A stretch of DNA of 64,000 nt from Halobium salinum. Lineage in GTDB: Archaea; Halobacteriota; Halobacteria; Halobacteriales; Haloferacaceae. The stretch's first letter is position 1; each line of letters starts with the position of its first letter. This document shows positions 1 to 64,000 of this stretch, piece after piece. Both the position numbers and the translations under genes were made by a program. The stretch is from assembly GCF_026586625.1 (NCBI RefSeq), contig NZ_JAODIW010000008.1, positions 553,811 through 617,810 on the forward strand, in the 5' to 3' direction. Below the pieces are notes generated by a model, which did no database searches, had not been told where the DNA came from, and saw nothing but the letters and a program-made list of their open reading frames with translations.

Positions 1-188
1 TCGACGCCGACCACTTCGGTTTCGGGAGCCGCCTCGTCGGCGAGGACGCGCGTGAGTTCGCCGGTGCCGGAGCCGACGTCGACGACGCGCTCCCTGTTCG
101 CGAGGTCGAGGTCGGCGAGAGCTTCGCGGGAGTCCGCCCACATCCCCTCGCGGGTGCGTTCGAGGTAGTCCGCCGAGAAGCGTCGCAC
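1..188 (-). CDS. Class I SAM-dependent methyltransferase, 5' part only
   Basis: Only the N-terminal 62 or so residues lie in the window; the gene runs off the left edge. The reading frame starts at a GTG (188) with residues MRRFSADYLERTREGMW and then shows a Rossmann SAM-binding motif I, VVDVGSGTGELTRVL, followed by an acidic residue region ending VVGVD (motif II). This is the usual opening of a class I methyltransferase that binds S-adenosylmethionine. The substrate cannot be told from this fragment. An upstream alternative start cannot be ruled out because the frame remains open for some codons 5' of the GTG. Confidence 0.75.
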   Translation of the reverse strand, partial: MRRFSADYLERTREGMWADSREALADLDLANRERVVDVGSGTGELTRVLADEAAPETEVVGV

Positions 189-295
189 TACTCGGTGATT
201 GGAGTGGTCGGCGTGAAAACGGCTTCGGGTGCAGTACGGTTCGGGCTTGACGAGGGTTCGTCTCGAGTCCGAATCCGTCGCCGCGGCCGACCCCT

Positions 296-1411
296 CTACA
301 GCTCCGGGAACCCGCGCGCGTACTGCACCGGCGGCTCGACGGCGTCCTCGCGGCCGAGCTTCTTCGCCGCGTTCAGCGTGAAGTAGGGGTCGCGCAGGTG
401 TTTTCGGCCGAGGATGGCGAGGTCGGCCCGACCGTTTCGAACGAGTGCGTCGGCCTGCTCGGCGGTCTCGATGCCGCCGACTGCCCCGACCTTCATCTCC
501 ACGTCGGCCTCGCGGGTGATGGTCTCGGCGAGGGGCACCTGGTAGCCCGGGCCGGCCTGCTCGGGGGCGCTGTCGGGACGGATGCCGCCGGCGCTCACGT
601 CCAGTAGGTCGACGCCGAGGTCGTCCAGTTCCTCGGCGAGGCGGACCGACTGTTCCACGTCCCACGATTCCTCGTCGTCGAGCCAGTCGGTCGCCGAGAT
701 ACGGACGAAGACGGGGTCGCCGTCGGGCCACACCTCGCGCACGTCCGAGACGATTTCTCGGACGAGTCGAGTTCGGTTCTCGAAGCTCCCGCCGTACTCG
801 TCGTCGCGGTCGTTCGTGACCGGCGAGAGGAACTCGTGGAGCAGGTAGCCGTGAGCGGCGTGCACCTCCGCGACCCGGAACCCGGCGTCGCGGGCGCGCT
901 CGGCGGCGGCGACGAACGACTGGCGTACGTCCGCCACGTCGTCGTTGTCCATCCGCCGGGTGGCCGGCGCCTCGCCGTCGTCCTCGTCGTACGGCCACGG
1001 CTCGGCGCTCGGGGCGACGGTCTCCCAGCCGCCGTCCTCGCGAGCGACGGGGACCGAGCCGTCCCACGGGCGGGTCTTCGAGGCCTTCCGGCCCGCGTGG
1101 GCCAACTGGATGGCGGGGACGCCCCCCTGCTCCGAGACGAACTCGGCGACCGGCGCCAACGCCTCGCCGTGCTCGTCCGACCAGATGCCGAGGTCCTCCG
1201 GGGTGATGCGTCCTCGAGCCTCGACGGCCGTCGCCTCGGTCATCACGATTCCGGCGCCGCCGACGGCCCGGGAGCCGAGGTGGACGCGGTGCCACTCGGT
1301 CGCCATCCCGTCGCGGTCCTCACAGGAGTACTGACACATCGGCGACAGCATCACGCGGTTCGGCACCTCGAGGTCTCGAAGCTGGAGTGTGGAGAACAGG
1401 TCGTCGGTCAT
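296..1411 (-). CDS. NADH:flavin oxidoreductase, old yellow enzyme (YqjM-like)
   Basis: A 371-residue FMN-dependent ene-reductase of the old yellow enzyme family, which reduces activated C=C bonds of enones using NAD(P)H in the cytoplasm. The N-terminus carries LSPMCQYS with Cys26, the redox-sensing cysteine position typical of the YqjM subclass. Further landmarks are QLAHAGRK, the substrate-binding pair in EVHAAHGYLLHEFLSP, the NDRDDEYGGSFENR segment, RISATDW, and the C-terminal phosphate-binding region GAVGGI...LAILGRKHLRDP. Length fits the TIM-barrel family. I chose the ATG at 1411; a GTG lies one codon upstream. The physiological substrate is unknown. It is transcribed towards the window edge, alone, with the methyltransferase fragment downstream. 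Confidence 0.93.
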   Translation of the reverse strand: MTDDLFSTLQLRDLEVPNRVMLSPMCQYSCEDRDGMATEWHRVHLGSRAVGGAGIVMTEATAVEARGRITPEDLGIWSDEHGEALAPVAEFVSEQGGVPAIQLAHAGRKASKTRPWDGSVPVAREDGGWETVAPSAEPWPYDEDDGEAPATRRMDNDDVADVRQSFVAAAERARDAGFRVAEVHAAHGYLLHEFLSPVTNDRDDEYGGSFENRTRLVREIVSDVREVWPDGDPVFVRISATDWLDDEESWDVEQSVRLAEELDDLGVDLLDVSAGGIRPDSAPEQAGPGYQVPLAETITREADVEMKVGAVGGIETAEQADALVRNGRADLAILGRKHLRDPYFTLNAAKKLGREDAVEPPVQYARGFPEL

Positions 1412-1512
1412 CACTCGCCGGTTCGAGACGAGGCCAAAAGCGACTGCCGGAGTCGGCGCGGGTTGCCGGTCGGTTCGGACGGCGGCAAGGCGGGCCGGCG
1501 CCGGCGCTGGAT

Positions 1513-2436
1513 TCAGACGTCCGCCCGAACCCCGACCCGCCGGGCCACGTTCGCCGGGGGCGCCTCGAAGTGCTCCGGATGCAACACCCCGGCGAGGTGC
1601 TCCAGCGTGTCGACGAGCCGCGGCCCCGGTCGGTTGACGTAGGCGTTCCCGTCCATGGCGTGCATGCGACCCTCACGAACGGCGGTCAGGTCGTCCCAGC
1701 CGTCGCGCTCCGCCAACCTCGACGCCGACTCGACCGCCCGGTCGAGTTCGTACCCGCAGGGGGCGACGACCAGCGCCTCGGGGTCGAACTCGCACACGTC
1801 GTCCCAATCGTGGCGGCGGGTCGGGTCGCCTCCGGGAGTGAGGCCGTACTCGCCCCCTGCGGTCTCGACCATCCCGGGCACCCAGTGGCCGCCGACCATG
1901 GTCGGGTCGGTCCAGTCGAAGACGAGCGCACGGGGTCGCCCCTCGTCGGCGGCGGCGTCGGCGGCCCGGCGCTCCACCGTCTCGACGCGCTCGCGGAGGT
2001 CGGCGACGAGGTCGGTCGCCCGGTCCTCACGGTCGAGCGCGCGGCCCACGCGCTCGATATCGTCGAGCACGTCGCCGAGGGTGTGCGGGTCGGTCGTCAG
2101 CACCTCACAGTCGAGGCCGGTCGCCTCGACGGCCTCGGTGACGAGCGCGGAGTCGACGGCACACACGTCACAGACGCCCTGCGAGACGACGAGGTCCGGG
2201 TCGGCGGCGCGGAGTGCCTCGCGGTCGAGGTCGTAGACGCCGTCGCCGGCGGCGGCCGCGCCGACCTGTTCGTTCAGGTCCGCGGGGTCGGCGTCGGGGT
2301 CCACGTTCGAGTGAACGACCGTCGACAACTCCGTCGCGGCCGGCGGGTAGTCACACTCGTGTGAGACGGCGACGGGTTCGACGCCGAGGGCGTACAGCGT
2401 CTCGGTTGCCGAGGGGAGGAGGGAGACGACGCGCAT
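1513..2436 (-). CDS. Cobalamin-binding protein, BtuF-like periplasmic-fold
   Basis: A 307-residue protein of the class III substrate-binding fold (BtuF/FhuD type). It begins MRVVSLLPSATETLYALG, the exact style of opening seen in soluble haloarchaeal and bacterial cobalamin-binding proteins that have no signal peptide. Internal motifs are DPDLVVSQGVCDVCAV, LVFDWTDPTMVGGHWVPGMVE, and ALVVAPCGY, followed by a C-terminal MDGNAYVNRPGPRLVDTLEHLAG, all typical of this family. No Tat or Sec signal or lipobox is seen at this start. An in-frame ATG 13 codons upstream would only add a non-conserved leader. No BtuC/BtuD genes are adjacent, so any role in B12 uptake versus intracellular binding is inference. 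Confidence 0.85.
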   Translation of the reverse strand: MRVVSLLPSATETLYALGVEPVAVSHECDYPPAATELSTVVHSNVDPDADPADLNEQVGAAAAGDGVYDLDREALRAADPDLVVSQGVCDVCAVDSALVTEAVEATGLDCEVLTTDPHTLGDVLDDIERVGRALDREDRATDLVADLRERVETVERRAADAAADEGRPRALVFDWTDPTMVGGHWVPGMVETAGGEYGLTPGGDPTRRHDWDDVCEFDPEALVVAPCGYELDRAVESASRLAERDGWDDLTAVREGRMHAMDGNAYVNRPGPRLVDTLEHLAGVLHPEHFEAPPANVARRVGVRADV

Positions 2437-2567
2437 GGTCCGCGTAGGGACGCCGGAGAGAAAAGTGGAGTCCATCCGGCGAGCAGCGGGGCTTCGAGGG
2501 TCGAGGAGTGAACGTTGGCGAGGGACTCGACGCTCGGCTGTCGCGGGCCGACTCCGTCCGAGGGCGC

Positions 2568-3920
2568 TCAGTCGTCACCGCGCCGCCGGAGTGCCGCCGC
2601 GAGCGCCGTTCCGAGGGCCACGAGGGCCGCCGTCACGCCGAAGCCGGGGACCGAGACCGTCGTGTCGCGGCCGTCGTTCGTGGCCCCGCCGTCGGTCCCG
2701 GTCGTCGCCGAGCCGGCGGTCGGCGTGGACGTCGAGGCGTCCGTCGCGGACTCTGTCGGCGTGTTCGTCGGCGCGGCGGTCGTCGTGGACTCGGCCTCGA
2801 CCCGCAGCGTCGCGACGACGCCGGCGTGGTCGGAGGGCCACACCGTCCCGTCGGGGGTGTCGACGCGGTCCGACCCGTCCTCCCCCGTCAGCGTCACCGC
2901 GGTCGGCACCAGCGGCCCGCGGACGAACACGTGGTCGAGGCGGGTGGAGAGCCGCGACCGTCGGTTCCGGAGGTTCGCGTTCTGACAGCATGTCGGCCCC
3001 GGGTCGCCGGCGACGGCCGCGGCGTCCTCGAACGTCCGAGCCAACTGCTGGTATGCGCCGGCGGCGTCGTCCGGACCGTCGTTCACGTCGCCGGCGACGA
3101 CGACCGACTCGCGGTCTTCGAACGCCCCTACGAGCTCTCGAGCCTGCGCCCGCCGGACCGCGGCGTCGGCCGCCTCCAGATGGGTCGTCACGAACGTCGT
3201 CTCCCGGCCGGCGGCCGTCGCGTCCACCGCCGCCCACCCGCGCGGGACCGTCACGGTTCGTCCGTCACGCTTCACTTCGAGCGCCGCGTCGAACCGGCCG
3301 GACCGGGCGTTCTCGGTCGCCACGTCCCCCCGGACGAGCACGGCGTCGCGGTCGACGACCGTGAGCACGGAGAGCAGGCCGTCGACCGCCGCGGGGAGCG
3401 TCACGTCGGCGTTGGTCGCGCGTGCGACCACCTCGTAGTCAAGCCCGCGCTCGCGGAGCGCCCGTCGGAGGACGTTCAGGTAGTCGAAGCGAACCTCGCT
3501 GTCGACTTCGACGCGCACCGCTTCCTGGAGGCCGACGAGCGCCGGCCCGGTCGCCTCGATTTCGGCGGCGATGGCCGCCGCCCGGTGGTCGAACCGGCTC
3601 TCCTCCGCGGTGGCCACGAGGTCGCCCGCGACCCGGTCGAGTTCGTCGTCCTCGGCGTCGTACAGCCGGGTGAGGTCGGCGCCGAGCGCGAGGTTGCGCG
3701 TCATCACGCGCGTCTCGGCGGTGGCGGCAGTCGCAGCAGTCGTGTCGGTCGCGGCTGCGGGAGCACCACTCGTCCCGACGGCCCTCGCGTCGTCGCCCGC
3801 CGCGGCGGCGCGTCGCGACCCCGTCCGCGCCCCGAGAGCGCCGGCGCCAGCGAGTCCGACGGCGCCGGCCCCGAGGTCACGGAGGAGGCGACGCCGGGAA
3901 GGGTGTCGGGACGATGTCAC
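2568..3920 (-). CDS. Tat-exported endonuclease/exonuclease/phosphatase protein with PGF-CTERM anchor
   Basis: A 450-residue extracellular EEP-superfamily (DNase I-like) phosphodiesterase. The N-terminus has a twin-arginine signal (SRRRLLRDLGAGAVGLAG). The body shows the fold's signatures: MTRNLALGADL, LVGLQEAVRV (catalytic Glu), FVTTHLEA, VVAGDVNDGP (the D-x-N motif), RLDHVFV and WPSDHAGVVATL (catalytic His). A Thr/Ser-rich linker follows, probably O-glycosylated, and the extreme C-terminus is PGFGVTAALVALG, a hydrophobic stretch, then RRR: a PGF-CTERM signal, known to be cut and lipid-anchored by archaeosortase ArtA. It therefore acts on the outer cell surface; nucleic acid or phospholipid substrates are both possible. 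Translation probably starts at the GTG at 3920. Confidence 0.88.
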   Translation of the reverse strand: MTSSRHPSRRRLLRDLGAGAVGLAGAGALGARTGSRRAAAAGDDARAVGTSGAPAAATDTTAATAATAETRVMTRNLALGADLTRLYDAEDDELDRVAGDLVATAEESRFDHRAAAIAAEIEATGPALVGLQEAVRVEVDSEVRFDYLNVLRRALRERGLDYEVVARATNADVTLPAAVDGLLSVLTVVDRDAVLVRGDVATENARSGRFDAALEVKRDGRTVTVPRGWAAVDATAAGRETTFVTTHLEAADAAVRRAQARELVGAFEDRESVVVAGDVNDGPDDAAGAYQQLARTFEDAAAVAGDPGPTCCQNANLRNRRSRLSTRLDHVFVRGPLVPTAVTLTGEDGSDRVDTPDGTVWPSDHAGVVATLRVEAESTTTAAPTNTPTESATDASTSTPTAGSATTGTDGGATNDGRDTTVSVPGFGVTAALVALGTALAAALRRRGDD

Positions 3921-3995
3921 GAGTTCCCGTGAGCGACGGACGGTGAAAAACTCGTCGGGGTCGTCGGCGTCGCTCCCCGGCGACCACGACCCGGC

Positions 3996-4880
3996 TCAGA
4001 CCGTCGCCTGCTCCTCGCGGAACTCCTTCACGCGCTCGACGTTCCACGCGAAGCTCTTGCCGTCCTCCGTCGGCGTCTCCAGTACGAACGGCACGTCTTC
4101 GAGGTCGGGGTGGGTGACGAGGGCGCGCATTCCCTCCTCGCCGATGTGGCCCTCGCCGACGTGGGCGTGTTCGTCCTTGTTGGTGCCACACTCGTGTTTC
4201 GAGTCGTTGAGGTGGATGCACTGCAGGTGCTCGAGCCCCACCACGTCGTCGAACTCGCGGAGCGTGTTCTCGACGCCGACCGTCGAGGAGAGGTCGTACC
4301 CCGCCGCGAAGGCGTGGGCCGTATCGATGCAGACGTCGAGGTCCTGCTCGCTCATGTCGAGCACGCGTGCGAGATGCTCGAAGTCGCCACCGAGTTTCGT
4401 CCCGGCGCCGGCGTCCGATTCGAGGAGCACCGTGACGCCCTCGGGAATCTCGAGTTCGTCCAGCGCGCTCGCCGCGTTCTCCAGTCCGCCGTCGACGCCC
4501 GCGCCGGTGTGGGCGCCGAGGTGGACGTTCACGTACTCGACGCCGAGTTTCTCGGCGGCGTCGACCTCCTTCTGCATCGAGTCGACCGACTTCTCGCGCA
4601 GGTCGTCCTTCGGGGTGCAGAGGTTCACGAGATAGGAGGAGTGGATGACCCACGGGCCGTCGAGGTTCTCCTCGGTCTCCCGCCGGAACAGTTCGGCCTC
4701 CTCGTCGTCGAAGCTCGGGTCCTGCCACACCTGCGGGGAGTGGGTGAAGATTTGGCCGCAGTTGCCGTCGATTTCGACCTGTCGATGGACGGCGTTTCGG
4801 ATGTCGTCGTACGGCGGGGACGACGAATCGCTCCCGGTCTTCGAACGAGAGATGGAGACGTGCGCACCGATTCTGAGCAT
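3996..4880 (-). CDS. nfo: Endonuclease IV (AP endonuclease, Nfo family)
   Basis: A 294-residue member of the Nfo family, which cuts the DNA backbone 5' of abasic sites and handles other oxidative lesions in base-excision repair. It begins [13 protein letters not shown], the classic start of this TIM-barrel enzyme. Metal-binding and active-site blocks are visible: [80 protein letters not shown] with HVGEGHIG, and a C-terminal VLETP. Length matches bacterial Nfo. I prefer the ATG at 4880 to a TTG four codons upstream. The gene is monocistronic, with a 0.8-kb repeat-rich spacer upstream. Confidence 0.95.
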
Positions 4881-5100
4881 GTCGGAGGGCAAGGAATCGG
4901 GGAGTATAGGGGTGTCGATGGGAGGCCGTTGGGAGAATCGAGCAGGGCCTCTGGCGCGCGCTGGCGGCTCTCTGTGAGCCGCCCCAGTCGTGCGAGGGAC
5001 GAGCGAACGAGGGAGCGGAGTCGTTCGAGAGGCGCTTCGCGCCTTTCGTGATGGCGAGAGACACCAGAGGTGTCTCTCGAACCACGACCGTGTGAGCGAA

Positions 5101-5237
5101 TCGGCTGGGGAGGGTGTGGCGATGCGGTCAGGTAGGGCTCCGAAAGAGGCCGCGTCACCGAAAGCTTCGCTTCCGGTTGCTCGCGAGACCGAAGGTCTCG
5201 TGAGGCAGCACCGCCGAGCGTGCGGGGGTTTCGAGAG
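5101..5237 (-). repeat. Interspersed hairpin repeat, copy C (diverged middle)
   Basis: Read on the minus strand, this segment shares both ends with the copy at 41778-42095. The 19 bases at 5210-5228 match 41783-41801 exactly in inverted orientation, and tcggctggggagggtgtgg at 5101-5119 matches 42076-42094 exactly. Including the flank, 28 of 29 bases agree (5092-5120 with 42067-42095). The middle is different and contains its own hairpins. No coding potential is seen. Confidence 0.75.
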
Positions 5238-5658
5238 CGCTGTATTCCGACTTCATTCCAACCGCGTGACGCCTGACTCAGCTTCTAGAGACGTGCCGCG
5301 TGTCCTGACAAAGTTCGACCAAAGTCGATCAATCTGTAGATGGTGCGAGACCGCCTCTGGCCCTCCAACCTCGTGCAACGTATGCAGAGGGGACGACACA
5401 GAGGCGTGCACCGACCGTGAACTCAGGATAGGCCCACAGTAAGTGTGCCTGCACCCGAGGATTGACATTCCAGTTACCCATGGATTACCCACGGGCAAGT
5501 ACTCTGTGTGTTACATAAATATAGCTATGCGTGGGTGAAATGATAGCATAGCTATTGGGAAGGAGAAGGCCTGCGGTTGTGTCCGAATGAGGAAGACACG
5601 CTCTATCTCTAGGAGCTGAGTCAGACGACACCACCGTGAAACAAAGAAGGTCGCCACC

Positions 5659-5670
5659 GAGTTTATCCCC
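5659..5670 (+). promoter_or_regulatory. TATA-type promoter of the DUF4112 gene
   Basis: The sequence gagtttatcccc is a haloarchaeal TATA-like element centred about 27 bases before the ATG at 5692, the spacing expected for a leaderless transcript. Confidence 0.5.
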
Positions 5671-5691
5671 CCGGACGACCAACCCCGACCC

Positions 5692-6237
5692 ATGACAGAG
5701 GACGAAATCGACCCCGACGACCCCGGCGACTCGTACGACCCGGAGGGTGAGCCCATCGACGTGACCGTCGTCGACAGCGGCGACGACGACCTCGACGCCG
5801 AGTTCGAGGACCTCGATTTCGACCTCCCGGAGACGGTCGACCGCGAGGCGGTCGAGCGGATGCGCACCGTCGCCCGCCTGATGGACAGCGCCGTCGACGT
5901 CCCCGGCACCAACACGAGCGTCGGGCTCGACCCGGTGCTCGGCGCGATTCCGGTCGTCGGCGACGTGGTGAGCGCGGGCTTCTCGCTGTACATCGTCCTC
6001 GAATCGGCCCGCCTCGGCGTCGGCTTCTCGACGCTGCTGAAGATGCTCGCGAACGTCACCGTCGACGTGGCCGGCGGCTCGGTCCCATACGTCGGACCGC
6101 TGTTCGACGCCGTCTGGAAGGCCAACGAGTGGAACCTCGAGATGGCGCTGGAGGAGCTGGCCGAGGCCGACGCCGACGAGGACCTCGACCCGAAGCCCGA
6201 GGCCGTCACCATCGACATCGACGGTCCCGACGAGTAA
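5692..6237 (+). CDS. DUF4112 domain membrane-associated protein
   Basis: A 181-residue protein with a very acidic N-terminal third (many Asp and Glu up to about residue 60) followed by a DUF4112 domain. The domain shows MDSAVDVPGTNTSVGLDPVLG, then AIPVVGDVVSAGFSLYIVL and a second hydrophobic segment ending GGSVPYVGPLFDAVWKAN, which is the GxxPxxGD...PxxGxxFD pattern of the family. Two membrane-embedding hairpins are likely. The function of DUF4112 is unknown. A TATA-like box lies 27 bases upstream. The peroxiredoxin gene 135 bases downstream is in the same orientation but probably has its own promoter. Confidence 0.88.
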   Translation: MTEDEIDPDDPGDSYDPEGEPIDVTVVDSGDDDLDAEFEDLDFDLPETVDREAVERMRTVARLMDSAVDVPGTNTSVGLDPVLGAIPVVGDVVSAGFSLYIVLESARLGVGFSTLLKMLANVTVDVAGGSVPYVGPLFDAVWKANEWNLEMALEELAEADADEDLDPKPEAVTIDIDGPDE

Positions 6238-6372
6238 TCGTCTCTGCGGAGCCGCCCGCCGAGACGCCCGACGACGGGCCGACGGACGGAGCCGTCTCGA
6301 CAGACCGAACGACCCCCGCGTCTCCCGCCGCCGTCGAAAACCCCTTGTCCCCGCTCTCCCTGGCCGTCTCGT

Positions 6373-6975
6373 ATGAGCAAGGGCACGGGTGGGTCCGGGA
6401 GCGACAGAGAGGAGAACGAGCGAGGGGGGCACGGACTGGCGGTCGGTGACCGGGTACCGGACTTCACCGCACCGCTGGTCCGCCCGAGCGGGGGGACCGA
6501 GGACGTCGCGCTGTCGACGCTGCTCGAGGAGGGGCCGGTGCTTCTCTCCTTCTACACGATGGACTTTAGCCCCGACTGCGTCAGCGAGTGGTGTTCGTTC
6601 CGGGACTTCGATTGGTTCGCAAGCGGGGACGACGTGCAGGTGGTCGGCATCAGCAAGTCGGGCCCGCGGCTCCACCGGCAGTTCATCGACCGTCTCGGCC
6701 TCACCTTCCCCCTGTACACCGACCCGAACCTCGACGTCGGCGAGGCGTTCGACGTTGCCTACCGCGCGTTCGGGCTGTTCAGACGCCCTCGGCGGTCGTG
6801 TTTTCTCGTAGATACGGACCGCGAGGTCCGGTACAAGTGGGTCGGCGAACACTGGCTCGACCCGACGCGCGACACGCCGCCGATGGGCGAGTTGTACGAC
6901 GCGATTCAGGCCGAGTTGGACGGGGACGAGAGCGGCGACGGCGGCGACGGCGGGTTCGGCTTCGGCGAGTTCTGA
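6373..6975 (+). CDS. Peroxiredoxin (AhpC/TSA family)
   Basis: A 200-residue thioredoxin-fold peroxidase that would reduce hydrogen peroxide or organic peroxides in the cytoplasm. The domain opens LAVGDRVPDFTAPLV. The active-site loop is FYTMDFSPDCVSEWCSFRD, with Cys69 as the likely peroxidatic cysteine and Cys74 in a position common in the BCP/AhpE-like group. The first proline of the usual P-x-x-x-T/S-x-x-C motif is Thr62 here, a departure from consensus. VVGISKSGPRLHRQF and FPLYTDPN follow, as in the family. The C-terminus ends in a Gly/Asp-rich tail. No thioredoxin reductase is adjacent. Confidence 0.88.
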   Translation: MSKGTGGSGSDREENERGGHGLAVGDRVPDFTAPLVRPSGGTEDVALSTLLEEGPVLLSFYTMDFSPDCVSEWCSFRDFDWFASGDDVQVVGISKSGPRLHRQFIDRLGLTFPLYTDPNLDVGEAFDVAYRAFGLFRRPRRSCFLVDTDREVRYKWVGEHWLDPTRDTPPMGELYDAIQAELDGDESGDGGDGGFGFGEF

Positions 6976-6999
6976 GTCCGACCGATTCGACCCGGCCGG

Positions 7000-7878
7000 C
7001 TACCTGTCGTCCGCCGTTCGTCGCACCCACTCCTCGCTCGCGTACTTCTCCGCGGCCAACTCCTCGGCCCGGTTCAGTTCGGCGTCCGTCCACGACCCCG
7101 CTTCGGCGTCTGCCCAGTCGCCCAGCGCGTCCTCGACGCTCCCGACGGTGTCCGCGCGGGAGGCGTCCGTGTGCTCCTCGATGCCGGTGACGCGCTCACG
7201 GAAGCGTTCGGGGGAGACACCCGGCTCCGAGAAGACGCCGAGGTGTGGCTCCGCCCGGACGGAGTAGGTGAGCGACCCGTGCTGGATGACGGCGCCTCTC
7301 GTCCGGTACTGGGCGTTGCCGGCGACCTTCCGGCCGCCCGCGACGAGGTCGTGGGCCGGGTGGAGCGCCCGGAGGTAGCAGGCCGGGTGGTAGACCGCCT
7401 CGCGCTCCTCGGGGACGAAGTCGGCGCCCACACCGAGCCTGTCGAAGGCGTCCAGCACGGGTTCGAGCAGGAGTCGGTAGCAGTCCATCAGTTTGCCCGG
7501 GAGCTCCGATTTGGGGGCGACTATCGAGTACGACACGTCGCCGAACGCGTCGTGGTAGATGCCGCCGCCGCCGGTCTGACGCCGAGTGACGTCGATTCCT
7601 TCGCGCTCGCAGAAGCGCCAGTCGACGGTGTCGGGGTCCTGTCGGTACCCCATCGACAGACAGGACGGCTCCCAGCGGTAGACGCGGAGGGTTCGGGGAC
7701 CGCCGGCGGCGGCGGTCTCGGCGGCGACCTCGTCGAGGGCCATCTGCATCGGGCCGGGTCGGGACTCCTCTCGAATCAGGCGCCACTCGCGTCCCCGAAG
7801 CCCGTCCGGGGCGGTCGGGCCGTCCCGGGCCTCGGCTGACTCGGTGTCGCCGTCGCCGTCGTCGTCGGTGTCGCGCAT
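7000..7878 (-). CDS. Lipoate-protein ligase family (biotin/lipoate A/B ligase fold)
   Basis: A 292-residue protein of the LplA/LipB/BirA fold, predicted to attach lipoate or octanoate to acyl-carrier domains of 2-oxoacid dehydrogenases or the glycine cleavage H protein. Diagnostic blocks: MQMALDEV, LRVYRWEPSCLSMGYRQD, the RRQTGGGGIYHD motif (R-R-x-S/T-G-G-G), DVSYSIV, and the catalytic-lysine region GGRKVAGNAQYRTRGAVIQHGSL. The first 40 residues are acidic and unrelated to the fold. I chose the ATG at 7878; a further in-frame start at 7905 exists. It converges on the peroxiredoxin gene. Ligase versus transferase activity cannot be settled by eye. Confidence 0.9.
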   Translation of the reverse strand: MRDTDDDGDGDTESAEARDGPTAPDGLRGREWRLIREESRPGPMQMALDEVAAETAAAGGPRTLRVYRWEPSCLSMGYRQDPDTVDWRFCEREGIDVTRRQTGGGGIYHDAFGDVSYSIVAPKSELPGKLMDCYRLLLEPVLDAFDRLGVGADFVPEEREAVYHPACYLRALHPAHDLVAGGRKVAGNAQYRTRGAVIQHGSLTYSVRAEPHLGVFSEPGVSPERFRERVTGIEEHTDASRADTVGSVEDALGDWADAEAGSWTDAELNRAEELAAEKYASEEWVRRTADDR

Positions 7879-8103
7879 AGGTCGGGCTACGGGAGACCCC
7901 CGCAAATCGGTTGCGACGCGGCGGTCGGCCGGAGTGCGGCGGCGCCTGCAGACGGCGTCTGCGGGGCCAGTACGGTTTTGTGCGCTCCGACCGGATTCAC
8001 GGACGAAGAACCCGGGCGCCCGACGATGGGCGTCCGTCGTCGGCCGCTGTGTCTCCGTCCCGCGAACCCGCGAGCCAGCGAGCCGTGCAGCGACTCACCT
8101 ACC

Positions 8104-9171
8104 ATGTCAGAACACGACCACGAACTCGGCGTCATCGGTCTCGGACAGATGGGCGGCAACATCGCGAAGCAGGCCGACGAGAAGGGCATCCGCGTCGTCG
8201 GCAACGCCCCCTCGGAGCACGAGGAGATTCAGGAGCGGGGTATCCCCGTCTACGACCCCGACGAAATGGAGGAGATGGTCGCGGAGCTGTCGACCCCGCG
8301 CGCGTTCTACCTCTCGGTCCCCGCCGGCGAACTCGTCGACGAGACGGTCGAGAAGCTCGTCGAACACTGTGACGAGGGCGACGTCATCATGGACGGCGGC
8401 AACTCCTTCTGGCGCGACTCGATGCGCAGGGCGGAGTACGTCCACGACCACGGCATGTACTTCATGGACACCGGCTCCTCCGGTGGACTCCCCGGCGCTC
8501 GCGACGGCGGCTGCTTCATGGTCGGCGGCCCCGAGGAGGGGTTCGAAATCGTCGAGCCCATCCTCGACGCGCTCTCCGTCGAGGGCGGGCTGGTTCACAC
8601 CGGCCGCTCCGGCTCGGGCCACTTCGTGAAGCTCGTCCACAACGGCATCGAGTTCGGGATGCTCCAGTCCATCGCGGAGGGGGTCGAGCTACTCGAGGCC
8701 GGCGAGTTCGACCTCGACCAGCAGGCCGTCTTCGAGAACTGGAACTCCGGCTCCGTCATCCGGAGCTGGCTCGTCGAGCTGATGGCGAAGGGGCTGGCCG
8801 GCGAGTTCGACGAGACCATCGACGAGCCGCCGGAGAGCCTCGACGACGTGCCGCCGCACATCGAGGACACCGGCGAGGTAAACTGGCTCGTCCAAGAGGC
8901 GTTCAAGGGCGAGACGCCCATCCCCGTCATCAGCCAGTCGGTCATCGAGCTGTTCAAATCGCGCGGCAACCAGGAGCACGCCCCGCGTGCCGTCTCGCTG
9001 ATGCGCCGCGGCTTCGGCAACCACCCGATGGGCGAGGACGAGTACATCGCCGAGGAGCGCCTGACCGGCCGGCAGGAGAACGAAGCCCGGAGCACGCTCC
9101 ACGAACAGGACGACGACCGCGAGGTCGTGAATCCGACTGACCGGGACGTGTTCGAGGACGACGAGGACTGA
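8104..9171 (+). CDS. gndA: 6-phosphogluconate dehydrogenase, decarboxylating (short form)
   Basis: A 355-residue enzyme that oxidises and decarboxylates 6-phosphogluconate to ribulose 5-phosphate. It opens LGVIGLGQMGGNIA, a Rossmann dinucleotide motif, continues with DGGNSFWRDSMRRA, TGSSGG (substrate-phosphate loop), CFMVGG and GSGHFVKLVHNGIEFGM, which holds the catalytic Lys and the His-Asn pair. Length and motifs fit the short GndA type with a highly acidic C-terminal extension. The oxidative pentose phosphate pathway with this enzyme is established in Haloferax volcanii. The ATG at 8104 is preferred to in-frame starts upstream because homology begins there. Confidence 0.94.
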   Translation: MSEHDHELGVIGLGQMGGNIAKQADEKGIRVVGNAPSEHEEIQERGIPVYDPDEMEEMVAELSTPRAFYLSVPAGELVDETVEKLVEHCDEGDVIMDGGNSFWRDSMRRAEYVHDHGMYFMDTGSSGGLPGARDGGCFMVGGPEEGFEIVEPILDALSVEGGLVHTGRSGSGHFVKLVHNGIEFGMLQSIAEGVELLEAGEFDLDQQAVFENWNSGSVIRSWLVELMAKGLAGEFDETIDEPPESLDDVPPHIEDTGEVNWLVQEAFKGETPIPVISQSVIELFKSRGNQEHAPRAVSLMRRGFGNHPMGEDEYIAEERLTGRQENEARSTLHEQDDDREVVNPTDRDVFEDDED

Positions 9172-9391
9172 GCGCCACGACGCCGGGCAAGCTTGTCCGC
9201 CCGGCACTCGCCGACGCGGTGGTGTGACGAGAACCGAGCCCCAGGACGGCCGCGTGTTCGGGGCGTCGGATGACCACCCATCGCCCGAGGCGAGGCGGAT
9301 TGGCCGCGGTGAACCTGTCGAATATAGCTCGTCTTTCACCACTGAACACCTTTTTACCTCTGTACGGCTTATCGGCGTAAGCCTAGCCGGA

Positions 9392-11110
9392 ATGCCATCG
9401 GAACAGGAACCGGGTGGAGGGAGCGACGTGGTCGACGCGGTCGACGCCACCGAATCGACGGCGTCGGCGGAGTCACCAACCGGCCCGAGGGCGGAGGAGC
9501 CCTCGTTCGTGCAGGTCGGTCTCGACGCACTCCCCACCCAGACGGCGATACTGGACGACGACGGCACGATCGTCTACACCAACGAGGCGTGGAAGGAGTT
9601 CGCCCTCGACAACGGGTACGAGGACGAGCCGTCCATGCTCGGGGTCAACTACCTCTCGGTGTGTGACGGGGGCGCGGACGACGAACCCGACGGGGACTCG
9701 ACGTTCGCCGCCACCGGCATCCGGTCGGTCATCGCGGGCGAACGCGGGGAGTTCTCCTTCGAGTACCCCTGTCACAGCCCGACCGAGCGACGGTGGTTCA
9801 CGATGCGAGCCATCCGCTTCCGCCACGCCGACGAGCCCTACGTGCTCGTCATCCACCTGAACATCACCGACCGGAAGCTCTCGGAGCTTCGCGTCGAGGA
9901 GCGAAACGGTCAGCTCGACACCCTCAACCGTATCAGCGTCCTCGTCCGGGACATCGTCGGCTCGCTGTTCGACGTGGAGTCCCGCGACGAGCTCGAGTCG
10001 CTGGTCTGTCACCGGCTCGCTGACTCGGAGTTCTTCGAAGCCGCCTGGATGACCGACCTCGGCGAGCGCGACGACCACCTCCCGGTCCGCTACACGGCCG
10101 GCGCCGACGGCTGGCCGGCGGGCGCCATCGACGACGTGACGCCGGCATCGACGGCGGTCGCCCGCGCCCGGGAGACGGGCGAGACGGTAGCCGCCCACGC
10201 CGGCGACGCCAGCGCTGCCGACGACGTCGAGACGGACGGCCTGCTCGAAGCCGCCCGGGAGCGTGGCTTCGAGTCCTACCTCGCCGTCCCCGTCGTCTAC
10301 CGGGGGGCGACCCACGGGGTCCTGGTCGTTCACGCCCCGGCGACCGAGGCGTTCAGCGACTGGGAGCGCGCCGCCTTCGAGGTGCTCGGAGAGACCGTCG
10401 GCTACGCCATCAGCGCCGTCGAGAACCGTAAACTGCTGTACGCGGACTACGTCACCGAGTTGGAGTTCGGCATCGACGGGGCGGCGACGGTGTTCGCCCC
10501 GCTGACCGCCGAGGCCGACTGCGAGGTGGAACTCACCGGGTTCGTCCCGCTGTCGGCCGGCGCCGTCATCGAGTACCTCACCGTCCACGGCGCGACCGCC
10601 GAGGAGGTCGAAACCGTCCTCGGCGACAGCGAGTTCGTCGAAGCGGTGACCGTCATCGGCGAGTTCGAGGACGGCTGCCGTATCGAGTGTAGCGTCGCCG
10701 AGGACTCGGTCGTGAACGTTCTCTCGGACCAGGGCGTGAAGGTCCGCTCCGCCCGCGCCGCCGACGGCGAGCTTCGGGTCGTCGCCGAGGCGCCCGCCGA
10801 CGCCGACATCGGCACCGTCGTCGAGGCGGTCCGCCGGGTGTACCCCGAGGCGGACCTGCTCGCAAAGCGCGAGCGCGAGCGCGAGACCCGAACCATCGAG
10901 GAGTACTGGGAGGAACTCGAAGCGGACCTCACCGACCGACAGCTGTCGATGCTCCGGGCGGCGTACCACGCTGGCTTCTTCGAGTGGCCCCGAGAGTCCT
11001 CCGGGGAGGACGTCGCGGCGTCGTTCGACATCGCCCCCGCGACCTTCCACCAGCACATGCGCGTCGGCCTCGGGAAGCTCCTCTCGCGACTGTTCGAGTC
11101 GCGGGACTGA
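9392..11110 (+). CDS. PAS-GAF-HTH_10 regulator, bacterio-opsin activator (Bat) type
   Basis: A 572-residue sensor-regulator. After an acidic linker, residues about 41-155 form a PAS domain (LPTQTAILDDDGTIVYTN ... HLNITDRKLSELR). About 165-330 is a GAF domain (SLFDVESRDELESLVCHRLADSEFFEAAWM ... LAVPVVYRGATHGVLVVHA). A Bat-specific effector region comes next (LEFGIDGAATVFAPLTAE ...), and about 515-565 is the HTH_10 DNA-binding domain (LTDRQLSMLRAAYHAGFFEWPR). This layout is that of Bat, which activates bacterio-opsin in Halobacterium, and of many paralogues. No opsin or carotenoid gene is nearby, so the target is unknown. A TATA-like gcttatc lies 20-27 bases upstream of the ATG. Confidence 0.92.
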   Translation: MPSEQEPGGGSDVVDAVDATESTASAESPTGPRAEEPSFVQVGLDALPTQTAILDDDGTIVYTNEAWKEFALDNGYEDEPSMLGVNYLSVCDGGADDEPDGDSTFAATGIRSVIAGERGEFSFEYPCHSPTERRWFTMRAIRFRHADEPYVLVIHLNITDRKLSELRVEERNGQLDTLNRISVLVRDIVGSLFDVESRDELESLVCHRLADSEFFEAAWMTDLGERDDHLPVRYTAGADGWPAGAIDDVTPASTAVARARETGETVAAHAGDASAADDVETDGLLEAARERGFESYLAVPVVYRGATHGVLVVHAPATEAFSDWERAAFEVLGETVGYAISAVENRKLLYADYVTELEFGIDGAATVFAPLTAEADCEVELTGFVPLSAGAVIEYLTVHGATAEEVETVLGDSEFVEAVTVIGEFEDGCRIECSVAEDSVVNVLSDQGVKVRSARAADGELRVVAEAPADADIGTVVEAVRRVYPEADLLAKRERERETRTIEEYWEELEADLTDRQLSMLRAAYHAGFFEWPRESSGEDVAASFDIAPATFHQHMRVGLGKLLSRLFESRD

Positions 11111-11289
11111 CCCGGGTCGGGTCCGGGCCACCGATTCTCTCCTTGCTCCCGGTCCGCGAGCGACGGTGCACCCGCATCGACGGTCGGTCCCTCGCCGAGG
11201 CCGCCGCCGAATTCGTATCTCCGCATACGGTGTACGGTCGGAGCATCCGACACGCGCCCCTTTTACCCGCCGCGCCCGTCGCTTGGGGC

Positions 11290-12204
11290 ATGGTTCGGAA
11301 CGTCGCGGGCGTCATGGCCGAACTCGAGCCCGAGGACTTCTATCTCCTCTCGGGCGTCGAGCAGGGGATGCGCTTCAGCCGGTGGGTGAACCGGGAGAAG
11401 CTCCCCGACTACGCCAACCTGACTGCAGAGGAGGTCGACTACCGGCTGGACCGCTGTATGCAGCGCGACCTCGTGAAACGGAAGACCATCCAGTACGAGG
11501 GGTTCCAACTCGCCGTCGAGGGGTACGACGCGCTCGCCCTGCGTGCGTTCGCCGAGCGCGACACGATCCAGGGCGTCGGCGCCCCGCTCGGCGTCGGCAA
11601 GGAGAGCGACGTGTTGGAGGTGCAGTCGTACAAACCCCTCGCGATGAAGTTCCACCGCGAGGGGTACACGAACTTCCGCGAGGTACGACGCGAGCGCGAC
11701 TACACGTCCGACCACCACCACGTCTCGTGGCTCTACACGGCGAGGAAGGCCGCCGAACGCGAGTACGAGGCGCTGGAGACGTTGTACCCCGACGTGTCGG
11801 TCCCCCGCCCGGTCGACCAGAACCGCCACGCCATCGTGATGGAGCAGTTCGACGGCGTCGAACTCTCGCGAGCGAAGCTCGAATCGGAGCAGGTCGTCGG
11901 CGTCCTCGGCCTCATCCTCCGTGAGGTCGCCCTGGCCTACCGCGTGGGGTTCGTCCACGCCGACATGAGCGCCCACAACGTCGCGGTCGGCGAGGGCGGC
12001 GTGACGATCTTCGACTGGCCGCAGGCCGTCCCGACCGACCACGAGAACAGCGAGGAGCTGCTCGAACGCGACGTGGAGAACCTCGTCGACTACTTTCACC
12101 GGAAGTATCCCCACGAGACGCCCGATTCCATCGATTCGGAGGCGGTCGCGGCCGACATCGTCGCCGGCGAGTTCGAGTCGATAAGCGCGTACGTCGAAGC
12201 GTAA
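11290..12204 (+). CDS. rio2: Rio2-type serine/threonine kinase/ATPase
   Basis: A 304-residue atypical kinase needed for small-subunit ribosome maturation in archaea and eukaryotes. Residues 1-90 form the Rio2-specific winged helix (LEPEDFYLLSGVEQGM ... LTAEEVDYRL). The kinase part shows the glycine-rich loop VGVGKESDVLEV, the catalytic Lys in LAMKFHREG, the long flexible segment DYTSDHHHVSWLYTARKAAEREY, the hinge VMEQFDGVEL, the catalytic loop FVHADMSAHNV, and the metal-binding IFDWPQAV. This matches the Rio2 signature. The start at 11290 follows a pyrimidine-rich cccttttacccg stretch. The gene stands alone between two unrelated neighbours. Confidence 0.95.
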   Translation: MVRNVAGVMAELEPEDFYLLSGVEQGMRFSRWVNREKLPDYANLTAEEVDYRLDRCMQRDLVKRKTIQYEGFQLAVEGYDALALRAFAERDTIQGVGAPLGVGKESDVLEVQSYKPLAMKFHREGYTNFREVRRERDYTSDHHHVSWLYTARKAAEREYEALETLYPDVSVPRPVDQNRHAIVMEQFDGVELSRAKLESEQVVGVLGLILREVALAYRVGFVHADMSAHNVAVGEGGVTIFDWPQAVPTDHENSEELLERDVENLVDYFHRKYPHETPDSIDSEAVAADIVAGEFESISAYVEA

Positions 12205-12344
12205 ACCCGAGGGCGCGATACGAAACGGCCTCTGCACCGACGCCACGCCCACTTCGACGTGCGGTCACGGGGCCGACTCGGTCGTCGTTCGAGCGCCGTC
12301 CCCGGGCCGAAGGAGTAGCCGGAAATCGATACCCACGACCGAAG

Positions 12345-12354
12345 AAAGGTTTAT
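12345..12354 (+). promoter_or_regulatory. TATA box upstream of the retropepsin-like gene
   Basis: The stretch aaggtttatg is AT-rich within a GC-rich spacer and sits about 29 bases before the ATG at 12379, consistent with an archaeal TATA box and a leaderless or near-leaderless message. Confidence 0.5.
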
Positions 12355-12378
12355 GTCCCGGTTCCCATAGGCAGATAC

Positions 12379-12726
12379 ATGACCCACAGCCCGATCGTAG
12401 GGCTCGTCGAGGAGGTGGTCGTCGGCGGCGAACGGGCGGCGACCACGGTCCTCGCGAAGTGTGATACGGGTGCCAAGCGCACCTCCATCGACCTCGCGCT
12501 CGCACGCGACCTCGGGCTGGGCGAGGGGGAGAAACAGGTGCGCGTCCGGTCGAGCAACGGTGTCGAGAAGCGTTCGGTGTACGCCTTCGAGGTCGACATT
12601 CAGGGAACGACCCACGAAGTGCTGGCCTCGGTGACCGACCGGAGTGCGATGCGCTACGACGCCATCGTCGGCCGGGACGTGCTCCAGTCGTACCTCGTCG
12701 ACTCCTCGCTGAAAAAGGGGGAGTAG
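12379..12726 (+). CDS. Retropepsin-like aspartic protease domain protein (RimK-associated family)
   Basis: A 115-residue single-domain protein of the family formerly called putative ATP-dependent zinc protease (Pfam Zn_protease), which has a retropepsin fold. It shows VGLVEEVVVGG, then LAKCDTGAKRTSIDL, where Asp-Thr-Gly-Ala is the aspartic-protease-like active-site loop, VRVRSSNGVEKR, and the terminal RYDAIVGRDVLQSYLVD. In bacteria the family often neighbours rimK-type glutamate ligases; here a RimK-like gene lies 30 kb away at 42422. Proteolytic activity would need a homodimer and has not been shown from sequence. Confidence 0.85.
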   Translation: MTHSPIVGLVEEVVVGGERAATTVLAKCDTGAKRTSIDLALARDLGLGEGEKQVRVRSSNGVEKRSVYAFEVDIQGTTHEVLASVTDRSAMRYDAIVGRDVLQSYLVDSSLKKGE

Positions 12727-12748
12727 CGGGACGCGACGCCGGTCGGGG

Positions 12749-14146
12749 CTACCAGGTCAGCCCCTCGTAGACGATTCCCTCGCGGTTCTCGATGATTCGC
12801 CGCCCGTCGACGACGACGGGCGTCGCCATCGACTCGAACTCCTCATCGAGCGCGGCGAACTCCGGCCAGTCGGTGACGACGAGCGCGCCGACCGCACTCT
12901 CCAGGGCCGCGGCAGCGCTGTCGACGTACTCCACCTCGGGGAACTCCTCGCGCATGTTCGCGGCGGCCTGCGGGTCGTAGGCGACGGGGTGGGCGCCGCG
13001 CTCCGCGAGACCCCGCAGGACGGGCTTGGCGCGCGAACCCCGCACGTCGTCGGTGTCGGGTTTGAACGCCAACCCGAGGACGGCGACGCGCTCGTCTTCG
13101 ACGTCGACGTGGCGGTCGAGCAGTTCGAGCAAGCGGAGCGGTTGGCGGTCGTTGACGCCGACGACGGCGTCCAGCAGTTCGGGCTCGTACCCCTTCTCGC
13201 GGGCGCCGGCCCGGAGGGCGTCGGTGTCCTTCGGGAAGCAGGAGCCGCCCCAGCCGACCCCCGAGCGCAGGAACTCCGAGCCGATGCGCTCGTCGAGCCC
13301 GATAGCGTCGGCCACCTCGTAGGAGTCGACGCCGTACTCCTTGCAGACGTTGCCGAGTTCGTTGATGAGCGAAATCTTCGAGGCGAGGAACACGTTGTTC
13401 GCGTACTTCACCATCGCGGCCTCGCGCCGCCCGGTCTCGACGACGGGCACGTCGCCGTCGGCGGCCTCGACGACGGGTGCGTACAACTCGTGGAGGCGGG
13501 CGAGCGCACGGTCCGCCGTGGGTTCGGCGTCGGCGTCCGGGTCAGGGACGGCGTCCGAGTTGGGGTCGGCGCTTCGGCTGGGGCCGGCGTCCGACTGGGC
13601 GTCGAAGCCGGCGGTGCCGAACACCAGTTTGTCGGGGTTCAGGAAGTCCGCCACGGCCGACCCCTGCGCCTGGAACTCGGGGTTGACGGCGACGTCGAAG
13701 TCGACGCCCTCGCGCTTGCCGGAGGCCTCCTCCAGAGCCGGGACGAGGCGCTCTTCGACCATCCCGGGGAGCACGGTGCTCTTGACGACGACGAGGTGGT
13801 AGTCGTCCTTGTCGGCGAGCACCTCGCCCACGTCACGGGTGGCGGCCTCGACGGCCGAGAGGTCGATGCTCCCGTCCTCGCGGGAGGGGGTCTGAATGGC
13901 GACGACGGTCACGTCCGTATCCCGAAGCTCCGCGTGGTCGGTGGTGGCGTGGAGACGACCGTCCGCGCCGACGGTCCGGTCGACCCGTTCCTGCAGACCC
14001 GGCTCGTGGATGGGTGCCTCGCCCGCGTTCAGCCGGTCGACGAGTTCGGGGTCGATGTCGACGGCGACGACCTCGTGGCCGAGGTCGGCGAGACAGGCGC
14101 CGACGACGGTGCCGACGTAGCCGCTCCCGATGACGCTAACGTGCAT
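12749..14146 (-). CDS. aglM: UDP-glucose/nucleotide-sugar 6-dehydrogenase (AglM type)
   Basis: A 465-residue enzyme oxidising UDP-glucose (or a related UDP-sugar) at C6 to the uronic acid, supplying hexuronates for N-glycans. Features: MHVSVIGSGYVGTVVGACLA (NAD Rossmann motif), IQTPSREDGSIDL, VVVKSTVLPGM, NPEFQAQGSAV, KYANNVFLASKISLINEL, the catalytic cysteine in GVGWGGSCFPKD, and LGLAFKPDTDDVRGS. An acidic low-complexity insert (about residues 182-212) interrupts the region after KLVFG, where relatives are compact. Homology supports the ATG at 14146 over one four codons upstream. AglM is the known Haloferax N-glycosylation enzyme; orthology is inferred. It heads the glycan locus on this strand. 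Confidence 0.9.
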   Translation of the reverse strand: MHVSVIGSGYVGTVVGACLADLGHEVVAVDIDPELVDRLNAGEAPIHEPGLQERVDRTVGADGRLHATTDHAELRDTDVTVVAIQTPSREDGSIDLSAVEAATRDVGEVLADKDDYHLVVVKSTVLPGMVEERLVPALEEASGKREGVDFDVAVNPEFQAQGSAVADFLNPDKLVFGTAGFDAQSDAGPSRSADPNSDAVPDPDADAEPTADRALARLHELYAPVVEAADGDVPVVETGRREAAMVKYANNVFLASKISLINELGNVCKEYGVDSYEVADAIGLDERIGSEFLRSGVGWGGSCFPKDTDALRAGAREKGYEPELLDAVVGVNDRQPLRLLELLDRHVDVEDERVAVLGLAFKPDTDDVRGSRAKPVLRGLAERGAHPVAYDPQAAANMREEFPEVEYVDSAAAALESAVGALVVTDWPEFAALDEEFESMATPVVVDGRRIIENREGIVYEGLTW

Positions 14147-14222
14147 TACCAGCAACACGACGTGACGGACCTTGAAGCTTCAGGAGCCGTGAGCGGAGCC
14201 GTCACCGGGGGCAGACCGGCCG

Positions 14223-15182
14223 CTACCAGCCCGTCCCCTCGTCGTAGCCACCGAGGAGCGTCGACTGGACGCTGGCGCCGGCGCGCCGAGCGAGGGCGGC
14301 CGTCTGCAACCCCGTCGGGCCGGTGAGCGCGATGACGAAGCGAATCGCCGCGTTCGCGCTCGGCTGGTGGTGGAGCGCCTTGGCGGCGGAGCGGACGCCT
14401 TCCCGGTAGTTCCGGTCGTGTCGGAGTTCGATGCGGGACTTCGCGAGGTACCAACTCGCGAGGAAGGCGTGAGCGACGTCGGGGTACTCCACCATCTCCT
14501 CGCGGTACTTCTTCCACATGTAGCGACCCACGTCGAGCTGTTCGGGCTCGTCGGAGATGTTCGAACCGTGGAAGGTGCGCCGGACGAGCACCTCGGGCAG
14601 GTAGTCGAACTTACAGCGCTTCGCGAGTCGGACGGTCATCTCCCAGTCCACGCCGCGCGGGAAGTCGGGGTCGAAGCCGCCGACCGCGTCGTAGTCGCGG
14701 GCGCGAATCATGTGACTCGAGTGGGGGTGGAGGTGGAAGCCGCGGAAGATGTCGGGGTAGAGGTCGCCGCGCTGGTCCGGTCGATACCGCCGGGTCACCC
14801 GTCCCTCCTCGGTGGCGAGCACCCCGCCGGTGTAGACGACGCCGAAGTCGTCGGGGAGCGAGGCGAATTTCTCGAGTTGGCGCTCGACCTTCTCCGGGTG
14901 CCAGCGGTCGTCGTCGCCGAGGATACAGTAGAACTCGCCGTCCGCGACCGCCGCGGCACGGTTGAAGCTGTAGGAGATGCCGCGGTTCTCCTCGTTGACG
15001 CGGACGCGGACGCGGTCGTCGTCGGCGTACGCTGCCAACACCGACTCCGTGTCGTCGGTGGAGCCGTCGACGACGACGACGGCTTCGACGTCGTCGTGGG
15101 TCTGGTTCAGCACCGTCTCGACCGCCCCGCCGACGCGTTCGGCGCGGTTATACGTCGGGATGAGGGCGCTCACGAGGGGCAT
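14223..15182 (-). CDS. Glycosyltransferase family 2
   Basis: A 319-residue GT-A fold glycosyltransferase. It opens MPLVSALIPTYNRAERVGGAV, has VVVVDGSTDDTESVL, the nucleotide-sugar/metal motif region YCILGDDDRWHPEKVERQL, and a later FPRGVDWEMTVRLAKR in the acceptor region. Such enzymes transfer a sugar from a nucleotide-activated donor to a growing lipid-linked glycan or surface polymer. The C-terminal 80 residues are helical with no clear membrane span. It follows the dehydrogenase on the same strand by 76 bases, and its promoter region is shared head-to-head with a family 4 glycosyltransferase. Donor and acceptor are unknown. Confidence 0.92.
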   Translation of the reverse strand: MPLVSALIPTYNRAERVGGAVETVLNQTHDDVEAVVVVDGSTDDTESVLAAYADDDRVRVRVNEENRGISYSFNRAAAVADGEFYCILGDDDRWHPEKVERQLEKFASLPDDFGVVYTGGVLATEEGRVTRRYRPDQRGDLYPDIFRGFHLHPHSSHMIRARDYDAVGGFDPDFPRGVDWEMTVRLAKRCKFDYLPEVLVRRTFHGSNISDEPEQLDVGRYMWKKYREEMVEYPDVAHAFLASWYLAKSRIELRHDRNYREGVRSAAKALHHQPSANAAIRFVIALTGPTGLQTAALARRAGASVQSTLLGGYDEGTGW

Positions 15183-15272
15183 CGACGGCCCTTCTCCGCC
15201 GGGTATGAAGAAGCTGTCCCATCCTCGCGGCGGGAGTCGACGGGCCGGCACCCGCGCTCTCGGCGGTCGCGT

Positions 15273-15286
15273 GAGGTACGCTTATC
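15273..15286 (+). promoter_or_regulatory. TATA-like element upstream of the GT4 gene
   Basis: The sequence acgcttatccc lies about 35 bases upstream of the ATG at 15317, in the 134-base divergent spacer between the GT2 and GT4 genes. Confidence 0.4.
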
Positions 15287-15316
15287 CCCCGCCTGGGCGA
15301 ACGCCGGACGACTCGA

Positions 15317-16582
15317 ATGCACGTCTGTATGGTCCTCCCGGACCCCTACCCCCCTGACATCCGCGTGACGAAGGAGGCACGCGCCCTGCTCGACGCCGGC
15401 CACGAGGTGTCGCTGCTCTGTCGCGGCCAGCCGGAGGCGGCCGACCGCGAGACCGTCGACGGAATCGACGTGGTCCGGCTCGGGGAGTCGGCGCCACGCG
15501 ACCGGGCGGCCCGACTCGGGAGCGCCGCCTGCAACCTCGCGACCGGCGCCCACCCGCGCTGGGCGCTCGCGATTCGACGCCTCGTCCGCGAACGCGACGC
15601 CGACGTGGTCCACGTCCACGACCTCCCGCTCGTCCGGACGGCGCTGTGGGCGCTCCGGGGCTCGGACCCGGCGCTCGACGTGCCAGTCGTCGCCGACCTC
15701 CACGAGAACTTCCCCGAGGCCGTCCGCCAGTGGCGCCGACCCCACTTCGAGGGCGAAGGAACCGGCGACCTCGGCGTCCGCGTCGACGCCCTCTTCAACC
15801 CCATCTCGCGCTGGAAGCGCATCGAACGCGCCGTCCTCCCGCAGGTCGACCGGGTGCTCACCGTCTGCGAGGAGGCGGCCCGTCACTACCACCGCGACTG
15901 CCGGGTGTTGCCCGCGCGGACGACGGTCGTCGGCAACACGGTCGACTTGAAGGGGTTCGACGCCGAGGCGGACCCGGCCGACGAGTATGCCGACGCCGAC
16001 GAGTTCCTCGTCACCTACGTCGGCGGGTTCGGCCCACATCGCGGGCTAGAGACCGCCATCGAGGGAATCGCCGCGGCCGACGCGGAGGGCAAGAGCGAGG
16101 GCGGTCCCGAGCCGCACCTGCTGCTCGTCGGCGCCGGCGCCGACCGCCATCGCGAACAACTGGAGGCGCTGATTTCGGAGTTGGGCGTCGACGACCGCGT
16201 GACGTTTACCGGCTGGGTCGACTTCGAGGACGTGCCGAGGTACATGGCCGCCAGCGACGCCTGTCTGGTGCCCCACGCGAGCACCCCACACACCGACACG
16301 ACTGTGCCGCACAAGCTGTTCCAGTACATGGCCGTCGGCGCGCCCGTAATCGTCAGCGACGTACCGCCCCTGAAGCGCATCGTCGAGGAGACGGAGTCGG
16401 GGCTGGTGGTGCCGGCGGACGACGGGGAGGCGATGGGTGAGGCGATTTCGACGCTGGCTTCCGATTCCGAGGAAGCGTCGCGGCTGGGCGAGAACGGCCG
16501 CGAGGCGGTTCGGACGAAGTATAATTGGGGGGCCGACGCCGAGCGGTTGGTGGCGACGTACGAGGACCTGGTCGGCGAGTGA
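15317..16582 (+). CDS. Glycosyltransferase family 4
   Basis: A 421-residue GT-B fold transferase. The N-terminal acceptor domain begins MHVCMVLPDPYPPDIRVTKEA and has DVVHVHDLPL. The C-terminal donor domain shows VTYVGGFGPHRGLETAIEGI, LLLVGAGADR, VTFTGWVDFEDVPRYMA, the GT4 signature LFQYMAVGAPVIVSDVPPLKRIVEE with the E-x7-E pair, and GLVVPADDGEAMGEAI. This matches retaining GT4 enzymes (WbpH/WbuB-like) that build surface glycans. It is divergent from the GT2 gene and converges with the nucleotide-sugar dehydrogenase at 16661. Sugar specificity is not visible. Confidence 0.92.
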   Translation: MHVCMVLPDPYPPDIRVTKEARALLDAGHEVSLLCRGQPEAADRETVDGIDVVRLGESAPRDRAARLGSAACNLATGAHPRWALAIRRLVRERDADVVHVHDLPLVRTALWALRGSDPALDVPVVADLHENFPEAVRQWRRPHFEGEGTGDLGVRVDALFNPISRWKRIERAVLPQVDRVLTVCEEAARHYHRDCRVLPARTTVVGNTVDLKGFDAEADPADEYADADEFLVTYVGGFGPHRGLETAIEGIAAADAEGKSEGGPEPHLLLVGAGADRHREQLEALISELGVDDRVTFTGWVDFEDVPRYMAASDACLVPHASTPHTDTTVPHKLFQYMAVGAPVIVSDVPPLKRIVEETESGLVVPADDGEAMGEAISTLASDSEEASRLGENGREAVRTKYNWGADAERLVATYEDLVGE

Positions 16583-16660
16583 GCGTTCTGCGGTGGGGTC
16601 GGGTTCCGCGGCTACGGTTCCGGCGACCACTCCGGCACGACCGGAAGGGACGGCTCCGAC

Positions 16661-17917
16661 TCAGTTCGACCCGTCACCCAGCACGACCACCTCGAACCCC
16701 GCGGCCTCCCACCGACTGCGGTCGACGACCGCCCGCGCGTCGACGACGGTGGGCGAGCGCATCCGGGTCGCCAGCGACTCGGAGTCCAGGTTCGCGAACG
16801 CGGAGTGGTCGGTCACGACGACGAGACAGTCGCTTCCCGCCGTCGCCGTCTCGAGCGAGTCCAGTTCGACCGGCAGGTCCGCGTCCGACTCGACGTGGGG
16901 GTCGTACGCACGGACGTCGAAGCCGACGTTCCGCGCCAGCCGAGCGATGGGGCGGGCCGGCGTCTCGCGGGTGTCGCCCACGTCGCCCTTGTAGGCCACG
17001 CCGAGGAGCGTCACTCGGGGGTCGCGGTCGGGTACCTCTCCGACGGCACCCTGCACCAGCCCGAGGACGTGCTTCGCCATGGAGTCGTTGATGGCGCGGG
17101 CCTGCGAGATGAGCCGGTCGTGGGTCGAGCTCTGTGCGAGGAACTGCGGGTCGATGGTGATGCAGTGACCGCCGACGCCGGGGCCGGGACGGTGGACGTC
17201 CACCCGCGGATGCTCGTTCGCGAGGTCGACGCTCCGGTGGACGTCGACGCCGAGCTCCTCGGCTATCTTCGCGAACTCGTTGGCCAGCGCGATGTTGACG
17301 TCGCGGTAGGTGTTCTCCATCAGCTTCACGAACTCCGCGCCGCGCGGGGTGGTGCGGTGGAGGTCGCCCTCGACGAACGAGTAGAGGTCGGCCGCGCGCT
17401 CGGCCGAGCGGTCGTCGATGGCGCCGAGCAGGCGCGCGTTCCCGACCATCTCGTTGAGCGTGTCGCCGGGGATGGCCCGCTCCGGACAGTGCGCGAGCGA
17501 GAACGCGCCGCGTTCGAGCCCGGAGCGTTCGAGGATGCGCCCGACGAGGCGTTCGGTGGTGCCCGGCGGAACGGTGGACTCGACGACGACGAGGTCGTCG
17601 CGCGTGAGTACCGGTTCGACCGCTTCGGCGGCGGCGCGGACGGCCGCGAGGTCCGCCACTTCGGTGTCCGCGTCCAGCGGTGTCGGCGTCACGATGACGA
17701 AGGCGTCGGCCGGGACCACGTCGGTTCGGGCCTCGAAGCGGCCCTCCACCTCGTGGAACAGGTCGACGAGCGCGGGCTCCTCGAGCGGCGGCTCGCCGCG
17801 GTCGAGGGCGTCGACCTTCGACTCGTCGACGTCGACGCCGACGACCTCGTGGTTCCGGGCGGCGAGCAGGGCCGTCGGGAGTCCGACGTAGCCGAGGCCG
17901 ATGACGCAAACCTTCAT
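16661..17917 (-). CDS. Nucleotide-sugar dehydrogenase, WecC/WbpA type (UDP-HexNAc 6-dehydrogenase)
   Basis: A 418-residue NAD-dependent dehydrogenase that oxidises C6 of a UDP-N-acetylhexosamine, giving a HexNAc uronate. Evidence: MKVCVIGLGYVGLPTALL, VIVTPTPLDADTEVADL, VVESTVPPGTTERLV, the WecC/WbpA-type HCPERAIPGDTLNE, LMENTYRDVNIALANE, the catalytic Cys in GPGVGGHCITIDP and VTLLGVAYKGDVGDTRE. CPER-IPG and GVGGHCI separate this group from UDP-glucose dehydrogenases, whose version here (12749-14146) has GVGWGGSCFPKD. It may feed the Gfo/Idh and DegT enzymes encoded at 22784-24984. ManNAc versus GlcNAc specificity cannot be read by eye. Confidence 0.9.
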   Translation of the reverse strand: MKVCVIGLGYVGLPTALLAARNHEVVGVDVDESKVDALDRGEPPLEEPALVDLFHEVEGRFEARTDVVPADAFVIVTPTPLDADTEVADLAAVRAAAEAVEPVLTRDDLVVVESTVPPGTTERLVGRILERSGLERGAFSLAHCPERAIPGDTLNEMVGNARLLGAIDDRSAERAADLYSFVEGDLHRTTPRGAEFVKLMENTYRDVNIALANEFAKIAEELGVDVHRSVDLANEHPRVDVHRPGPGVGGHCITIDPQFLAQSSTHDRLISQARAINDSMAKHVLGLVQGAVGEVPDRDPRVTLLGVAYKGDVGDTRETPARPIARLARNVGFDVRAYDPHVESDADLPVELDSLETATAGSDCLVVVTDHSAFANLDSESLATRMRSPTVVDARAVVDRSRWEAAGFEVVVLGDGSN

Positions 17918-18406
17918 GTCTTCTTACCGGTCGGGCGAGGGCGGGAAGTAGTTTGTGTCGTGTGCTGGCCGGGTGTCTTCGGGTGAACTGTGGAGTACGT
18001 AATGACCGTGTCCCTCCTTGGAAGGGCGATGTGTAGTTGAGAGGGGTTGAGTCGGTAGAAGTGCTGTGTCGGTAGTTCACGGAAGCCCCCGCGCTCGCGA
18101 CTCGGGCGGCTCGCTGCGCTCCTCGGCTCGCTCACTGCGTTCGCTCGCCTGCGGTGCTTACGTCGCCGGCCTTCGCCGCGAGCGCGGCCCCTTCCGAAGT
18201 CCCTCCCAACACCGACTGTTCGGCCGGTTGTTGCCCGTCTTTGCTCGGTGAGCCGCTCAACTGAACACGACCCTTGGAAGTCCACCCCGACGTGGCGGCT
18301 GTTCGGATTCGTCGTCGGTGGGGCTGACGGACGGGCGTAGGTCTCGGTCCGGAGAGAAACGGGGGACCGAACGTCGACGTGGGTGGTCAGCCGGCCGAAG
18401 CGGTCG
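17918..18406. other. 489-base intergenic spacer containing hairpin repeat copy A
   Basis: No gene is convincing on either strand. The left part (17918-18080) is AT-richer than the surroundings and probably carries the promoter of the dehydrogenase. The centre is the repeat described at 18081-18202. The right part (18203-18406) runs to the stop codon of the methyltransferase fusion and shows nothing recognisable. Confidence 0.65.
18081..18202 (+). repeat. Interspersed hairpin repeat, copy A
   Basis: The element starts ggaagcccccgcgctcgcg and ends cgcgagcgcggccccttcc, then gaagtcc. The arms ccgcgctcgcg and cgcgagcgcgg pair perfectly over 11 bases, with ggaa/ttcc closing the base and a C-rich internal bulge. 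The enclosed part, with ctcgctgcgctcctc and ctgcggtgctt, matches the copy at 41778. Only the stem sequence differs between the copies. Confidence 0.75.
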
Positions 18407-20272
18407 TCAGTTCCGGAACGGCCCTTCCGGGTCCAGCAGGTGGGTGAGGGCCTCGACGTACGAGCCGACCTCGTAGGCGCCCTTGAAGTTCTGGTCCGGA
18501 ACGGAGAGCCGGCCGCCGGTCGTCACGAAGCGCATCGGGACGCCGATGCCCGAGCGCTCGACGAGGTCGGCGTCGAGGTCGTTGTTGCCGTACATCCACG
18601 ACATCGCCCGGAGGACGGCGGTGGAGAAGTCGCGCGCCCCGCCCGCCCGCGTGTAGTGGGCGACGGCGTTGACGAAGAACGTCTGGTGGCACTCGAAGAG
18701 GAGTTTCCAGTACGACGGGCGCGAGGCGCCGAGGCGCTCCCGTAGCTCACCCCACGCTCCGCGCTTCGCTCCCACGTCCGTCCAGAGAAAGGCGCCGTCG
18801 GGGCGCATCCGCCGCTCCACGGTGCGTTCGAGCACGTCGCCGGCGAGGGGGACGAACGCCGGCGCGTCCGTCACGTCGGCGGCGCGGCACAACCCCCACA
18901 GCGCGTACATCTGGTTCTGGTGACGCTCGGTCGTCCCGTTGTCGAACCGGAACAGCCCCGACTCCCAGTCGTGCCGGTCGGCGATGGCGTCGAGCGCGGC
19001 GTCGAGCGCCTCGCCGACGTCCCCGTCGCCCGTCCGCTCGTACAGTTCGGCCCAGCCGCAGGCGAGCAGACTGTCCTCGGCGTGCGAGAAGTCGAAGTCG
19101 TCGCGGTCGCGGGTGTGTTCGAACAGGGCGCGGGCGGTCGCGAGGTGGTCGTCGCCGACGGCGGCGTCGTCCCCCCCGAGCGCGTCGCTCGCCAGTGTGA
19201 ACGCCCCCACGAGCGGCCCGAGCGCGTAGCTCGGCATCCCGTCGAGCCGGTCGTCCTCGACGCGGGCGGCGAACCCGGCGAGCGCCGACCGGAGCTTCGC
19301 GTCGAAGCGGTCGTCGCCGAGGGGAGAGGCTCGCCAGCGCGCGATGCCGAGGAGGGCGAACGGCGCGTATCGGTGGAGTACGCGGTCGTCGCGGGTCCAC
19401 TCGCACGGGCGACCGTCGTCGCCGAGGTCGTAGTCGAGCGCCCGAATCAGCCCGCCCTCGCTGCCGCCGTCGGCAGCGCCCGCGTCCCAGAACCCGTTCT
19501 CCGCCACGGGACGGAAGAGGCAGTCGAGCGCGTCGTCGAGGTAGCCGGCGTAGTCGACGGGTTCGGCGCCGAACAGGAGGTAGGAGGCGTCGTCCCAGTC
19601 ACCCCACGACTCGAAGTGGTCCGTGAGCGCGCGCTCGGCCGCGACGACGGGGCGCTGCAGGTCGTCGGGAAGGGAGTTGACGACGAGGTTCGCCTTGTAG
19701 GGGAGCTGGTAGATGAGGTCCTGGTCGGCGAGCGTCCAGTCGGTGTCAGCGGGGGTCTCCGAGCCGGTGGGAGTCAGCAGCGAGAGCGCCTCGTCCGGCG
19801 AGTAGTAGCGGTACTTCCCCTTCCCGGTGACGGCGTAGGGCGAGCGGTGCGTCGGCGTCGAGAAGACGAACCGGCCGTCGTCGGCGAGCACCCGGCGGAC
19901 CTCTTCCGTCAGGGTCGCTACGTCGAGAAACGGCCAGTCGTAGGGACCGATGGAGACGGCGCCGTCGAAGGCGTCGTCCGCGAACGGGAGGGCGGGCGCC
20001 TCGGGGTCGACGACGACCGAGTCGTCCACGTCGTCGCCGGCGACCTCACGGGCGTAGGCCGCCGCCCCGTCGGCGAAGTCGACGCGCGTCACGCGCTCCG
20101 CGTCGAGACCCATCGTGACGTTCGCCTCCGACGCGAGGTCCAGGACGCGCTCGCGGTGGCCGAGTTGGTCCCACGCCGCGAGGCGTTCGGCGTCCCGGAG
20201 ATACTGGAGGTTGGGGCCGGCGGGCGGCTGTTTCACCCAGCGCTTCAGCGTCTCGCTTCGGGTGTCGTCCAT
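18407..20272 (-). CDS. Methyltransferase fused to an alpha/alpha-barrel-like C-terminal domain
   Basis: A 621-residue fusion. Residues about 25-200 are a degenerate class I methyltransferase: RERVLDLASEANVTMGLDA replaces the glycine-rich loop, then VTRVDFADGAAAYA, LPFADDAFDGAVSIGPYDW and VRRVLADDGRFVFSTP. Residues about 240-615 are helical with repeating Trp/Tyr/His motifs (HRYAPFALLGIARWRAS, DFSHAEDSLLACGWAELYERTGD, GLFRFDNGTTERHQNQMYALWG, YWKLLFECHQTFFVNAV), like the six-hairpin toroids of glycan-processing enzymes. The loss of GxGxG in motif I makes SAM binding uncertain. Its place in the glycan locus suggests sugar methylation or polymer processing, which is inference. Confidence 0.72.
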   Translation of the reverse strand: MDDTRSETLKRWVKQPPAGPNLQYLRDAERLAAWDQLGHRERVLDLASEANVTMGLDAERVTRVDFADGAAAYAREVAGDDVDDSVVVDPEAPALPFADDAFDGAVSIGPYDWPFLDVATLTEEVRRVLADDGRFVFSTPTHRSPYAVTGKGKYRYYSPDEALSLLTPTGSETPADTDWTLADQDLIYQLPYKANLVVNSLPDDLQRPVVAAERALTDHFESWGDWDDASYLLFGAEPVDYAGYLDDALDCLFRPVAENGFWDAGAADGGSEGGLIRALDYDLGDDGRPCEWTRDDRVLHRYAPFALLGIARWRASPLGDDRFDAKLRSALAGFAARVEDDRLDGMPSYALGPLVGAFTLASDALGGDDAAVGDDHLATARALFEHTRDRDDFDFSHAEDSLLACGWAELYERTGDGDVGEALDAALDAIADRHDWESGLFRFDNGTTERHQNQMYALWGLCRAADVTDAPAFVPLAGDVLERTVERRMRPDGAFLWTDVGAKRGAWGELRERLGASRPSYWKLLFECHQTFFVNAVAHYTRAGGARDFSTAVLRAMSWMYGNNDLDADLVERSGIGVPMRFVTTGGRLSVPDQNFKGAYEVGSYVEALTHLLDPEGPFRN

Positions 20273-20482
20273 TTTTCGGGCGTTCTCGGGGCTGTGGGAT
20301 AGGTGTTTGTGGTTCGGGTGGTCGTGTCAGTGGGTCTCGGCGTACCAGCGGTCGGGTAGGTGTGGGCACTCTCGAAAGCCCCCGGCCTCTCGGAATCCCA
20401 CCCCGCCGGTTGGCCGGCCGAGCGTCGAGGTGTCTCTGAACGGTGTGTACGGCCCGAAAAGTCGGTTCTGCCGGGCGTCCGC

Positions 20483-20923
20483 CTATGCCGGCATCTCGAC
20501 GCCGAGCTGTTCGAACAGCGACGCCATCGTGGTGAAGTCCTTCATCTCGGCGACGCGGCCGCCCTCGATTCGTCGGAAGCTGAACCCGTCGGTCTCGACC
20601 GTCCTCCCGGTCGGTTCGATGCCGCGGAAGGTCGCCTCGTGGGTCCCGCGGAACGTCCACCAGACCATCGCGGTGTCGCCGTCGACGAGCATCTCGTTGA
20701 CGAGCGTGACGGCGTCGGGGAACGCGGCGTCCCACTCGCGGTGGAGCTCTTTCGTCGCCTCCCGGCCGACGAGCGGCGCGTCGTCACCCGTCCGGTGGGT
20801 GCCGACGACCACGTCCTCGGCGTAGAGGTCGTCGATGGCGTCGATTCGCTCGCCGCTCCACACCTCGTCGATTTCGCGCTGTACGACCGCTCGCGTCTGC
20901 TCGGTTCTCGTTCCTGTCGACAT
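20483..20923 (-). CDS. SnoaL-like ester cyclase family protein
   Basis: A 146-residue NTF2-like-fold protein of the SnoaL/ester-cyclase group. Landmarks are EIDEVWSGERIDAIDDLYAED, VVVGTHRTGDDAPLVG, a DAVTLVNEMLVDGDTAMVWWTFRGTH block and the typical closing VETDGFSFRRIEGGRVAEMKDF with a C-terminal LFEQLGV. Family members often act on small polyketide-like or unknown substrates, and many have no assigned reaction. It lies inside the glycan locus but its relation to it is unclear. A second, distant paralogue is at 45331-45819. Confidence 0.85.
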   Translation of the reverse strand: MSTGTRTEQTRAVVQREIDEVWSGERIDAIDDLYAEDVVVGTHRTGDDAPLVGREATKELHREWDAAFPDAVTLVNEMLVDGDTAMVWWTFRGTHEATFRGIEPTGRTVETDGFSFRRIEGGRVAEMKDFTTMASLFEQLGVEMPA

Positions 20924-21036
20924 GGTCCCTCCCGTGTGGTGTCCGGCCGTCGGACCGTCCGCCCCGTCGGCGGCGACGCCCGAGACGCGGGTGGAGACAC
21001 GCCGAGCGATATCTTAACGGTTTGTAACGACGGGCC

Positions 21037-21125
21037 GAACAGTCGGAGAATCGGAACGAGTCGGGCGGTCGGAGAATCGGGACGGGCCGGACGGTCGGAG
21101 AACTGGTGCGGGTCGGGCGGTAGCC
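21037..21125. repeat. 26-base tandem repeat, about 3.4 units
   Basis: Three 26-base units (21037-21062, 21063-21088, 21089-21114) and a partial fourth (21115-21125) share a core g-cggtcggaga-ctgg/atcgg-acggg. The array sits between the start of the SnoaL-like gene and the end of the flippase gene. It is non-coding in all likelihood and resembles tandem slippage rather than a CRISPR, since there are no spacers. Confidence 0.75.
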
Positions 21126-21141
21126 GGGGCCGGACACCGAC

Positions 21142-22575
21142 CTACCAGGGAGCGATTCGCGTAACGCTCCGGCGGATGGTTCCGTTGGTGACGACACCGA
21201 GGCCGTAGACGACGATGCCGGTGCCGACCAGTGCGACGAATCCGGGTATCGACTCGCCGTCGACGACCGACCCCAGGGCGTAGACGATGCCGCCCATGGT
21301 GGCGGCGGCGCCGACCTGCCAGGCGAGCGACCGGGCGTCGATGGTGAGGTCGATGTACCGCCGGAGGTAGTACACCTGCGTGATGGCGGCGATGGTGGCC
21401 GTCGACACCGTCGCCGCGGCGGCGCCGAACATCCCGTACTGCGGGACGAGCAGGAGGTTGAGCCCGACGTTCGAGGTGAGGGTGACGGCGTTCGTCCAGA
21501 ACACGTGCTCCGGGCGGTCGATACCGAGGAGGGTGTTCTGCGTGATCTGTTTCACCGCCTGAGCGATCTGTCCGCCGAGCAGGAGCACGAGCACCGTCGC
21601 CCCGGCGGCGGCGTACTCGTCGATACCGTAGACGACCCGGAACACCTCCTCGCCGACGACGAGGGCGCCGACGAGCGTCGGGATGACGAGCACGAGCGCG
21701 AACGTCAGCGACGTGCGGAACGCCTGCTCGATGCGTCCGAGGTTGCCGTTCTCGTGCCAGCGGGTCATCGCCGGCATCATCGTGGTGCCGATGACCTGTG
21801 CGGCCATCAGCGTCACCAGACTCAACTGCCACGCCACCTCGTAGGTGCCGACGATGGCCTTCGACGCCAACGCGGCGAGGATGAGCGTATCCGCCCAACT
21901 GTAGGCGAGTTCGCTCACGTTCATCCCGATGGTGAACTTCGAGAAGCCGAAGAGGCTCTCCACGGAGTCGCGACTCGGCACGGTCAGTCGGATGCCGGTG
22001 TTCAACAGCACGTAGCCGGCGAGGACGCTCGCGACGACGCCGACGAGGTAGCCGTACACGAGCCCGATGGCGTCGAATCCCACCAGGAGGAACCCGACGC
22101 TGGCGCCGACGCGGACCAGCTGGGCGACGAGTTCGACGACCGCGGTCGCGGCGATGCGGCCCTCCCCGCGGAGGCCGGCGATAAACAGCCGGTTGGCGAT
22201 AGCCAACGCGATGGCGACCACCGCGAGAGAGGCCGTGATGGCCCCGAGTTCGACGTACGCGCCGAGTTGTGGGGCGATGGCGTAGATGACCGCCGAGGTT
22301 ATCGCGAAGGGGACGACCGAGAGCGCGAGGGCGGCCGTCAGAACCCGTCCGCGACCGTGGACGTCCTCGGCCTGACTCACCCGTTTGGTCACGGCCTCGG
22401 GGACGCCGAACTGGGAGGCGACGCCGGCGACCATCACGACCGTCTGGAACGTGATGTATATCCCGAATCCGGCGGCGCCGACCTTCCACGTGAAGTACGC
22501 GACGCTGGCGAAGCCGACGACCCGCGCGATTACGCGGGACGCGAAGAGCGCCGCACTGTCCCTGTCTACGTCCAT
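21142..22575 (-). CDS. Polysaccharide flippase, Wzx/MATE-like (lipid-linked glycan translocation)
   Basis: A 477-residue membrane protein with roughly 12-14 hydrophobic segments, of the oligosaccharidyl-lipid flippase/polysaccharide biosynthesis family. It begins MDVDRDSAALFASRVIARVVGFASVAYFTWKVGAAGFG, as Wzx-like proteins do, with GVASQFGVPEAVTKRVSQAED soon after, and TVLVLLLGGQIAQAVKQITQNTLLGI in the C-terminal half. It would flip lipid-linked oligosaccharides across the cytoplasmic membrane, as inferred for AglR in Haloferax. The ATG at 22575 is chosen because the upstream leader is not membrane-like. It is divergent from the DegT gene. Confidence 0.9.
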   Translation of the reverse strand: MDVDRDSAALFASRVIARVVGFASVAYFTWKVGAAGFGIYITFQTVVMVAGVASQFGVPEAVTKRVSQAEDVHGRGRVLTAALALSVVPFAITSAVIYAIAPQLGAYVELGAITASLAVVAIALAIANRLFIAGLRGEGRIAATAVVELVAQLVRVGASVGFLLVGFDAIGLVYGYLVGVVASVLAGYVLLNTGIRLTVPSRDSVESLFGFSKFTIGMNVSELAYSWADTLILAALASKAIVGTYEVAWQLSLVTLMAAQVIGTTMMPAMTRWHENGNLGRIEQAFRTSLTFALVLVIPTLVGALVVGEEVFRVVYGIDEYAAAGATVLVLLLGGQIAQAVKQITQNTLLGIDRPEHVFWTNAVTLTSNVGLNLLLVPQYGMFGAAAATVSTATIAAITQVYYLRRYIDLTIDARSLAWQVGAAATMGGIVYALGSVVDGESIPGFVALVGTGIVVYGLGVVTNGTIRRSVTRIAPW

Positions 22576-22749
22576 CTTGCGGTGACACCCGGTCGACGGG
22601 CGAACGGCCCGGTCTGTCGGCACCTCGCTTTCCCGACGGAATAGCGTTGCCTTCCGCTCTCGCCGCGTCAGGGGGCCGCATGGTGGAACTCGGACAGGTC
22701 ACGGCCGGGTCGGCGGAGCCGTGGCCGAGGAACGATGGGCCGGTAAGCA

Positions 22750-22759
22750 AGACATAAAC
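22750..22759 (+). promoter_or_regulatory. TATA box of the aminotransferase-dehydrogenase operon
   Basis: The sequence agacataaac is the only AT-rich block near the ATG at 22784. Its centre is about 28 bases upstream, implying a leaderless transcript for the DegT and Gfo/Idh/MocA genes. Confidence 0.55.
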
Positions 22760-22783
22760 GCTTCGGATGAGAGCATCTTCAGG

Positions 22784-23935
22784 ATGACCGAACCGGTGCC
22801 GTTCACGGACGTGTACGTCGACGACGACATCGTCGAACGCGTGGGAGACGTGCTCGAAGGGAAGCGCTGGGTCAAGGGCCCGGAGACCGAGGCGTTCGAA
22901 GACGAGTTCGCCGCCGAGTGCGGCGTCGACCACGCAGTCGGCGTCAACAGCGGGACCGCCGCGCTGTTGCTCGCGATGAAGGCCGTCGGCGTCGGCGAGG
23001 GCGACACCGTCCTCGTGCCGGCACACACCTTCTTCGCGACGGTGAGCCCCGCGCTCGAACTCGGCGCCGAACCGGTGTTCGTCGACGCCGACCCCGACAC
23101 CTACGGGATGGACCCCGACGACCTCGCGCGGAAGGCCGAGGGCCGCGACGTGACGGCCGTCGTCCCCGTCCACCTTTACGGCCAGCCCACGGCGATGGGC
23201 GAGATTCGGGCCGTCGCCGACGAGCACGATGCCGCCGTCGTCGAGGACGCCTGCCAGGCGCACTTCGCGACGTACGACGGGGACGCCGCCGGCAGTCTCG
23301 GCGACGTGGGCTGTTTCTCCTTCTACCCCTCGAAGAACATGACCGTCGGCGGCGACGGCGGGATGCTCGTCACCGACGACGACGACCTCGCCGCGGCCGC
23401 CCGCGAACTCCGCAACCACGGCCGGAACCCGGAGGGCGAGCACGTCCGCCTCGGCCTGAACTGGCGCCTCGACGAGATCAAGGCCGCCGTCGGCCGCGAA
23501 CAGTTGGGCCACATCCACGAGTGGAACGCGGGCCGACGCGAGGCCGCCGGGTGGTACGAAGCGCGCCTCGCCGACGTGGACGAGGTCGAGACGCCGGTCG
23601 TCCGCGACGACGCCGAACACGTCTACCACCTCTACGTCGTGCAGGTGCCCGACCGCGACGCGCTCCGTGAGAAGTTGGAGTCGAAGGACATCGGGACGGG
23701 TATTCACTACGCGACGCCGGCCCACCGCCACGAGGCCGTCGCGCCGTACGTCGACGAGGCGAACGCCGACGCCCCCGAGGCCGAACGGCTCGTCGACCGC
23801 ATCCTCTCGCTCCCGATGCATCCGCGCATCACCGAGGCGGAGGTCGAGCGCGTCTGTGACGTCGTCGAGGCCCACTACGCGGACGCCGAAGGAACCGAAC
23901 CGACGGAGCCGGTCCCGGACGGAGGCGAGCGGTGA
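22784..23935 (+). CDS. DegT/DnrJ/EryC1/StrS family sugar aminotransferase
   Basis: A 383-residue PLP-dependent enzyme that aminates keto-sugar nucleotides. It shows VLEGKRWVKGPETEAFEDEFA, GVNSGTAALLLAMKA (phosphate loop), PAHTFFATVSPAL, VPVHLYGQ, VVEDACQAH with Asp155 contacting the PLP ring nitrogen, FSFYPSKNMTVGGDGG with Lys184 as the Schiff-base lysine, and the C-terminal GIHYATPAH. These are canonical for the family (WbpE, WlbC, DesV type). Its stop codon overlaps the next gene's start by four bases (GTGA), so the pair is translationally coupled. With that dehydrogenase it would install an amino group, probably at C3 of a UDP-HexNAc uronate; this is inference from context. Confidence 0.94.
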   Translation: MTEPVPFTDVYVDDDIVERVGDVLEGKRWVKGPETEAFEDEFAAECGVDHAVGVNSGTAALLLAMKAVGVGEGDTVLVPAHTFFATVSPALELGAEPVFVDADPDTYGMDPDDLARKAEGRDVTAVVPVHLYGQPTAMGEIRAVADEHDAAVVEDACQAHFATYDGDAAGSLGDVGCFSFYPSKNMTVGGDGGMLVTDDDDLAAAARELRNHGRNPEGEHVRLGLNWRLDEIKAAVGREQLGHIHEWNAGRREAAGWYEARLADVDEVETPVVRDDAEHVYHLYVVQVPDRDALREKLESKDIGTGIHYATPAHRHEAVAPYVDEANADAPEAERLVDRILSLPMHPRITEAEVERVCDVVEAHYADAEGTEPTEPVPDGGER

Positions 23936-24984
23936 AGTACGCCGTCGTCGGCGCCGGCTACTGGGGCGAGAACCACGTCCGCGTCGGTGCCGAACTGCGC
24001 GACGCCGGGGCGATAGACGAACTCGTCGTCTGCGACGTGGACGAGCGCCGGGCGGGCGAACTCGCGAGCACCTACGGCGCCGAACTGGAGACCGACCCCG
24101 GGGCGCTCCCCGACCGCGGCGTCGACGCCGCGACGGTGGCGACGCCGTCGACGACCCACCGCGAGGTGGCGACGGACCTGCTCTCGCGCGAGGTCGACCT
24201 GCTCGTCGAGAAGCCCCTCGCGCTCGACGCCGAGAACGCGTGGGCCATCGTCGACAGCGCGAACGAACACGACCGCGTGCTCGGCGTCGGGCACATCTTC
24301 AGACACCACCCGGCGCTCTGTGAACTGAAGCGACGCATCGACCGCGGCGAACTGGGCGATCTGAAGTACCTCAACACGAGTCGGTTCTCCTTCCGGGTGC
24401 CCCGCCAGACCACCGGCGCGCTCCACTCGCTCGCGGTCCACGACGTCGACGTGTTCGGCTGGCTGGTTGGTCACCGGCCGGCGCAGGTGTACTGCCAGCT
24501 CGACCGCATCATCCGCGACGACATCGACGAGACCGCGACGCTCCTCCTCGAGTACGACGGCGACGGCGGCGGCGACCACGTCGACCCGGAGGGCGTGACC
24601 GGCGTCATCAACTCCTCCTGGCAGGTGCCGACGTTCGGGAAGTCCCGGCACCTCTCGGTCGTCGGGAGCGAGCGGGCCGCCTACCTCGACTACCTCGAGC
24701 CGAGCAAACTCGAACTGTACGACGCCCGCGTCGTCACCGAACGCGACGGGGCGCTCCGCGCCCGCGACGAGGGCCACACCGTCCACGAGGTCGAGAACTA
24801 CGAGCCGCTGAAGCGCGAGGTGGAGGACTTCCTGACCGCCGTCGCCGAACGCGGCACCCCCGTCGCCGACGGGCGCGTCGGCGCCAGGGCGGTCGAACTG
24901 CTGGACCGGGCGGTCGCCTCCAACAGGCGCGGCGAGGCGGTGCCGGTCGACGCGCGCGACGAGGCGGTCCCGCTGGACGACTGA
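23932..24984 (+). CDS. Gfo/Idh/MocA family sugar dehydrogenase
   Basis: A 350-residue NAD(P)-dependent oxidoreductase. It opens with a GTG and VKYAVVGAGYWGENHVRVGAEL, a Rossmann motif with the YWG signature of the WlbA/WbpB group, and continues VCDVDERRAGELAS, VATPSTTHREVATDLL, the catalytic-lysine motif LLVEKPLALD, GVGHIFRHHPA, and LHSLAVHDVDVFGWLVG with the catalytic His. WbpB/WlbA oxidise the C3 hydroxyl of UDP-GlcNAc uronate for amination by a DegT enzyme. The overlap with the DegT gene and the WecC-like gene 6 kb away fit that pathway. The exact substrate is inferred. It converges with the formyltransferase gene at 25015, only 30 bases away. Confidence 0.92.
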   Translation: MKYAVVGAGYWGENHVRVGAELRDAGAIDELVVCDVDERRAGELASTYGAELETDPGALPDRGVDAATVATPSTTHREVATDLLSREVDLLVEKPLALDAENAWAIVDSANEHDRVLGVGHIFRHHPALCELKRRIDRGELGDLKYLNTSRFSFRVPRQTTGALHSLAVHDVDVFGWLVGHRPAQVYCQLDRIIRDDIDETATLLLEYDGDGGGDHVDPEGVTGVINSSWQVPTFGKSRHLSVVGSERAAYLDYLEPSKLELYDARVVTERDGALRARDEGHTVHEVENYEPLKREVEDFLTAVAERGTPVADGRVGARAVELLDRAVASNRRGEAVPVDARDEAVPLDD

Positions 24985-25014
24985 TACCGCCGGTCGGCTC
25001 CCGTCGCCGTTCGG

Positions 25015-25818
25015 CTACGGATTCGGCTCCTCGTACCCGCTCGTCGTGAGGTACACCGTCCGGCCGCCGAGTTCGGTGTGCGCCGGCTCGTGGGGCGGGA
25101 AGTCGAGCGAGCGGACCCTGTCGTACAGTTCGAGTTCCGCCTCGGGGTCGTCCTCGGCGGCCGCCAACTCGGCGGCGGGAATCAGCTTCTCGCCGTCGAG
25201 GCTGGCCTTGGAGTAGTAGTACCGTTCGCCGTCGAACTCGTCCTGTGGCGTCCCCATCCCGTGGACCGCTCCGGAGACGATGGCGGGCAGGAGCTCCTCG
25301 AACAGTTCGACGGAGACGGTCTCGGTGCGATCGTACAGCGTGCGGGCGGTGTCGGTCTCCCGGATGTCGAGGAACTTCCGGGCGACGATGTCGCCGGCGT
25401 CGACCTTCTCGACCATGAAGTGCATCGTGGTGCCGTACTGCCAGTGGTCGTCCGGTCGCGCGTTCCGGATGGCGTGGGTGAACATGTTCGCACCCCGATA
25501 GCGGGGGAGTTCGGCCTGGTGGAGGTTGAGCGCCCCCTCCGCGGGGTGGTCGAGCAGGTCGCCGTCGAGGACGTTCGGGTAGTGCACCGAGAGGAGCCAG
25601 TCCACCTCGACGTCGAGCAGGTCGCGTTCGTCCTCGACCGGGCGCACGTCCAAGCCGTGGTCGGTGGCGCGGTCCCACAGGGAGCCGTCCCACCAGCCGT
25701 CGTAGTCGGCGGGGTAGGTGACGACGAGGTCGACGGACACCTCCGGATGGTCGACGAGGCGGTCGAGACAGCGCTCGCCGAGCGGGTGGCTGCCGAAGAA
25801 CGCGACGCTGGTTGGCAT
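25015..25818 (-). CDS. Sugar N-formyltransferase-like protein (FMT fold)
   Basis: A 267-residue formyltransferase that would use 10-formyltetrahydrofolate. The catalytic triad of the family is visible: Asn98 and His100 in GALNLHQAELPRYRG, and Asp143 in KVDAGDIVARK. The N-terminus is MPTSVAFFGSHPLGERCLDRL. The protein is shorter than methionyl-tRNA formyltransferase and lacks its OB-fold C-terminus, which fits sugar formyltransferases (WbtJ, FdtF, ArnA N-domain). Archaea do not formylate initiator tRNA, which also argues for a sugar substrate. Neighbouring amino-sugar genes suggest a UDP-amino-uronate. It lies 45 bases downstream of the TrmB gene on the same strand. The ATG at 25818 is chosen; an earlier start adds nine residues. 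Confidence 0.85.
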   Translation of the reverse strand: MPTSVAFFGSHPLGERCLDRLVDHPEVSVDLVVTYPADYDGWWDGSLWDRATDHGLDVRPVEDERDLLDVEVDWLLSVHYPNVLDGDLLDHPAEGALNLHQAELPRYRGANMFTHAIRNARPDDHWQYGTTMHFMVEKVDAGDIVARKFLDIRETDTARTLYDRTETVSVELFEELLPAIVSGAVHGMGTPQDEFDGERYYYSKASLDGEKLIPAAELAAAEDDPEAELELYDRVRSLDFPPHEPAHTELGGRTVYLTTSGYEEPNP

Positions 25819-25863
25819 GTGGGGGTCGACGGGGGGCCGGAGCAAAACCGTTTGGAGCGGAGT

Positions 25864-27042
25864 TCAGTCGTCCGTCGCGTCCGTCGCGTCCGTCGCGTCC
25901 GTCGCGTCCGTCGCGTCCGTCGCGTCCGTCGCGTCCGTGGCGCCCGCGTCGTCCGCCTCGACCGCCGGGACGGCGAAGTCGGCGTCCGCGGCCCGGTCGA
26001 GCGTCACCTCGTCGGCCTCGAAGTCCTCGACGAACGCCCCTTTGCCGCCGACGGTGAAGCGGCCCTCGTCGGTCTCGACGACGAGCGCGTTCTCGACCGG
26101 GAAGTGGTTGTTGACCGGCTCGACGAGCCCCTGTCGCACCTCGACGACGCGGCCGTGGAGCGTCGAGGGCTCGCCGTCGCCGACGACGTGGCCGCGGACG
26201 GTCGCGACGAGGTCGCGGTCGGCCCGGAGACAGCGCGTCGCCTGGAAGACGGCGTGACGGAAGTCGCGGTAGGTTCCGGGGAGCGGGCGGGGGTCGGCGA
26301 CGGCGACCTCCTCGGCGGTCGGCCAGTAGTTACCGAAGAAGGAGCCGACCATCACGGGGGCGAGTTGGGCTTGCGTGAAGGAGATGGCCTGTTTCCCGCT
26401 GTTGGAGCGGGCGACCATCGCCGTCGGCGCGAGCAGGCTCCGGGTCCGGTCGGCGGTAATCATCGTCGGCGTCGGCGCCCGCCACACCCTGACGACGCTC
26501 CCGAGTCCGGCCAGTTCGTCGGCTACGCCGCCCGCCTCGGGGTCGACGCCGGTGACGACGAGGAGAACGAGGACGCCGCGGTCGACGGCGGCTCGGAGCT
26601 CCTCGGCGACCTCGGGGAGCTGGGCGAACGGCAGGGAGAGGACGACCTCCTCCTCGGCCTCGGCGACGAGTTGGGAGGCCCGCTTCAGCACCGTCACTCG
26701 GGACTTGATGACCTCGAACTCCTCGGTCGGCTGGGGGGCCTGCGAGTACCGCGCCTCCAGGGCGGGCCGCATCCGCTCGACGCTCTCGGTCAGGGTGGCG
26801 ATGACCTCCTCGGGCGGGTTGGCGCGGATGGTCGTCGGCACGACGTGGTCGTTGACGGAGACGAAGCCGCGCTCCTCCAGCTTCTCGCTGATACTGTAGA
26901 CGTAGCGCTTCGAGACGCCGGCGTCCTCCGCGACCGTGCTGGCCTTCGCCTCGCCGTGCTCTAAGAGGACGAGGTAAGTGTCTACCTCCTTCTCCGAGAG
27001 GCCGAACTGTCGCAGCAGGTCGCCGAGCGCCGGGTCGTCCAT
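25864..27042 (-). CDS. trmB: TrmB-family transcriptional regulator of sugar metabolism
   Basis: A 392-residue regulator. Residues 1-75 form a winged helix (LLRQFGLSEKEVDTYLVLLEHGEAKASTVAEDAGVSKRYVY), followed by a coiled coil and a TrmB sugar-binding domain (about 100-350; VVLSLPFAQLPEVAEELR, YWPTAEEVAVADP, HVVGDGEPSTLHGRVVEVRQG, FTVGGKGAFVEDFEAD). TrmB proteins bind maltose or glucose and control sugar transport and glycolysis/gluconeogenesis genes. The last 26 residues are eight Ala-Thr-Asp repeats, a low-complexity tail. A TATA-like tttaagt lies about 28 bases before the ATG at 27042. It is divergent from the glucoamylase gene and 3-4 kb from the maltose ABC genes, its likely targets. Confidence 0.92.
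   Translation of the reverse strand: MDDPALGDLLRQFGLSEKEVDTYLVLLEHGEAKASTVAEDAGVSKRYVYSISEKLEERGFVSVNDHVVPTTIRANPPEEVIATLTESVERMRPALEARYSQAPQPTEEFEVIKSRVTVLKRASQLVAEAEEEVVLSLPFAQLPEVAEELRAAVDRGVLVLLVVTGVDPEAGGVADELAGLGSVVRVWRAPTPTMITADRTRSLLAPTAMVARSNSGKQAISFTQAQLAPVMVGSFFGNYWPTAEEVAVADPRPLPGTYRDFRHAVFQATRCLRADRDLVATVRGHVVGDGEPSTLHGRVVEVRQGLVEPVNNHFPVENALVVETDEGRFTVGGKGAFVEDFEADEVTLDRAADADFAVPAVEADDAGATDATDATDATDATDATDATDATDD
25870..25941. repeat. 9-base tandem repeat (8 units) encoding the TrmB C-terminal tail
   Basis: Seven perfect units of gtccgtcgc and one variant (gtccgtggc) run head to tail just inside the stop codon. On the minus strand they encode eight Ala-Thr-Asp triplets. In-frame slippage would change tail length without a frameshift. 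Confidence 0.9.
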
Positions 27043-27067
27043 ACTCGCCTCCGAGTCGGCGGCCTCC

Positions 27068-27078
27068 ACACTTAAATT
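27068..27078 (-). promoter_or_regulatory. TATA box of the TrmB-family regulator
   Basis: Read on the minus strand, ggaatttaagt gives an AT-rich box centred about 29 bases upstream of the ATG at 27042, consistent with a leaderless message. Confidence 0.55.
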
Positions 27079-27193
27079 CCCCCGTGTAGTGCGCGAGCGG
27101 GCGGTTCTCGACCGCCGACCGTCGCTCGGTCGTCCGGCCGTCGGTTCCCTCCGAGCGTCGTACCGTTGAAACTGTGAACGACGATTACACCAA

Positions 27194-27206
27194 AAGTTCT
27201 TAACGG
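27194..27206 (+). promoter_or_regulatory. TATA box of the glucoamylase gene
   Basis: aagttcttaacgg contains an archaeal TATA-like core (ttcttaac, 27197-27204) centred 27 bases before the ATG at 27227. The 184-base divergent spacer with the TrmB gene is a likely regulator-binding region, although I saw no convincing match to the published Halobacterium TrmB motif. Confidence 0.55.
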
Positions 27207-27226
27207 CGGCTCGCATCCGCACGAGC

Positions 27227-29509
27227 ATGCAACTGCGCGACGCCCTCGACGACGTGAAGCGGACGGAGGGCCACGAGACGCTGTTCCCGGGCGAGCGGCG
27301 GACGACCGCCGGGCTGTTCTCCGGGCTGACGGCGTCACGGGCCGACCGGTCCGCGGAGACGCGGCTGGTGCACGTGACCCCCGGCGGCGAGACCACGGAC
27401 TTCGGCTACCCGCTCTCCGGGCTCCACGGGGTCGACCGCGCCCGGTTCGGGCTTCGGTTCGAGGGCGAACCGGCGGTCGAGAACGGGGTAAACAGCGGTT
27501 CCGACGACCGCGGTGCCGGCGGTGCTGACGCCGACGGTACTGGCGCCGACGACATCGACGCCGACGGGGGCCGCCGACGGGCCGGGGGCGACGCCGAGTC
27601 GGTCGTCTGGTTCGACGACTGCGAGACGGCCGAGCAGTCCTACCACGGCGACACTGCGCTGGTGGTCACCGAGCACGTCCTCCCCGACGACCGCGGGACG
27701 GCGACCCAGTACGACCTGACGCTCGGGGACGCCCACGTCACCCACGTCGCGGTCGACCTCTCGGCGAGAGTCGACGCCGACGCCGAGGTCGAACTCGTCG
27801 CGTTCTACGGCTTCTCGCCGGACGGTCGGGACACACGTATCGGTCAGCTCACCCACGAGTCGGGGGTCGAACTGTTCCACACCGACGAGCACGACTTCGT
27901 CGGGAGCGCCACCGGGTTCGCAGAGGCCGAGGGTCGCGTCCCGACGAAGTTCGCGGAGCTGCTCGACCCCGAGCCGGTCGACCTCCCGCGCGGGGTCGAC
28001 ACCGACCGCTACGAGGAGGGGAAGCTGAGCGGCAACCTCGTCTGTCGCATCCCCCTGACGGACGACGGCGCCTCGGTCGCGACGCTCCTCACCGACGCGA
28101 CGGAGACCCCTCGTGACGCCGCGCTCGCCCGGCTCGCCGACCTGACGGCGGAGTACGACGACGCGGCGTCGCTCGCGGCGGCCGCCGAGGCACAGGTCGA
28201 GACGGACGGGGCGGGCCCACGACCCGAGACCGCCGCGGCCGACCTCCGGGTGCTGGCCCTGCTGTCGGCCGCGACCGGGCTTCGCATCGCCGGTCCCGAC
28301 TTCGACCCCTACTACGCTCACTCGGGGGGCTACGGCTACACCTGGTTCCGCGACGACGCGGAGATATCCCTCTTCCTGCTCCAGGCCGACCGGCGCTTCG
28401 ACCTCGGGCTGGCGGACTGGCACGTCCGGAGCGCCCAGTCGTACTGCGATGCCCAGCGGGAGGACGGCTCCTGGCCTCACCGCGTCTGGCCGTTCGCCAA
28501 CCGGCTCGCGCCGGGGTGGGCGAACGGGCGCCTGGAAGCCGGCCCCGACACCGACTATCAGGCCGACCAGACCGCGAGCGTCGTCACCTTCCTCGCCGAG
28601 GCGCTGGACGGCGACGACACGCTCCGAGGGACCGACGCCGAGGCGGACGTTCGGCGGACCCTCGCGGCCGCCCTGGACGGGTTGGACGAGACGCTCGCCG
28701 ACGACGGCCTCCCGGTCCCCTGTCAGAACGCCTGGGAGGACGCGACCGGGCGGTTCTCCCACACGACGGCGACGTTCCTCGAGGCGTACGCGACGGCCGC
28801 CGATGCGACCGGCGCGCTCGACGACGACCGCCTCGCCTCGGCCGCCGAGAACGCGACTCGGGTGTACGACGCGCTCGACGACCTGTGGGTCGAGGAACGC
28901 GGCGCCTACGCGTTCCGTCTCGTGAGCGAGGCCGAACTCGACGCCGAGGGCGACGTGGTGTTCGAGGCCGGCGACGTGGACGACACCCTCGACTCGGCGT
29001 CGCTCGCGCTCGCCGCCGCCCACCGCGAGTACGACGCGGTCCACGGCGTCGACGACGAGCGCCTCGACCGCCTCGTCTCGCACGTCGAGTCGGTGTTCGA
29101 CGCGCTGTACCGCGACCCCGACGGGAGCCCGGTCGAGGGGCTGGCGCGTTACGAGGGCGACCCGTGGCGCCAGCGCTCGCAGGACGAGCCGAAGGTGTGG
29201 ACCGTCTCGACGGCGTGGGGCGCCAACGCCGCGGCCCACCTCGCCGCCCTGCTCGACGACCACGACGACCCCCGCGCCGAGGCGTTTACCGAGCGCGCCC
29301 GCGACCTGCTCGCGCTAGTCATGCCCGACGGCCCGCTGTCGACCGCCGGCGGCTACCTCCCCGAGCAGTTCTTCGACGACGGAACGGCCGACAGCGCGAC
29401 GCCGCTCGGCTGGCCGCACGCGCTCCGACTCGCGACGGTCGCGCTGTTGGACGAGCGTGAGATGCTGGAGGAGGAAGAGCGGGTAGTGGCGAAGGCGGGA
29501 GACGATTAG
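27227..29509 (+). CDS. Glycoside hydrolase family 15 glucoamylase
   Basis: A 760-residue cytoplasmic enzyme (no signal peptide) releasing glucose from maltodextrins or glycogen-like glucans. The N-terminal beta-sandwich spans about residues 1-310 and includes an acidic low-complexity insert at about 84-125. The (alpha/alpha)6 barrel follows: YGYTWFRDDAEISLFLLQ, AQREDGSWPHRVWPF, the catalytic-acid region PVPCQNAWEDATGRFSHT, PKVWTVSTAWGANAAAHLA and the second carboxylate in GGYLPEQFFDDG. The gene is divergent from trmB and near the maltose ABC operon, forming an alpha-glucan utilisation module. The insert is rich in Asp/Gly codons and probably forms a surface loop. Confidence 0.93.
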   Translation: MQLRDALDDVKRTEGHETLFPGERRTTAGLFSGLTASRADRSAETRLVHVTPGGETTDFGYPLSGLHGVDRARFGLRFEGEPAVENGVNSGSDDRGAGGADADGTGADDIDADGGRRRAGGDAESVVWFDDCETAEQSYHGDTALVVTEHVLPDDRGTATQYDLTLGDAHVTHVAVDLSARVDADAEVELVAFYGFSPDGRDTRIGQLTHESGVELFHTDEHDFVGSATGFAEAEGRVPTKFAELLDPEPVDLPRGVDTDRYEEGKLSGNLVCRIPLTDDGASVATLLTDATETPRDAALARLADLTAEYDDAASLAAAAEAQVETDGAGPRPETAAADLRVLALLSAATGLRIAGPDFDPYYAHSGGYGYTWFRDDAEISLFLLQADRRFDLGLADWHVRSAQSYCDAQREDGSWPHRVWPFANRLAPGWANGRLEAGPDTDYQADQTASVVTFLAEALDGDDTLRGTDAEADVRRTLAAALDGLDETLADDGLPVPCQNAWEDATGRFSHTTATFLEAYATAADATGALDDDRLASAAENATRVYDALDDLWVEERGAYAFRLVSEAELDAEGDVVFEAGDVDDTLDSASLALAAAHREYDAVHGVDDERLDRLVSHVESVFDALYRDPDGSPVEGLARYEGDPWRQRSQDEPKVWTVSTAWGANAAAHLAALLDDHDDPRAEAFTERARDLLALVMPDGPLSTAGGYLPEQFFDDGTADSATPLGWPHALRLATVALLDEREMLEEEERVVAKAGDD

Positions 29510-30058
29510 CCCGGAGCGACCGCACGGGAGCGCGTCGTATCGCGCTCCGACGCGCCGTCGCGGAGGTGCGACTGAGCGCCACGACGACCGACGGCTCGTG
29601 GGAACGAGAGTGTACGACCATCGTAGATTGCCTCTCTTCGCCTCCAGTTCGGTCGGAACACCACCGTTCGTCGGCCGCTTCTCACGGAATCGGAGCGAAC
29701 GTCACACATATGTATCGACCGGGTCCTACCCCCGGCCGCCCGACGCCGAGTCGCCTGTCTGAGGCACCGCCGGATGCCTCCGGCATTCGGTCCCGTGTCG
29801 GTAGACGACGACTCACTCGGCGCGCGGGCGGTTTCACGGTCGTGAGCGGCGGCACCGTCCCGGCCGCGACCCCCGGCGTCGTCGCGGTCAGTCGGGACTC
29901 GGGCTCGTCGACGAGCGACAGGGATAGAGAGTGAAGAACGAAGCGTGTCGAGAAACAGCGCGAATGAGCGACGGGAGACCACGCTCGCACGTCCCGTCCC
30001 CGACCGCTCGCTCGGCGGCCGTCCCGCGACGGGTGTCGGCTCTGAGCCGTGTCGGCGT
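29510..30058. other. 549-base intergenic spacer between glucoamylase and malK ends
   Basis: Both flanking genes end here (convergent). Short open frames have arginine-rich, non-halophilic composition and look non-coding. An AT-rich acacatatgtat sequence at 29702-29713 contains a palindrome, and a small GC hairpin lies at 29769-29774/29779-29784. I see no RNA gene or mobile element. Confidence 0.6.
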
Positions 30059-31186
30059 CTACGCGGTCGGTGCCTCGGCGCGCCGCTCGAGTGTGAGCGA
30101 CTCGCCGGAGGTCGCATCGAAGACGTGGACGTCCGAGGCGTCGAAGGTGACGTGAACGCGGTCGCCCACGTCCGGCTCGATGTCGGAGTCGACGCGGGCG
30201 ATGAAGTCATCGGCCACGTCGAGGTGGAGGTAGTTGTCGGCGCCGACCGGTTCGACGACCTCGACGGTCGTCTCGACGGTGTCCTCGCCCGGTGCGTCGG
30301 CGACGTAGACGTCCTCGGGGCGGATGCCGAGGGTGACCGCGTCGCGACCGGAGACGGCACCGGTCAGGCGCTCGTCGGTCGTCGTGTAGTCGAAACGACC
30401 GGACTCGTCGGCGAACGTCGCGCTCGAACGGGTGGCCTCGACGCCGGTCTCGACGAAGTTCATCGACGGGGAGCCGACGAAGCCGCCGACGAAGGCGTTC
30501 GCGGGGTTGCGGTACACCTCCGTCGGGGCGCCGGTCTGCTGGAGTTGCCCGTCTTTCAGGATGACGATGCGGTCGCCCATCGTCATGGCCTCCTCCTGGT
30601 CGTGGGTGACGTAGATGGCGGTGGTGCCGATTTCCTCCTGCAGGCGCTGAATCTCGGTGCGCATCGTGGTTCGGAGCTTCGCGTCCAGATTCGACAGCGG
30701 CTCGTCGAAGAGGAACACGTCGGGTTCGCGGACGATGGCGCGGCCGAGCGCGACGCGCTGTTTCTGCCCGCCGGAGAGCTCGCCGGGTTTCTGGTCGAGC
30801 AGGTCCTCGATGCCCATCATCTCGGCGGTCTCGCGGACGCGCTCGTGGCGCCGCTCCTTCGAGAGGTCCGTCGACATCCGGAGGCCGAACCCCATGTTCT
30901 GTTGGACCGTCTTGTGGGGGTACAGCGCGTAGTTCTGGAACACCATCGCCACGTCGCGCTTCCGGGCGTGGACGCCCGTCACGTCCTCCTCGCCGATGTA
31001 GATGTGTCCCGAGGTGGGCTGTTCGAGGCCCGCAATCATCCGGAGCGTCGTCGACTTCCCGCAGCCGGACGGGCCGACGACGGTGACGAACTCGCCGTCG
31101 CCGACGTCGAGCGACACGTCGTCGACGGCGACGATCTGCCCGCTGTCGAACTCCTTTCTGAGGGTATCGAGCGTGACGGTCGCCAT
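30059..31186 (-). CDS. malK: Maltose/maltodextrin ABC transporter ATP-binding protein (MalK/UgpC type)
   Basis: A 375-residue ATPase of a CUT1 carbohydrate importer. Walker A GPSGCGKST at residues 38-46, Q-loop VFQNYALYPHKT, signature GELSGGQKQRVALGRAI, Walker B DVFLFDEPLSNLDAKLR and switch His in IYVTHDQEEAMT are all intact. The C-terminal part is the MalK-specific regulatory TOBE domain (VTLGIRPEDVYVAD, VEVVEPVGADNYLHLDV). The gene faces malE head-to-head across 176 bases, separated from its permease genes but clearly the same system. A TATA-like box lies about 29 bases upstream. Regulation by the nearby TrmB is a reasonable inference. Confidence 0.94.
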   Translation of the reverse strand: MATVTLDTLRKEFDSGQIVAVDDVSLDVGDGEFVTVVGPSGCGKSTTLRMIAGLEQPTSGHIYIGEEDVTGVHARKRDVAMVFQNYALYPHKTVQQNMGFGLRMSTDLSKERRHERVRETAEMMGIEDLLDQKPGELSGGQKQRVALGRAIVREPDVFLFDEPLSNLDAKLRTTMRTEIQRLQEEIGTTAIYVTHDQEEAMTMGDRIVILKDGQLQQTGAPTEVYRNPANAFVGGFVGSPSMNFVETGVEATRSSATFADESGRFDYTTTDERLTGAVSGRDAVTLGIRPEDVYVADAPGEDTVETTVEVVEPVGADNYLHLDVADDFIARVDSDIEPDVGDRVHVTFDASDVHVFDATSGESLTLERRAEAPTA

Positions 31187-31209
31187 TGATACTGTGAGTT
31201 ACCGTCCCA

Positions 31210-31220
31210 CGGTTTAATTC
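31210..31220 (-). promoter_or_regulatory. TATA box of malK
   Basis: cggtttaattc, read on the minus strand as gaattaaaccg, is centred about 29 bases before the malK ATG at 31186. Confidence 0.55.
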
Positions 31221-31316
31221 TTCCCCTCTTCTTCGAACGTGTGAAGTGGTGTTTCGTATCACTTTTTGCCGGCGACGACGCGGCCGAGAGTCACGAAGGA
31301 CCGTGTAGAATCCGAA

Positions 31317-31341
31317 GGTTTAAGTTGTGAACTACTTATTC
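31317..31341 (+). promoter_or_regulatory. malE promoter with two candidate TATA boxes
   Basis: Two AT-rich boxes, tttaagt (31319-31325) and acttatt (31334-31340), precede malE. The second is 26 bases upstream of the ATG at 31363, and the first suits the ATG at 31357 with a short leader. Confidence 0.5.
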
Positions 31342-31362
31342 AACACATATTCATCCATGACA

Positions 31363-32673
31363 ATGGAACGCAGGTCGGTACTCAAGAAGCTCGGCGTCGC
31401 GGGTGCGTTCGGCGGACTCGCGGGCTGTGTCGGTGTACAGGAGCAGGGCGAGTCGGGCGGTAGCTCGGAGGGCGGCTCCGGCTCCTCGGGGTCGGCCGGC
31501 AACGGCTCCGGCTCGGGCAACGAGTCCGGTTCCGGTTCCTCGGAGGAGTCGGGTCCGGCCGGGGAGGCGCTCGCGTGGTACGCGCTCCCGGACACGGAGC
31601 TCCCCGCCCGGAAGGAGACTCTCGAGCAGTTCAACGACAACTCCAAGCACACCATCGAGGGTGCGGACATCTCGGACATGCGCAAGAAGACGACGAGCGC
31701 CATCCCCGCCGGCCAGGGACCCGAGACGTTCGAGTGGGCACACGACCTCGCTGGCGACTACCTCGACCGTGGGTTCATCGTCGGCCAGGGAGACCAGCTG
31801 AGCGTCAGCATGGACACCTTCACCGACGCCGCCGCACAGGCCTCCCAGTACGACGACAAGACGATCGGCCTCCCGCACGCTGCGGAGACCGTCGCGCTCG
31901 TCTACAACAAGGAGTACGTCGACGAGGCGCCCGAGACGGTCGCCGACATGAAGAAGACGATGGAGGAGGTCCACGACCCCGGTAACAACATGTACGGGAT
32001 GGGGATGCCGTACGCGGACCCGTACTTCCTCAGCGCCTGGGCGCACGCCTTCGGCGGCTACTACTTCGACCGCTCGAAGGACGAGGAACTCGGCGTCGGC
32101 AAGTCCGAGACGGTGAAAGGCATCCAGTTCACGGTGGACAACTTCGTCCCCTACATGCCGAACGACCCCGCCTACGAGCCGCAGGCGTCCGCGTTCGCCG
32201 AGGGCAACGCCGCGTTCGCCATCAACGGCCCGTGGTACCTCAGCACGCTCAACGAGAAGGGCGTCGACTACGGTATCGCGAAGCTCCCGAAGCCGGAGGG
32301 TGGCGATCCTCAGCCGTTCACGGGCATCTCGCTGTGGTACTTCTCGAAGGCGATGGGCGAGGGCGGCGCCAACGCGGCGGCCGCGCGCTCGTTCATCGAG
32401 TGGTTCGTCACCAACGAGGACCTGGCGCTGCAGGCCGCAGAGGAGACCGGGAGCATTCCGGTCCTCGAGAGCCTCGCCGGGAGCGACGACCTCCCCGAGA
32501 ACGTCAGAGGCTTCTCCGAGGCCGTCCAGCAGGGGCGCCCGATGCCCGCCGACCCGAAGATGAACAAGGTGTGGGACCCGGTGAAGGCCGCGCTCACGAA
32601 GGCGTTCAACGGCAAGGACGTGCAGCAGGCGATGGAGACGGCCGCGAAGGAAATCCGCAGCAACTGGGAGTAA
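31363..32673 (+). CDS. malE: Maltose/carbohydrate ABC transporter substrate-binding lipoprotein
   Basis: A 436-residue extracellular solute-binding protein of CUT1 type. The N-terminus MERRSVLKKLGVAGAFGGLAGC is a Tat signal ending in a lipobox with Cys22, so it is exported folded and lipid-anchored. A Gly/Ser/Glu-rich linker precedes the binding domain (EALAWYALPDTELPARKETLEQFN, AGQGPETFEWAHDLAG, VALVYNKEYVDEAPETVADM, AFAEGNAAFAINGPWYL, GISLWYFSKAM, AARSFIEWFVTNEDL). Promoter spacing supports the ATG at 31363; an ATG two codons earlier is also possible. It is the first gene of malE-malF-malG. Ligand identity (maltose or longer maltodextrin) is inferred from the amylolytic neighbours. Confidence 0.93.
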   Translation: MERRSVLKKLGVAGAFGGLAGCVGVQEQGESGGSSEGGSGSSGSAGNGSGSGNESGSGSSEESGPAGEALAWYALPDTELPARKETLEQFNDNSKHTIEGADISDMRKKTTSAIPAGQGPETFEWAHDLAGDYLDRGFIVGQGDQLSVSMDTFTDAAAQASQYDDKTIGLPHAAETVALVYNKEYVDEAPETVADMKKTMEEVHDPGNNMYGMGMPYADPYFLSAWAHAFGGYYFDRSKDEELGVGKSETVKGIQFTVDNFVPYMPNDPAYEPQASAFAEGNAAFAINGPWYLSTLNEKGVDYGIAKLPKPEGGDPQPFTGISLWYFSKAMGEGGANAAAARSFIEWFVTNEDLALQAAEETGSIPVLESLAGSDDLPENVRGFSEAVQQGRPMPADPKMNKVWDPVKAALTKAFNGKDVQQAMETAAKEIRSNWE

Positions 32674-32683
32674 GGCTCCACCA

Positions 32684-33649
32684 ATGAGTACTGCTTCACG
32701 CGTCGCCGGTCGGGTCGAGGAGATTCCCTTCCTCGACAAGCGGGACGCGTCGCTCCTCCTCGTGCTGCCGGGGCTGTTCGTGTTCTCGGCGTTCATGCTG
32801 TTCCCGGTGCTGTACCTGGTAGCGATTTCGTTCACCAACGCCGCACCGTCGAACCTGTTCGCCGGGGAGGGCGCGCTGTCGGTCCTGCTGCTCGGGGAGG
32901 CGGAGTTCGTCGGCCTGGAGAACTACGCCGACGTGCTCACCGACCCGCTGTTCTGGAACTCCTTCGGGGTCACGTGGCTGTTCGTCGCCACGAGCGTGGC
33001 GCTGAAGATCGCACTGAGCCTCGGCATCGCCCTCGTCGTCACGGGCAAACGGGTGCGGGGCAAGCGCTTCATGCGCTCGCTCATCATCCTGCCGATGGGG
33101 CTGCCCGCCATCTTCACCATCACCGTGTGGCGCGGCATCTTCAGTTCGGCGCAGTTCGGGCTCGCGAACCAGATTCTGAGTTCGCTCGGCCTCGGAACCG
33201 TCGCCTGGCTGAGCGACCGCTGGATGGCCTTCCTCGCGTACAACGTGACGGAGGCGTGGCTCGCGTACCCGTTCATGGTCATCATCACCGTGAGCGCCCT
33301 GCAGGACGTACCGAAGGAACTGCACGAGGCGGCGATGGTCGACGGCGCCGGCTACGCCTCCCGGTTTCTCCACGTGACGCTCCCGTCCATCAAGCGTCCC
33401 GTGCTGTTCGCGTCCATCCTCACCGCCGCGGCGTCGTTCCAGCAGTTCCTCATCCCGTACGTGTTCAACGACGGGGGACCGGCGCGGCAGAACGAACTCA
33501 TCGTCGTGTACGGCTACCGCGAGGCGCTGGCGTTCTCCGAGTACGGTCGCGGGGCCGCCATCTCGCTCATCGCGGTGCTGTTCATCGGCGCGTTCATGTG
33601 GCTGAACGTCAAGCGCGGGAAGCTCGCCGACGGGGTGAGCGACTCGTGA
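32684..33649 (+). CDS. malF: Maltose/carbohydrate ABC transporter permease (MalF type)
   Basis: A 321-residue inner-membrane permease with six predicted spans. It opens with a short cytosolic segment and LLLVLPGLFVFSAFMLFPVLYLVAISF, and carries the coupling EAA loop ELHEAAMVDGAGYASRFLHVTLPS, which docks on the ATPase. FNDGGPARQNELIVVYGYREA and a last helix with basic tail follow. It starts 10 bases after malE and overlaps malG by four bases. Together with MalE, MalG and MalK it forms a CUT1 importer. Confidence 0.93.
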   Translation: MSTASRVAGRVEEIPFLDKRDASLLLVLPGLFVFSAFMLFPVLYLVAISFTNAAPSNLFAGEGALSVLLLGEAEFVGLENYADVLTDPLFWNSFGVTWLFVATSVALKIALSLGIALVVTGKRVRGKRFMRSLIILPMGLPAIFTITVWRGIFSSAQFGLANQILSSLGLGTVAWLSDRWMAFLAYNVTEAWLAYPFMVIITVSALQDVPKELHEAAMVDGAGYASRFLHVTLPSIKRPVLFASILTAAASFQQFLIPYVFNDGGPARQNELIVVYGYREALAFSEYGRGAAISLIAVLFIGAFMWLNVKRGKLADGVSDS

Positions 33650-34794
33650 GCCTCCTCGACGGCATCGCCCGGAAGCTGAAGGAGGACACGCGCAACGTCG
33701 CGATGACGCCGGTCGAGGCCGGGCGCGAAGCGGCCTACACCGTCCGGCAGGTCCAGCGCGGCGAGCTGTCGCCGACGAAGCCTCTGAAGTCCGCGGGTGC
33801 GACCGTCGGCGCGCTGCTGCTCGTGATGGCGCTGCTCTTTCCCATCTACTGGATTCTCATCGCCGCGCTGTCGGGAACCGGCGGCTCCATCTACTCCTCG
33901 GGCGGGCTGTCGCTGATTCCACAGCGCCCGTCGCTTGTCCCGTTCCTCTGGGTCGTCGGCGACCTCATCGTCCCGGCGTACGCGATCAGCCTGAACATCC
34001 CCTTCAGCGGCCTCGCAGTCGTGTTCAACACGCCCGAAATCGTGTTCCTCGACGTGAGCGCGCTGCGGGAGGGGACCGTCGGCCGAGTCGCGCTCGGTGG
34101 CGTCGAACTCTTCCCCGGATTCTCGGTCGAACCCGTCGAGAACGCCTCGGCGTTCAAGGGATTCCTCTGGAACAGCCTCACCGTCGCCATCCCGACGGTC
34201 ATCATCTCGATGAGTCTCGTCGTGCCGGCCTCGTACGCGCTGTCGCGCCGGAAGTTCATCCTCCGCCGGAAGGTGCTGTTCCTCTACGTCCTGCTGACGC
34301 AGGTCGGCGGCGGTCTCGGCGTCGCGCTGCTCATCGGGCTGTACGCCGTCTACGTCCAACTCGGCATCAACGACAGCAAGCTGGCGCTCTCGGTGTACTA
34401 CGCGGCGACCGCCGTGCCGTTCAACACGTGGCTGCTGAAGACGTACATGGACGGCATCCCCGTCTCCTACGAGGAGGCGGCCGTCATCGACGGCGCGCCG
34501 CCGTGGCGGGTCGTCTGGGAGGTCATCATCCCCCTGTCGGCCGCGGGGCTGGCGACGGTGTTCATCTTCACCTTCCTGACGGGGTGGACGGAGTTCGTCG
34601 TCGCACAGACGCTACTCGGCACTGACAACTACACCCTGCCCGTGGGGCTGTTCTCGCTCATCACCGAGTACTCCATCCCGTGGGCGCGGTTCTCGGCGTT
34701 CGCGTTGACGTTCGCGACGCCCATCATGCTCGTCTACCTGTTCGCCCAGCGGTACATCGAGGGCGGCCTCTCCTTCAGCGGGATGGAAGGGTAG
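33646..34794 (+). CDS. malG: Maltose/carbohydrate ABC transporter permease (MalG type) with long extracytoplasmic loop
   Basis: A 382-residue permease, about 100 residues longer than typical MalG. It starts with a GTG that overlaps the malF stop (GTGA). An N-terminal cytosolic region of about 50 residues precedes TM1 (VGALLLVMALLFPIYWILIAALSG). A loop of roughly 100 residues then separates TM1 from TM2 (LWNSLTVAIPTVIISMSLVVPASYALSRR) and contains extra beta-like segments. The EAA loop SYEEAAVIDGAPPWRVVWEVIIPL is intact. Bacterial MalF proteins have a large P2 loop; a long loop in the MalG position is less usual. The product completes the importer. Confidence 0.92.
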   Translation: MSLLDGIARKLKEDTRNVAMTPVEAGREAAYTVRQVQRGELSPTKPLKSAGATVGALLLVMALLFPIYWILIAALSGTGGSIYSSGGLSLIPQRPSLVPFLWVVGDLIVPAYAISLNIPFSGLAVVFNTPEIVFLDVSALREGTVGRVALGGVELFPGFSVEPVENASAFKGFLWNSLTVAIPTVIISMSLVVPASYALSRRKFILRRKVLFLYVLLTQVGGGLGVALLIGLYAVYVQLGINDSKLALSVYYAATAVPFNTWLLKTYMDGIPVSYEEAAVIDGAPPWRVVWEVIIPLSAAGLATVFIFTFLTGWTEFVVAQTLLGTDNYTLPVGLFSLITEYSIPWARFSAFALTFATPIMLVYLFAQRYIEGGLSFSGMEG

Positions 34795-34844
34795 TCGGGA
34801 CCTACGGCTCCGTTTCTTTCGGCTCAGTCGGTCGGGAGCGACCG

Positions 34845-35729
34845 CTATCGCCGCCTCACCCGCGCCGTCTCGACGACCGACCCCGCCTCGTCGACGGTCA
34901 CGCGGAGCGTCTCGTCGTCCCGAGCGATAGGGACGACGACGCGGAACGGCTTCTCGGAGGCGACCGCCACGTCGCCGTCGTCGATACAGAACTCGAACTC
35001 CCAGAACGGTCGGTCGTCGACCGACTCCCCGTGGTCCGCGAGAAAGGCGACGACCGCGGGGTCGGCGAGCAGACGGAGGCCGACCGCCGTCGCCACCTCG
35101 GCGCCGCAGTCCCGACACCGGCTCACCGCCGGGAAGTGGAGGTGGTGGTCGGAGCCGCGTTCGACGCGCGTCTCGGTTCGGCCGCTGCAGGCGGGACAGA
35201 CGCCACGGTGGGCGAGCGTGAAGTCCCGCCACAGCCGCTTCCCGTAGGCTTCGAAGAGGGCCTCGACGTCCCGTCCACGTCGGGCGCGGGGTGGGAGGTA
35301 GCCGTAGTGGACGAGCGTCGAGCAGTCGATACAGGCGACCTCGACGTTCTCTTCGGCGTAGCGAGCCCGGAGCCGAGCACCACAGCTCGGGCAGTCGGCG
35401 TCGAGGTCGAGCGTGACCGGCTCCGGCGGCTCCCCGAATCGTTCGTCGGTGACGAGATCGACCGCCTTCGCCCCCGCCGCACGGAGGCGGTACCCCCCGT
35501 CGGTTTTGGCGACGAACCGGCCGAGCAACCGGTCGAGGTGGTAGTTGAATCGGCCGCTGTCCTCGAACCCCGCCGCCGACTGGAGGTCGGCGAAGCGTCG
35601 CGTCCGCCCGTTCCGGAGCGCGAGGAGGATGGCGATGCGGTCGGCGTCCGCGAGCGACCCCATGGCGTCGGCGGCCGACTCCCGGTCGACGTCGGCAGTC
35701 TCGGCTTCGTCCCCCGTCACACCGTCCAT
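34845..35729 (-). CDS. Winged-helix regulator with C-terminal zinc-ribbon domain
   Basis: A 294-residue protein. Residues about 20-95 form an ArsR-like winged helix (SLADADRIAILLALRNGRTRRFADLQSAAGFEDSGRFNYHLDRLL), and the rest is a haloarchaeal domain with four paired cysteine motifs: CPSCGAR, CIDCSTL, CPACSGR and CRDCGAE, likely binding two zinc ions. The C-terminal 60 residues (PFWEFEFCIDDGDVAVASEKPFRVVVPI) form a beta-rich segment. Such proteins are conserved in Halobacteria and presumed DNA-binding; targets are unknown. The gene converges with malG (50 bases apart) and its start faces the GH13 gene. Confidence 0.88.
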   Translation of the reverse strand: MDGVTGDEAETADVDRESAADAMGSLADADRIAILLALRNGRTRRFADLQSAAGFEDSGRFNYHLDRLLGRFVAKTDGGYRLRAAGAKAVDLVTDERFGEPPEPVTLDLDADCPSCGARLRARYAEENVEVACIDCSTLVHYGYLPPRARRGRDVEALFEAYGKRLWRDFTLAHRGVCPACSGRTETRVERGSDHHLHFPAVSRCRDCGAEVATAVGLRLLADPAVVAFLADHGESVDDRPFWEFEFCIDDGDVAVASEKPFRVVVPIARDDETLRVTVDEAGSVVETARVRRR

Positions 35730-36000
35730 AGGGGGAGGAGGCGGAGCGGACTGAAGAACACTTCACCTCCCGGTCGAGCCGTGGCGAGCAGGCGACACTC
35801 CGCGTGGACGCGAGAGGGCGTGTCGCACAGCCGCCTCGACCGCTCCCGCGCCGTTCTCAGCGCACGTCGGCGGTGGTCCCGGCCTCGGGTATGAAGCTTC
35901 GCGTGGGACGTGGCGAGTCCGACGCCGCGAATCGGCGCGCCCGAGAGCAGAAGATTCCTTCAGAACAGGTTTATCGGGCGTCCGAACGCCCGGACGAGTG

Positions 36001-38262
36001 ATGCACCATCCCGGGCCCCCGCGGTTCACGAGCGTCGGCGAGTCGGTCGAGTTGGCACCACGGAACCCCGACCGTATCTGCGACGACGGCGGCGCAGAGG
36101 GAGGCGTCGAGGACCAAGACGACGCCCCGGTCGGCGCGGGCGACGGCTCGTTCCGGTGGCGACTCGCCGACCGCCCCGTCGACAGCGACGCCGCGGTCGA
36201 CCCCGGACAGGGCAGTGGCGCCGTATCGCACCTCACTCCCGACGAGCCGGGCGTCTACGTCGCCGAACTGGAGGCTCCCGAGGGCGTCCACGAACAGGTC
36301 GTCCGCGCGTTCCCGGACGTGCGCCACGAGGCGACGTTCCGCGTCGCCGACGAGGACGTGGAGGGCGACGTGAGCGACGCCGACCGCGTCTCCGTGCTCG
36401 GCGCGTTCAACGACTTCACGATGGGCACCCACCGCGCCCGACGAGAGAACGGCGCGTGGGTGCTCGACGCCTCACTCCCGCCAGGCGACCACGACGCCAT
36501 CTTCGCTTTCGACGACTCGTTCGACCCCTACGCCCGTGCCGAGGTGACGGTGGAGGGGCCGGAACGGCCCCGAGTCCGGCTGGACGCTCGCCGGGCGGGC
36601 GACGACCGAGAGGACGACGAGGTCGTCGTGACCGCGACCGCGCGGGCGGCACCCGACGGCGACGAAGCCCCCCGCGTCGAGTTCCACCTCGACGGCCGAG
36701 ACGGCCTCTCGTGGGACGACGTGACCGTCGACGGCGACGAACTGCGGTTTCCGGGCTCCTCAATGGCGGACGGCGGCGTCGCCCGAATCCACGCCGTGCC
36801 CGTGGCCGAACGTCACGGCATCGCCGACACGCTCTCGCTCACCGTCGACGGCGAGGACGGCGGCGGGACGCTCGGCGTCGACCGCCCCGCCGACGCGCCC
36901 GGCTGGGTCCGCGACGCGACCATCTACCAGATATTCGTCCGCGAGTTCGCCGGCGAGACCGTCGACACGACGTTCCGGGAGATAGCGCGCCGCGTCGAGT
37001 ACGTCGCCTCCCTCGGCGTCGACACGGTGTGGCTCACGCCCGTCGTCGCCTCGCCGACCCGCCACGGCTACCACGCCACCGACCTGTTCGACACCGCCGC
37101 CGACCTCGGCACGCGCGCGGAGTTCGAGTCGATGGTCGAGCGGTTCCACGAGTTCGACATCAGAGTCGTCTTCGACCTCGTCGTCAACCACACCTCCCGG
37201 GACCACCCCGCCTTCCAGCTGCACCGCGCGGGCGTCCCCGGCTACGAGGACCACTACGAGCGCGTCCCGGTCGAGGAGAACGCGACCGACGTCGACTGGG
37301 CCGGCGACGACGCCCCCGGCGTCTACTTCAACTGGACGCAGATTCCGAACCTGAACTACGACTCCCTCGCGGTCCGGCGCTGGATGCTCGACGTAATCGA
37401 CGAGTGGGCGCCCGTCGTCGACGGGTTCCGCTGCGACGTGGCGTGGGGCGTCCCCCACGGCTTCTGGAAGGAGGTTCGCGAGCGCCTGAAGGCCGCGAGT
37501 CCGGAGTTCCTCCTGCTCGACGAGACCGTTCCCCGGCGGGTGGGGTTCCGCGAGAACGAGTTCGACCTCCACTACGACACGGACCTCTACTACGCCCTCC
37601 GGGACGTGGGCACCGGTGACGCGCCGGCGACGGCGCTGCTCGACGCGCTCGGCGCATCGGCACAGCGAGGGTACCCCGACGAGGCGGTCCACATGCGCTA
37701 CGTCGAGAACCACGACGAGGAACGCTACGCCACAGAGTGCGACGAGGGGACCCTGCGGCCCGCGGCGGCCGCGACGTTCACTCTCCCCGGCGCGCCGCTG
37801 ATTTACTACGGCCAGGAGCGCGGCGTCCCCGAGCAACGCGGGACGATGCGCTGGCACGACGGCGACGCCGCGCTGACCGACTACCACCGTCGGCTCGTCG
37901 CGCTCCGCACCGAGGAGCCTGCCCTGCGCGCCGACGGCGTCGAACCGGTCGGCGTCGAGGTCGTCGAAGGAGGAGCCGATGGCGACGGAGTCGGCGCCGG
38001 CGGAGCCGGGACCGACCCCGCGACCGACCGAGTCGTCGCCTACGAGCGTTCCGGTGCGGGCGAGTCGGCGTCGGTCGACGCGGTGACCGACCCGCTGGTC
38101 GTCGTCCTGCACTTCGACTCGGGGTCGGTGACGGTACGCCTCGACTACGCGGTCGACACGACGGACCTGCTGACGGGGACGGACGTGGCGGCGGGGGACG
38201 ACGGGGCCCTCCGCGTCGAGGACGCCGTCGTCCTCCGCGGGCGACCGTCGACCGGGAACTGA
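36001..38262 (+). CDS. GH13 alpha-amylase/cyclomaltodextrinase family with N-terminal CBM48-like domain
   Basis: A 753-residue cytoplasmic enzyme without a signal peptide. Residues about 10-230 hold two beta-sandwich domains (VSVLGAFNDFTMGTHRARR is the E-set/CBM48-like part). The GH13 barrel follows: ATIYQIFVREFAGETVDTTF, VWLTPVVASPTRHGYHATD, VVFDLVVNHTSRDHPAF, nucleophile Asp in VDGFRCDVAWGVPHGFW, acid Glu in FLLLDETVPRRVG, transition-state Asp in YVENHDEERYATE. The subclass resembles maltogenic amylases/cyclomaltodextrinases that degrade imported oligosaccharides. A Gly/Asp-rich insert precedes the last sheet. A ggtttatcggg TATA-like box at 35968-35978 is 28 bases upstream of the ATG. Confidence 0.92.
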   Translation: MHHPGPPRFTSVGESVELAPRNPDRICDDGGAEGGVEDQDDAPVGAGDGSFRWRLADRPVDSDAAVDPGQGSGAVSHLTPDEPGVYVAELEAPEGVHEQVVRAFPDVRHEATFRVADEDVEGDVSDADRVSVLGAFNDFTMGTHRARRENGAWVLDASLPPGDHDAIFAFDDSFDPYARAEVTVEGPERPRVRLDARRAGDDREDDEVVVTATARAAPDGDEAPRVEFHLDGRDGLSWDDVTVDGDELRFPGSSMADGGVARIHAVPVAERHGIADTLSLTVDGEDGGGTLGVDRPADAPGWVRDATIYQIFVREFAGETVDTTFREIARRVEYVASLGVDTVWLTPVVASPTRHGYHATDLFDTAADLGTRAEFESMVERFHEFDIRVVFDLVVNHTSRDHPAFQLHRAGVPGYEDHYERVPVEENATDVDWAGDDAPGVYFNWTQIPNLNYDSLAVRRWMLDVIDEWAPVVDGFRCDVAWGVPHGFWKEVRERLKAASPEFLLLDETVPRRVGFRENEFDLHYDTDLYYALRDVGTGDAPATALLDALGASAQRGYPDEAVHMRYVENHDEERYATECDEGTLRPAAAATFTLPGAPLIYYGQERGVPEQRGTMRWHDGDAALTDYHRRLVALRTEEPALRADGVEPVGVEVVEGGADGDGVGAGGAGTDPATDRVVAYERSGAGESASVDAVTDPLVVVLHFDSGSVTVRLDYAVDTTDLLTGTDVAAGDDGALRVEDAVVLRGRPSTGN

Positions 38263-38385
38263 CCGGCGCGGGGCCGACCGGTGCGATTCGCCCGTGCCGA
38301 CCGGAACGGCCCTCGTGCGACCACTCGGCTGGCCTGCAGAAATCTGGCCGGCAGGTAATTACCGAGTCCGGTCGGAGGTGTGTCA

Positions 38386-38673
38386 ATGACCGAGCGACAG
38401 CGCTGGGAGTACGAGACGCTCCAGCCCTCGAAGGGGCCGACCCACAAGGAGTTGGAGGACCCGAAGCCGGAGCTGAACGAGCTCGGCGACGAGGGGTGGG
38501 AGTTGGTCGACACCGTGGAGTACGTCGGCGGCGGGACGAAGTTCCTGATTCTGAAGCGGCCGGCGTCCGGCGGCGACCACGGGAGCGCCGAGAGCCGCGG
38601 AAGCGATGACGGCGACGAGAACGATAGCGACGACGAGACCGGCGAGGGGACGGGAAGCGGTGAGCGGCGATGA
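38386..38673 (+). CDS. DUF4177 domain small protein with acidic tail
   Basis: A 95-residue protein. The first 55 residues match DUF4177: RWEYETLQPS, LNELGDEGWELVDTVEY and TKFLILKRPA, the pattern in which GxEGWELV is the hallmark. The C-terminal 40 residues are Gly/Asp/Glu/Ser-rich and probably disordered. The function of DUF4177 is unknown. The ATG at 38386 is used, although a GTG lies two codons earlier. A four-span membrane protein gene starts 16 bases downstream on the same strand, so the two may be cotranscribed. Confidence 0.87.
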   Translation: MTERQRWEYETLQPSKGPTHKELEDPKPELNELGDEGWELVDTVEYVGGGTKFLILKRPASGGDHGSAESRGSDDGDENDSDDETGEGTGSGERR

Positions 38674-38688
38674 ACGGGACGAGCAGCG

Positions 38689-39702
38689 ATGAGTAGCGAG
38701 GACATCAGCACCGCGGACACGATGCGCGAGCGGACCGACGAGAGCCGCATCAAACTCTGGATTCTGCTACAGGCTTCGCGCATCTACATGAGTCTCGCGC
38801 TCGCCGTCGTCCTCTTCGTCGTGTTCGTGCTCGCCGGGACGTTCATGGACCCGCCGTTCGCCGTCCTCGTCAGGGGGAGCGACACAATCGAGACGGCGTT
38901 CTCCTCGATGCTCGGCGCGGTCATCACCGCGGTCACGCTCGTCGTCTCCGTCAGCCAGTTGGTCATCTCCCAGGAGAACGGCCCGCTGGGCGACCAGCAC
39001 CAGCGCATGAGCGACGCGATGGACTTCCGCTCGTTCACCGAGGAGATCATCGGACAGGAGCCGCCGGCGGACCCCTCACACTTCCTCAGAGTGTTCGTCG
39101 ACGAGAGCGAGCGCCGGGCGAAGGCGCTCCAGCGGCTGGTCGAGGAGACCGACGACGAGGAGTTCAAACGGGAGGTGGACACGCTCGTCGACAGCCTCCA
39201 CGGGAACGGAGAGGCCGTCCGCGACCAACTGGAGGGGTCGACGTTCGGCACCTTCGAGGTGGTGTTCGCCGCGCTCAACTACAACTACTCCTCGAAAATC
39301 TACCACGTCGAGCGGATGCGACACGAGTACGAGGACACCGTCGACGACGGGATGTCGGCCGCGATGTCGGACCTCCGGACCGCCCTCTCCATGTTCGGTC
39401 CCGCCCGCGAGCACGTCAAGACCCTCTACTTCCAGTGGAGTCTGATGGACCTCTCGCAGGTCATCCTCTACGCGGCCGTACCGGCGCTCATCGTCGCCGG
39501 CGCGATGCTCGGGTTCGTCGGTCCGAACTCCTTCCAGGGGAGCCTGCTCGGGGTCAACACCATCCTCTGGGTGTTCGCGGCCGCCTTCACCGTCACCGCC
39601 TTTCCCTTCCTCGCGTTCATCGTCTACATCGTCCGCATCGCGACGGTGGCGAAGCGTACGCTCGCCATCGACCCGCTCATCCTCCGGGACTCACAGCGCT
39701 GA
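38689..39702 (+). CDS. Four-span membrane protein of unknown function
   Basis: A 337-residue protein with TM1 at about 34-56 (MSLALAVVLFVVFVLAGTF), a second hydrophobic segment at about 70-90 (MLGAVITAVTLVVSVSQLVIS), a long charged helical soluble region (about 95-245) and two C-terminal spans (VILYAAVPALIVAGAMLGFVG and ILWVFAAAFTVTAFPFLAFIVYIV). The second segment resembles the DUF2254 pattern, but I cannot claim membership. It overlaps no neighbour and follows the DUF4177 gene closely. No catalytic motif is visible. Confidence 0.82.
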   Translation: MSSEDISTADTMRERTDESRIKLWILLQASRIYMSLALAVVLFVVFVLAGTFMDPPFAVLVRGSDTIETAFSSMLGAVITAVTLVVSVSQLVISQENGPLGDQHQRMSDAMDFRSFTEEIIGQEPPADPSHFLRVFVDESERRAKALQRLVEETDDEEFKREVDTLVDSLHGNGEAVRDQLEGSTFGTFEVVFAALNYNYSSKIYHVERMRHEYEDTVDDGMSAAMSDLRTALSMFGPAREHVKTLYFQWSLMDLSQVILYAAVPALIVAGAMLGFVGPNSFQGSLLGVNTILWVFAAAFTVTAFPFLAFIVYIVRIATVAKRTLAIDPLILRDSQR

Positions 39703-39775
39703 GTCGGACTCCCGATTTCGGGTTCCACGTTCACACGGCCCAATCCGTTTTGACGTCCGGGTCCGACACGTCCCC

Positions 39776-39946
39776 ATGTCGATTCTCCAGCGGCTCAGGT
39801 CGATGCTCACCCCGGACACAGACCGAGGAGTCAAGTTCGAGTGTTCGGCGTGTGGCGAGACGTTCGAGTCCGACCACGCGACCTGCCCGAACTGTGGTTC
39901 GGACAACGTGGTCGAGCGGGAGAGCTTCGAGATGCGGCCCGAGTGA
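39776..39946 (+). CDS. Small zinc-ribbon protein
   Basis: A 56-residue protein starting MSILQRLRSMLTPD. It has CSACGETF and CPNCGSDN, two CxxC knuckles spaced to bind one zinc ion, of the type common in haloarchaeal mini-proteins (double CxxC zinc-finger micro-proteins). Codon use and the C-terminal acidic residues agree with real coding sequence. Functions of most such proteins are unknown; several affect stress adaptation and biofilms in Haloferax. It is separate from, but in the same orientation as, the membrane protein gene upstream. Confidence 0.8.
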   Translation: MSILQRLRSMLTPDTDRGVKFECSACGETFESDHATCPNCGSDNVVERESFEMRPE

Positions 39947-39958
39947 CGCCGGCGACGG

Positions 39959-40816
39959 TCACCGCCCCGGTGGGGCGTAGGTGTCGCTGACGGCGACGAC
40001 GGGTGTGAGTGCGGTCTCGGCCGTCCCGACAGCCGCGCGGCCGTCCCTCCCCCCGTCCGTCCGGTTTCTCTCTACTCCTTCGCGAGCGACGCTGCCGGCT
40101 ACGAACACCGTCGTTGTCGAGTCGGCGGCGAGCGCGACGCGGAGTGTCCGGCGGGTCGGATCGTCGCCGACGCCTCTCGGCGTCGAGAGGACGAGCTCGT
40201 GGGTCCCCGGTCGGCAGTCGCGGTGACCCGCGGCGGCACCGTAGCCGAGGCCGGTCGCCAGGTCGGCGCCGTCGGCGAGCCACGCGTCGAGCGTCGGCGC
40301 CTCGGGGGCGACGTTGACGACGCGAACTCGGGCGGTGTCGGGGTGGAGCACGCCGAGCTTGTCGCGGAGCAGGCGCACCCGGAGGTCGGCGTCGGCGGCA
40401 GCGCCGAAGACGACCAGCGTGTACGGGACCGCACCGAGCCGGAGCGACCGGCGGGCGAGGCGCCGTCCGCTCCCGTCGTCGGCGACCGTCACGTCGTACG
40501 TGCCGGTGGGGACGACGAGCGGGTCGACGACGTTCGTGGGGACGCCCTCGGCGTCGAACCGGAAGCCGAGTTCGCCGGTGACGGTCCCCGCCGGAAGCCG
40601 GAACGACGGTATCGGCGACGTGGACGGGGCGTCGGCGTCGTAGTCCGTCTTCGTCGGCGTCAGAGTGACCCGCAGGTCGTCGACGCCGGTGGCGAGGTGT
40701 GTGACGCGGAGTTTGGCGGCGCCCCGGCGGTCGAGGACGCGACGCTCCGTGGGTGGGGTGCGGGAGTGGAGGCGGACGCCGGTGTTCACGGGTGAGTGGA
40801 GGCGTGGAACGGGCAT
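39959..40816 (-). CDS. DUF4397 domain protein
   Basis: A 285-residue protein built of two DUF4397 beta-sandwich repeats: LRVTHLATGVDDLRVTLTP with YDVTVADDG, and ARVRVVNVAPEAPTLDAWLADG with GTHELVLSTP. VVNVAPEAP is the usual DUF4397 opening (RVVHASPDAP in other species). Most DUF4397 proteins are exported, but the chosen start MPVPRLHSPVNTG shows neither a Tat nor a Sec signal, so location is uncertain. The ATG at 40816 is selected; the frame stays open upstream without halophilic composition. It is divergent from the L15e gene. Confidence 0.8.
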   Translation of the reverse strand: MPVPRLHSPVNTGVRLHSRTPPTERRVLDRRGAAKLRVTHLATGVDDLRVTLTPTKTDYDADAPSTSPIPSFRLPAGTVTGELGFRFDAEGVPTNVVDPLVVPTGTYDVTVADDGSGRRLARRSLRLGAVPYTLVVFGAAADADLRVRLLRDKLGVLHPDTARVRVVNVAPEAPTLDAWLADGADLATGLGYGAAAGHRDCRPGTHELVLSTPRGVGDDPTRRTLRVALAADSTTTVFVAGSVAREGVERNRTDGGRDGRAAVGTAETALTPVVAVSDTYAPPGR

Positions 40817-40925
40817 AAGCCCCGAACCGTACTGGTATGGTAGTCGGTCGGAGCGGGCGAAGCGGTGGTCGGCCCCGGGTCGCCGTCGGCCGTGTGAACC
40901 CGCCACAGAGCCGCAGCCATCCGAA

Positions 40926-40936
40926 GTGCTTAACCG
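40926..40936 (+). promoter_or_regulatory. Candidate TATA box of the L15e gene
   Basis: The only AT-rich box in the spacer, aagtgcttaac, lies about 145 bases before the ATG at 41074. If used, the message has a leader of roughly 115 bases, unlike most genes here. Confidence 0.4.
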
Positions 40937-41073
40937 GCGGAGCGGGGAACGTTCGACAACTCGCTGGACGACGGGCCGCCAGTGGGCACCCGGTTCGCCG
41001 GGACGAAATGTGGTTTCGGCCGACCCGTGTGGGTCGACCGGAGCTGAATCGCAAGCGCCCGAAGGCACATACA

Positions 41074-41664
41074 ATGGCACGAAGCTTCTACTCCCACATC
41101 CGGGACGCGTGGAAGGACCCGGACGAGGGCAAGCTCGCGGAACTGCAGTGGCAGCGAAAGCAGGAGTGGCGCCGCCAGGGCGCCATCGAGCGCATCGAGC
41201 GCCCGACCCGCCTCGACAAGGCGCGCTCGCTCGGCTACAAAGCGAAGCAGGGCGTCGTCCTGACGCGCGTCGCCGTGCGCAAGGGGACCGCCCGCAAGCA
41301 GCGCCACAAGGCCGGCCGCCGGACGAAGCGCCAGGGCGTCAACCGCATCTCGCGGCGCAAGTCCATCCAGCGCATCGCCGAGGAGCGCGTCTCCCGAAAG
41401 TACCCCAACCTGCGCGTGCTCGCCTCCTACTGGGTCGGCGAGGACGGCTCGCAGAAGTGGTTCGAGACGATTCTCCTCGACCCCGAGCACCCCGCGATTC
41501 AGAACGACGACGACCTCGGCTGGATCTGTGACGACTCCCACAAGGGTCGCGCGTTCCGCGGCCTGACGAACGCCGGGAAGGACAACCGCGGCCTCACCAC
41601 GCGCGGGAAGGGCGCCGAGCACACCCGCCCGAGCGTGAACAAGGGCTCCCACCGCGGGACGTAG
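41074..41664 (+). CDS. rpl15e: 50S ribosomal protein L15e
   Basis: A 196-residue large-subunit protein specific to archaea and eukaryotes. It begins MARSFYSHIRDAWKDPDEG and shows RPTRLDKARSLGYKAKQG, VLTRVAVRKGTARKQRH, RRKSIQRIAEERVSRKYPNL, VLASYWVGEDGSQKWFE and the basic C-terminus TSRGLTNAGKDNRGL-like region ending GSHRGT. Sequence and length agree with L15e throughout. It stands alone rather than in a ribosomal operon. A T-rich stretch soon after the stop probably ends transcription. Confidence 0.98.
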   Translation: MARSFYSHIRDAWKDPDEGKLAELQWQRKQEWRRQGAIERIERPTRLDKARSLGYKAKQGVVLTRVAVRKGTARKQRHKAGRRTKRQGVNRISRRKSIQRIAEERVSRKYPNLRVLASYWVGEDGSQKWFETILLDPEHPAIQNDDDLGWICDDSHKGRAFRGLTNAGKDNRGLTTRGKGAEHTRPSVNKGSHRGT

Positions 41665-41693
41665 GCGGTCGCTACTCGCGGTTCGGTCGGTTC

Positions 41694-41706
41694 GGATTTT
41701 CTTTTG
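41694..41706 (+). terminator. T-rich terminator after the L15e gene
   Basis: The run gattttcttttg lies about 30 bases past the L15e stop. In Halobacteria, T-rich tracts like this end transcription. Confidence 0.5.
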
Positions 41707-41777
41707 TGTGGTCGATTCGGTGGGGAGCGGTCGCTATTCTGTGGCGAGTCAGTCTCGTTTGTTGTCTCGGTGTCGTC

Positions 41778-42095
41778 CGGAAGCCCCCGCACGCTCGGCG
41801 GTTCTGTCTCGCTGCGCTCCTCACCTCGCTACGCTCGGCTGCGGTGCTTGTGTCGGCAGAACCGCCGACCGCACGGCCCCTTCCGAAGTCCCGCCCACCG
41901 CAACCACACCCTCCCCAGCCGACTGCGATGCTCGGCCTTCGGCCTGTGCTTCTCCCCCCTCGCACGACGCACCGCGGACGGAGCCGCGGTGGCGCGCGCC
42001 GTGAGGCCTCTCGTGGTCGAACGGCGTCGTGCGAGGGATGACTGAGCGAGCGACCAGAGGGAGCGAGTGAGGGAATCGGCTGGGGAGGGTGTGGC
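41778..42095 (+). repeat. Composite hairpin repeat, copy B
   Basis: The first 116 bases (41778-41893) form a hairpin: ggaagcccccgcacgctcggcggttctg faces cagaaccgccgaccgcacggccccttcc, with 12 perfectly paired bases (tcggcggttctg/cagaaccgccga). The enclosed loop matches copy A. Beyond it are further nested inverted repeats: 19 bases at 41904-41922 against 42076-42094, and 13 bases at 41958-41970 against 42024-42036, with a 7-base accgcgg/ccgcggt pair at 41971-41977/41984-41990. The whole 190-base segment could fold as one large cruciform or long RNA hairpin. Confidence 0.8.
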
Positions 42096-42187
42096 TGTCG
42101 TGCTGTGGGTGGGACCCCTCTCGGGAGGACGTGTACGCCCCGACCAGAGCCGGTGTCGTTTTGTGAGACACCGGACGATACGACGAC

Positions 42188-42388
42188 GTGAACCGGTACT
42201 ATTCGGCGTACCTCCTCCTCTCGGCGGGTTTCGGCGCGGTCATCCTCGTCTTCGAGGGGGGCTGGACCAACCCGCTGATGCTCGTCAGCGCGTTCGTCAC
42301 CGGGATGCTGTTCGCTACACTCTCCGGAATCGCGCTCAACGTCGCGCTGAGGTTCCGAACGGGGGTGCGTGAGGGAAGGAGCGAGTAG
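42188..42388 (+). CDS. Small two-span membrane protein
   Basis: A 66-residue hydrophobic protein beginning with a GTG (MNRYYSAYLLLSAGFGAVILVFEGG) and a second span (PLMLVSAFVTGMLFATLSGIALNVAL) with a basic C-terminus. Codon use fits the genome. No family is recognised. It converges with the RimK-like gene, 33 bases away. Confidence 0.7.
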   Translation: MNRYYSAYLLLSAGFGAVILVFEGGWTNPLMLVSAFVTGMLFATLSGIALNVALRFRTGVREGRSE

Positions 42389-42421
42389 GGCTGTTCGACC
42401 CGACGGAGATACGACGGCAAC

Positions 42422-43306
42422 TCACTCCGAATCGGCCGTCTCCCGAATCAACCCCGCCAGCCTGTCGAAGAACCCGTCGTCGTACTTCGTCGCCGAATCG
42501 ACGGTCGGCCGGGCGTTCGTCTCGTTCACGACCAACCGTCCGTCGGTCTCCAGCAAGTCGACCCCGAGATAGCGTATCCCGAGCACCGCGGCCGTCCGCT
42601 CGGCCAGTTCCCGGTGCGCCGACGGCAAGTCCACCCCCGTCGCCTCGGCCCCGCGATGCACGTTGTGCTTCCACTTGCCTGCCGCGCGGTCCTCGTCAGA
42701 GAGCCGCCGTTCTACCCCGCCCACGCACTCGCCGTCGACGACCATCGCCCGGTAGTCGCGGGCGTCGGGGAGGTACTCCTGCAGGAGATAGGAGCGGTCG
42801 CCGGTCGCCTTGTAGTCGTGGACGAGGTCGAGGTAGTCGGTCACCCCGAGCGCGGAGTCCACGTCGCCGACGCGGACGACGCCGATTCCCCGCGTCGTGG
42901 AGTTGGGCTTGACGACGACGTCGGTGTCGCCGTCCGCGCCGAACGCCGCAACCGCCTCCGCGACCGCCGACTCACCTACCGGGTTCGAGACGAGCGTCGT
43001 CCGCGGCGTCGGAACGCCGGCCCGGGAGAGCGCCGCGACGACCCCCGCCTTGTTGCGCGATGTGAGAATCGCCTCGCGGTCGTTCACCCACGGCACGTCG
43101 AGCAGCGCGTCAACGACGCCGCCCTCCATCGGGCGGGTCGGGTAGACGAAGCCGGCGTCGAACCCGTCGAACTCGTCGCCGGGCGCGGAGAGGTCGAGCG
43201 TGCGCTCCTTGGCGCGGACGTGGTCGACCCGGATGTCGCGCTCGGCGAGGGGGTCGCGCAAGCGCTCGAACGTCTCCTCACGGGTGGCGACCGCGAGCCT
43301 GAGCAT
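42422..43306 (-). CDS. RimK-like ATP-grasp ligase
   Basis: A 294-residue ATP-grasp enzyme of the RimK/LysX group, which joins an amino acid (often glutamate) to a carboxylate acceptor with ATP. It has DVVVKPNSTTRGIGVVRVGD (ATP-grasp lysine and glycine loop), YLLQEYLPDARDYRAMVVDGE, AAGKWKHNVHRGAEATGVDLP, and the Mg-binding NETNARPTVDSA near the C-terminus. The N-terminal domain MLRLAVATREETFERLRDPLA is typical. The substrate, such as ribosomal protein S6, coenzyme F420 or a peptide, is unknown. The RimK-associated retropepsin family is represented at 12379. It converges with the small membrane protein gene. Confidence 0.88.
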   Translation of the reverse strand: MLRLAVATREETFERLRDPLAERDIRVDHVRAKERTLDLSAPGDEFDGFDAGFVYPTRPMEGGVVDALLDVPWVNDREAILTSRNKAGVVAALSRAGVPTPRTTLVSNPVGESAVAEAVAAFGADGDTDVVVKPNSTTRGIGVVRVGDVDSALGVTDYLDLVHDYKATGDRSYLLQEYLPDARDYRAMVVDGECVGGVERRLSDEDRAAGKWKHNVHRGAEATGVDLPSAHRELAERTAAVLGIRYLGVDLLETDGRLVVNETNARPTVDSATKYDDGFFDRLAGLIRETADSE

Positions 43307-43431
43307 GGGCTACGTGCGGAGCGTCGGGAGAAAAACCGGGGGGTTCTGGAACGCGCGTGTCGTCTTGCGAAACGAGCAGTTCCCCGCCCTTCTCGGCGAG
43401 AAGCGCGACGAACGGTGCCCGTTCACCCCGT

Positions 43432-43962
43432 CTACGAGACGAGCAGTTCCTCGCCCTTCTCGACGTCGATGCGGCAGGGCGGGGAAATCTTGTTGTAGGC
43501 GCGGCGGAAGGCGTCCTTCACGATGGGCGCGTCCTCGGGCTTGCAGTAGGCCGTGAAGACGGCGTCGCCCTTCTTCACGCGGGCGGCGGTGCCGACCGGC
43601 TTCCCGAACGCCTGGCGCATCCCGTCGGAGACACGGTCCGCACCCGCACCGGTCGCCTGCTTGTTCTCGCGCAGGACGTGGTGGGGGAACTTCCGGAGCA
43701 CCATCTTGTAGTTCGGCTGGCCGACCTCCTTCAGGAGACGGCGGTTCGCCGACAGGCGCGAGGCTTCGAGCGCGCCGTGGCGAATCTGGCAGTCCTCCTC
43801 CAGGCGGAGGGTGATGTGGACCGGGTAGTCGTCCGGGTCCGACTGCAGGTTGCCCATGTTGTGCTGTGCGATCTTCGAACCCGGGATACCCGTGATGTAC
43901 TCACGCCGCGTGTACGGCTGGGTGTCGATCTCCCGGTACATGGAGGCCGGTTTGTCTGACAT
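43432..43962 (-). CDS. rpl10e: 50S ribosomal protein L10e (L16 family)
   Basis: A 176-residue large-subunit protein. Landmarks: [10 protein letters not shown]-like start [98 protein letters not shown] and [12 protein letters not shown]. Length and sequence agree with archaeal L10e (QM family). It is monocistronic. A TATA-like gaataaag (43995-44002), read on the minus strand as ctttattc, lies 35-38 bases upstream, leaving a short leader. Confidence 0.98.
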
Positions 43963-44145
43963 GGTTACTTGTCTCGAAAGTGCCGCCCCGCGCCGAATAA
44001 AGCCTTCGATGCCGATTCGGCGTCGTCGGGTGTGACGCCGTGACGAACCGGATTTCGGCGTGTCGACCGCACCGGCCGCCGGAGCCGGCGGCGACGCCAC
44101 GGCGACCGGCGCGTTACTTGTATCGGGGCGTCCAATCGCCGGGCG

Positions 44146-44862
44146 ATGCTGCTCGTCGTCGACAACGAGGTCGACCCCGCCTACGACTACCTGCCGGCCG
44201 CGCTCCGGGCGATGCTCCCGGCGCACGGGGTTCGGCGGGTCGGCCGACGGGGTACCGACGCAGTCGACGACGACACGGACGGCGACGACACGGTCGACGC
44301 CGGGACCGGCCTCGACGATATCGTCGTTGGCGACCTCGACGCCGTCGTGCTCACCGGGAGCACCGCCGGCGTCTACGATGCGGACGACCACCCGTGGATG
44401 GCCGAGGAGCGCCGCTTCGTCCGTCGACTCGTCGACGCCGGCGTGCCGACGCTCGGCGTCTGCTTCGGCCACCAACTCGTGAACGACGCCCTCGGCGGAA
44501 CCGTCGAACACCGCGGACTCACCGCCGAACTCGTCGCGGTCGACTTCACCGACGACCCGCTGTTCGACGGCGTGGCCGCCACGGTTCCGATGGTCCACGG
44601 CGACCACGTCGTCGACCCCGGCGAAGCGATGGAGTCGGTCGCCAGCGCCGACTACTATCCGCATCTCGCGACACGCCACCGCGACGCGCCGGTGTGGACG
44701 GTGCAGTACCACCCGGAGTTCGGCGCCGACCTCCGGGAGCGCGTCGCCGCCGACTTCGAGTGGCACGAGACGGGGCGCTCGTTCGCGGACGCGACTCACG
44801 ACCGGACGGTACGGAACTTCCTGCGGCTCGCCGGGGCGAGACACCTGGACCGGGACGGCTGA
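44146..44862 (+). CDS. Class I glutamine amidotransferase-like protein
   Basis: A 238-residue GATase1 protein resembling the GMP-synthase glutaminase subunit. The nucleophile Cys lies in [16 protein letters not shown] and the catalytic His in [11 protein letters not shown], completed by a nearby Glu. An acidic insert (about residues 38-60; [15 protein letters not shown]) interrupts the N-terminal part. The family usually hydrolyses glutamine for a partner synthetase, or acts alone on gamma-glutamyl compounds. No partner is adjacent, so the substrate is unknown. Confidence 0.87.
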
Positions 44863-44962
44863 CGCCGGCCGATACACTCACGCCGGTGCCCGGTGCGACG
44901 ATTCGGAGGGCGATTCCACGGCCCGGCAGACCTTTACCGTGAGGTGAACGTTCGACGGCTGC

Positions 44963-45208
44963 ATGAACCTCAGAGACGCGCTCCTGACCGGGATGCTGTA
45001 TCTGAGCCTCCTCGCGGCCGTTTCGTTCGGGCTGACCGCGGTGTGGTACCTCTACCGGACGGCCATCGGCGACCCGGTCCCGGTCGTCGTGCTCTTTTAC
45101 TGCCTCGCCGTGAGCCTCGGCTCCCTGTTCGTCGCGGCGATGGTTCGGACGGCCGTCGGCCGGCCGGTGTACCCGAGCACGGACTACGTCCCGAAGCTCT
45201 GGAAGTAG
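44963..45208 (+). CDS. Small two-span membrane protein
   Basis: An 81-residue protein with two predicted spans (LLTGMLYLSLLAAVSFGLTAVWYLY and VVVLFYCLAVSLGSLFVAAMV) and a short polar C-terminus ending PKLWK. Codon use and acidic/basic charge distribution look genuine. No known family is recognised. The ATG is preceded by a tttaccgtgagg stretch at 44933-44944 that could act as a TATA-like element. Confidence 0.72.
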   Translation: MNLRDALLTGMLYLSLLAAVSFGLTAVWYLYRTAIGDPVPVVVLFYCLAVSLGSLFVAAMVRTAVGRPVYPSTDYVPKLWK

Positions 45209-45285
45209 CAGTCGCGGACCACGGCGGAGCATGGCGAAGCGAGGGGACCGAAGCCGGCGTCCAGCGTCGCGACGACGACGGCGAT

Positions 45286-45325
45286 TCGGAGCGGCAGTAG
45301 TCGGAACGGCGGTAGTCGGAGCGCT
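45286..45325. repeat. 15-base tandem repeat, about 2.6 units
   Basis: tcggagcggcagtag is followed by tcggaacggcggtag and a partial third unit, in the spacer between the small membrane protein and the SnoaL-like gene. It appears to be non-coding. Confidence 0.6.
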
Positions 45326-45330
45326 CCCCG

Positions 45331-45819
45331 TCAGAGCCGCGCGCGAACCGCACGGAACGCGAGGCGAGGGAGCGTGACCAGCGCCGCCGGGAACGCGAGT
45401 CCGAGTTGGCGCCGGAGCTCCGCGGTGTCGAAGAACGCCCGGTCCTCGACGATGCGACCGTCGGCGTACCGGACGACGGCCGTTCCCTCGATTTCGACCC
45501 ACCGTCCGGTCGGCGGGAGCGGGCCCAACGGGCCGTCCTGTCTCCCGGACGCGGTGTAGTGAGTCAGCACGCGGTCCCCGTCGCCGACGACGGCGTGTTG
45601 TTCGAGGTGGAAGTCGGGAAACGCCGTCAGCGTGTCGCGGACGTACGCCGCGTAGCCTTCGACTCCCCGTATCGGCGTCGGGTAGGACGGGTCCTCGACG
45701 ACGCAGTCCTCCGCGAAGAACTCGGGAATCGCCTCGACGTTTCTGCCGTTCCACACCTCGGCGACGAGCCGTCGCTGCGTGTCGACGTTCGTTAGGACGG
45801 TCCGGTCGGTGGTGCTCAT
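45331..45819 (-). CDS. SnoaL-like/ester cyclase family protein
   Basis: A 162-residue NTF2-like protein. Family features are LVAEVWNGRNVEAIPEFFAEDCVVEDP, GVEGYAAYVRDTLTAFPDFH, VVGDGDRVLTHYTASGRQDG and IEGTAVVRYADGRIVEDRAFFD. The C-terminal 30 residues add a short basic segment. It is a distant paralogue of the protein at 20483. Most members have no assigned reaction, and nothing nearby suggests one. Confidence 0.85.
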   Translation of the reverse strand: MSTTDRTVLTNVDTQRRLVAEVWNGRNVEAIPEFFAEDCVVEDPSYPTPIRGVEGYAAYVRDTLTAFPDFHLEQHAVVGDGDRVLTHYTASGRQDGPLGPLPPTGRWVEIEGTAVVRYADGRIVEDRAFFDTAELRRQLGLAFPAALVTLPRLAFRAVRARL

Positions 45820-45854
45820 CCCGCTCGAATAGGCGCCGAGCGGACCTAAGCGTG

Positions 45855-46700
45855 TCAGTCGTCCGACTCGGCCGAGGAGGGTGACGGGTCGGACGACTCC
45901 CCCGAGTCGGACGAACTGTCCGACTCCGCCGACTCCGCCGACTCCTCCGACACCGGCGGCGCCATCGCCACGAACTCCAGCCCGTCGTGTTCGAGCATCG
46001 CCCGCGCTCGGTCGGTGACGGAGGGTGCGACGAGCAACCCTCGTACGCTCCGGTCGTCGGCGCGCTCTCGGCTCACGGCCTCGACGTAGCGTTTCAACTG
46101 GCCGACGGCGTCCGGGCCGACGCGCTTTCGTTTCAGCTCGACGACCACCGGGGTTCCCTCGGCGTCCTCGCCGTACACGTCGATGGGGCCGGCGGCGCTC
46201 TCGCGCTCGGTCGCGAGCGGGGTGAAGCCGGCTTCGACGAGGTCCGGCCGCTCCAGCACGCGGCGCTTGAGGTCGGCTTCGCTCCCGGTGACCTCCAGAC
46301 TGCGCCCGCCCGTGACGGGAAGTCCGGAGAACTGGTGGACGCGCTCGAAGCGCACGTCCAGCCGCTCGTCGGGGTTCTCACGAGTCGACCGCACTCGCAG
46401 TCTGCCGTCGCGGACGGCCGCGCGGTGTTCGCTCCCGGGCGGCTGCCAGTTGACGGGCGACTGGTTCTCGTCCGTGTGGACCAGCGCCGACCCGTCCGGT
46501 TTGAGGATGAGCAGTCGGTCGCCGGGACCGAGGCTGCTCGCCGCCCGGCCCTCGTACTCGACCGTACAGCGTCCGAAGACGGTGACGAGCGCTCCCTCCC
46601 CGAACGCCTCCTCCAGCGCCCACAGCGTCTCGCGGTGGGTCGGGGCGTGGAGCGTGGTCGGGCCGGGCGTCGGCGGGTCGGCGTCGGTTCCGCGGTCCAT
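45855..46700 (-). CDS. nucS: Endonuclease NucS (EndoMS mismatch endonuclease family)
   Basis: A 281-residue nuclease. The N-terminal DNA-binding domain (about 1-125) has ALVTVFGRCTVEYEGRAASSLGPGDRLLILKPDGS and NWQPPG. The C-terminal domain has the restriction-like PD-(D/E)XK core GPIDVYGEDAEGTPVVVELKRKRVG, then AVGQLKRYVEAV and VRGLLVAPSVTDRAR. NucS/EndoMS cuts both strands at mismatches in archaea and actinobacteria and can also act on branched DNA. The C-terminus is a Ser/Glu/Asp tail of about 30 residues. Position close to the ZnuABC genes is probably incidental. Confidence 0.93.
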   Translation of the reverse strand: MDRGTDADPPTPGPTTLHAPTHRETLWALEEAFGEGALVTVFGRCTVEYEGRAASSLGPGDRLLILKPDGSALVHTDENQSPVNWQPPGSEHRAAVRDGRLRVRSTRENPDERLDVRFERVHQFSGLPVTGGRSLEVTGSEADLKRRVLERPDLVEAGFTPLATERESAAGPIDVYGEDAEGTPVVVELKRKRVGPDAVGQLKRYVEAVSRERADDRSVRGLLVAPSVTDRARAMLEHDGLEFVAMAPPVSEESAESAESDSSSDSGESSDPSPSSAESDD

Positions 46701-46920
46701 TCGAGTGCCCGAAGTTGGGTGCGAACGGATAAAAACGGCGCGGCGGTGGAGTCAGGGTCGAAGTCCGGCCCGAGTCGGCGCGGCCTACCCGGTTCGAGGG
46801 AGAACCCGCCGGGCCAGGGTCGGCCGCGAAGCGCCGCCGTCGAGCGCTGTAGACGGCGACACGCGCCCCGAGACGCGTTCGGAGCGACTCGTTGTTAACG
46901 CTCGAGATAGAGGTAGCAAG

Positions 46921-46951
46921 ACCTATTAACTTTGAACTTCGAGTTAACAAT
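46921..46951 (+). promoter_or_regulatory. znuA promoter with palindromic operator over the TATA box
   Basis: tatta at 46924-46928 is 27 bases before the ATG at 46954 and serves as the TATA box. It overlaps an inverted repeat, ttaact (46926-46931) and agttaa (46942-46947) with a 10-base spacer. A second pair, ttgttaac at 46892-46899 and gttaacaa at 46943-46950, also faces inward. A dimeric repressor bound here would block transcription factor B/TBP access, as expected for a metal-responsive regulator. Confidence 0.6.
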
Positions 46952-46953
46952 AT

Positions 46954-48081
46954 ATGCAACGGACCCGACGAGGGTTGCTCCTCGGTGCGGCGGCGGTCGC
47001 GACGAGCGCGGTCGCCGGCTGTCTCGGCACGTCGAGTACGAACTCCGGGTCGGACGACGGCGACGACACGATACAGGCGTCGTTCTTCGTCGTGTCCGAC
47101 TTCACGAGCCACGTCGCCGCCGGACGGACCGTCCGGAACCTCGTCCCGTTCGGCCAGCACGGCCACGGTTGGGAACCCGGACCGGACGTTCAGCGGGACG
47201 TGCTCGACGCCGACGCCTTCGTCTACGTTGGCGAGGGGTTCCAGCCGTGGGCGGACAAAATCGTCCGGAACGTCCGGAACGACGACGCCGACGTGAGGGT
47301 CATCGAAGCGTGGGAGGGAATCGACCTGTTGGGCGCCACGGAACACGATGACGGTCACGACGGCCACGAGGAGGACCACAGCGACGAGGGGAGTCACGAC
47401 GGGAGCGAGAATCACGAGGAGGGCCACGACGACGGCGAGAACCACGACGGCTCCGCGAACGAGAGTCACGGCGACCACGACGGTCACGAGAACTCCACGG
47501 CCGAGAGCCACGAAGGGAGTCAGGAGGAGAGCCACGACCACGGGTCGAAAGACCCGCACTTCTGGCTGGACCCGGACCGGGCCAAGCAGTCGGTCGACAA
47601 CATCGCCGACGGTCTGGCCGAGATGGACCCCGCGAACGAATCGACGTACACGGAGAACGCTGACGGGTTCAAGCAACGACTCACCGAACTCGACGAGACG
47701 TACGAGGAACGCCTGTCCGGGCGGGCGAAGGACACCGTCCTCGTCGCCGGGCACAACTCGTTCAGGTACCTGGGTGAGCGCTACGACTTCCACGTCGAGG
47801 CGCTGACCGGCCTCGCACCCGACGCCGAACCGACGCCGAAGGACGTCAGACGGGCGCAGTCGGTCATCGACGAGCACGACATCGAGTACATCCTCGCGCC
47901 GGTGTTCGAGTCGGACCGCGCCGCGACACAACTCGTCCGGGAGACGGACGCGACGGAGGCCCTCCCGCTGACGCCGGTTCCGAGCCTCACCGAGGAGTGG
48001 CGGGCGGAAGGATGGGGGTACGTCGACGTGATGGAGAACGTGAACCTGCCGTCGCTGGCGAGAGCGCTCGGGGCCGAATGA
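46954..48081 (+). CDS. znuA: Zinc/manganese ABC transporter substrate-binding lipoprotein (ZnuA-like)
   Basis: A 375-residue cluster A-I metal-binding protein. The Tat signal RTRRGLLLGAAAVATSAVAGC ends in a lipobox with Cys23. Metal ligands of the family are visible: His in FGQHGHGWEP (67-75), DPHFWLDP (H202), and GHNSFRYLGERY. Residues 131-198 form a loop with 14 histidines among Asp/Glu/Gly, longer than usual, thought to gather Zn(II). SIDEHDIEYILAPVFES-type C-lobe elements complete the fold. Its stop overlaps the ZnuC ATG (ATGA). It is the first gene of znuABC with an operator-like palindrome upstream. Confidence 0.93.
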   Translation: MQRTRRGLLLGAAAVATSAVAGCLGTSSTNSGSDDGDDTIQASFFVVSDFTSHVAAGRTVRNLVPFGQHGHGWEPGPDVQRDVLDADAFVYVGEGFQPWADKIVRNVRNDDADVRVIEAWEGIDLLGATEHDDGHDGHEEDHSDEGSHDGSENHEEGHDDGENHDGSANESHGDHDGHENSTAESHEGSQEESHDHGSKDPHFWLDPDRAKQSVDNIADGLAEMDPANESTYTENADGFKQRLTELDETYEERLSGRAKDTVLVAGHNSFRYLGERYDFHVEALTGLAPDAEPTPKDVRRAQSVIDEHDIEYILAPVFESDRAATQLVRETDATEALPLTPVPSLTEEWRAEGWGYVDVMENVNLPSLARALGAE

Positions 48082-48818
48082 GCGTCCTCGAACTCGACGA
48101 CGTGACGTACGCTTACGGGGAGCAGACGGTCGTAGAAGACGTGTCTATGGACGTCGAGCCCGGGGAGTTCCTGGGACTCGTCGGCCCGAACGGCTCCGGA
48201 AAGACGACGCTCCTGAAGCTCATGCTGGGCTTACTGCGCCCCGACCGGGGGTCGGTCACGCTGTTCGGTCGCCCGGCACACGAGTTTGCCGACGGAACTC
48301 GCGTCGGTTACGTGTCGCAGGGGGCGACGGGGGGGACGGCCGGGATGCCCGTCACCGTCCGCGAGGTCGTCACGATGGGTCGCTACCCACACGTCGGCCT
48401 CGGACGGTTCGGGAAGCGGGACACCGACCGGGTCGACGAGGCGCTCGCGACCGTCGGCGTCGCGGACCTCGCCGGGCGACGGTTCTCGACCCTGTCGGGA
48501 GGCCAGCAGCAGCGCGTCGTCATCGCGCGTGCGCTCGCCGCGGACGCGGAGTTGCTGGCCCTCGACGAGCCGACGGTCGGCGTCGACGCCGAGTCGCGGG
48601 AGGCGTTCTACGACCTGCTCCGGGAGTTGAACCGGGACGGTCTGACGGTACTGCTCGTCGAACACGACATCGGCGTCGTGACGGCGTTCGCCTCGCGGGT
48701 CGCCTGTATCAACCGACGGCTGTTCTTCCACGGGGACGCGCTCGACTTCTCCGAGAGCGACGCGCTCCGACGGGCGTACGGGGCGAACCAGCAACTCCTC
48801 GACCACCACCACCACTGA
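48078..48818 (+). CDS. znuC: Zinc/manganese ABC transporter ATP-binding protein (ZnuC-like)
   Basis: A 246-residue ATPase. Walker A GPNGSGKTTLLKL, signature TLSGGQQQRVVIARAL, Walker B LLALDEPTVGVD, and switch His in LVEHDIGVV are present. The C-terminal HHHH tail is typical for the cluster. It starts overlapping the znuA stop codon and is followed within 2 bases by the permease gene. It drives metal import through ZnuB. Confidence 0.95.
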   Translation: MSVLELDDVTYAYGEQTVVEDVSMDVEPGEFLGLVGPNGSGKTTLLKLMLGLLRPDRGSVTLFGRPAHEFADGTRVGYVSQGATGGTAGMPVTVREVVTMGRYPHVGLGRFGKRDTDRVDEALATVGVADLAGRRFSTLSGGQQQRVVIARALAADAELLALDEPTVGVDAESREAFYDLLRELNRDGLTVLLVEHDIGVVTAFASRVACINRRLFFHGDALDFSESDALRRAYGANQQLLDHHHH

Positions 48819-48820
48819 CC

Positions 48821-49687
48821 ATGCTCCCCTTCGCTCAACTCGGCGGGTTCGTGACGGAGATGCTCGGCTACCCGTTCATGCAGCGGGCGTTCGTCGCGGG
48901 CGTCTGTATCGCCGTTGTCGCGCCGCTCGTCGGGTCGTTTCTGGTCCACCGACAGCTCGCGATGATCGGCGACACGCTCGCACACACCGCCTTCGCGGGC
49001 GTCGCCGTCGGAATCTTCCTGAGTAGCCTGCTCGCGACCGAGGTCTCCCCGAACCTCACGGCGCTGGTCGTCGCGGTGGCGGCGGCACTGCTCATCCAAG
49101 TGCTGTCCGAGCACACGGACGTCTACAACGACGTGTCGATGGCGGTCGTTCTCACCGGCGGGTTCGCCGTCGGAACCGTCCTGATAAGTCTCACCAGCGG
49201 CGGCATCGCGGTCAGCATCAACCAGTATCTCTTCGGGAGCCTCTCGACGCTGACCCGCGGCGACGTGGAGATTCTGGCCGTGCTCAGCGTCATCGTCGTC
49301 GCGTCGGTGCTGGTCACCTACCGGAAGCTGGTGTACGTGACGTTCGACGAGTCGGCCGCGCGAATCGCCGGGTTCGACGTTCGCCTGCTGAACCGCCTGC
49401 TCGTCGTGCTGACCGCGATGGTCGTGGTCGGTGCGATGCAGATGATGGGCGTCATCCTCGTCGCGGCGATGCTGGTCGTCCCCGTCGCGGCCGCGACGCA
49501 GCTCGCGCGGAGTTTCAAACAGTCCGTCGTGCTCGCCATCGTCGCCGGCCAGGTCGCCGTGCTCCTGGGGACGACGCTCTCCTACACCTACGGCGTCGCC
49601 GCCGGCGGCACCATCGTCCTCGTCGCCATCGGCGTGTACCTCGGCGCCGCCGTCGTGAGCCGCCTCGGCGTCGCCCGGATGGGGTGA
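48821..49687 (+). CDS. znuB: Zinc/manganese ABC transporter permease (ZnuB-like)
   Basis: A 288-residue permease with about eight spans. It has the ABC-3 family sequence VAPLVGSFLVHRQLAMIGDTLAHTAFAGVAVG, VLTGGFAVGTVLISLT, YLFGSLSTLTRGDV and LVVLTAMVVVGAMQMMGVILVAAMLVVPVAAATQLAR. It ends the znuABC operon. The metal, zinc or manganese, cannot be decided from sequence; the His-rich ZnuA loop favours zinc. Confidence 0.94.
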   Translation: MLPFAQLGGFVTEMLGYPFMQRAFVAGVCIAVVAPLVGSFLVHRQLAMIGDTLAHTAFAGVAVGIFLSSLLATEVSPNLTALVVAVAAALLIQVLSEHTDVYNDVSMAVVLTGGFAVGTVLISLTSGGIAVSINQYLFGSLSTLTRGDVEILAVLSVIVVASVLVTYRKLVYVTFDESAARIAGFDVRLLNRLLVVLTAMVVVGAMQMMGVILVAAMLVVPVAAATQLARSFKQSVVLAIVAGQVAVLLGTTLSYTYGVAAGGTIVLVAIGVYLGAAVVSRLGVARMG

Positions 49688-49760
49688 GTCGGCGGGTCCG
49701 GGGTAGCGACCGCGACGGCTACCGCCCGAGTTATCCCGGGTCCGGCCGTCGGCATCGACG

Positions 49761-51080
49761 ATGAAGGAGGGTGGCGGGAGCGGCGAGACCGGCGATGTGG
49801 TCGGCAGCGAGCCGACCGAGTCGGCGCCGACGACGACCGCCGACGGCCGCTGGCGCGCGCTCGCCCTGCTCTCGGTCGCCGAGCTGTTCGCCATGTCGCT
49901 GTGGTTCAGCGCCTCGGCGGTCGCCCCGGAGCTGGCCGCCCGCTGGGGGCTGAGCGGCGCCGAGACCGCCTGGCTCACCACCGCGGTCCAACTCGGCTTC
50001 GTCGCCGGCGCGCTCGCGTCCGCCGCGTTCACCCTCTCCGATACGGTCCAGCCCCGCATCCTGTTCGCCGCCTCGTCGGTCGTCGGCGCGGCCGCGACGG
50101 TCGGCGTCGCCGCCGTCGACGCGTTTCTCCCCGCCGTCGCCCTGCGCTTTCTCACCGGCGTCGCCCTCGCCGGGGTGTACCCGCCGGGGATGAAGGTCGT
50201 CGCCGGCTGGTTCCGCTCGGGCCGAGGGCTCGCCATCGGCACCCTCGTCGGGGCCCTCACCGTCGGCTCCGCCCTGCCACACCTGCTGCGGGCGCTCGGG
50301 GCCGTGAACGGGGAGTCGACCGCGACCGCGGCGACCGGAGTCGCCGACCCGCGACTCGTCCTGCTCGGCGCCGCCGCGCTGGCCCTCGTCGGCGCCGGCG
50401 TCGCCCTCCTCGTACGGCCGGGGCCGTACCAGTCGCCCGCGGCGCCGTTCGACCCGCGGGCGGTGGGTCGAATCCTCCGGGACCGCCCGACGATGCTCGC
50501 CAACGTCGGCTACTTCGGCCACATGTGGGAGCTCTACGCCGTGTGGACCTGGCTCCCCGTCTACCTGCTCGCGAGCGCCGAGGCGACCGCCGACCCGCTG
50601 GCGACGCCGCCCGTCCTCGCCCTGCTCGCGTTCGGGGCCATCGCGACGGGTGCGGTCGGCGCCGTGGCGGCCGGCCGCCTGGCGGACCGCTGGGGTCGCA
50701 CGACGGTGACGAGCGCCAGCATGGTCGCGAGCGGGGCGGCGTGTCTCGGCGCCGGCGCCGCCTTCGGTGCTCCCGTCCTCGTGCTCGCACCGTTCGTCCT
50801 CGGCTGGGGGCTGGTCGTCGTCGCCGACTCCGCGCAGTTCTCCGCCTGCGTCACCGAGTTGGCCGACGGCGAGTACGTCGGCACGGCGCTCACCCTCCAG
50901 ACGGCCTTCGGCTTCCTGCTGACCGTCGTCGCCATCCAGTCGGTGCCGGTCGTCGCCGGCGTCGTCGGCTGGCGCTTCGCGTTCGCCCCGCTCGCGGTCG
51001 GCCCCGCCGTCGGCACCGCCGCGATGCTCCGCCTCCGGCGCCGGCCGGAGGCCGTTCGGTTGGCGGGCGGCCGGGGATGA
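49761..51080 (+). CDS. Major facilitator superfamily transporter
   Basis: A 439-residue protein with twelve predicted spans following an acidic 30-residue N-terminus. MFS landmarks: ALLSVAELFAMSLWFSASAV (TM1), TAWLTTAVQLGFVAGALASAA, RFLTGVALAGVYPPGMKVVAGWFRSGRGLAIGTLVGALTVGSALP (motif C/D-like region), GRLADRWGRTTVTSASM (motif A between TM8 and TM9). The profile resembles the nitrate/cyanate or small organic-acid branch, but substrate is not identifiable. It is preceded by 73 bases after znuB, with no clear promoter seen, so cotranscription with the metal transporter is possible but unproven. Confidence 0.9.
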   Translation: MKEGGGSGETGDVVGSEPTESAPTTTADGRWRALALLSVAELFAMSLWFSASAVAPELAARWGLSGAETAWLTTAVQLGFVAGALASAAFTLSDTVQPRILFAASSVVGAAATVGVAAVDAFLPAVALRFLTGVALAGVYPPGMKVVAGWFRSGRGLAIGTLVGALTVGSALPHLLRALGAVNGESTATAATGVADPRLVLLGAAALALVGAGVALLVRPGPYQSPAAPFDPRAVGRILRDRPTMLANVGYFGHMWELYAVWTWLPVYLLASAEATADPLATPPVLALLAFGAIATGAVGAVAAGRLADRWGRTTVTSASMVASGAACLGAGAAFGAPVLVLAPFVLGWGLVVVADSAQFSACVTELADGEYVGTALTLQTAFGFLLTVVAIQSVPVVAGVVGWRFAFAPLAVGPAVGTAAMLRLRRRPEAVRLAGGRG

Positions 51081-51176
51081 GTCGACTGCCGCGTCCACCG
51101 CGCCCAACAGCGGCCGCGTCGCGACCTGCGAGTGGCAACAAGGTTTTCGAAGGGTGGGAGTGATGGTGGAACCGGC

Positions 51177-51827
51177 ATGAACGACCGACTGAAGAAGCAG
51201 GCACGCGATCAACTCGCAGACACCGTCGGCACGGCCGCCAAGCAGGCCGTGAAAGAGGTCGTCAAGGAGGCGGTACTCGAAGCGGACGCGGAGTCGGAGG
51301 CCGGAAAGAAGAGCAAGGGCGGCGGCGGCAGCAGCAGTCTCGTCCTGTTCGGCGCCGGCGTGGCGACCGGCTACGTCCTCTCCGGGCGCCGCGAGGAGCT
51401 GATGGAGGCCATCGAGGAGGCCGTCGCGGAGGTCGACGCCGACCTGCCCGAGGGGCTCCCGGACGACCTCGGGAACGCCACGACCATCGAGGTCGGCGAC
51501 GGCGACGCGGACGAGGACGCGGACGCGTCGACGGACGACGGGGCCGCGGCGGACGAGACCGACGACGTGAGCGGCGACGAGAGCGGCGGGCGCTCGAAGT
51601 CCCCGCTCGCACTGCTGCTCGTCCTCATCGCCGTCGGGGCGATGTACATGCTGAAGAAGCGCGGTAACGACGACGACCTGCCGGACCTGGAGAGCGACTT
51701 CGGCAGCGACGACGAGGTCTCCGCGCCGTCGCCCGACGCCGGCGTCGACAGCGACGAGAGCGGGACGGCCGAGACGGACGCCGACGAGGGTGACGACGAG
51801 GACGACGAAGAGGAAGCGGAGGAGTAA
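51177..51827 (+). CDS. Hypothetical acidic protein with two short hydrophobic segments
   Basis: A 216-residue protein. It opens with an amphipathic basic helix (MNDRLKKQARDQLADTVGTAAKQAVKEVVKEA), then SSSLVLFGAGVATGYVLSG, a Glu/Asp-rich region, a second hydrophobic stretch (PLALLLVLIAVGAMYMLKKR) and an acidic tail of about 60 residues. No catalytic motif or family is recognised. The halophilic composition supports real coding sequence. It is downstream of the MFS gene on the same strand. Confidence 0.75.
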   Translation: MNDRLKKQARDQLADTVGTAAKQAVKEVVKEAVLEADAESEAGKKSKGGGGSSSLVLFGAGVATGYVLSGRREELMEAIEEAVAEVDADLPEGLPDDLGNATTIEVGDGDADEDADASTDDGAAADETDDVSGDESGGRSKSPLALLLVLIAVGAMYMLKKRGNDDDLPDLESDFGSDDEVSAPSPDAGVDSDESGTAETDADEGDDEDDEEEAEE

Positions 51828-51916
51828 GCCGTTCGACCGGGTGGAACCGCCGCCCGACCACCGTTTTCGGGTCCCGGACCAGAACCCACTTCCCCGGCCG
51901 TTCCCTAGCGACGGCG

Positions 51917-53245
51917 ATGGGACTGCCACGCGCCTACGACGCCGACGAGGGGGACGAGTCGGCAACGGGGAGCGCCAGCGACGGTGGCCTCGGCCGGCGT
52001 GAGTTCGTGAAGGCCGCCGTCGCCATCGGCGGCGCGAGCGCCCTCTCCGCGTGTCTCGACCGCTTCGGGAGTCCGAGCGTGGCGACCGGCGTCGAGAACC
52101 CCGGGAGCCTCCCCGAGCGGCAGCACGCCTGGGACGACGTGCTCTCGCGCGACGACCACGGCAACGTCGTCCCGCCGCGCCACCACCTGCTCCTCCTGCT
52201 CGACTACCCGAGCGACGGCACCCCGGCCGCGTCCGACCGCGAGACGGTCGCGGGCGCCCTCGACGACCTCGAGCGCGCCTACGCCCGCGGCAACGACGGG
52301 TTGGTGTTCACGGTCGGCTACTCCCCCGCGTACTTCGAGCGGTTCGACGAGTCGCTGCCCGACTCGGTCGACCTCCCGGCCCCGCGGGCCCTCTCGTCGT
52401 TCGAGGACCCCGACCTCGACACGCCGGACGCGCTCGTCCACCTCGCGAGCGACCACGGGTCGGTCGTCCTCGCCGCCGAGGAGGCGCTGTTCGGCGCCGG
52501 GGAAGCCAACGGCGTGTCGGTTCGGAGCGTCGCCGACGTGTTCGAGCGGGTCGACCGACGAACCGGCTTCATCGGCGAGGGACTCCCGGCGAAAAATCAG
52601 GACGTGGACGGGATTCCCGACTCGAAGCCCGTCCCCGAGGAGGCGCCGATGTTCATGGGGTATAAGACGGGCTTCGAGAAGAATCAGGCGACGGAGGACC
52701 GCGTGACCATCGACTCCGGGCCGTTCGCCGGCGGGACGACCCAACACGCCTCGAAGCTCCACCTCCGCCTCGAGGACTGGTACGGCGAACAGGACGAGGA
52801 CGACCGCGTCGCCGAGATATTCTGTCCGGTCCACGCCGCCGAGGGGAGGGTCGAGGGCGTCGGCGAGAATCTCGGAGACGACAACGGCGTCGGCGAGGAC
52901 TGCGTCGAGAACGTCGAGGCCCACGCCCGCGAGTACGGCCGTGTCGGCCACGCACAGAAGGCCGCCCGCACACGGGAGGACGGCCGACCGGTCATCCTCC
53001 GCCGGGACTTCGACTCGACCGACGGCGGGCGAGCGGGCGTCCACTTCGTCTCCCTCCAGCGAGGAATCGGCGACTTCGTGAAGACCCGCGAGGCGATGAA
53101 CGGGAGCGACCTCACCGACGCCCCCGCGGTCAGCCAACGGGTGAACAACGGTATCCTCGAGTACATCTTCGTGAAGCACCGCGGGAACTACCTCCTCCCG
53201 CCGCGGCCGCTCCGGGCGCTCCCGCCGGCGGACCCGAGCGCGTGA
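51917..53245 (+). CDS. Tat-exported DyP-type peroxidase-like lipoprotein
   Basis: A 442-residue protein. The Tat motif GRREFVKAAVAIGGASALSAC ends with a lipobox cysteine. The body resembles dye-decolorising peroxidases: VGYSPAYFERFD, the segment FMGYKTGFEKNQATEDRVTI near residue 250 in the place of the GxxDG motif (Asp is Thr here), proximal-His candidate in VGHAQKAAR near residue 343, and the distal Arg motif ILRRDFDSTDG followed by HFVSLQRGIGDFVKTREAMNG. DyP enzymes bind haem and reduce peroxide; EfeB-type relatives act in iron uptake. Loss of the catalytic Asp makes peroxidase activity doubtful. Confidence 0.75.
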   Translation: MGLPRAYDADEGDESATGSASDGGLGRREFVKAAVAIGGASALSACLDRFGSPSVATGVENPGSLPERQHAWDDVLSRDDHGNVVPPRHHLLLLLDYPSDGTPAASDRETVAGALDDLERAYARGNDGLVFTVGYSPAYFERFDESLPDSVDLPAPRALSSFEDPDLDTPDALVHLASDHGSVVLAAEEALFGAGEANGVSVRSVADVFERVDRRTGFIGEGLPAKNQDVDGIPDSKPVPEEAPMFMGYKTGFEKNQATEDRVTIDSGPFAGGTTQHASKLHLRLEDWYGEQDEDDRVAEIFCPVHAAEGRVEGVGENLGDDNGVGEDCVENVEAHAREYGRVGHAQKAARTREDGRPVILRRDFDSTDGGRAGVHFVSLQRGIGDFVKTREAMNGSDLTDAPAVSQRVNNGILEYIFVKHRGNYLLPPRPLRALPPADPSA

Positions 53246-53263
53246 CGGGGTCCGCTCCGACTC

Positions 53264-53677
53264 TTATGCCGAATCCGACTCCCGTCCGCCCCAGACCCGT
53301 TTCTCCGGGATACGGACGGTGAGGTCGCGGTCACAGGTCAACTGACAGGAGAGTCGCGGGTAGCCGAACCGGTCCGCGAGGCGGTCGTGCCAGTGGTCGG
53401 CCTGGGGTGGGTCGGGGTCGTCGCCGTCGCTCGCCGCCTCGAATCGCACCCCACAAGTCGCACACAGCCCCCGACCGCCGCAGTTCGCCCGCTCGGCGAC
53501 CGGGGCGTACGGCGAGTAGCCGGCCGCGAGCAGCGCCTCGCGGAGGTTCGCGCCGCGTGGGACCCGGAGGTCGACCGGCCCCCGACCGCGGAGGTCGTCG
53601 ACGACCGTGAGTCGGACGGTGTCCTCGTCCGCTCCCCCGTCCCCGGATTGGGGGTCGGGCGAAGCCTCCTCCGACAT
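53264..53677 (-). CDS. 2Fe-2S ferredoxin
   Basis: A 137-residue ferredoxin. The cluster-binding set is Cys66-x5-Cys72-x2-Cys75 and Cys111 (NCGGRGLCATCG ... LSCQL); Cys115 is extra. The x5 spacing resembles adrenodoxin-type rather than plant-type ferredoxins, but the surrounding sequence (LREALLAAGYSPYAPVAE) is of the haloarchaeal type. The ATG (53675-53677) overlaps the stop codon of the upstream cryptochrome gene by one base (TGATG), so the two are translationally coupled. It is a plausible electron donor to the flavin of that protein. It converges with the DyP-like gene. Confidence 0.88.
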   Translation of the reverse strand: MSEEASPDPQSGDGGADEDTVRLTVVDDLRGRGPVDLRVPRGANLREALLAAGYSPYAPVAERANCGGRGLCATCGVRFEAASDGDDPDPPQADHWHDRLADRFGYPRLSCQLTCDRDLTVRIPEKRVWGGRESDSA

Positions 53678-55227
53678 CAGTCCTCGCCCCACCCGTCGAC
53701 CGCGTCGGGGTCGACCATCGGTTCGGGGTACGTCTCGCCGAGCGTCACGCCGGCGTCGGCGAGCGTCGCTTCGTCGGCGGCCCACGGCTCGTGGGCGGCG
53801 TCGGGGTCGGCCGCGGCGAGACTGGCGAGTTCGGGCACCCAGTGGGCGACGTACTCGGCGTCGGCGTCGTAGTTGTGTGCCTGCCACAGCACGTCGAACG
53901 ACCGGTCGCGAGAGTCGTTGCCGACGCCGGCGACGTACGCCCAGTTGCCGTAGTTACTCCCCGGGTCGTGGTCGGCGAGCCGCGTCTCGAAGTACGCCGC
54001 CCCCCAGCGCCAGTCGACGCCGAGGTCGTTCGCGAGAAAGGAGGCGACGTTCTGGCGCCCCCGGTTCGACATGTACCCCGTCGCGTTCAGTTCGCGCACG
54101 TTGGCGTCGACGAACGGGATGCCGGTCTCGCCGCGCGCCCACGCCCGGAAGTCGGCCTCGGCGCCCTCGTTTCGGCGCCACTGGAGGTCGTCGCGCCCGC
54201 GGATGCCGCCCGGCCGGAACAGCGTCGCGCCGTGCTTCGCGGTCTGGAAGGCGAAGAAGTCCCGCCATCGGAGTTCGAACACGAGCCAGTACGTCGAATC
54301 GTTGGCGACGCGCTCGGCCTCGTAGCGTTCTACCTCCTCGTACACCCGCCGCGGCGAGAGACAGCCGGCGGCCAGCCACGGAGAGAGCTTCGAGGAGTAG
54401 TCGGCCCCGAGCAATCCGTTTCGGGTCTCTTTGTACTCCCGCAAGCGGTCGCGCTCCCAGACGTACTCCGCCAGTCGCTCCAGCGCGCGGGTCTCCCCGC
54501 CGACGAAGAGGAGGACGGCCCGGTCGTCGGCCGTCTCGTCGTCGGTCGTCTCGGCTTCGACGCGGTCCGCGCCGTCCGGTTCGGGCCACCGGTCGAGACG
54601 TTCGCGTTCGTCCCCGTCGGCGGCGCCGAGCAGGTCCGTAATCGTCGGGAGGTCGCCGACGTCGACCGGCCCCGGAAGCGATGGCGGCGACGGCTCGGCG
54701 ACCGTCTCGCGCACCCGGGAATCGTTCTCGACCGACTGCTTGAACGGCGTGAACGTGTCGTCGACTCCTTCGACGCCCGAGGGGAGGTCGTCGACGTGGT
54801 GGAGGGTGTGCGTCCAGTGGGTCTCGACCGCGACGCCGTCGTCGGCGAGGGCGTCGCGGACGCGGCGTTCGATGGCCCGCTCCTCCGGCGCGGGGTGAGT
54901 AGCGAGGTGGACGGTGTCGGCGCCGACGGCGTCGGCGAGGGTGGAGAGCGCCGTCGCGGCGTCGCCGTCGCGGACGACGAGGTCGCTCCCGCGCTCGCGG
55001 AGCGACGCACGCAGGTCCGCGACCGATTCGCGGAGGAACCGGGCTCGGTGTGTGCCGCACTTGCGGTACGTGAACGACGCCGGCCCGCCGTAGTCGGCCG
55101 CCCCGAACCAGTAAGGGTCGAAGACGTAGACGGGGAGGAGTTCGTCGGCGTCGGCCGCGGCCGCGAGCGTCGGGTTGTCGTGGAGTCGAAGGTCCGTCCG
55201 GAACCAGCAGATGGCGGTGTCGGTCAT
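53677..55227 (-). CDS. cry: Cryptochrome DASH / deoxyribodipyrimidine photolyase
   Basis: A 516-residue flavoprotein. The N-terminal alpha/beta photolyase domain begins TDTAICWFRTDLRLHDNPTL. The FAD domain shows DYSSKLSPWLAAGCLSPRRV, LVFELRWRDFFAF, MSNRGRQNVASFLANDLGVDWRWGAAYF and, diagnostic for the DASH clade, ETRLADHDPGSNYGNWAYVAGVGND. An acidic linker at about residues 205-270 is longer than in homologues. DASH proteins repair cyclobutane dimers in single-stranded DNA and may also act as blue-light receptors. It is translated into the ferredoxin gene by TGATG overlap. Start ATG at 55227. Confidence 0.93.
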   Translation of the reverse strand: MTDTAICWFRTDLRLHDNPTLAAAADADELLPVYVFDPYWFGAADYGGPASFTYRKCGTHRARFLRESVADLRASLRERGSDLVVRDGDAATALSTLADAVGADTVHLATHPAPEERAIERRVRDALADDGVAVETHWTHTLHHVDDLPSGVEGVDDTFTPFKQSVENDSRVRETVAEPSPPSLPGPVDVGDLPTITDLLGAADGDERERLDRWPEPDGADRVEAETTDDETADDRAVLLFVGGETRALERLAEYVWERDRLREYKETRNGLLGADYSSKLSPWLAAGCLSPRRVYEEVERYEAERVANDSTYWLVFELRWRDFFAFQTAKHGATLFRPGGIRGRDDLQWRRNEGAEADFRAWARGETGIPFVDANVRELNATGYMSNRGRQNVASFLANDLGVDWRWGAAYFETRLADHDPGSNYGNWAYVAGVGNDSRDRSFDVLWQAHNYDADAEYVAHWVPELASLAAADPDAAHEPWAADEATLADAGVTLGETYPEPMVDPDAVDGWGED

Positions 55228-55796
55228 GGGGAGAGCGGCGGACGCGAGTCCGTCGTCGACAACGCTTAGGACCGAGCCGGCTTGGCCGCTGTGGCTCGGC
55301 GGCCGGGCAGAGGTAACCCCGGGGCCGGGAGACCCGAGACCCTCGAATTCGGACGGTAATGGGCGCATAACCATACCGATAGGAGCCGTCGAACCGAGTG
55401 CAGGCGTCGCCCGGGTGGGGGAGTCCCAAGGACTCTTTCCGGTCGACGCCACGTATTCCCTCGTCTCCACGGGGTGGTCCGCTGGGTTGTGTGGGACCGC
55501 CTCCCGAGACGTTCTCCGAACCGTCCGAGCCGCGGCTCGGAGTCGGTCGCCTCCGCGAGCGACGAAGCGGTGCGACTGTACTGACCGTTCGTGAGCGTGT
55601 CCACGTGAGACGACGGCCGACGACTGACCCGCCGCGAGCGACTGCGTTACCGGACGTGGCAGTCGGAAGACTCCGGGAACACAGAGGGAAGAAAGAGAGA
55701 GACGAAGGGAGGAGGAAACGAAAAGAGGAGACGACGGACAGAGAGGGAGCGAAAAGAGAAGACGAAGGAGAAGGGAAACCGACCGCTCGAGCGCGC
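55228..55796. other. 569-base intergenic spacer with a homopurine tract
   Basis: The left end holds the cry promoter region. About 55678-55782 the plus strand is almost entirely purines (gaagaaag, gaggaggaaacg, gaaaagag types of run), i.e. pyrimidine-rich on the strand transcribed from the formyltransferase gene. This may act as a terminator or form triplex-prone DNA. No gene is supported. Confidence 0.6.
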
Positions 55797-56678
55797 TCAG
55801 TTCTTCACCGGCGAGCGGCGCCGACCCGTCCGGAGCGCGCGTAGCTGTCGGCGGACCAACCCACGCGCCGTCTTGAGCAGGTAGGTGGCGACGGGGCGGC
55901 CCTTGGGCAGGGTGTAGAGGTCACCCAGCTCGTCCGGTTCGAGCGGCGACACCGACGGGTCCTCGACGTTTCGGACGGCCTGTGCGAGCATCCCTTCGGA
56001 GCGCTCGAAGAGGCGGCGGCGCACCTCCGGCCAGGTGTCGGCGTCGTCGATGGCGACCTGTTCGAGGACGACTATCTCCCCGCCGTCGAGCGTCTCGTTG
56101 AGCCGCTGGACGGTGACGCCGGCGGTGTCCTCGCCGCGGACGTACTCCCAGAACCCCATCGGCTGGCCGCGATACTTCGTCAGGTCGCCGTGGTGGTAGC
56201 TGAGCACGCCGTGTGTCGGCGCCGACAGCGCGTCACCGAGCAGGATGCCGAAACCGAAGCGAATCGCGATGTCGGCCTCGCGTAGCTCCTCGACGGCGAA
56301 CTCGGGGAGGTCGTTGCCGAAGGACTCGCGAGGCACCGGCTCGCAGTAGGTCCGCGTCGCCCCCGCGAGCGCCGGAATCTCGTCGACGTGGACCGAGCCA
56401 CCCGAGCGGTCCTCGTCGAGGACGCTGTGGGCCGCCGCGACCGGCGCCCACTCGCGGAGCTTCTTCACGCGACGGAGCGAGTCGACGACCGACCGGTCGT
56501 GCTCCGCCTCGCTGATGACGAGGTGCGTGACGGTCGCGTCCGTCTCGGCCACCATCCGCTCGACGGCGGCGGCGGCCCACCCCGGGAGCGTCTCCCCCGG
56601 GAGGAGGAGGTGGACCGAGCGCACGTGGGCGGTCCCGTCCCCCTCGGTCGTCTCGTTCGTGACTTCTGTCCCGTTCAT
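55797..56678 (-). CDS. Formyltransferase-fold protein with altered triad
   Basis: A 293-residue FMT-fold protein. SYHHGDLTKYRGQPMGFWEYVRGE corresponds to the N-x-H region of formyltransferases, and LNETLDGGEIV to the Asp motif. Compared with consensus, the Asn position is Ser160 and the Asp position is Glu201, whereas His162 is kept; both substitutions put folate-dependent activity in doubt. The N-terminus HVRSVHLLLPGETLPGWAAAAVE is unlike methionyl-tRNA formyltransferase. Start overlaps the stop of the deacetylase gene by four bases (ATGA), indicating coupled translation. Probably acts with that enzyme on an amino sugar, but its reaction is not known. Confidence 0.8.
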   Translation of the reverse strand: MNGTEVTNETTEGDGTAHVRSVHLLLPGETLPGWAAAAVERMVAETDATVTHLVISEAEHDRSVVDSLRRVKKLREWAPVAAAHSVLDEDRSGGSVHVDEIPALAGATRTYCEPVPRESFGNDLPEFAVEELREADIAIRFGFGILLGDALSAPTHGVLSYHHGDLTKYRGQPMGFWEYVRGEDTAGVTVQRLNETLDGGEIVVLEQVAIDDADTWPEVRRRLFERSEGMLAQAVRNVEDPSVSPLEPDELGDLYTLPKGRPVATYLLKTARGLVRRQLRALRTGRRRSPVKN

Positions 56679-57742
56679 GAGTCCGTCCCCCCGTCGGTCG
56701 CGGTGCGCCGCAGCTCCTCGCCGGCGGTGTCGACGGTCCGTTCGGCGAGACGGGTCGGCGTCCCGTCCGAACCGGTCGCCGCGTCGTCGCCCGTCAGCCT
56801 GACCGGGAGCCGACCGTCGCGGGCGCGCTCGTTCAGCTCTTCCATGGTCAGCAGTTCGATGCGACCGGCGTCGGCCTGTTCTCCCAGCCACCCGAGGAAC
56901 GCCGCGATGCCGACCCACTGCTCCTCGTTGGCCATGTCGTGGAGGTGACACCAGAGGTGGAGCGGTTCGCCGGTCTCGATAGCCTCCTCGACGCTCCGCC
57001 TGAGCGTCCCGAGGTGGTGACGCTGGCGCTGGCTGGTCGAGAGGGGAAGATACCGGAGTGCGGGGTGTGTCTCCTCCTGTCCCTTCGGGAGGAGCGAGGA
57101 GATGAGCGAGGCCCGCTTCGAACAGTAGGTGAACACGATTCCGTCGCGGTACTCGAGCGACATCCCATCGTGGGTGCCGAACAGGTGGTCGGAGAACGTC
57201 CGCAGCGGCGACTGCTCGGGGGGCGTGCGGGCCATCCGGACGATCTCAATGCCGGCCGCGCGGAGGGCGTCGGTCGGCGGCGTGTGGTGACGCGGCGGGA
57301 CGAACGAGACGGTGCGCTCGCCGAGGTCGCGCTCGTGAACCGCCTGTGCGAGTTCGAGGTCGCGTCGGACGGTGTCGGCGTCGAACCGACTGCAGTCGAT
57401 GTGTGAGTACGAGTGCGTGCAGATTTCGTGGTCGACGTCGGTGGCGGTCATCGCCCGGACCATGTCCGGCGCGTAGAACTCCGGGTTCCGTTCGGCGTCG
57501 GTCCCGGGGTCGGCGTCGAACCAGTCGGGCGAGCAGTGGTCGCCGTGGGTCCCGTCACAGGACGCCTCGAACAGGTGGCCGACCACGTCGAAGCTGAACG
57601 GGACGCCCGCCTCGTCACAGCGCGCCAGCAGGCGGTCGAAGAACTCGGACTCGGCCCGGCGGCCCGGACTGATTCGTTCCTCGTCCATGTCGTGGACCCC
57701 CCACGCAAGCTCGACCTCCATGCTCAGTGTGACGACAGTCAT
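56675..57742 (-). CDS. Polysaccharide deacetylase family protein
   Basis: A 355-residue protein with a NodB-homology domain. It starts TVVTLSMEVELAWGV, where the usual TFDDG is replaced by SMEVE, and holds the metal-binding HSYSHIDCSRF near residue 113, and SFVPPRHHTPPTDALRAAGIEIVRMAR. C-terminal residues include the LHLWCHLHDM segment (motif 5 His). Such enzymes N-deacetylate amino sugars in surface glycans. There is no signal peptide. The promoter TATA (rc of 57766-57774) sits about 28 bases upstream of the ATG, and the gene overlaps the formyltransferase by four bases. Together the two could swap N-acetyl for N-formyl on an amino sugar; this is inference. Confidence 0.87.
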   Translation of the reverse strand: MTVVTLSMEVELAWGVHDMDEERISPGRRAESEFFDRLLARCDEAGVPFSFDVVGHLFEASCDGTHGDHCSPDWFDADPGTDAERNPEFYAPDMVRAMTATDVDHEICTHSYSHIDCSRFDADTVRRDLELAQAVHERDLGERTVSFVPPRHHTPPTDALRAAGIEIVRMARTPPEQSPLRTFSDHLFGTHDGMSLEYRDGIVFTYCSKRASLISSLLPKGQEETHPALRYLPLSTSQRQRHHLGTLRRSVEEAIETGEPLHLWCHLHDMANEEQWVGIAAFLGWLGEQADAGRIELLTMEELNERARDGRLPVRLTGDDAATGSDGTPTRLAERTVDTAGEELRRTATDGGTDS

Positions 57743-58150
57743 GGACACCGAAACGAGCGGTGCGGATAAAAAGCGGTCTCACCGTTCACGTCGGTATGGA
57801 GCCGTTACCGCGGATTCGAGCGTCGAGGGCCCGAAGGCGCGGTCGGGTAACCGAACGCAACCTGGCTGCCGGCGGGCGGTACCGAACACCCGAGCCCTTT
57901 CGGCGCCGAACGGCCGAGACCGCGGTGGCAGCAGGAAACGGCCGAACGACCGAGACGAGCGGGGAGAAGGCCGGGAGGGGCTCGGTAGGACGTGTCGGCG
58001 GTGGGTCGGCGACGAGAGGCGGGCCTCGGTGAGCGTCGTCGACCGAGGACTCGGCGGGCATCGTCGGCTGGGTCGACCGAAGCCGTCGCTTGCCGGTCGG
58101 TTCGAAAGAAAACGGGAGTTCGTTCGGTGCCGATTCGGGCGGTGAGCGCC
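57743..58150. other. 408-base intergenic spacer between deacetylase and cspA
   Basis: Apart from the deacetylase promoter at 57765-57775 and the 3' end of cspA, I see nothing recognisable. Short open frames are arginine/glycine-rich and not halophile-like. Confidence 0.6.
57765..57775 (-). promoter_or_regulatory. TATA box of the deacetylase-formyltransferase operon
   Basis: gataaaaagcg, read on the minus strand as cgctttttatc, is centred about 28 bases before the ATG at 57742, consistent with a leaderless operon message. Confidence 0.55.
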
Positions 58151-58345
58151 TTACAGGCGCTGCAGGTTCGTCGCGCGCGGGCCCTTGTCGGCCTGCTCGA
58201 TGTCGAACTCGACTTCCTGACCCTCTTCGAGGTCCGGACCGCCGACGTCCTCCATGTGGAAGAACACGTCCTCGTCCGCATCGTCCGTCGAGATGAAACC
58301 GTAGCCGCCAGTGTCGTTGAAGAAGTCAACCTTCCCTTTCGCCAT
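58151..58345 (-). CDS. cspA1: Cold shock protein CspA, copy 1
   Basis: A 64-residue cold-shock domain (OB fold) that binds single-stranded RNA and DNA. RNP1 is GYGFIST and RNP2 is DVFFHMED; it begins MAKGKVDFFNDTGG and ends DKGPRATNLQRL. It is identical to the copy at 59288 except for one Glu/Asp residue (position 29). Nucleotide identity between the copies is also very high, with about four differences in 195 bases. A TATA-like ggataacc lies about 30 bases upstream of the ATG. The copies flank the Hcp-like gene. Confidence 0.96.
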   Translation of the reverse strand: MAKGKVDFFNDTGGYGFISTDDADEDVFFHMEDVGGPDLEEGQEVEFDIEQADKGPRATNLQRL

Positions 58346-58495
58346 TGCCTCTGGATACAATCGGAGTACACGGATAACCCTTGCGGGATTGGTCTGTGCA
58401 TGTCAACGGGCGTATCACCCGGTGGCGAACGGTCAGTCCGTACAGACCGCCCTGGAGCGCGTTCCGGGCGACAGAAGACCCATAATCCCGTGGAG

Positions 58496-58506
58496 CGCTT
58501 ATTTCT
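58496..58506 (+). promoter_or_regulatory. TATA box of the Hcp-like gene
   Basis: cgcttatttct has a TATA-like core (cttattt, 58498-58504) centred 26 bases before the GTG at 58527. It marks this GTG as the start and the transcript as leaderless. Confidence 0.55.
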
Positions 58507-58526
58507 CTCCGTCGCCTTCTCTCCTC

Positions 58527-59153
58527 GTGACAATCGAGACACCCACCCGGCGAGAGTTCATGGTGTACACCGGCGGTGCGACCGCGGCCACGGGGCTCGC
58601 GACTCCCGTCCGGGGGGCTCCCGGCGGCGGCACGGGCCGCTCCGCGGCGCTTCCCGTCGGTGGCACGGGACTACAGATCGGACAGAACAGCACGGGGTAC
58701 TTCCTCGACGTGCCCGACGTTCCGGGGGAGTCGACGGACAGCGCCCACAGAGACGAGATCGACGTCCTCGCGTGGAGTTGGGGGATGCGAAGAGCTGTCG
58801 ACGCCGGTACGGGCCGATTGAGCAAACCGGAGTACGATACCCTGTTGGCCACGAAGTACGTCGACCGGTCGACGACGGAGTTGATGCGTCGCTTCGTGGA
58901 CGGAACCGTGATACGGGAGGACGTGCGACTCAGCGCCGCCGCCCCGGTGGGAGAGAGCCGAGTCGACTACCTGACCGTTCTCCTCTCCAACGTGCTGGTC
59001 GTGTCACACGACGTGTCGACCGTCGAAGGCAGTGGTCCGGTCGAGGTCGTCGGTCTCGCCTTCGAGGCCGTCGACGTCACGTACCGGCTCTTCGGGGCCG
59101 GCGGGAGCGTGATAGAGGACCGCAACACCGTCTGGGAGACGGCGACCGGATGA
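58527..59153 (+). CDS. Tat-exported Hcp-fold protein (type VI secretion tube family relative)
   Basis: A 208-residue protein starting at GTG. MTIETPTRREFMVYTGGATAATGLA is a twin-arginine signal (ends near residue 35; no lipobox cysteine). Residues about 58-205 match the Hcp family of T6SS tube proteins: YFLDVPDVPGES with TDSAHRDEIDVLAWSWGMRR (consensus G-I-x-GES-x-D-x-x-H-x-x-EIDVLSWSWG), KYVDRSTTELMRRFVDGTVIRE, and VEVVGLAFEAVDVTYR. Bacterial Hcp lacks an export signal and is a cytoplasmic tube ring. Tat export implies an extracellular role. It lies between two cspA copies in the opposite orientation, with no T6SS genes. Family membership by eye is strong; function is unknown. Confidence 0.82.
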   Translation: MTIETPTRREFMVYTGGATAATGLATPVRGAPGGGTGRSAALPVGGTGLQIGQNSTGYFLDVPDVPGESTDSAHRDEIDVLAWSWGMRRAVDAGTGRLSKPEYDTLLATKYVDRSTTELMRRFVDGTVIREDVRLSAAAPVGESRVDYLTVLLSNVLVVSHDVSTVEGSGPVEVVGLAFEAVDVTYRLFGAGGSVIEDRNTVWETATG

Positions 59154-59287
59154 GGCGACTCGCGGCCGGGATGGATGCCACTCGAGGCGTGAGTCCGTCC
59201 GACCGGCGACGACAGCGGTCGCTATCGGGTCAGGTTCTCGCTAAAATCGTGGGGTCCGTCGGCCGCGGATGCGGCGTCGAGACGTGT

Positions 59288-59482
59288 TTACAGACGCTGC
59301 AGGTTCGTCGCGCGCGGGCCCTTGTCGGCCTGCTCGATGTCGAACTCGACTTCCTGCCCCTCTTCGAGGTCCGGACCGCCGACGTCTTCCATGTGGAAGA
59401 ACACGTCATCGTCCGCATCGTCCGTCGAGATGAAACCGTAGCCGCCAGTGTCGTTGAAGAAGTCAACCTTCCCTTTCGCCAT
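59288..59482 (-). CDS. cspA2: Cold shock protein CspA, copy 2
   Basis: A 64-residue cold-shock domain protein identical to copy 1 (58151) except for one residue: Asp replaces Glu at position 29. RNP1 GYGFIST and RNP2 DVFFHMED are present. Coding sequences differ at about four positions and similarity stops immediately beyond the start codon, so only the gene body is duplicated or kept uniform by gene conversion. A TATA-like gtataagg is 26-33 bases upstream of the ATG. Confidence 0.96.
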   Translation of the reverse strand: MAKGKVDFFNDTGGYGFISTDDADDDVFFHMEDVGGPDLEEGQEVEFDIEQADKGPRATNLQRL

Positions 59483-59506
59483 TGCTCTTGAACACAGCAG
59501 AGGACG

Positions 59507-59517
59507 AGGTATAAGGC
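59507..59517 (-). promoter_or_regulatory. TATA box of cspA2
   Basis: aggtataaggc, read on the minus strand as gccttatacct, lies about 30 bases upstream of the ATG at 59482. Confidence 0.5.
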
Positions 59518-59716
59518 TTGTGCGAGACGCGCTACCTCGGAGGTAGGACCGCGGCGGGTTCCGTTCCGCGGGTTCCGCACTCGTAATTCGGTCGGGTCAC
59601 CGGTTCCAACTCCCTATCGGTCCGCAACGACCGCTTATCCTCCTGGAAACCGCCGAGCCAGCAGTTGTTGTCCTCTCCACTTACTGTCAAATATAAATTG
59701 CTTTGGGTCAGGCAAA

Positions 59717-60202
59717 TCACAGCCCTTCGAGGAAGTAGAAGGTGCCCCCGAGCACTGCGCCGTAGATGAGATGCCACGCGAGCAGGGAGGCGGTGACGTT
59801 CGGAATCGTCTGAGTCGAGAGGCCGACGGCGTCGAGCCAGATGGGCATGATGGTCCCCGCCGCGAACACCGCGAGCACGAGTCCGTAGACGACGCCCGCG
59901 AACACCGTCTTCCAGAACCAGTCGCTCACGCGGAACAGCCCGGGGTCGGCGAGGGTCGCGGCGAACAGCAGGCCGAACAACGTCCCGTGAACGAGGTGGA
60001 CCGCCCACCCGGCGAGCAGGCTCCCCTCGAACCCGTACAGACCGGCGATGGCGACCCTGAGCGTCTCCAGTTGGACGAGACTGATGGCGACACCCATCAC
60101 CAGCGCGGCGACGAACCCCGCGACGGCACCGCCCCGCCAGGCCCACCGCGTCTCGAACGGCGACTCTCCCGCGACGTGTTTCTCCCGATGCAGGACTGCC
60201 AT
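59717..60202 (-). CDS. Multi-span membrane protein, haloarchaeal type
   Basis: A 161-residue protein with four predicted spans (GGAVAGFVAALVMGVAISLVQ; GWAVHLVHGTLFGLLFAATLA; TVFAGVVYGLVLAVFAAGTIM; LLAWHLIYGAVLGGTFYFLEG). The Gly-x-x-Ala-Gly-Phe-x-Ala and HLVHGT..G patterns are those of small conserved haloarchaeal membrane proteins of unknown function. The ATG at 60202 is used. An AT-rich spacer follows the gene, between it and cspA2. Confidence 0.78.
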   Translation of the reverse strand: MAVLHREKHVAGESPFETRWAWRGGAVAGFVAALVMGVAISLVQLETLRVAIAGLYGFEGSLLAGWAVHLVHGTLFGLLFAATLADPGLFRVSDWFWKTVFAGVVYGLVLAVFAAGTIMPIWLDAVGLSTQTIPNVTASLLAWHLIYGAVLGGTFYFLEGL

Positions 60203-60388
60203 GGTCGTCTCCGGGCGCAACGCACACCCTATGATAGAGTTTAGCACTCCCGAGAGATAAGGCCGTTCGACGGCCGGTTGGTGAGTTCGACCGCGTGACG
60301 GGTCCCAAGCATCGAGGCCGGAACCGAAACGGGAGTCCCCGGACGGCACGACACCCACGCTCTTGGTCGCGCGCCGAGGAGGGGGGAC

Positions 60389-60883
60389 ATGCTCCGTAGG
60401 CTTCGCGAGACGGCGCCCGCCGGTCTCGTCCCGCTCGCGTGGACGTTCGCGACCGCCGCACACCTCGAACTCCTCGCCGTCCGGACGGTGCTCGCCGGCC
60501 ACGTCGTCATGGACGTGCTGCTCCTCGCCTTCGCCGTCCTCTCGTGGGACGACATGCGCGACCACCTCGTGCTCCGAGCCTGGTTGGGCGTCATCGTCGT
60601 CGGATTCGGTGTCACGCTCGTCGGTACCTACGCGCTCGCGGTCGGGGACGAGAGCCTCGCTCGACTCACGGTGCTCGGCTGGATGCTCCTTCCCGCGCTC
60701 GCGCTCCTGTACACCGGACGTGTCCTCCCGGCGGCGGAGCGGGCGTCGCTCTACACGCTGGGCGGCGCGCTCTCCGGCGTCGGCGCCGTCGCGTTCGCCG
60801 TCGGCGTCGCACCGGTCGCCGCGCTCGTGGCTGTCGGCGTCGGTCAAACGCTGGGCATCCTCGTCGCGGTCGTCGAGTACTAA
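60389..60883 (+). CDS. Multi-span membrane protein of unknown function
   Basis: A 164-residue protein with about five hydrophobic segments (LVPLAWTFATAAHLELLAV; VLAGHVVMDVLLLAFAVLSW; LGVIVVGFGVTLVGTYALAV; LTVLGWMLLPALALLYTGRV; LSGVGAVAFAVGVAPVAALVAVG). There is no signal peptide or catalytic motif. The protein is non-acidic apart from termini. It converges with the wHTH-coupled membrane gene, 33 bases downstream. Confidence 0.78.
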   Translation: MLRRLRETAPAGLVPLAWTFATAAHLELLAVRTVLAGHVVMDVLLLAFAVLSWDDMRDHLVLRAWLGVIVVGFGVTLVGTYALAVGDESLARLTVLGWMLLPALALLYTGRVLPAAERASLYTLGGALSGVGAVAFAVGVAPVAALVAVGVGQTLGILVAVVEY

Positions 60884-60916
60884 CGGGCTCGCGTCGTGGT
60901 TCGCCGCCCTCGGCTC

Positions 60917-61231
60917 TCACATCCAGCGGACGGAGAGCACGAGGAGTGCCAACCCGACCGCGATAGTGACGCCCTCGACGGTCCGCAGGAGGAACAGTTC
61001 GCGGCCGACGGCGTGCGAACCGGGGTTGAGAAGAAGCTCGTAGGTGGCCTCGACGACGGTTCCGAGCGTGAGACACGCGAAGCCGCCGGCCGCGAGCAGC
61101 AGCGCTCGGGCCCGTTCGCGGCGGTAGGCCCGATACGCGACGGCGGAGAGGCCGGCGCCCACGAGGAACGTGAGCAGGTTCGAGGCGACGAACGCCCACA
61201 GCTCCGGGGACTGACCGGCGTGTGTCGTCAC
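60917..61231 (-). CDS. Three-span membrane protein coupled to a winged-helix regulator
   Basis: A 104-residue membrane protein (LWAFVASNLLTFLVGAGLSAVAYRAY; ALLLAAGGFACLTLGTVVEATYELL; TVEGVTIAVGLALLVLSV). The GTG at 61231 overlaps the TGA of the wHTH gene (GTGA), which I take as evidence for this start; an upstream GTG at 61255 is possible. Haloarchaea often pair such a small membrane protein with a wHTH in this overlap. Function is unknown; it may anchor or sense signals for the regulator. Confidence 0.8.
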   Translation of the reverse strand: MTTHAGQSPELWAFVASNLLTFLVGAGLSAVAYRAYRRERARALLLAAGGFACLTLGTVVEATYELLLNPGSHAVGRELFLLRTVEGVTIAVGLALLVLSVRWM

Positions 61232-61572
61232 GACGACCCTCCGAGCGACCGCCACAGCCTGGCGAACTTATCGTCGTCCCGGCGGACCTCGACGTCCACT
61301 CGGAACTCCCCGTCCTCGACGGTGAACGTGATTCGGTGGAGGCTGGTCTCGTAGGAGCTGTAGTGGTCCCCGTCGTCGGCCACCTCGGTCCGCTCTTCGA
61401 GGAACCCCTGCCCGGTGAGTTCGTCGGTGCGTCGGTACACTGTCGCGAGCGACACGCCGACCTCCGCCTCGAACTCGTCGACGGACATCGGCTCCCGGGA
61501 CGCCAGGGCGAGGATTTCGCGCGCGTCCTCGCTGTCGATAGACTCGACGACTGACTGGGGGTCGGGGTCCAT
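61228..61572 (-). CDS. Winged-helix DNA-binding protein (ArsR-like)
   Basis: A 114-residue regulator. The helix-turn-helix region is SEDAREILALASREPMSVDEFEAEVGVSLATVYRRTDELTGQGFLEER, followed by a wing and a beta-rich tail HRITFTVEDGEFRVDVEVRRDDD. It starts at the ATG at 61572. The stop overlaps the start of the membrane protein gene by four bases. It probably regulates its own operon; no operator was identified. Confidence 0.88.
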   Translation of the reverse strand: MDPDPQSVVESIDSEDAREILALASREPMSVDEFEAEVGVSLATVYRRTDELTGQGFLEERTEVADDGDHYSSYETSLHRITFTVEDGEFRVDVEVRRDDDKFARLWRSLGGSS

Positions 61573-61685
61573 CCTGCTGTGCTCGTCAACCCGGCCCAGC
61601 CCCATGACGCTTGTCGCCACCGTCGCGTTCGCAGTCGTTGCGAACGCGGCCCCGATTGATGTGTCCGACGCTCCGCAGGTCACGT

Positions 61686-62009
61686 GTGGACACGAACTGG
61701 GACTCGGTCACCTGTGACCGCGGCCGCACGGCGGACCGACCGACGCACGTCTCGCTCGAAGGACACGTCGACGACCTCGAGTTCGGCGACGCGCTAGTCG
61801 GTGGCGACGACGGTGTCGCCCTCGAACGCATCACCCTCTTCCCCGAACGCGGACCGGCGGACGGGATGGGCGTCGTCGTCGAGGGCCGGGTCGAAGGTGA
61901 CGACGAGGGGGGCGACGGCACCGAGCGCCGGAAGACCGACCGTGCACCGTCCGGGACGACGGCCGCCGACGCCCGGGAACCACGGTCGGGCGAGCCCGCG
62001 AACGACTGA
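61686..62009 (+). CDS. Possible small acidic hypothetical protein
   Basis: A putative 107-residue protein starting at GTG. VSLEGHVDDLEFGDALVGGDDGVALERITLFPERG and VVVEGRVEGDDEGGD have halophile-like composition and codon use, followed by a charged, low-complexity tail. No family or promoter is recognised, and the start could be elsewhere (an ATG at 61659 also exists). It may be a real gene or a chance frame. Confidence 0.4.
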   Translation: MDTNWDSVTCDRGRTADRPTHVSLEGHVDDLEFGDALVGGDDGVALERITLFPERGPADGMGVVVEGRVEGDDEGGDGTERRKTDRAPSGTTAADAREPRSGEPAND

Positions 62010-62090
62010 AGCGGCGGGCCGGACCCGGGACCGAACGTCGACGAGACGGGCGAATCCCGGGCGAGCGTCGTCCGAACCCTCTCGGCCTTC

Positions 62091-64000
62091 TCACACCGAG
62101 AACACGCGCACGCCGAAGGGGGCGAGCGAGAGGGTCGCCGTCCCCTCGTCGGCGTCGAACGCGGCCGTCGACTCTCGAATCGGCCCCCCGACCTCGGTCA
62201 CGTCGTCTTCGTCGCCCCAGTGCCAGGGGAGCTCGTAGTCGTCGTAGCCTCGGGGCCCCACGTTGGCGACGACGACGACCTGCTCTGCCTCGGCTTCGCT
62301 CTCACCTTCGTCACTGGGTTCGCCGAGGTCGGCCCCGCCGGTTCGACAGTAGGCGAACACGCGCTCGCCGTCCTCGTCGTCGAGGGTCGGGTCGGTGTGG
62401 AAACACTCGACCTCGTTGCGCTGGAGCGCCGCCGTCGAGGTGCGGAGGTCGACGAGGTCGGCCACCGCCTCTCGGAGCTCGGCGTGGCCCGGGTACTCGG
62501 CGCGGTGCCAGCGAATGGGGTCTTCCATCTTCGCCTGCCAGTCGGTGTAGTCGAGGTCGTGGAGCTCGCCGAACTCCTCGCCGGCGAGGAACATCGGGAC
62601 GCCGACGCTCGTCAGGAGGAGGGCGAACGACCCGCGGAGGCGGTCGACCGCCTCCGTGTGGGCGTCGATGCGCACCCCGTCGCCGGCGGCGACGAGGTCG
62701 TCGACAAGGTAGCCGACGTTCTCGACGGAGCCGTCGCCGAGTCCCTCCTCGCGAACGACCTCCCCGAGGAAGTGGTTCATCAGGCGCTGTTCGCCCGGTT
62801 CGCCCATGTCGTGGGAGGTGAGGTAGTTGACCGCCATCGAGAGGTCTTCGAACCCGGCCTCGAACTCGCGGTCCATCTCGTCCCACGTCCGGTCGCCGGA
62901 GACGAGCGCCTCGACTCGGTCGGTCCGGGTCGGCTCCTCTACGTCCGTGTCGACATCGTCGAACAGCAGCCGTCGCGCCTCGTCGCGGAAGTCGAAGTTC
63001 CACATGCTGTCGACGACGCTGCGCCCGTCGGGGTTCTCCTCGCGGTCGTGGACGATGTCGGTCCGGCCCCACGAGTCCTCCGCGATGACGACGAACGGCC
63101 GGTCCGGAAACGCCTCCTCGTGGGCCGTCCGGACGCGGTCCCGGAACTCCTGGACGAACTCGGGGTGGGCCATCCCTTTGTACTCGTCGACGCGGAACCC
63201 ATCGACGTGGTACTCCTCGACCCAGAACTCGGCCATCTCGACGAGAAACTCCCGGGCAGGGAAGTAGCCGTCCACCTCCGCGTCGAAGTCGAAGCGCCGC
63301 CCGCCCCACTGTGGTCGGTCGGGGTCCTCGTCGGGGTGGAGGAAGAAGCGGTCTCCCGCCAGCGACTCCAGCGGGGAGTCGGTCGCGTGGTTCGGCACCA
63401 CGTCCATCAGGACGCGAATCCCGCGGCGGTGACACTCCTTCACGAGGTACTTCACGTCGACCGGGCCGCCGAAGTCGAGGTCCGGCGCGAAGAAGAAGCG
63501 CGAGCCGTACCCCCAGTTGATGCTCACCGGCGCGTCCTGGATGGGGAGCAGCTCGATGGCGTTGACGCCGAGGTCGGCGATGCGGTCGAGGTGGTCGGTC
63601 AGGAGGGCCTGCACGTCGCCGTCGGGGACGTCCCGACGGTGCTCGCCCGACACCGAAGTCGCCCAGCGCAGCGGCAACTCGTAGATTACCATCTCGTGGT
63701 TGGCAGGGAGGTCGCCGTCCTCGGGGAGTTCGTCGTCCCACGAGAACGGGGGGCGGAACCGCTCGCCGTCCCTGACGCGGAACGTCCCCCGACGCCCCCG
63801 GAACTCGGTCAGTTCCTCGGCGAAGGGGTCGGGAGCGACGGTCGGGTCGTCCTCTCCCTCGCGGTGGACGACGAACTCGTACTCGTAGCGCCCGTCCGTG
63901 AGGTCGAGGTCGGTCAGGTCCAGTTCGTACCAGTCGGTCGCGTCCGCGACCGGGGACAGGTCCTCGCGACGCCACTCGTCGGGGTCGAACTCGTCGCGTG
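62091..64000 (-). CDS. GH13 glycosidase (alpha-amylase/branching-enzyme fold), N-terminus beyond the window
   Basis: The frame remains open to the right edge, so the gene starts outside the window. The visible 636 residues include an N-terminal beta-sandwich (DWYELDLTDLDLTDGRYEYEFVV; CBM48-like), then the GH13 barrel MVIYELPLRWATSV, DLGVNAIELLPIQDAP, GIRVLMDVVPNHATDSP, nucleophile Asp in VDGFRVDEYKGMAHPEF, acid Glu in FVVIAEDSW, and transition-state Asp in NYLTSHDMGEP. Domain C with VVVVANVGPRGYDDYELPW closes it. The layout resembles cytoplasmic amylase/trehalohydrolase-like enzymes; exact specificity is not decided. No signal peptide is visible in this part. It adds to the alpha-glucan enzymes of the window. 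Confidence 0.9.
   Translation of the reverse strand, partial: RDEFDPDEWRREDLSPVADATDWYELDLTDLDLTDGRYEYEFVVHREGEDDPTVAPDPFAEELTEFRGRRGTFRVRDGERFRPPFSWDDELPEDGDLPANHEMVIYELPLRWATSVSGEHRRDVPDGDVQALLTDHLDRIADLGVNAIELLPIQDAPVSINWGYGSRFFFAPDLDFGGPVDVKYLVKECHRRGIRVLMDVVPNHATDSPLESLAGDRFFLHPDEDPDRPQWGGRRFDFDAEVDGYFPAREFLVEMAEFWVEEYHVDGFRVDEYKGMAHPEFVQEFRDRVRTAHEEAFPDRPFVVIAEDSWGRTDIVHDREENPDGRSVVDSMWNFDFRDEARRLLFDDVDTDVEEPTRTDRVEALVSGDRTWDEMDREFEAGFEDLSMAVNYLTSHDMGEPGEQRLMNHFLGEVVREEGLGDGSVENVGYLVDDLVAAGDGVRIDAHTEAVDRLRGSFALLLTSVGVPMFLAGEEFGELHDLDYTDWQAKMEDPIRWHRAEYPGHAELREAVADLVDLRTSTAALQRNEVECFHTDPTLDDEDGERVFAYCRTGGADLGEPSDEGESEAEAEQVVVVANVGPRGYDDYELPWHWGDEDDVTEVGGPIRESTAAFDADEGTATLSLAPFGVRVFSV

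Follow-up and report, generated by a model that had tools for sequence, protein, structure and literature searches.

Why would a haloarchaeon encode a relative of a bacterial injection-tube protein behind what appears to be an export signal, and does such a protein belong to an injection machine at all? In bacteria, Hcp forms the inner tube of the type VI secretion system (T6SS) injection machine, and it is treated as diagnostic of that system, a usage that database names follow. The hcp-like gene considered here lies in a 64,000-nucleotide stretch of contig NZ_JAODIW010000008.1 of Halobium salinum, which we refer to as the window, and its product is the sole Hcp of a genome of 4.46 Mb (99.35% complete).

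The gene occupies positions 58527..59153 of the forward strand as an intact open reading frame of 208 amino acids with a GTG start; re-reading the sequence returned the same reading frame, coordinates and Hcp motifs that the first-pass annotation had given. It has no companion genes and is bounded on both sides by cspA genes of the opposite strand, each contained in one copy of a 238-nt direct repeat (D1). Copy 1 lies at 58151..58388 on the reverse strand and includes a cspA cold-shock gene at 58151-58360 (CSD 71 bits), while copy 2, at 59288..59525 on the same strand, includes the cspA gene at 59288-59482 (CSD 70.6 bits). The copies are 90% identical and 1137 nt apart, and recombination between them could delete the hcp gene. 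The composition of the reading frame is host-like (GC3 0.83), and the mature protein is acidic, with 25 D+E against 15 K+R, as is expected for a haloarchaeon. Contamination as the source of the gene was ruled out by this host-like GC3 and protein composition and by the size of the contig, 1.1 Mb. A neighbouring deacetylase gene is rare in the family, which makes synteny through it uninformative.

The assignment to Hcp was upheld by both profile and structure comparisons. The Pfam profile T6SS_HCP (PF05638) matches with 83.3 bits (E=2.4e-23), far above its cut-off of 23.5 bits, over model positions 1-129 of 129, and defines an Hcp domain at residues 59-186 (58701..59084, forward strand); the closest natural sequence in the PDB, constructs fused to 1y12 aside, is P. 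aeruginosa Hcp1 (1y12, E=6e-18 in the sequence search). The comparison of an AlphaFold model with known Hcp structures, which the first-pass annotation had proposed, gave a concordant result: the model built from an alignment of 48 bacterial Hcp relatives has a pLDDT of 87 and presents the Hcp beta-barrel with one helix, an outcome that depends on that bacterial alignment. Foldseek and VIA align the domain to 1y12, 8yun and 3v4h, with Foldseek values against 1y12 of E 1.2e-13, TM 0.76/0.83 and 35% identity, and with VIA Z values of about 20-21 against the best Hcps and about 9-10 against phage and eCIS tube proteins, which have a related tube fold. A control AlphaFold run on the single sequence reached a pLDDT of only 37 and did not recover the Hcp fold without the alignment, so that the fold claim stands on homology and an alignment-based model; on this basis we consider it virtually certain that the protein would adopt a true Hcp fold.

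The T6SS tube subunit, TssD, is a hexameric ring of about 80-85 A. It is expected to have no N-terminal export signal and to be encoded in a genome with the sheath, baseplate and spike genes of a T6SS. The window protein carries a signal region of about 33 amino acids, and its score against the NCBIfam TssD profile (TIGR03344) is 28 bits, below the cut-off of 58.9. Profile searches of the whole genome gave no match to the T6SS sheath protein VipB and none over cut-off to TssK or VgrG, and no T6SS gene was found among the neighbouring ORFs read at 54 to 64 kb of the window, in agreement with the earlier statement that T6SS partner genes are missing nearby. By these comparisons the protein belongs to the Hcp-fold family but not with the TssD tube subunits, and it is almost certainly independent of a T6SS.

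Compared with T6SS Hcp as represented by P. aeruginosa Hcp1, the window protein shares the whole-domain fold, the EIDVLAWSWG strand and the TKYVD segment, and it differs in its Tat signal, in the absence of T6SS genes from its genome, in its low TIGR03344 score and in the degeneration of the stacking loop and of GGSGGEDRLTEN. In the alignment, 32 of the 54 columns conserved in canonical Hcps are retained, including GES, H-x-x-EIDVLAWSWG and TKYVD; the GGSGGEDR columns are lost, and the columns of the glycine-rich L2,3 loop and of GGSGGEDRLTEN are replaced or deleted, leaving these segments lost, shortened or degenerate. The “full conserved core” described by the first-pass annotation is consequently overstated, as the canonical core is kept only in part. 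By its alignment, DEIDVLAWSWG (residues 76-86; 58752..58784, forward strand) would correspond to the cargo-facing strand of T6SS Hcp rings; in P. aeruginosa Hcp3, the residues of the cargo lumen include S29 and S31 (PMC13323088). The L2,3 stacking loop falls approximately at 58785..58832 (forward strand), where the canonical SQSGxxHxGGGGGAGK is replaced by a segment about 3 residues shorter. Mutations in this loop of B. pseudomallei Hcp1 stop ring stacking while hexamers remain (PMC4650826), and in EAEC Hcp1 L4,5 and the C-terminus contribute to stacking as well (PMC3925092). True Hcps also differ among themselves in the L2,3 loop (PMC4650826), which makes its change weak when taken alone. The combination of a kept AWSWG strand and an altered stacking loop nevertheless suggests single rings instead of tubes: by analogy, the altered loop speaks against tube formation, and the kept cargo-facing strand fits a ring or a carrier. 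Of the roles that the first-pass annotation had offered, a stand-alone ring, a surface structure and a carrier are all possible. That the window protein forms hexameric rings without tubes is a tentative proposal, to which we give somewhat less than an even chance.

The twin-arginine signal region, VTIETPTRREFMVYTGGATAATGLATPVRGAPG, is encoded at 58527..58625 of the forward strand, with R8-R9 at 58548-58553. Its motif TRREFM (residues 7-12) fits the pattern S/T-R-R-x-F-L/M, and TRREFMVYTGGATAATGLA has the appearance of a haloarchaeal Tat signal placed ahead of the Hcp domain. Two TAT_signal profiles hit the protein with scores short of their cut-offs (15.7 vs 22.7 and 14.9 vs 16.7), and RRxF signals are also present in both haloarchaeal homologues described below. 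The Tat signal of the first-pass annotation is thus sustained by the motif and its recurrence, and export of the protein by Tat appears very probable from its sequence. The signal region shows no obvious A-x-A cleavage site and contains no cysteine, hence no lipobox; no C-terminal anchor is recognisable in the protein. The promoter that had been proposed is likewise plausible, as a box-A-like TTATTT is predicted at 58499..58504 (forward strand), 28 nt 5’ of the GTG, and hexamers of this type number only 5 in the 64-kb window, both strands counted, with a pattern that was chosen after the site was seen. A spacing of 28 nt between box A and start is that of a leaderless archaeal gene, and the site fits a leaderless hcp transcript. 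Scans for sigma-70-type promoters and for terminators found nothing; sigma-70-type signals are not expected in an archaeon. The additional idea that the protein should be secreted folded is less well founded, since a large share of secretion in haloarchaea normally goes through Tat (PMC3068169), and such a signal points to export as such more than to a need for folded export.

Exported Hcps are not limited to this organism. Among the 391 genomes of the class, Hcp is present in three, namely the window genome and two other haloarchaea, L002 (95.9 bits) and L003 (31.3 bits). All three proteins have Tat-type signals (RREF, RRAF and RRDF), the neighbours of the three genes are unrelated, and none of the three genomes has VipB; the suggested search for haloarchaeal orthologues with conserved neighbours therefore yielded the former and not the latter. 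A wider search of the archaeal phylum added L127, an Hcp with a lipoprotein-type signal from a further archaeal lineage. In the phylum of Pontiellaceae (Verrucomicrobiota), Hcp occurs in 27 of 289 genomes, many of them with Sec signals and often as tandem pairs, and some of the exported proteins carry TSP3, Ig-like or cadherin tails. Tandem Sec-exported Hcps are found, for example, at L021 5242-6855 and in L120, in Verrucomicrobiota genomes without VipB, and the second protein of the pair is often the longer one. With signals called by a simple hydrophobicity scan, the 13 Verrucomicrobiota genomes with signal-peptide Hcps, together with one borderline case (L096), all lack VipB, and the genomes with signal-less Hcps that were checked for VipB (G391, G394, G475 and G595) are positive in 4 of 4 cases; as some of the genomes may be incomplete and they are phylogenetically non-independent, this link between export and absence of VipB is a strong hint and not a statistical proof.

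The exported orphan Hcps (L002, L003, L127, those of Verrucomicrobiota, and L007) resemble the window protein in having an Hcp domain preceded by a Tat, Sec or lipoprotein signal at the N-terminus and in being encoded by genomes that mostly lack sheath genes; they differ in the type of signal and do not form one clade. Those of Verrucomicrobiota also depart from the window protein by their tandem pairs and C-terminal surface repeats. L007 (5415-6603), from a delta-proteobacterial MAG, encodes a signal-less Hcp followed by an Hcp with a Tat signal and a lipobox, and is set apart from the window protein by this signal-less neighbour and by the presence of VipB in its genome. No viral relative appeared in an IMG/VR scan, and no relative close enough for a test of purifying selection was found. 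Our literature search, beyond whose reach most subscription papers lie, found no description of exported, orphan or archaeal Hcp.

Most of the best bacterial relatives, whose identity reaches about 40%, are Hcps without a signal, and every one whose gene surroundings were read is part of a T6SS operon. On a 59-row tree, export changes state at least 5 times on well-supported branches, and forcing the exported and archaeal rows into one clade was rejected (p-AU 0.002), which indicates that Hcp export arose more than once. The window protein itself is a long branch, placed beside two beta-proteobacterial Hcps in one tree and beside L002, with a long-branch warning, in a second one. A bacterial T6SS-type Hcp ancestor is likely, and no more than likely because the long branch makes the placement of the window protein uncertain. 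A grouping with the second Hcps of L009 and L051 was considered and is not claimed: it reached 84/100 in one tree, was lost when more rows were included, and the AU test was non-decisive. Both loci (L009 3052-4152 and L051 5416-6501) belong to beta-proteobacterial T6SS operons in which a divergent second hcp directly follows the first, and the products of these second genes are shorter in the glycine loop and differ at the C-terminus. The window protein is no one-off and belongs to a scattered class with members among archaea and Verrucomicrobiota. What the first-pass annotation noticed is real and reaches somewhat further, to an exported form of Hcp, independent of the T6SS, with more than one origin and here present in a haloarchaeon.

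The explanation that we favour, with moderate confidence, is that of an orphan exported Hcp, independent of any T6SS and reused outside the cell as single rings that bind a ligand or a small protein. The presence of an export tag together with the absence of T6SS genes makes it probable that a part of an injection machine has been reused in this manner. An Hcp-fold protein would have been acquired, probably at a distant time, from a lineage of bacterial T6SS Hcps, and would have gained a Tat signal and a function outside the cell without any T6SS. As predicted from its sequence, the protein would reach its folded state in the cytoplasm, be carried across the membrane by Tat, and be released or held loosely under the S-layer, the latter two being suggested by the lack of a lipobox and of a recognisable C-terminal anchor. 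By analogy, it would most likely still assemble as single hexameric rings whose retained cargo-facing strand may bind the ligand or small protein; tubes of the T6SS type are unlikely given the changed stacking loop.

Other explanations start from the same observations. The Hcp domain may no longer form rings and may act as a monomeric extracellular beta-barrel for binding or adhesion, as could be imagined from the TSP3, Ig-like or cadherin tails of the verrucomicrobial proteins and from the many canonical columns that exported Hcps have lost; we regard this as rather unlikely, as no additional domain is present in the window protein, which keeps the DEIDVLAWSWG strand as ring-forming Hcps do. 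It is improbable that the gene was acquired horizontally, is useless now and is decaying, with an incidental signal peptide: its very patchy distribution (3/391 haloarchaeal genomes), its long branch with 32/54 conserved columns and the flanking 238-nt repeats that could excise it would agree with such a fate, but the reading frame is intact, with host-like GC3 and acidic composition, the box-A-like element is rare and well placed, and the type of signal is common to two divergent haloarchaeal homologues.

A cytoplasmic Hcp, whose translation would begin downstream, at the ATG at 58560, and leave out the Tat signal, is very improbable. The internal ATG (M12) exists and the Tat profiles score under their cut-offs; against this, the box A, 28 nt from the GTG, is too far away for the ATG to begin a leaderless message, an Hcp has no use for the TGGATAATGLA stretch, and the homologues have full Tat signals. 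The genome does hold an eCIS/PVC-like locus at about 368-387 kb of contig C10 (G000:C10; loci L132 and L133), with a sheath (PF04984/PF17482), a gp19-type tube (PF06841, 146.6 bits) whose gene adjoins that of the sheath, an AAA ATPase, a Pvc16_N protein and three eCIS_core proteins, one of them with pretoxin-TG and HINT domains. We give hardly any weight to the idea that the Hcp-like protein is an accessory tube or cargo carrier of this system, which has its own tube, sheath-adjacent and without a signal peptide, whereas the hcp gene is on a different contig, and its product carries an export signal and has no PF06841 match in the profile search; moreover, no eCIS-type sheath over cut-off is present in the other two Tat-Hcp haloarchaea. 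The existence of both the eCIS tube and these sheath-less haloarchaea argues against tying hcp to the eCIS. The earlier claim that injection-system partners are lacking is accordingly valid for the T6SS and requires qualification for this eCIS elsewhere in the genome.

Returning to the orphan exported Hcp, the occurrence of sheath-less exported Hcps in archaea and Verrucomicrobiota means that an Hcp match alone does not imply an injection system. It is possible, although we advance it with some doubt, that T6SS tube rings were co-opted several times in these lineages as stand-alone extracellular rings for ligand or cargo, with no injection machine. If rings form outside the cell, a tube component of the phage-tail kind would have turned into an extracellular structure, an idea that lends itself to testing in haloarchaea, for which gene deletion and secretion assays are standard. 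Three species of one genus from another archaeal family of the same phylum (L124-L126) also gave strong Hcp matches, with scores of up to 128.8 bits; these proteins are signal-less or have no clear signal, and in two of them a small cupin-like gene adjoins.
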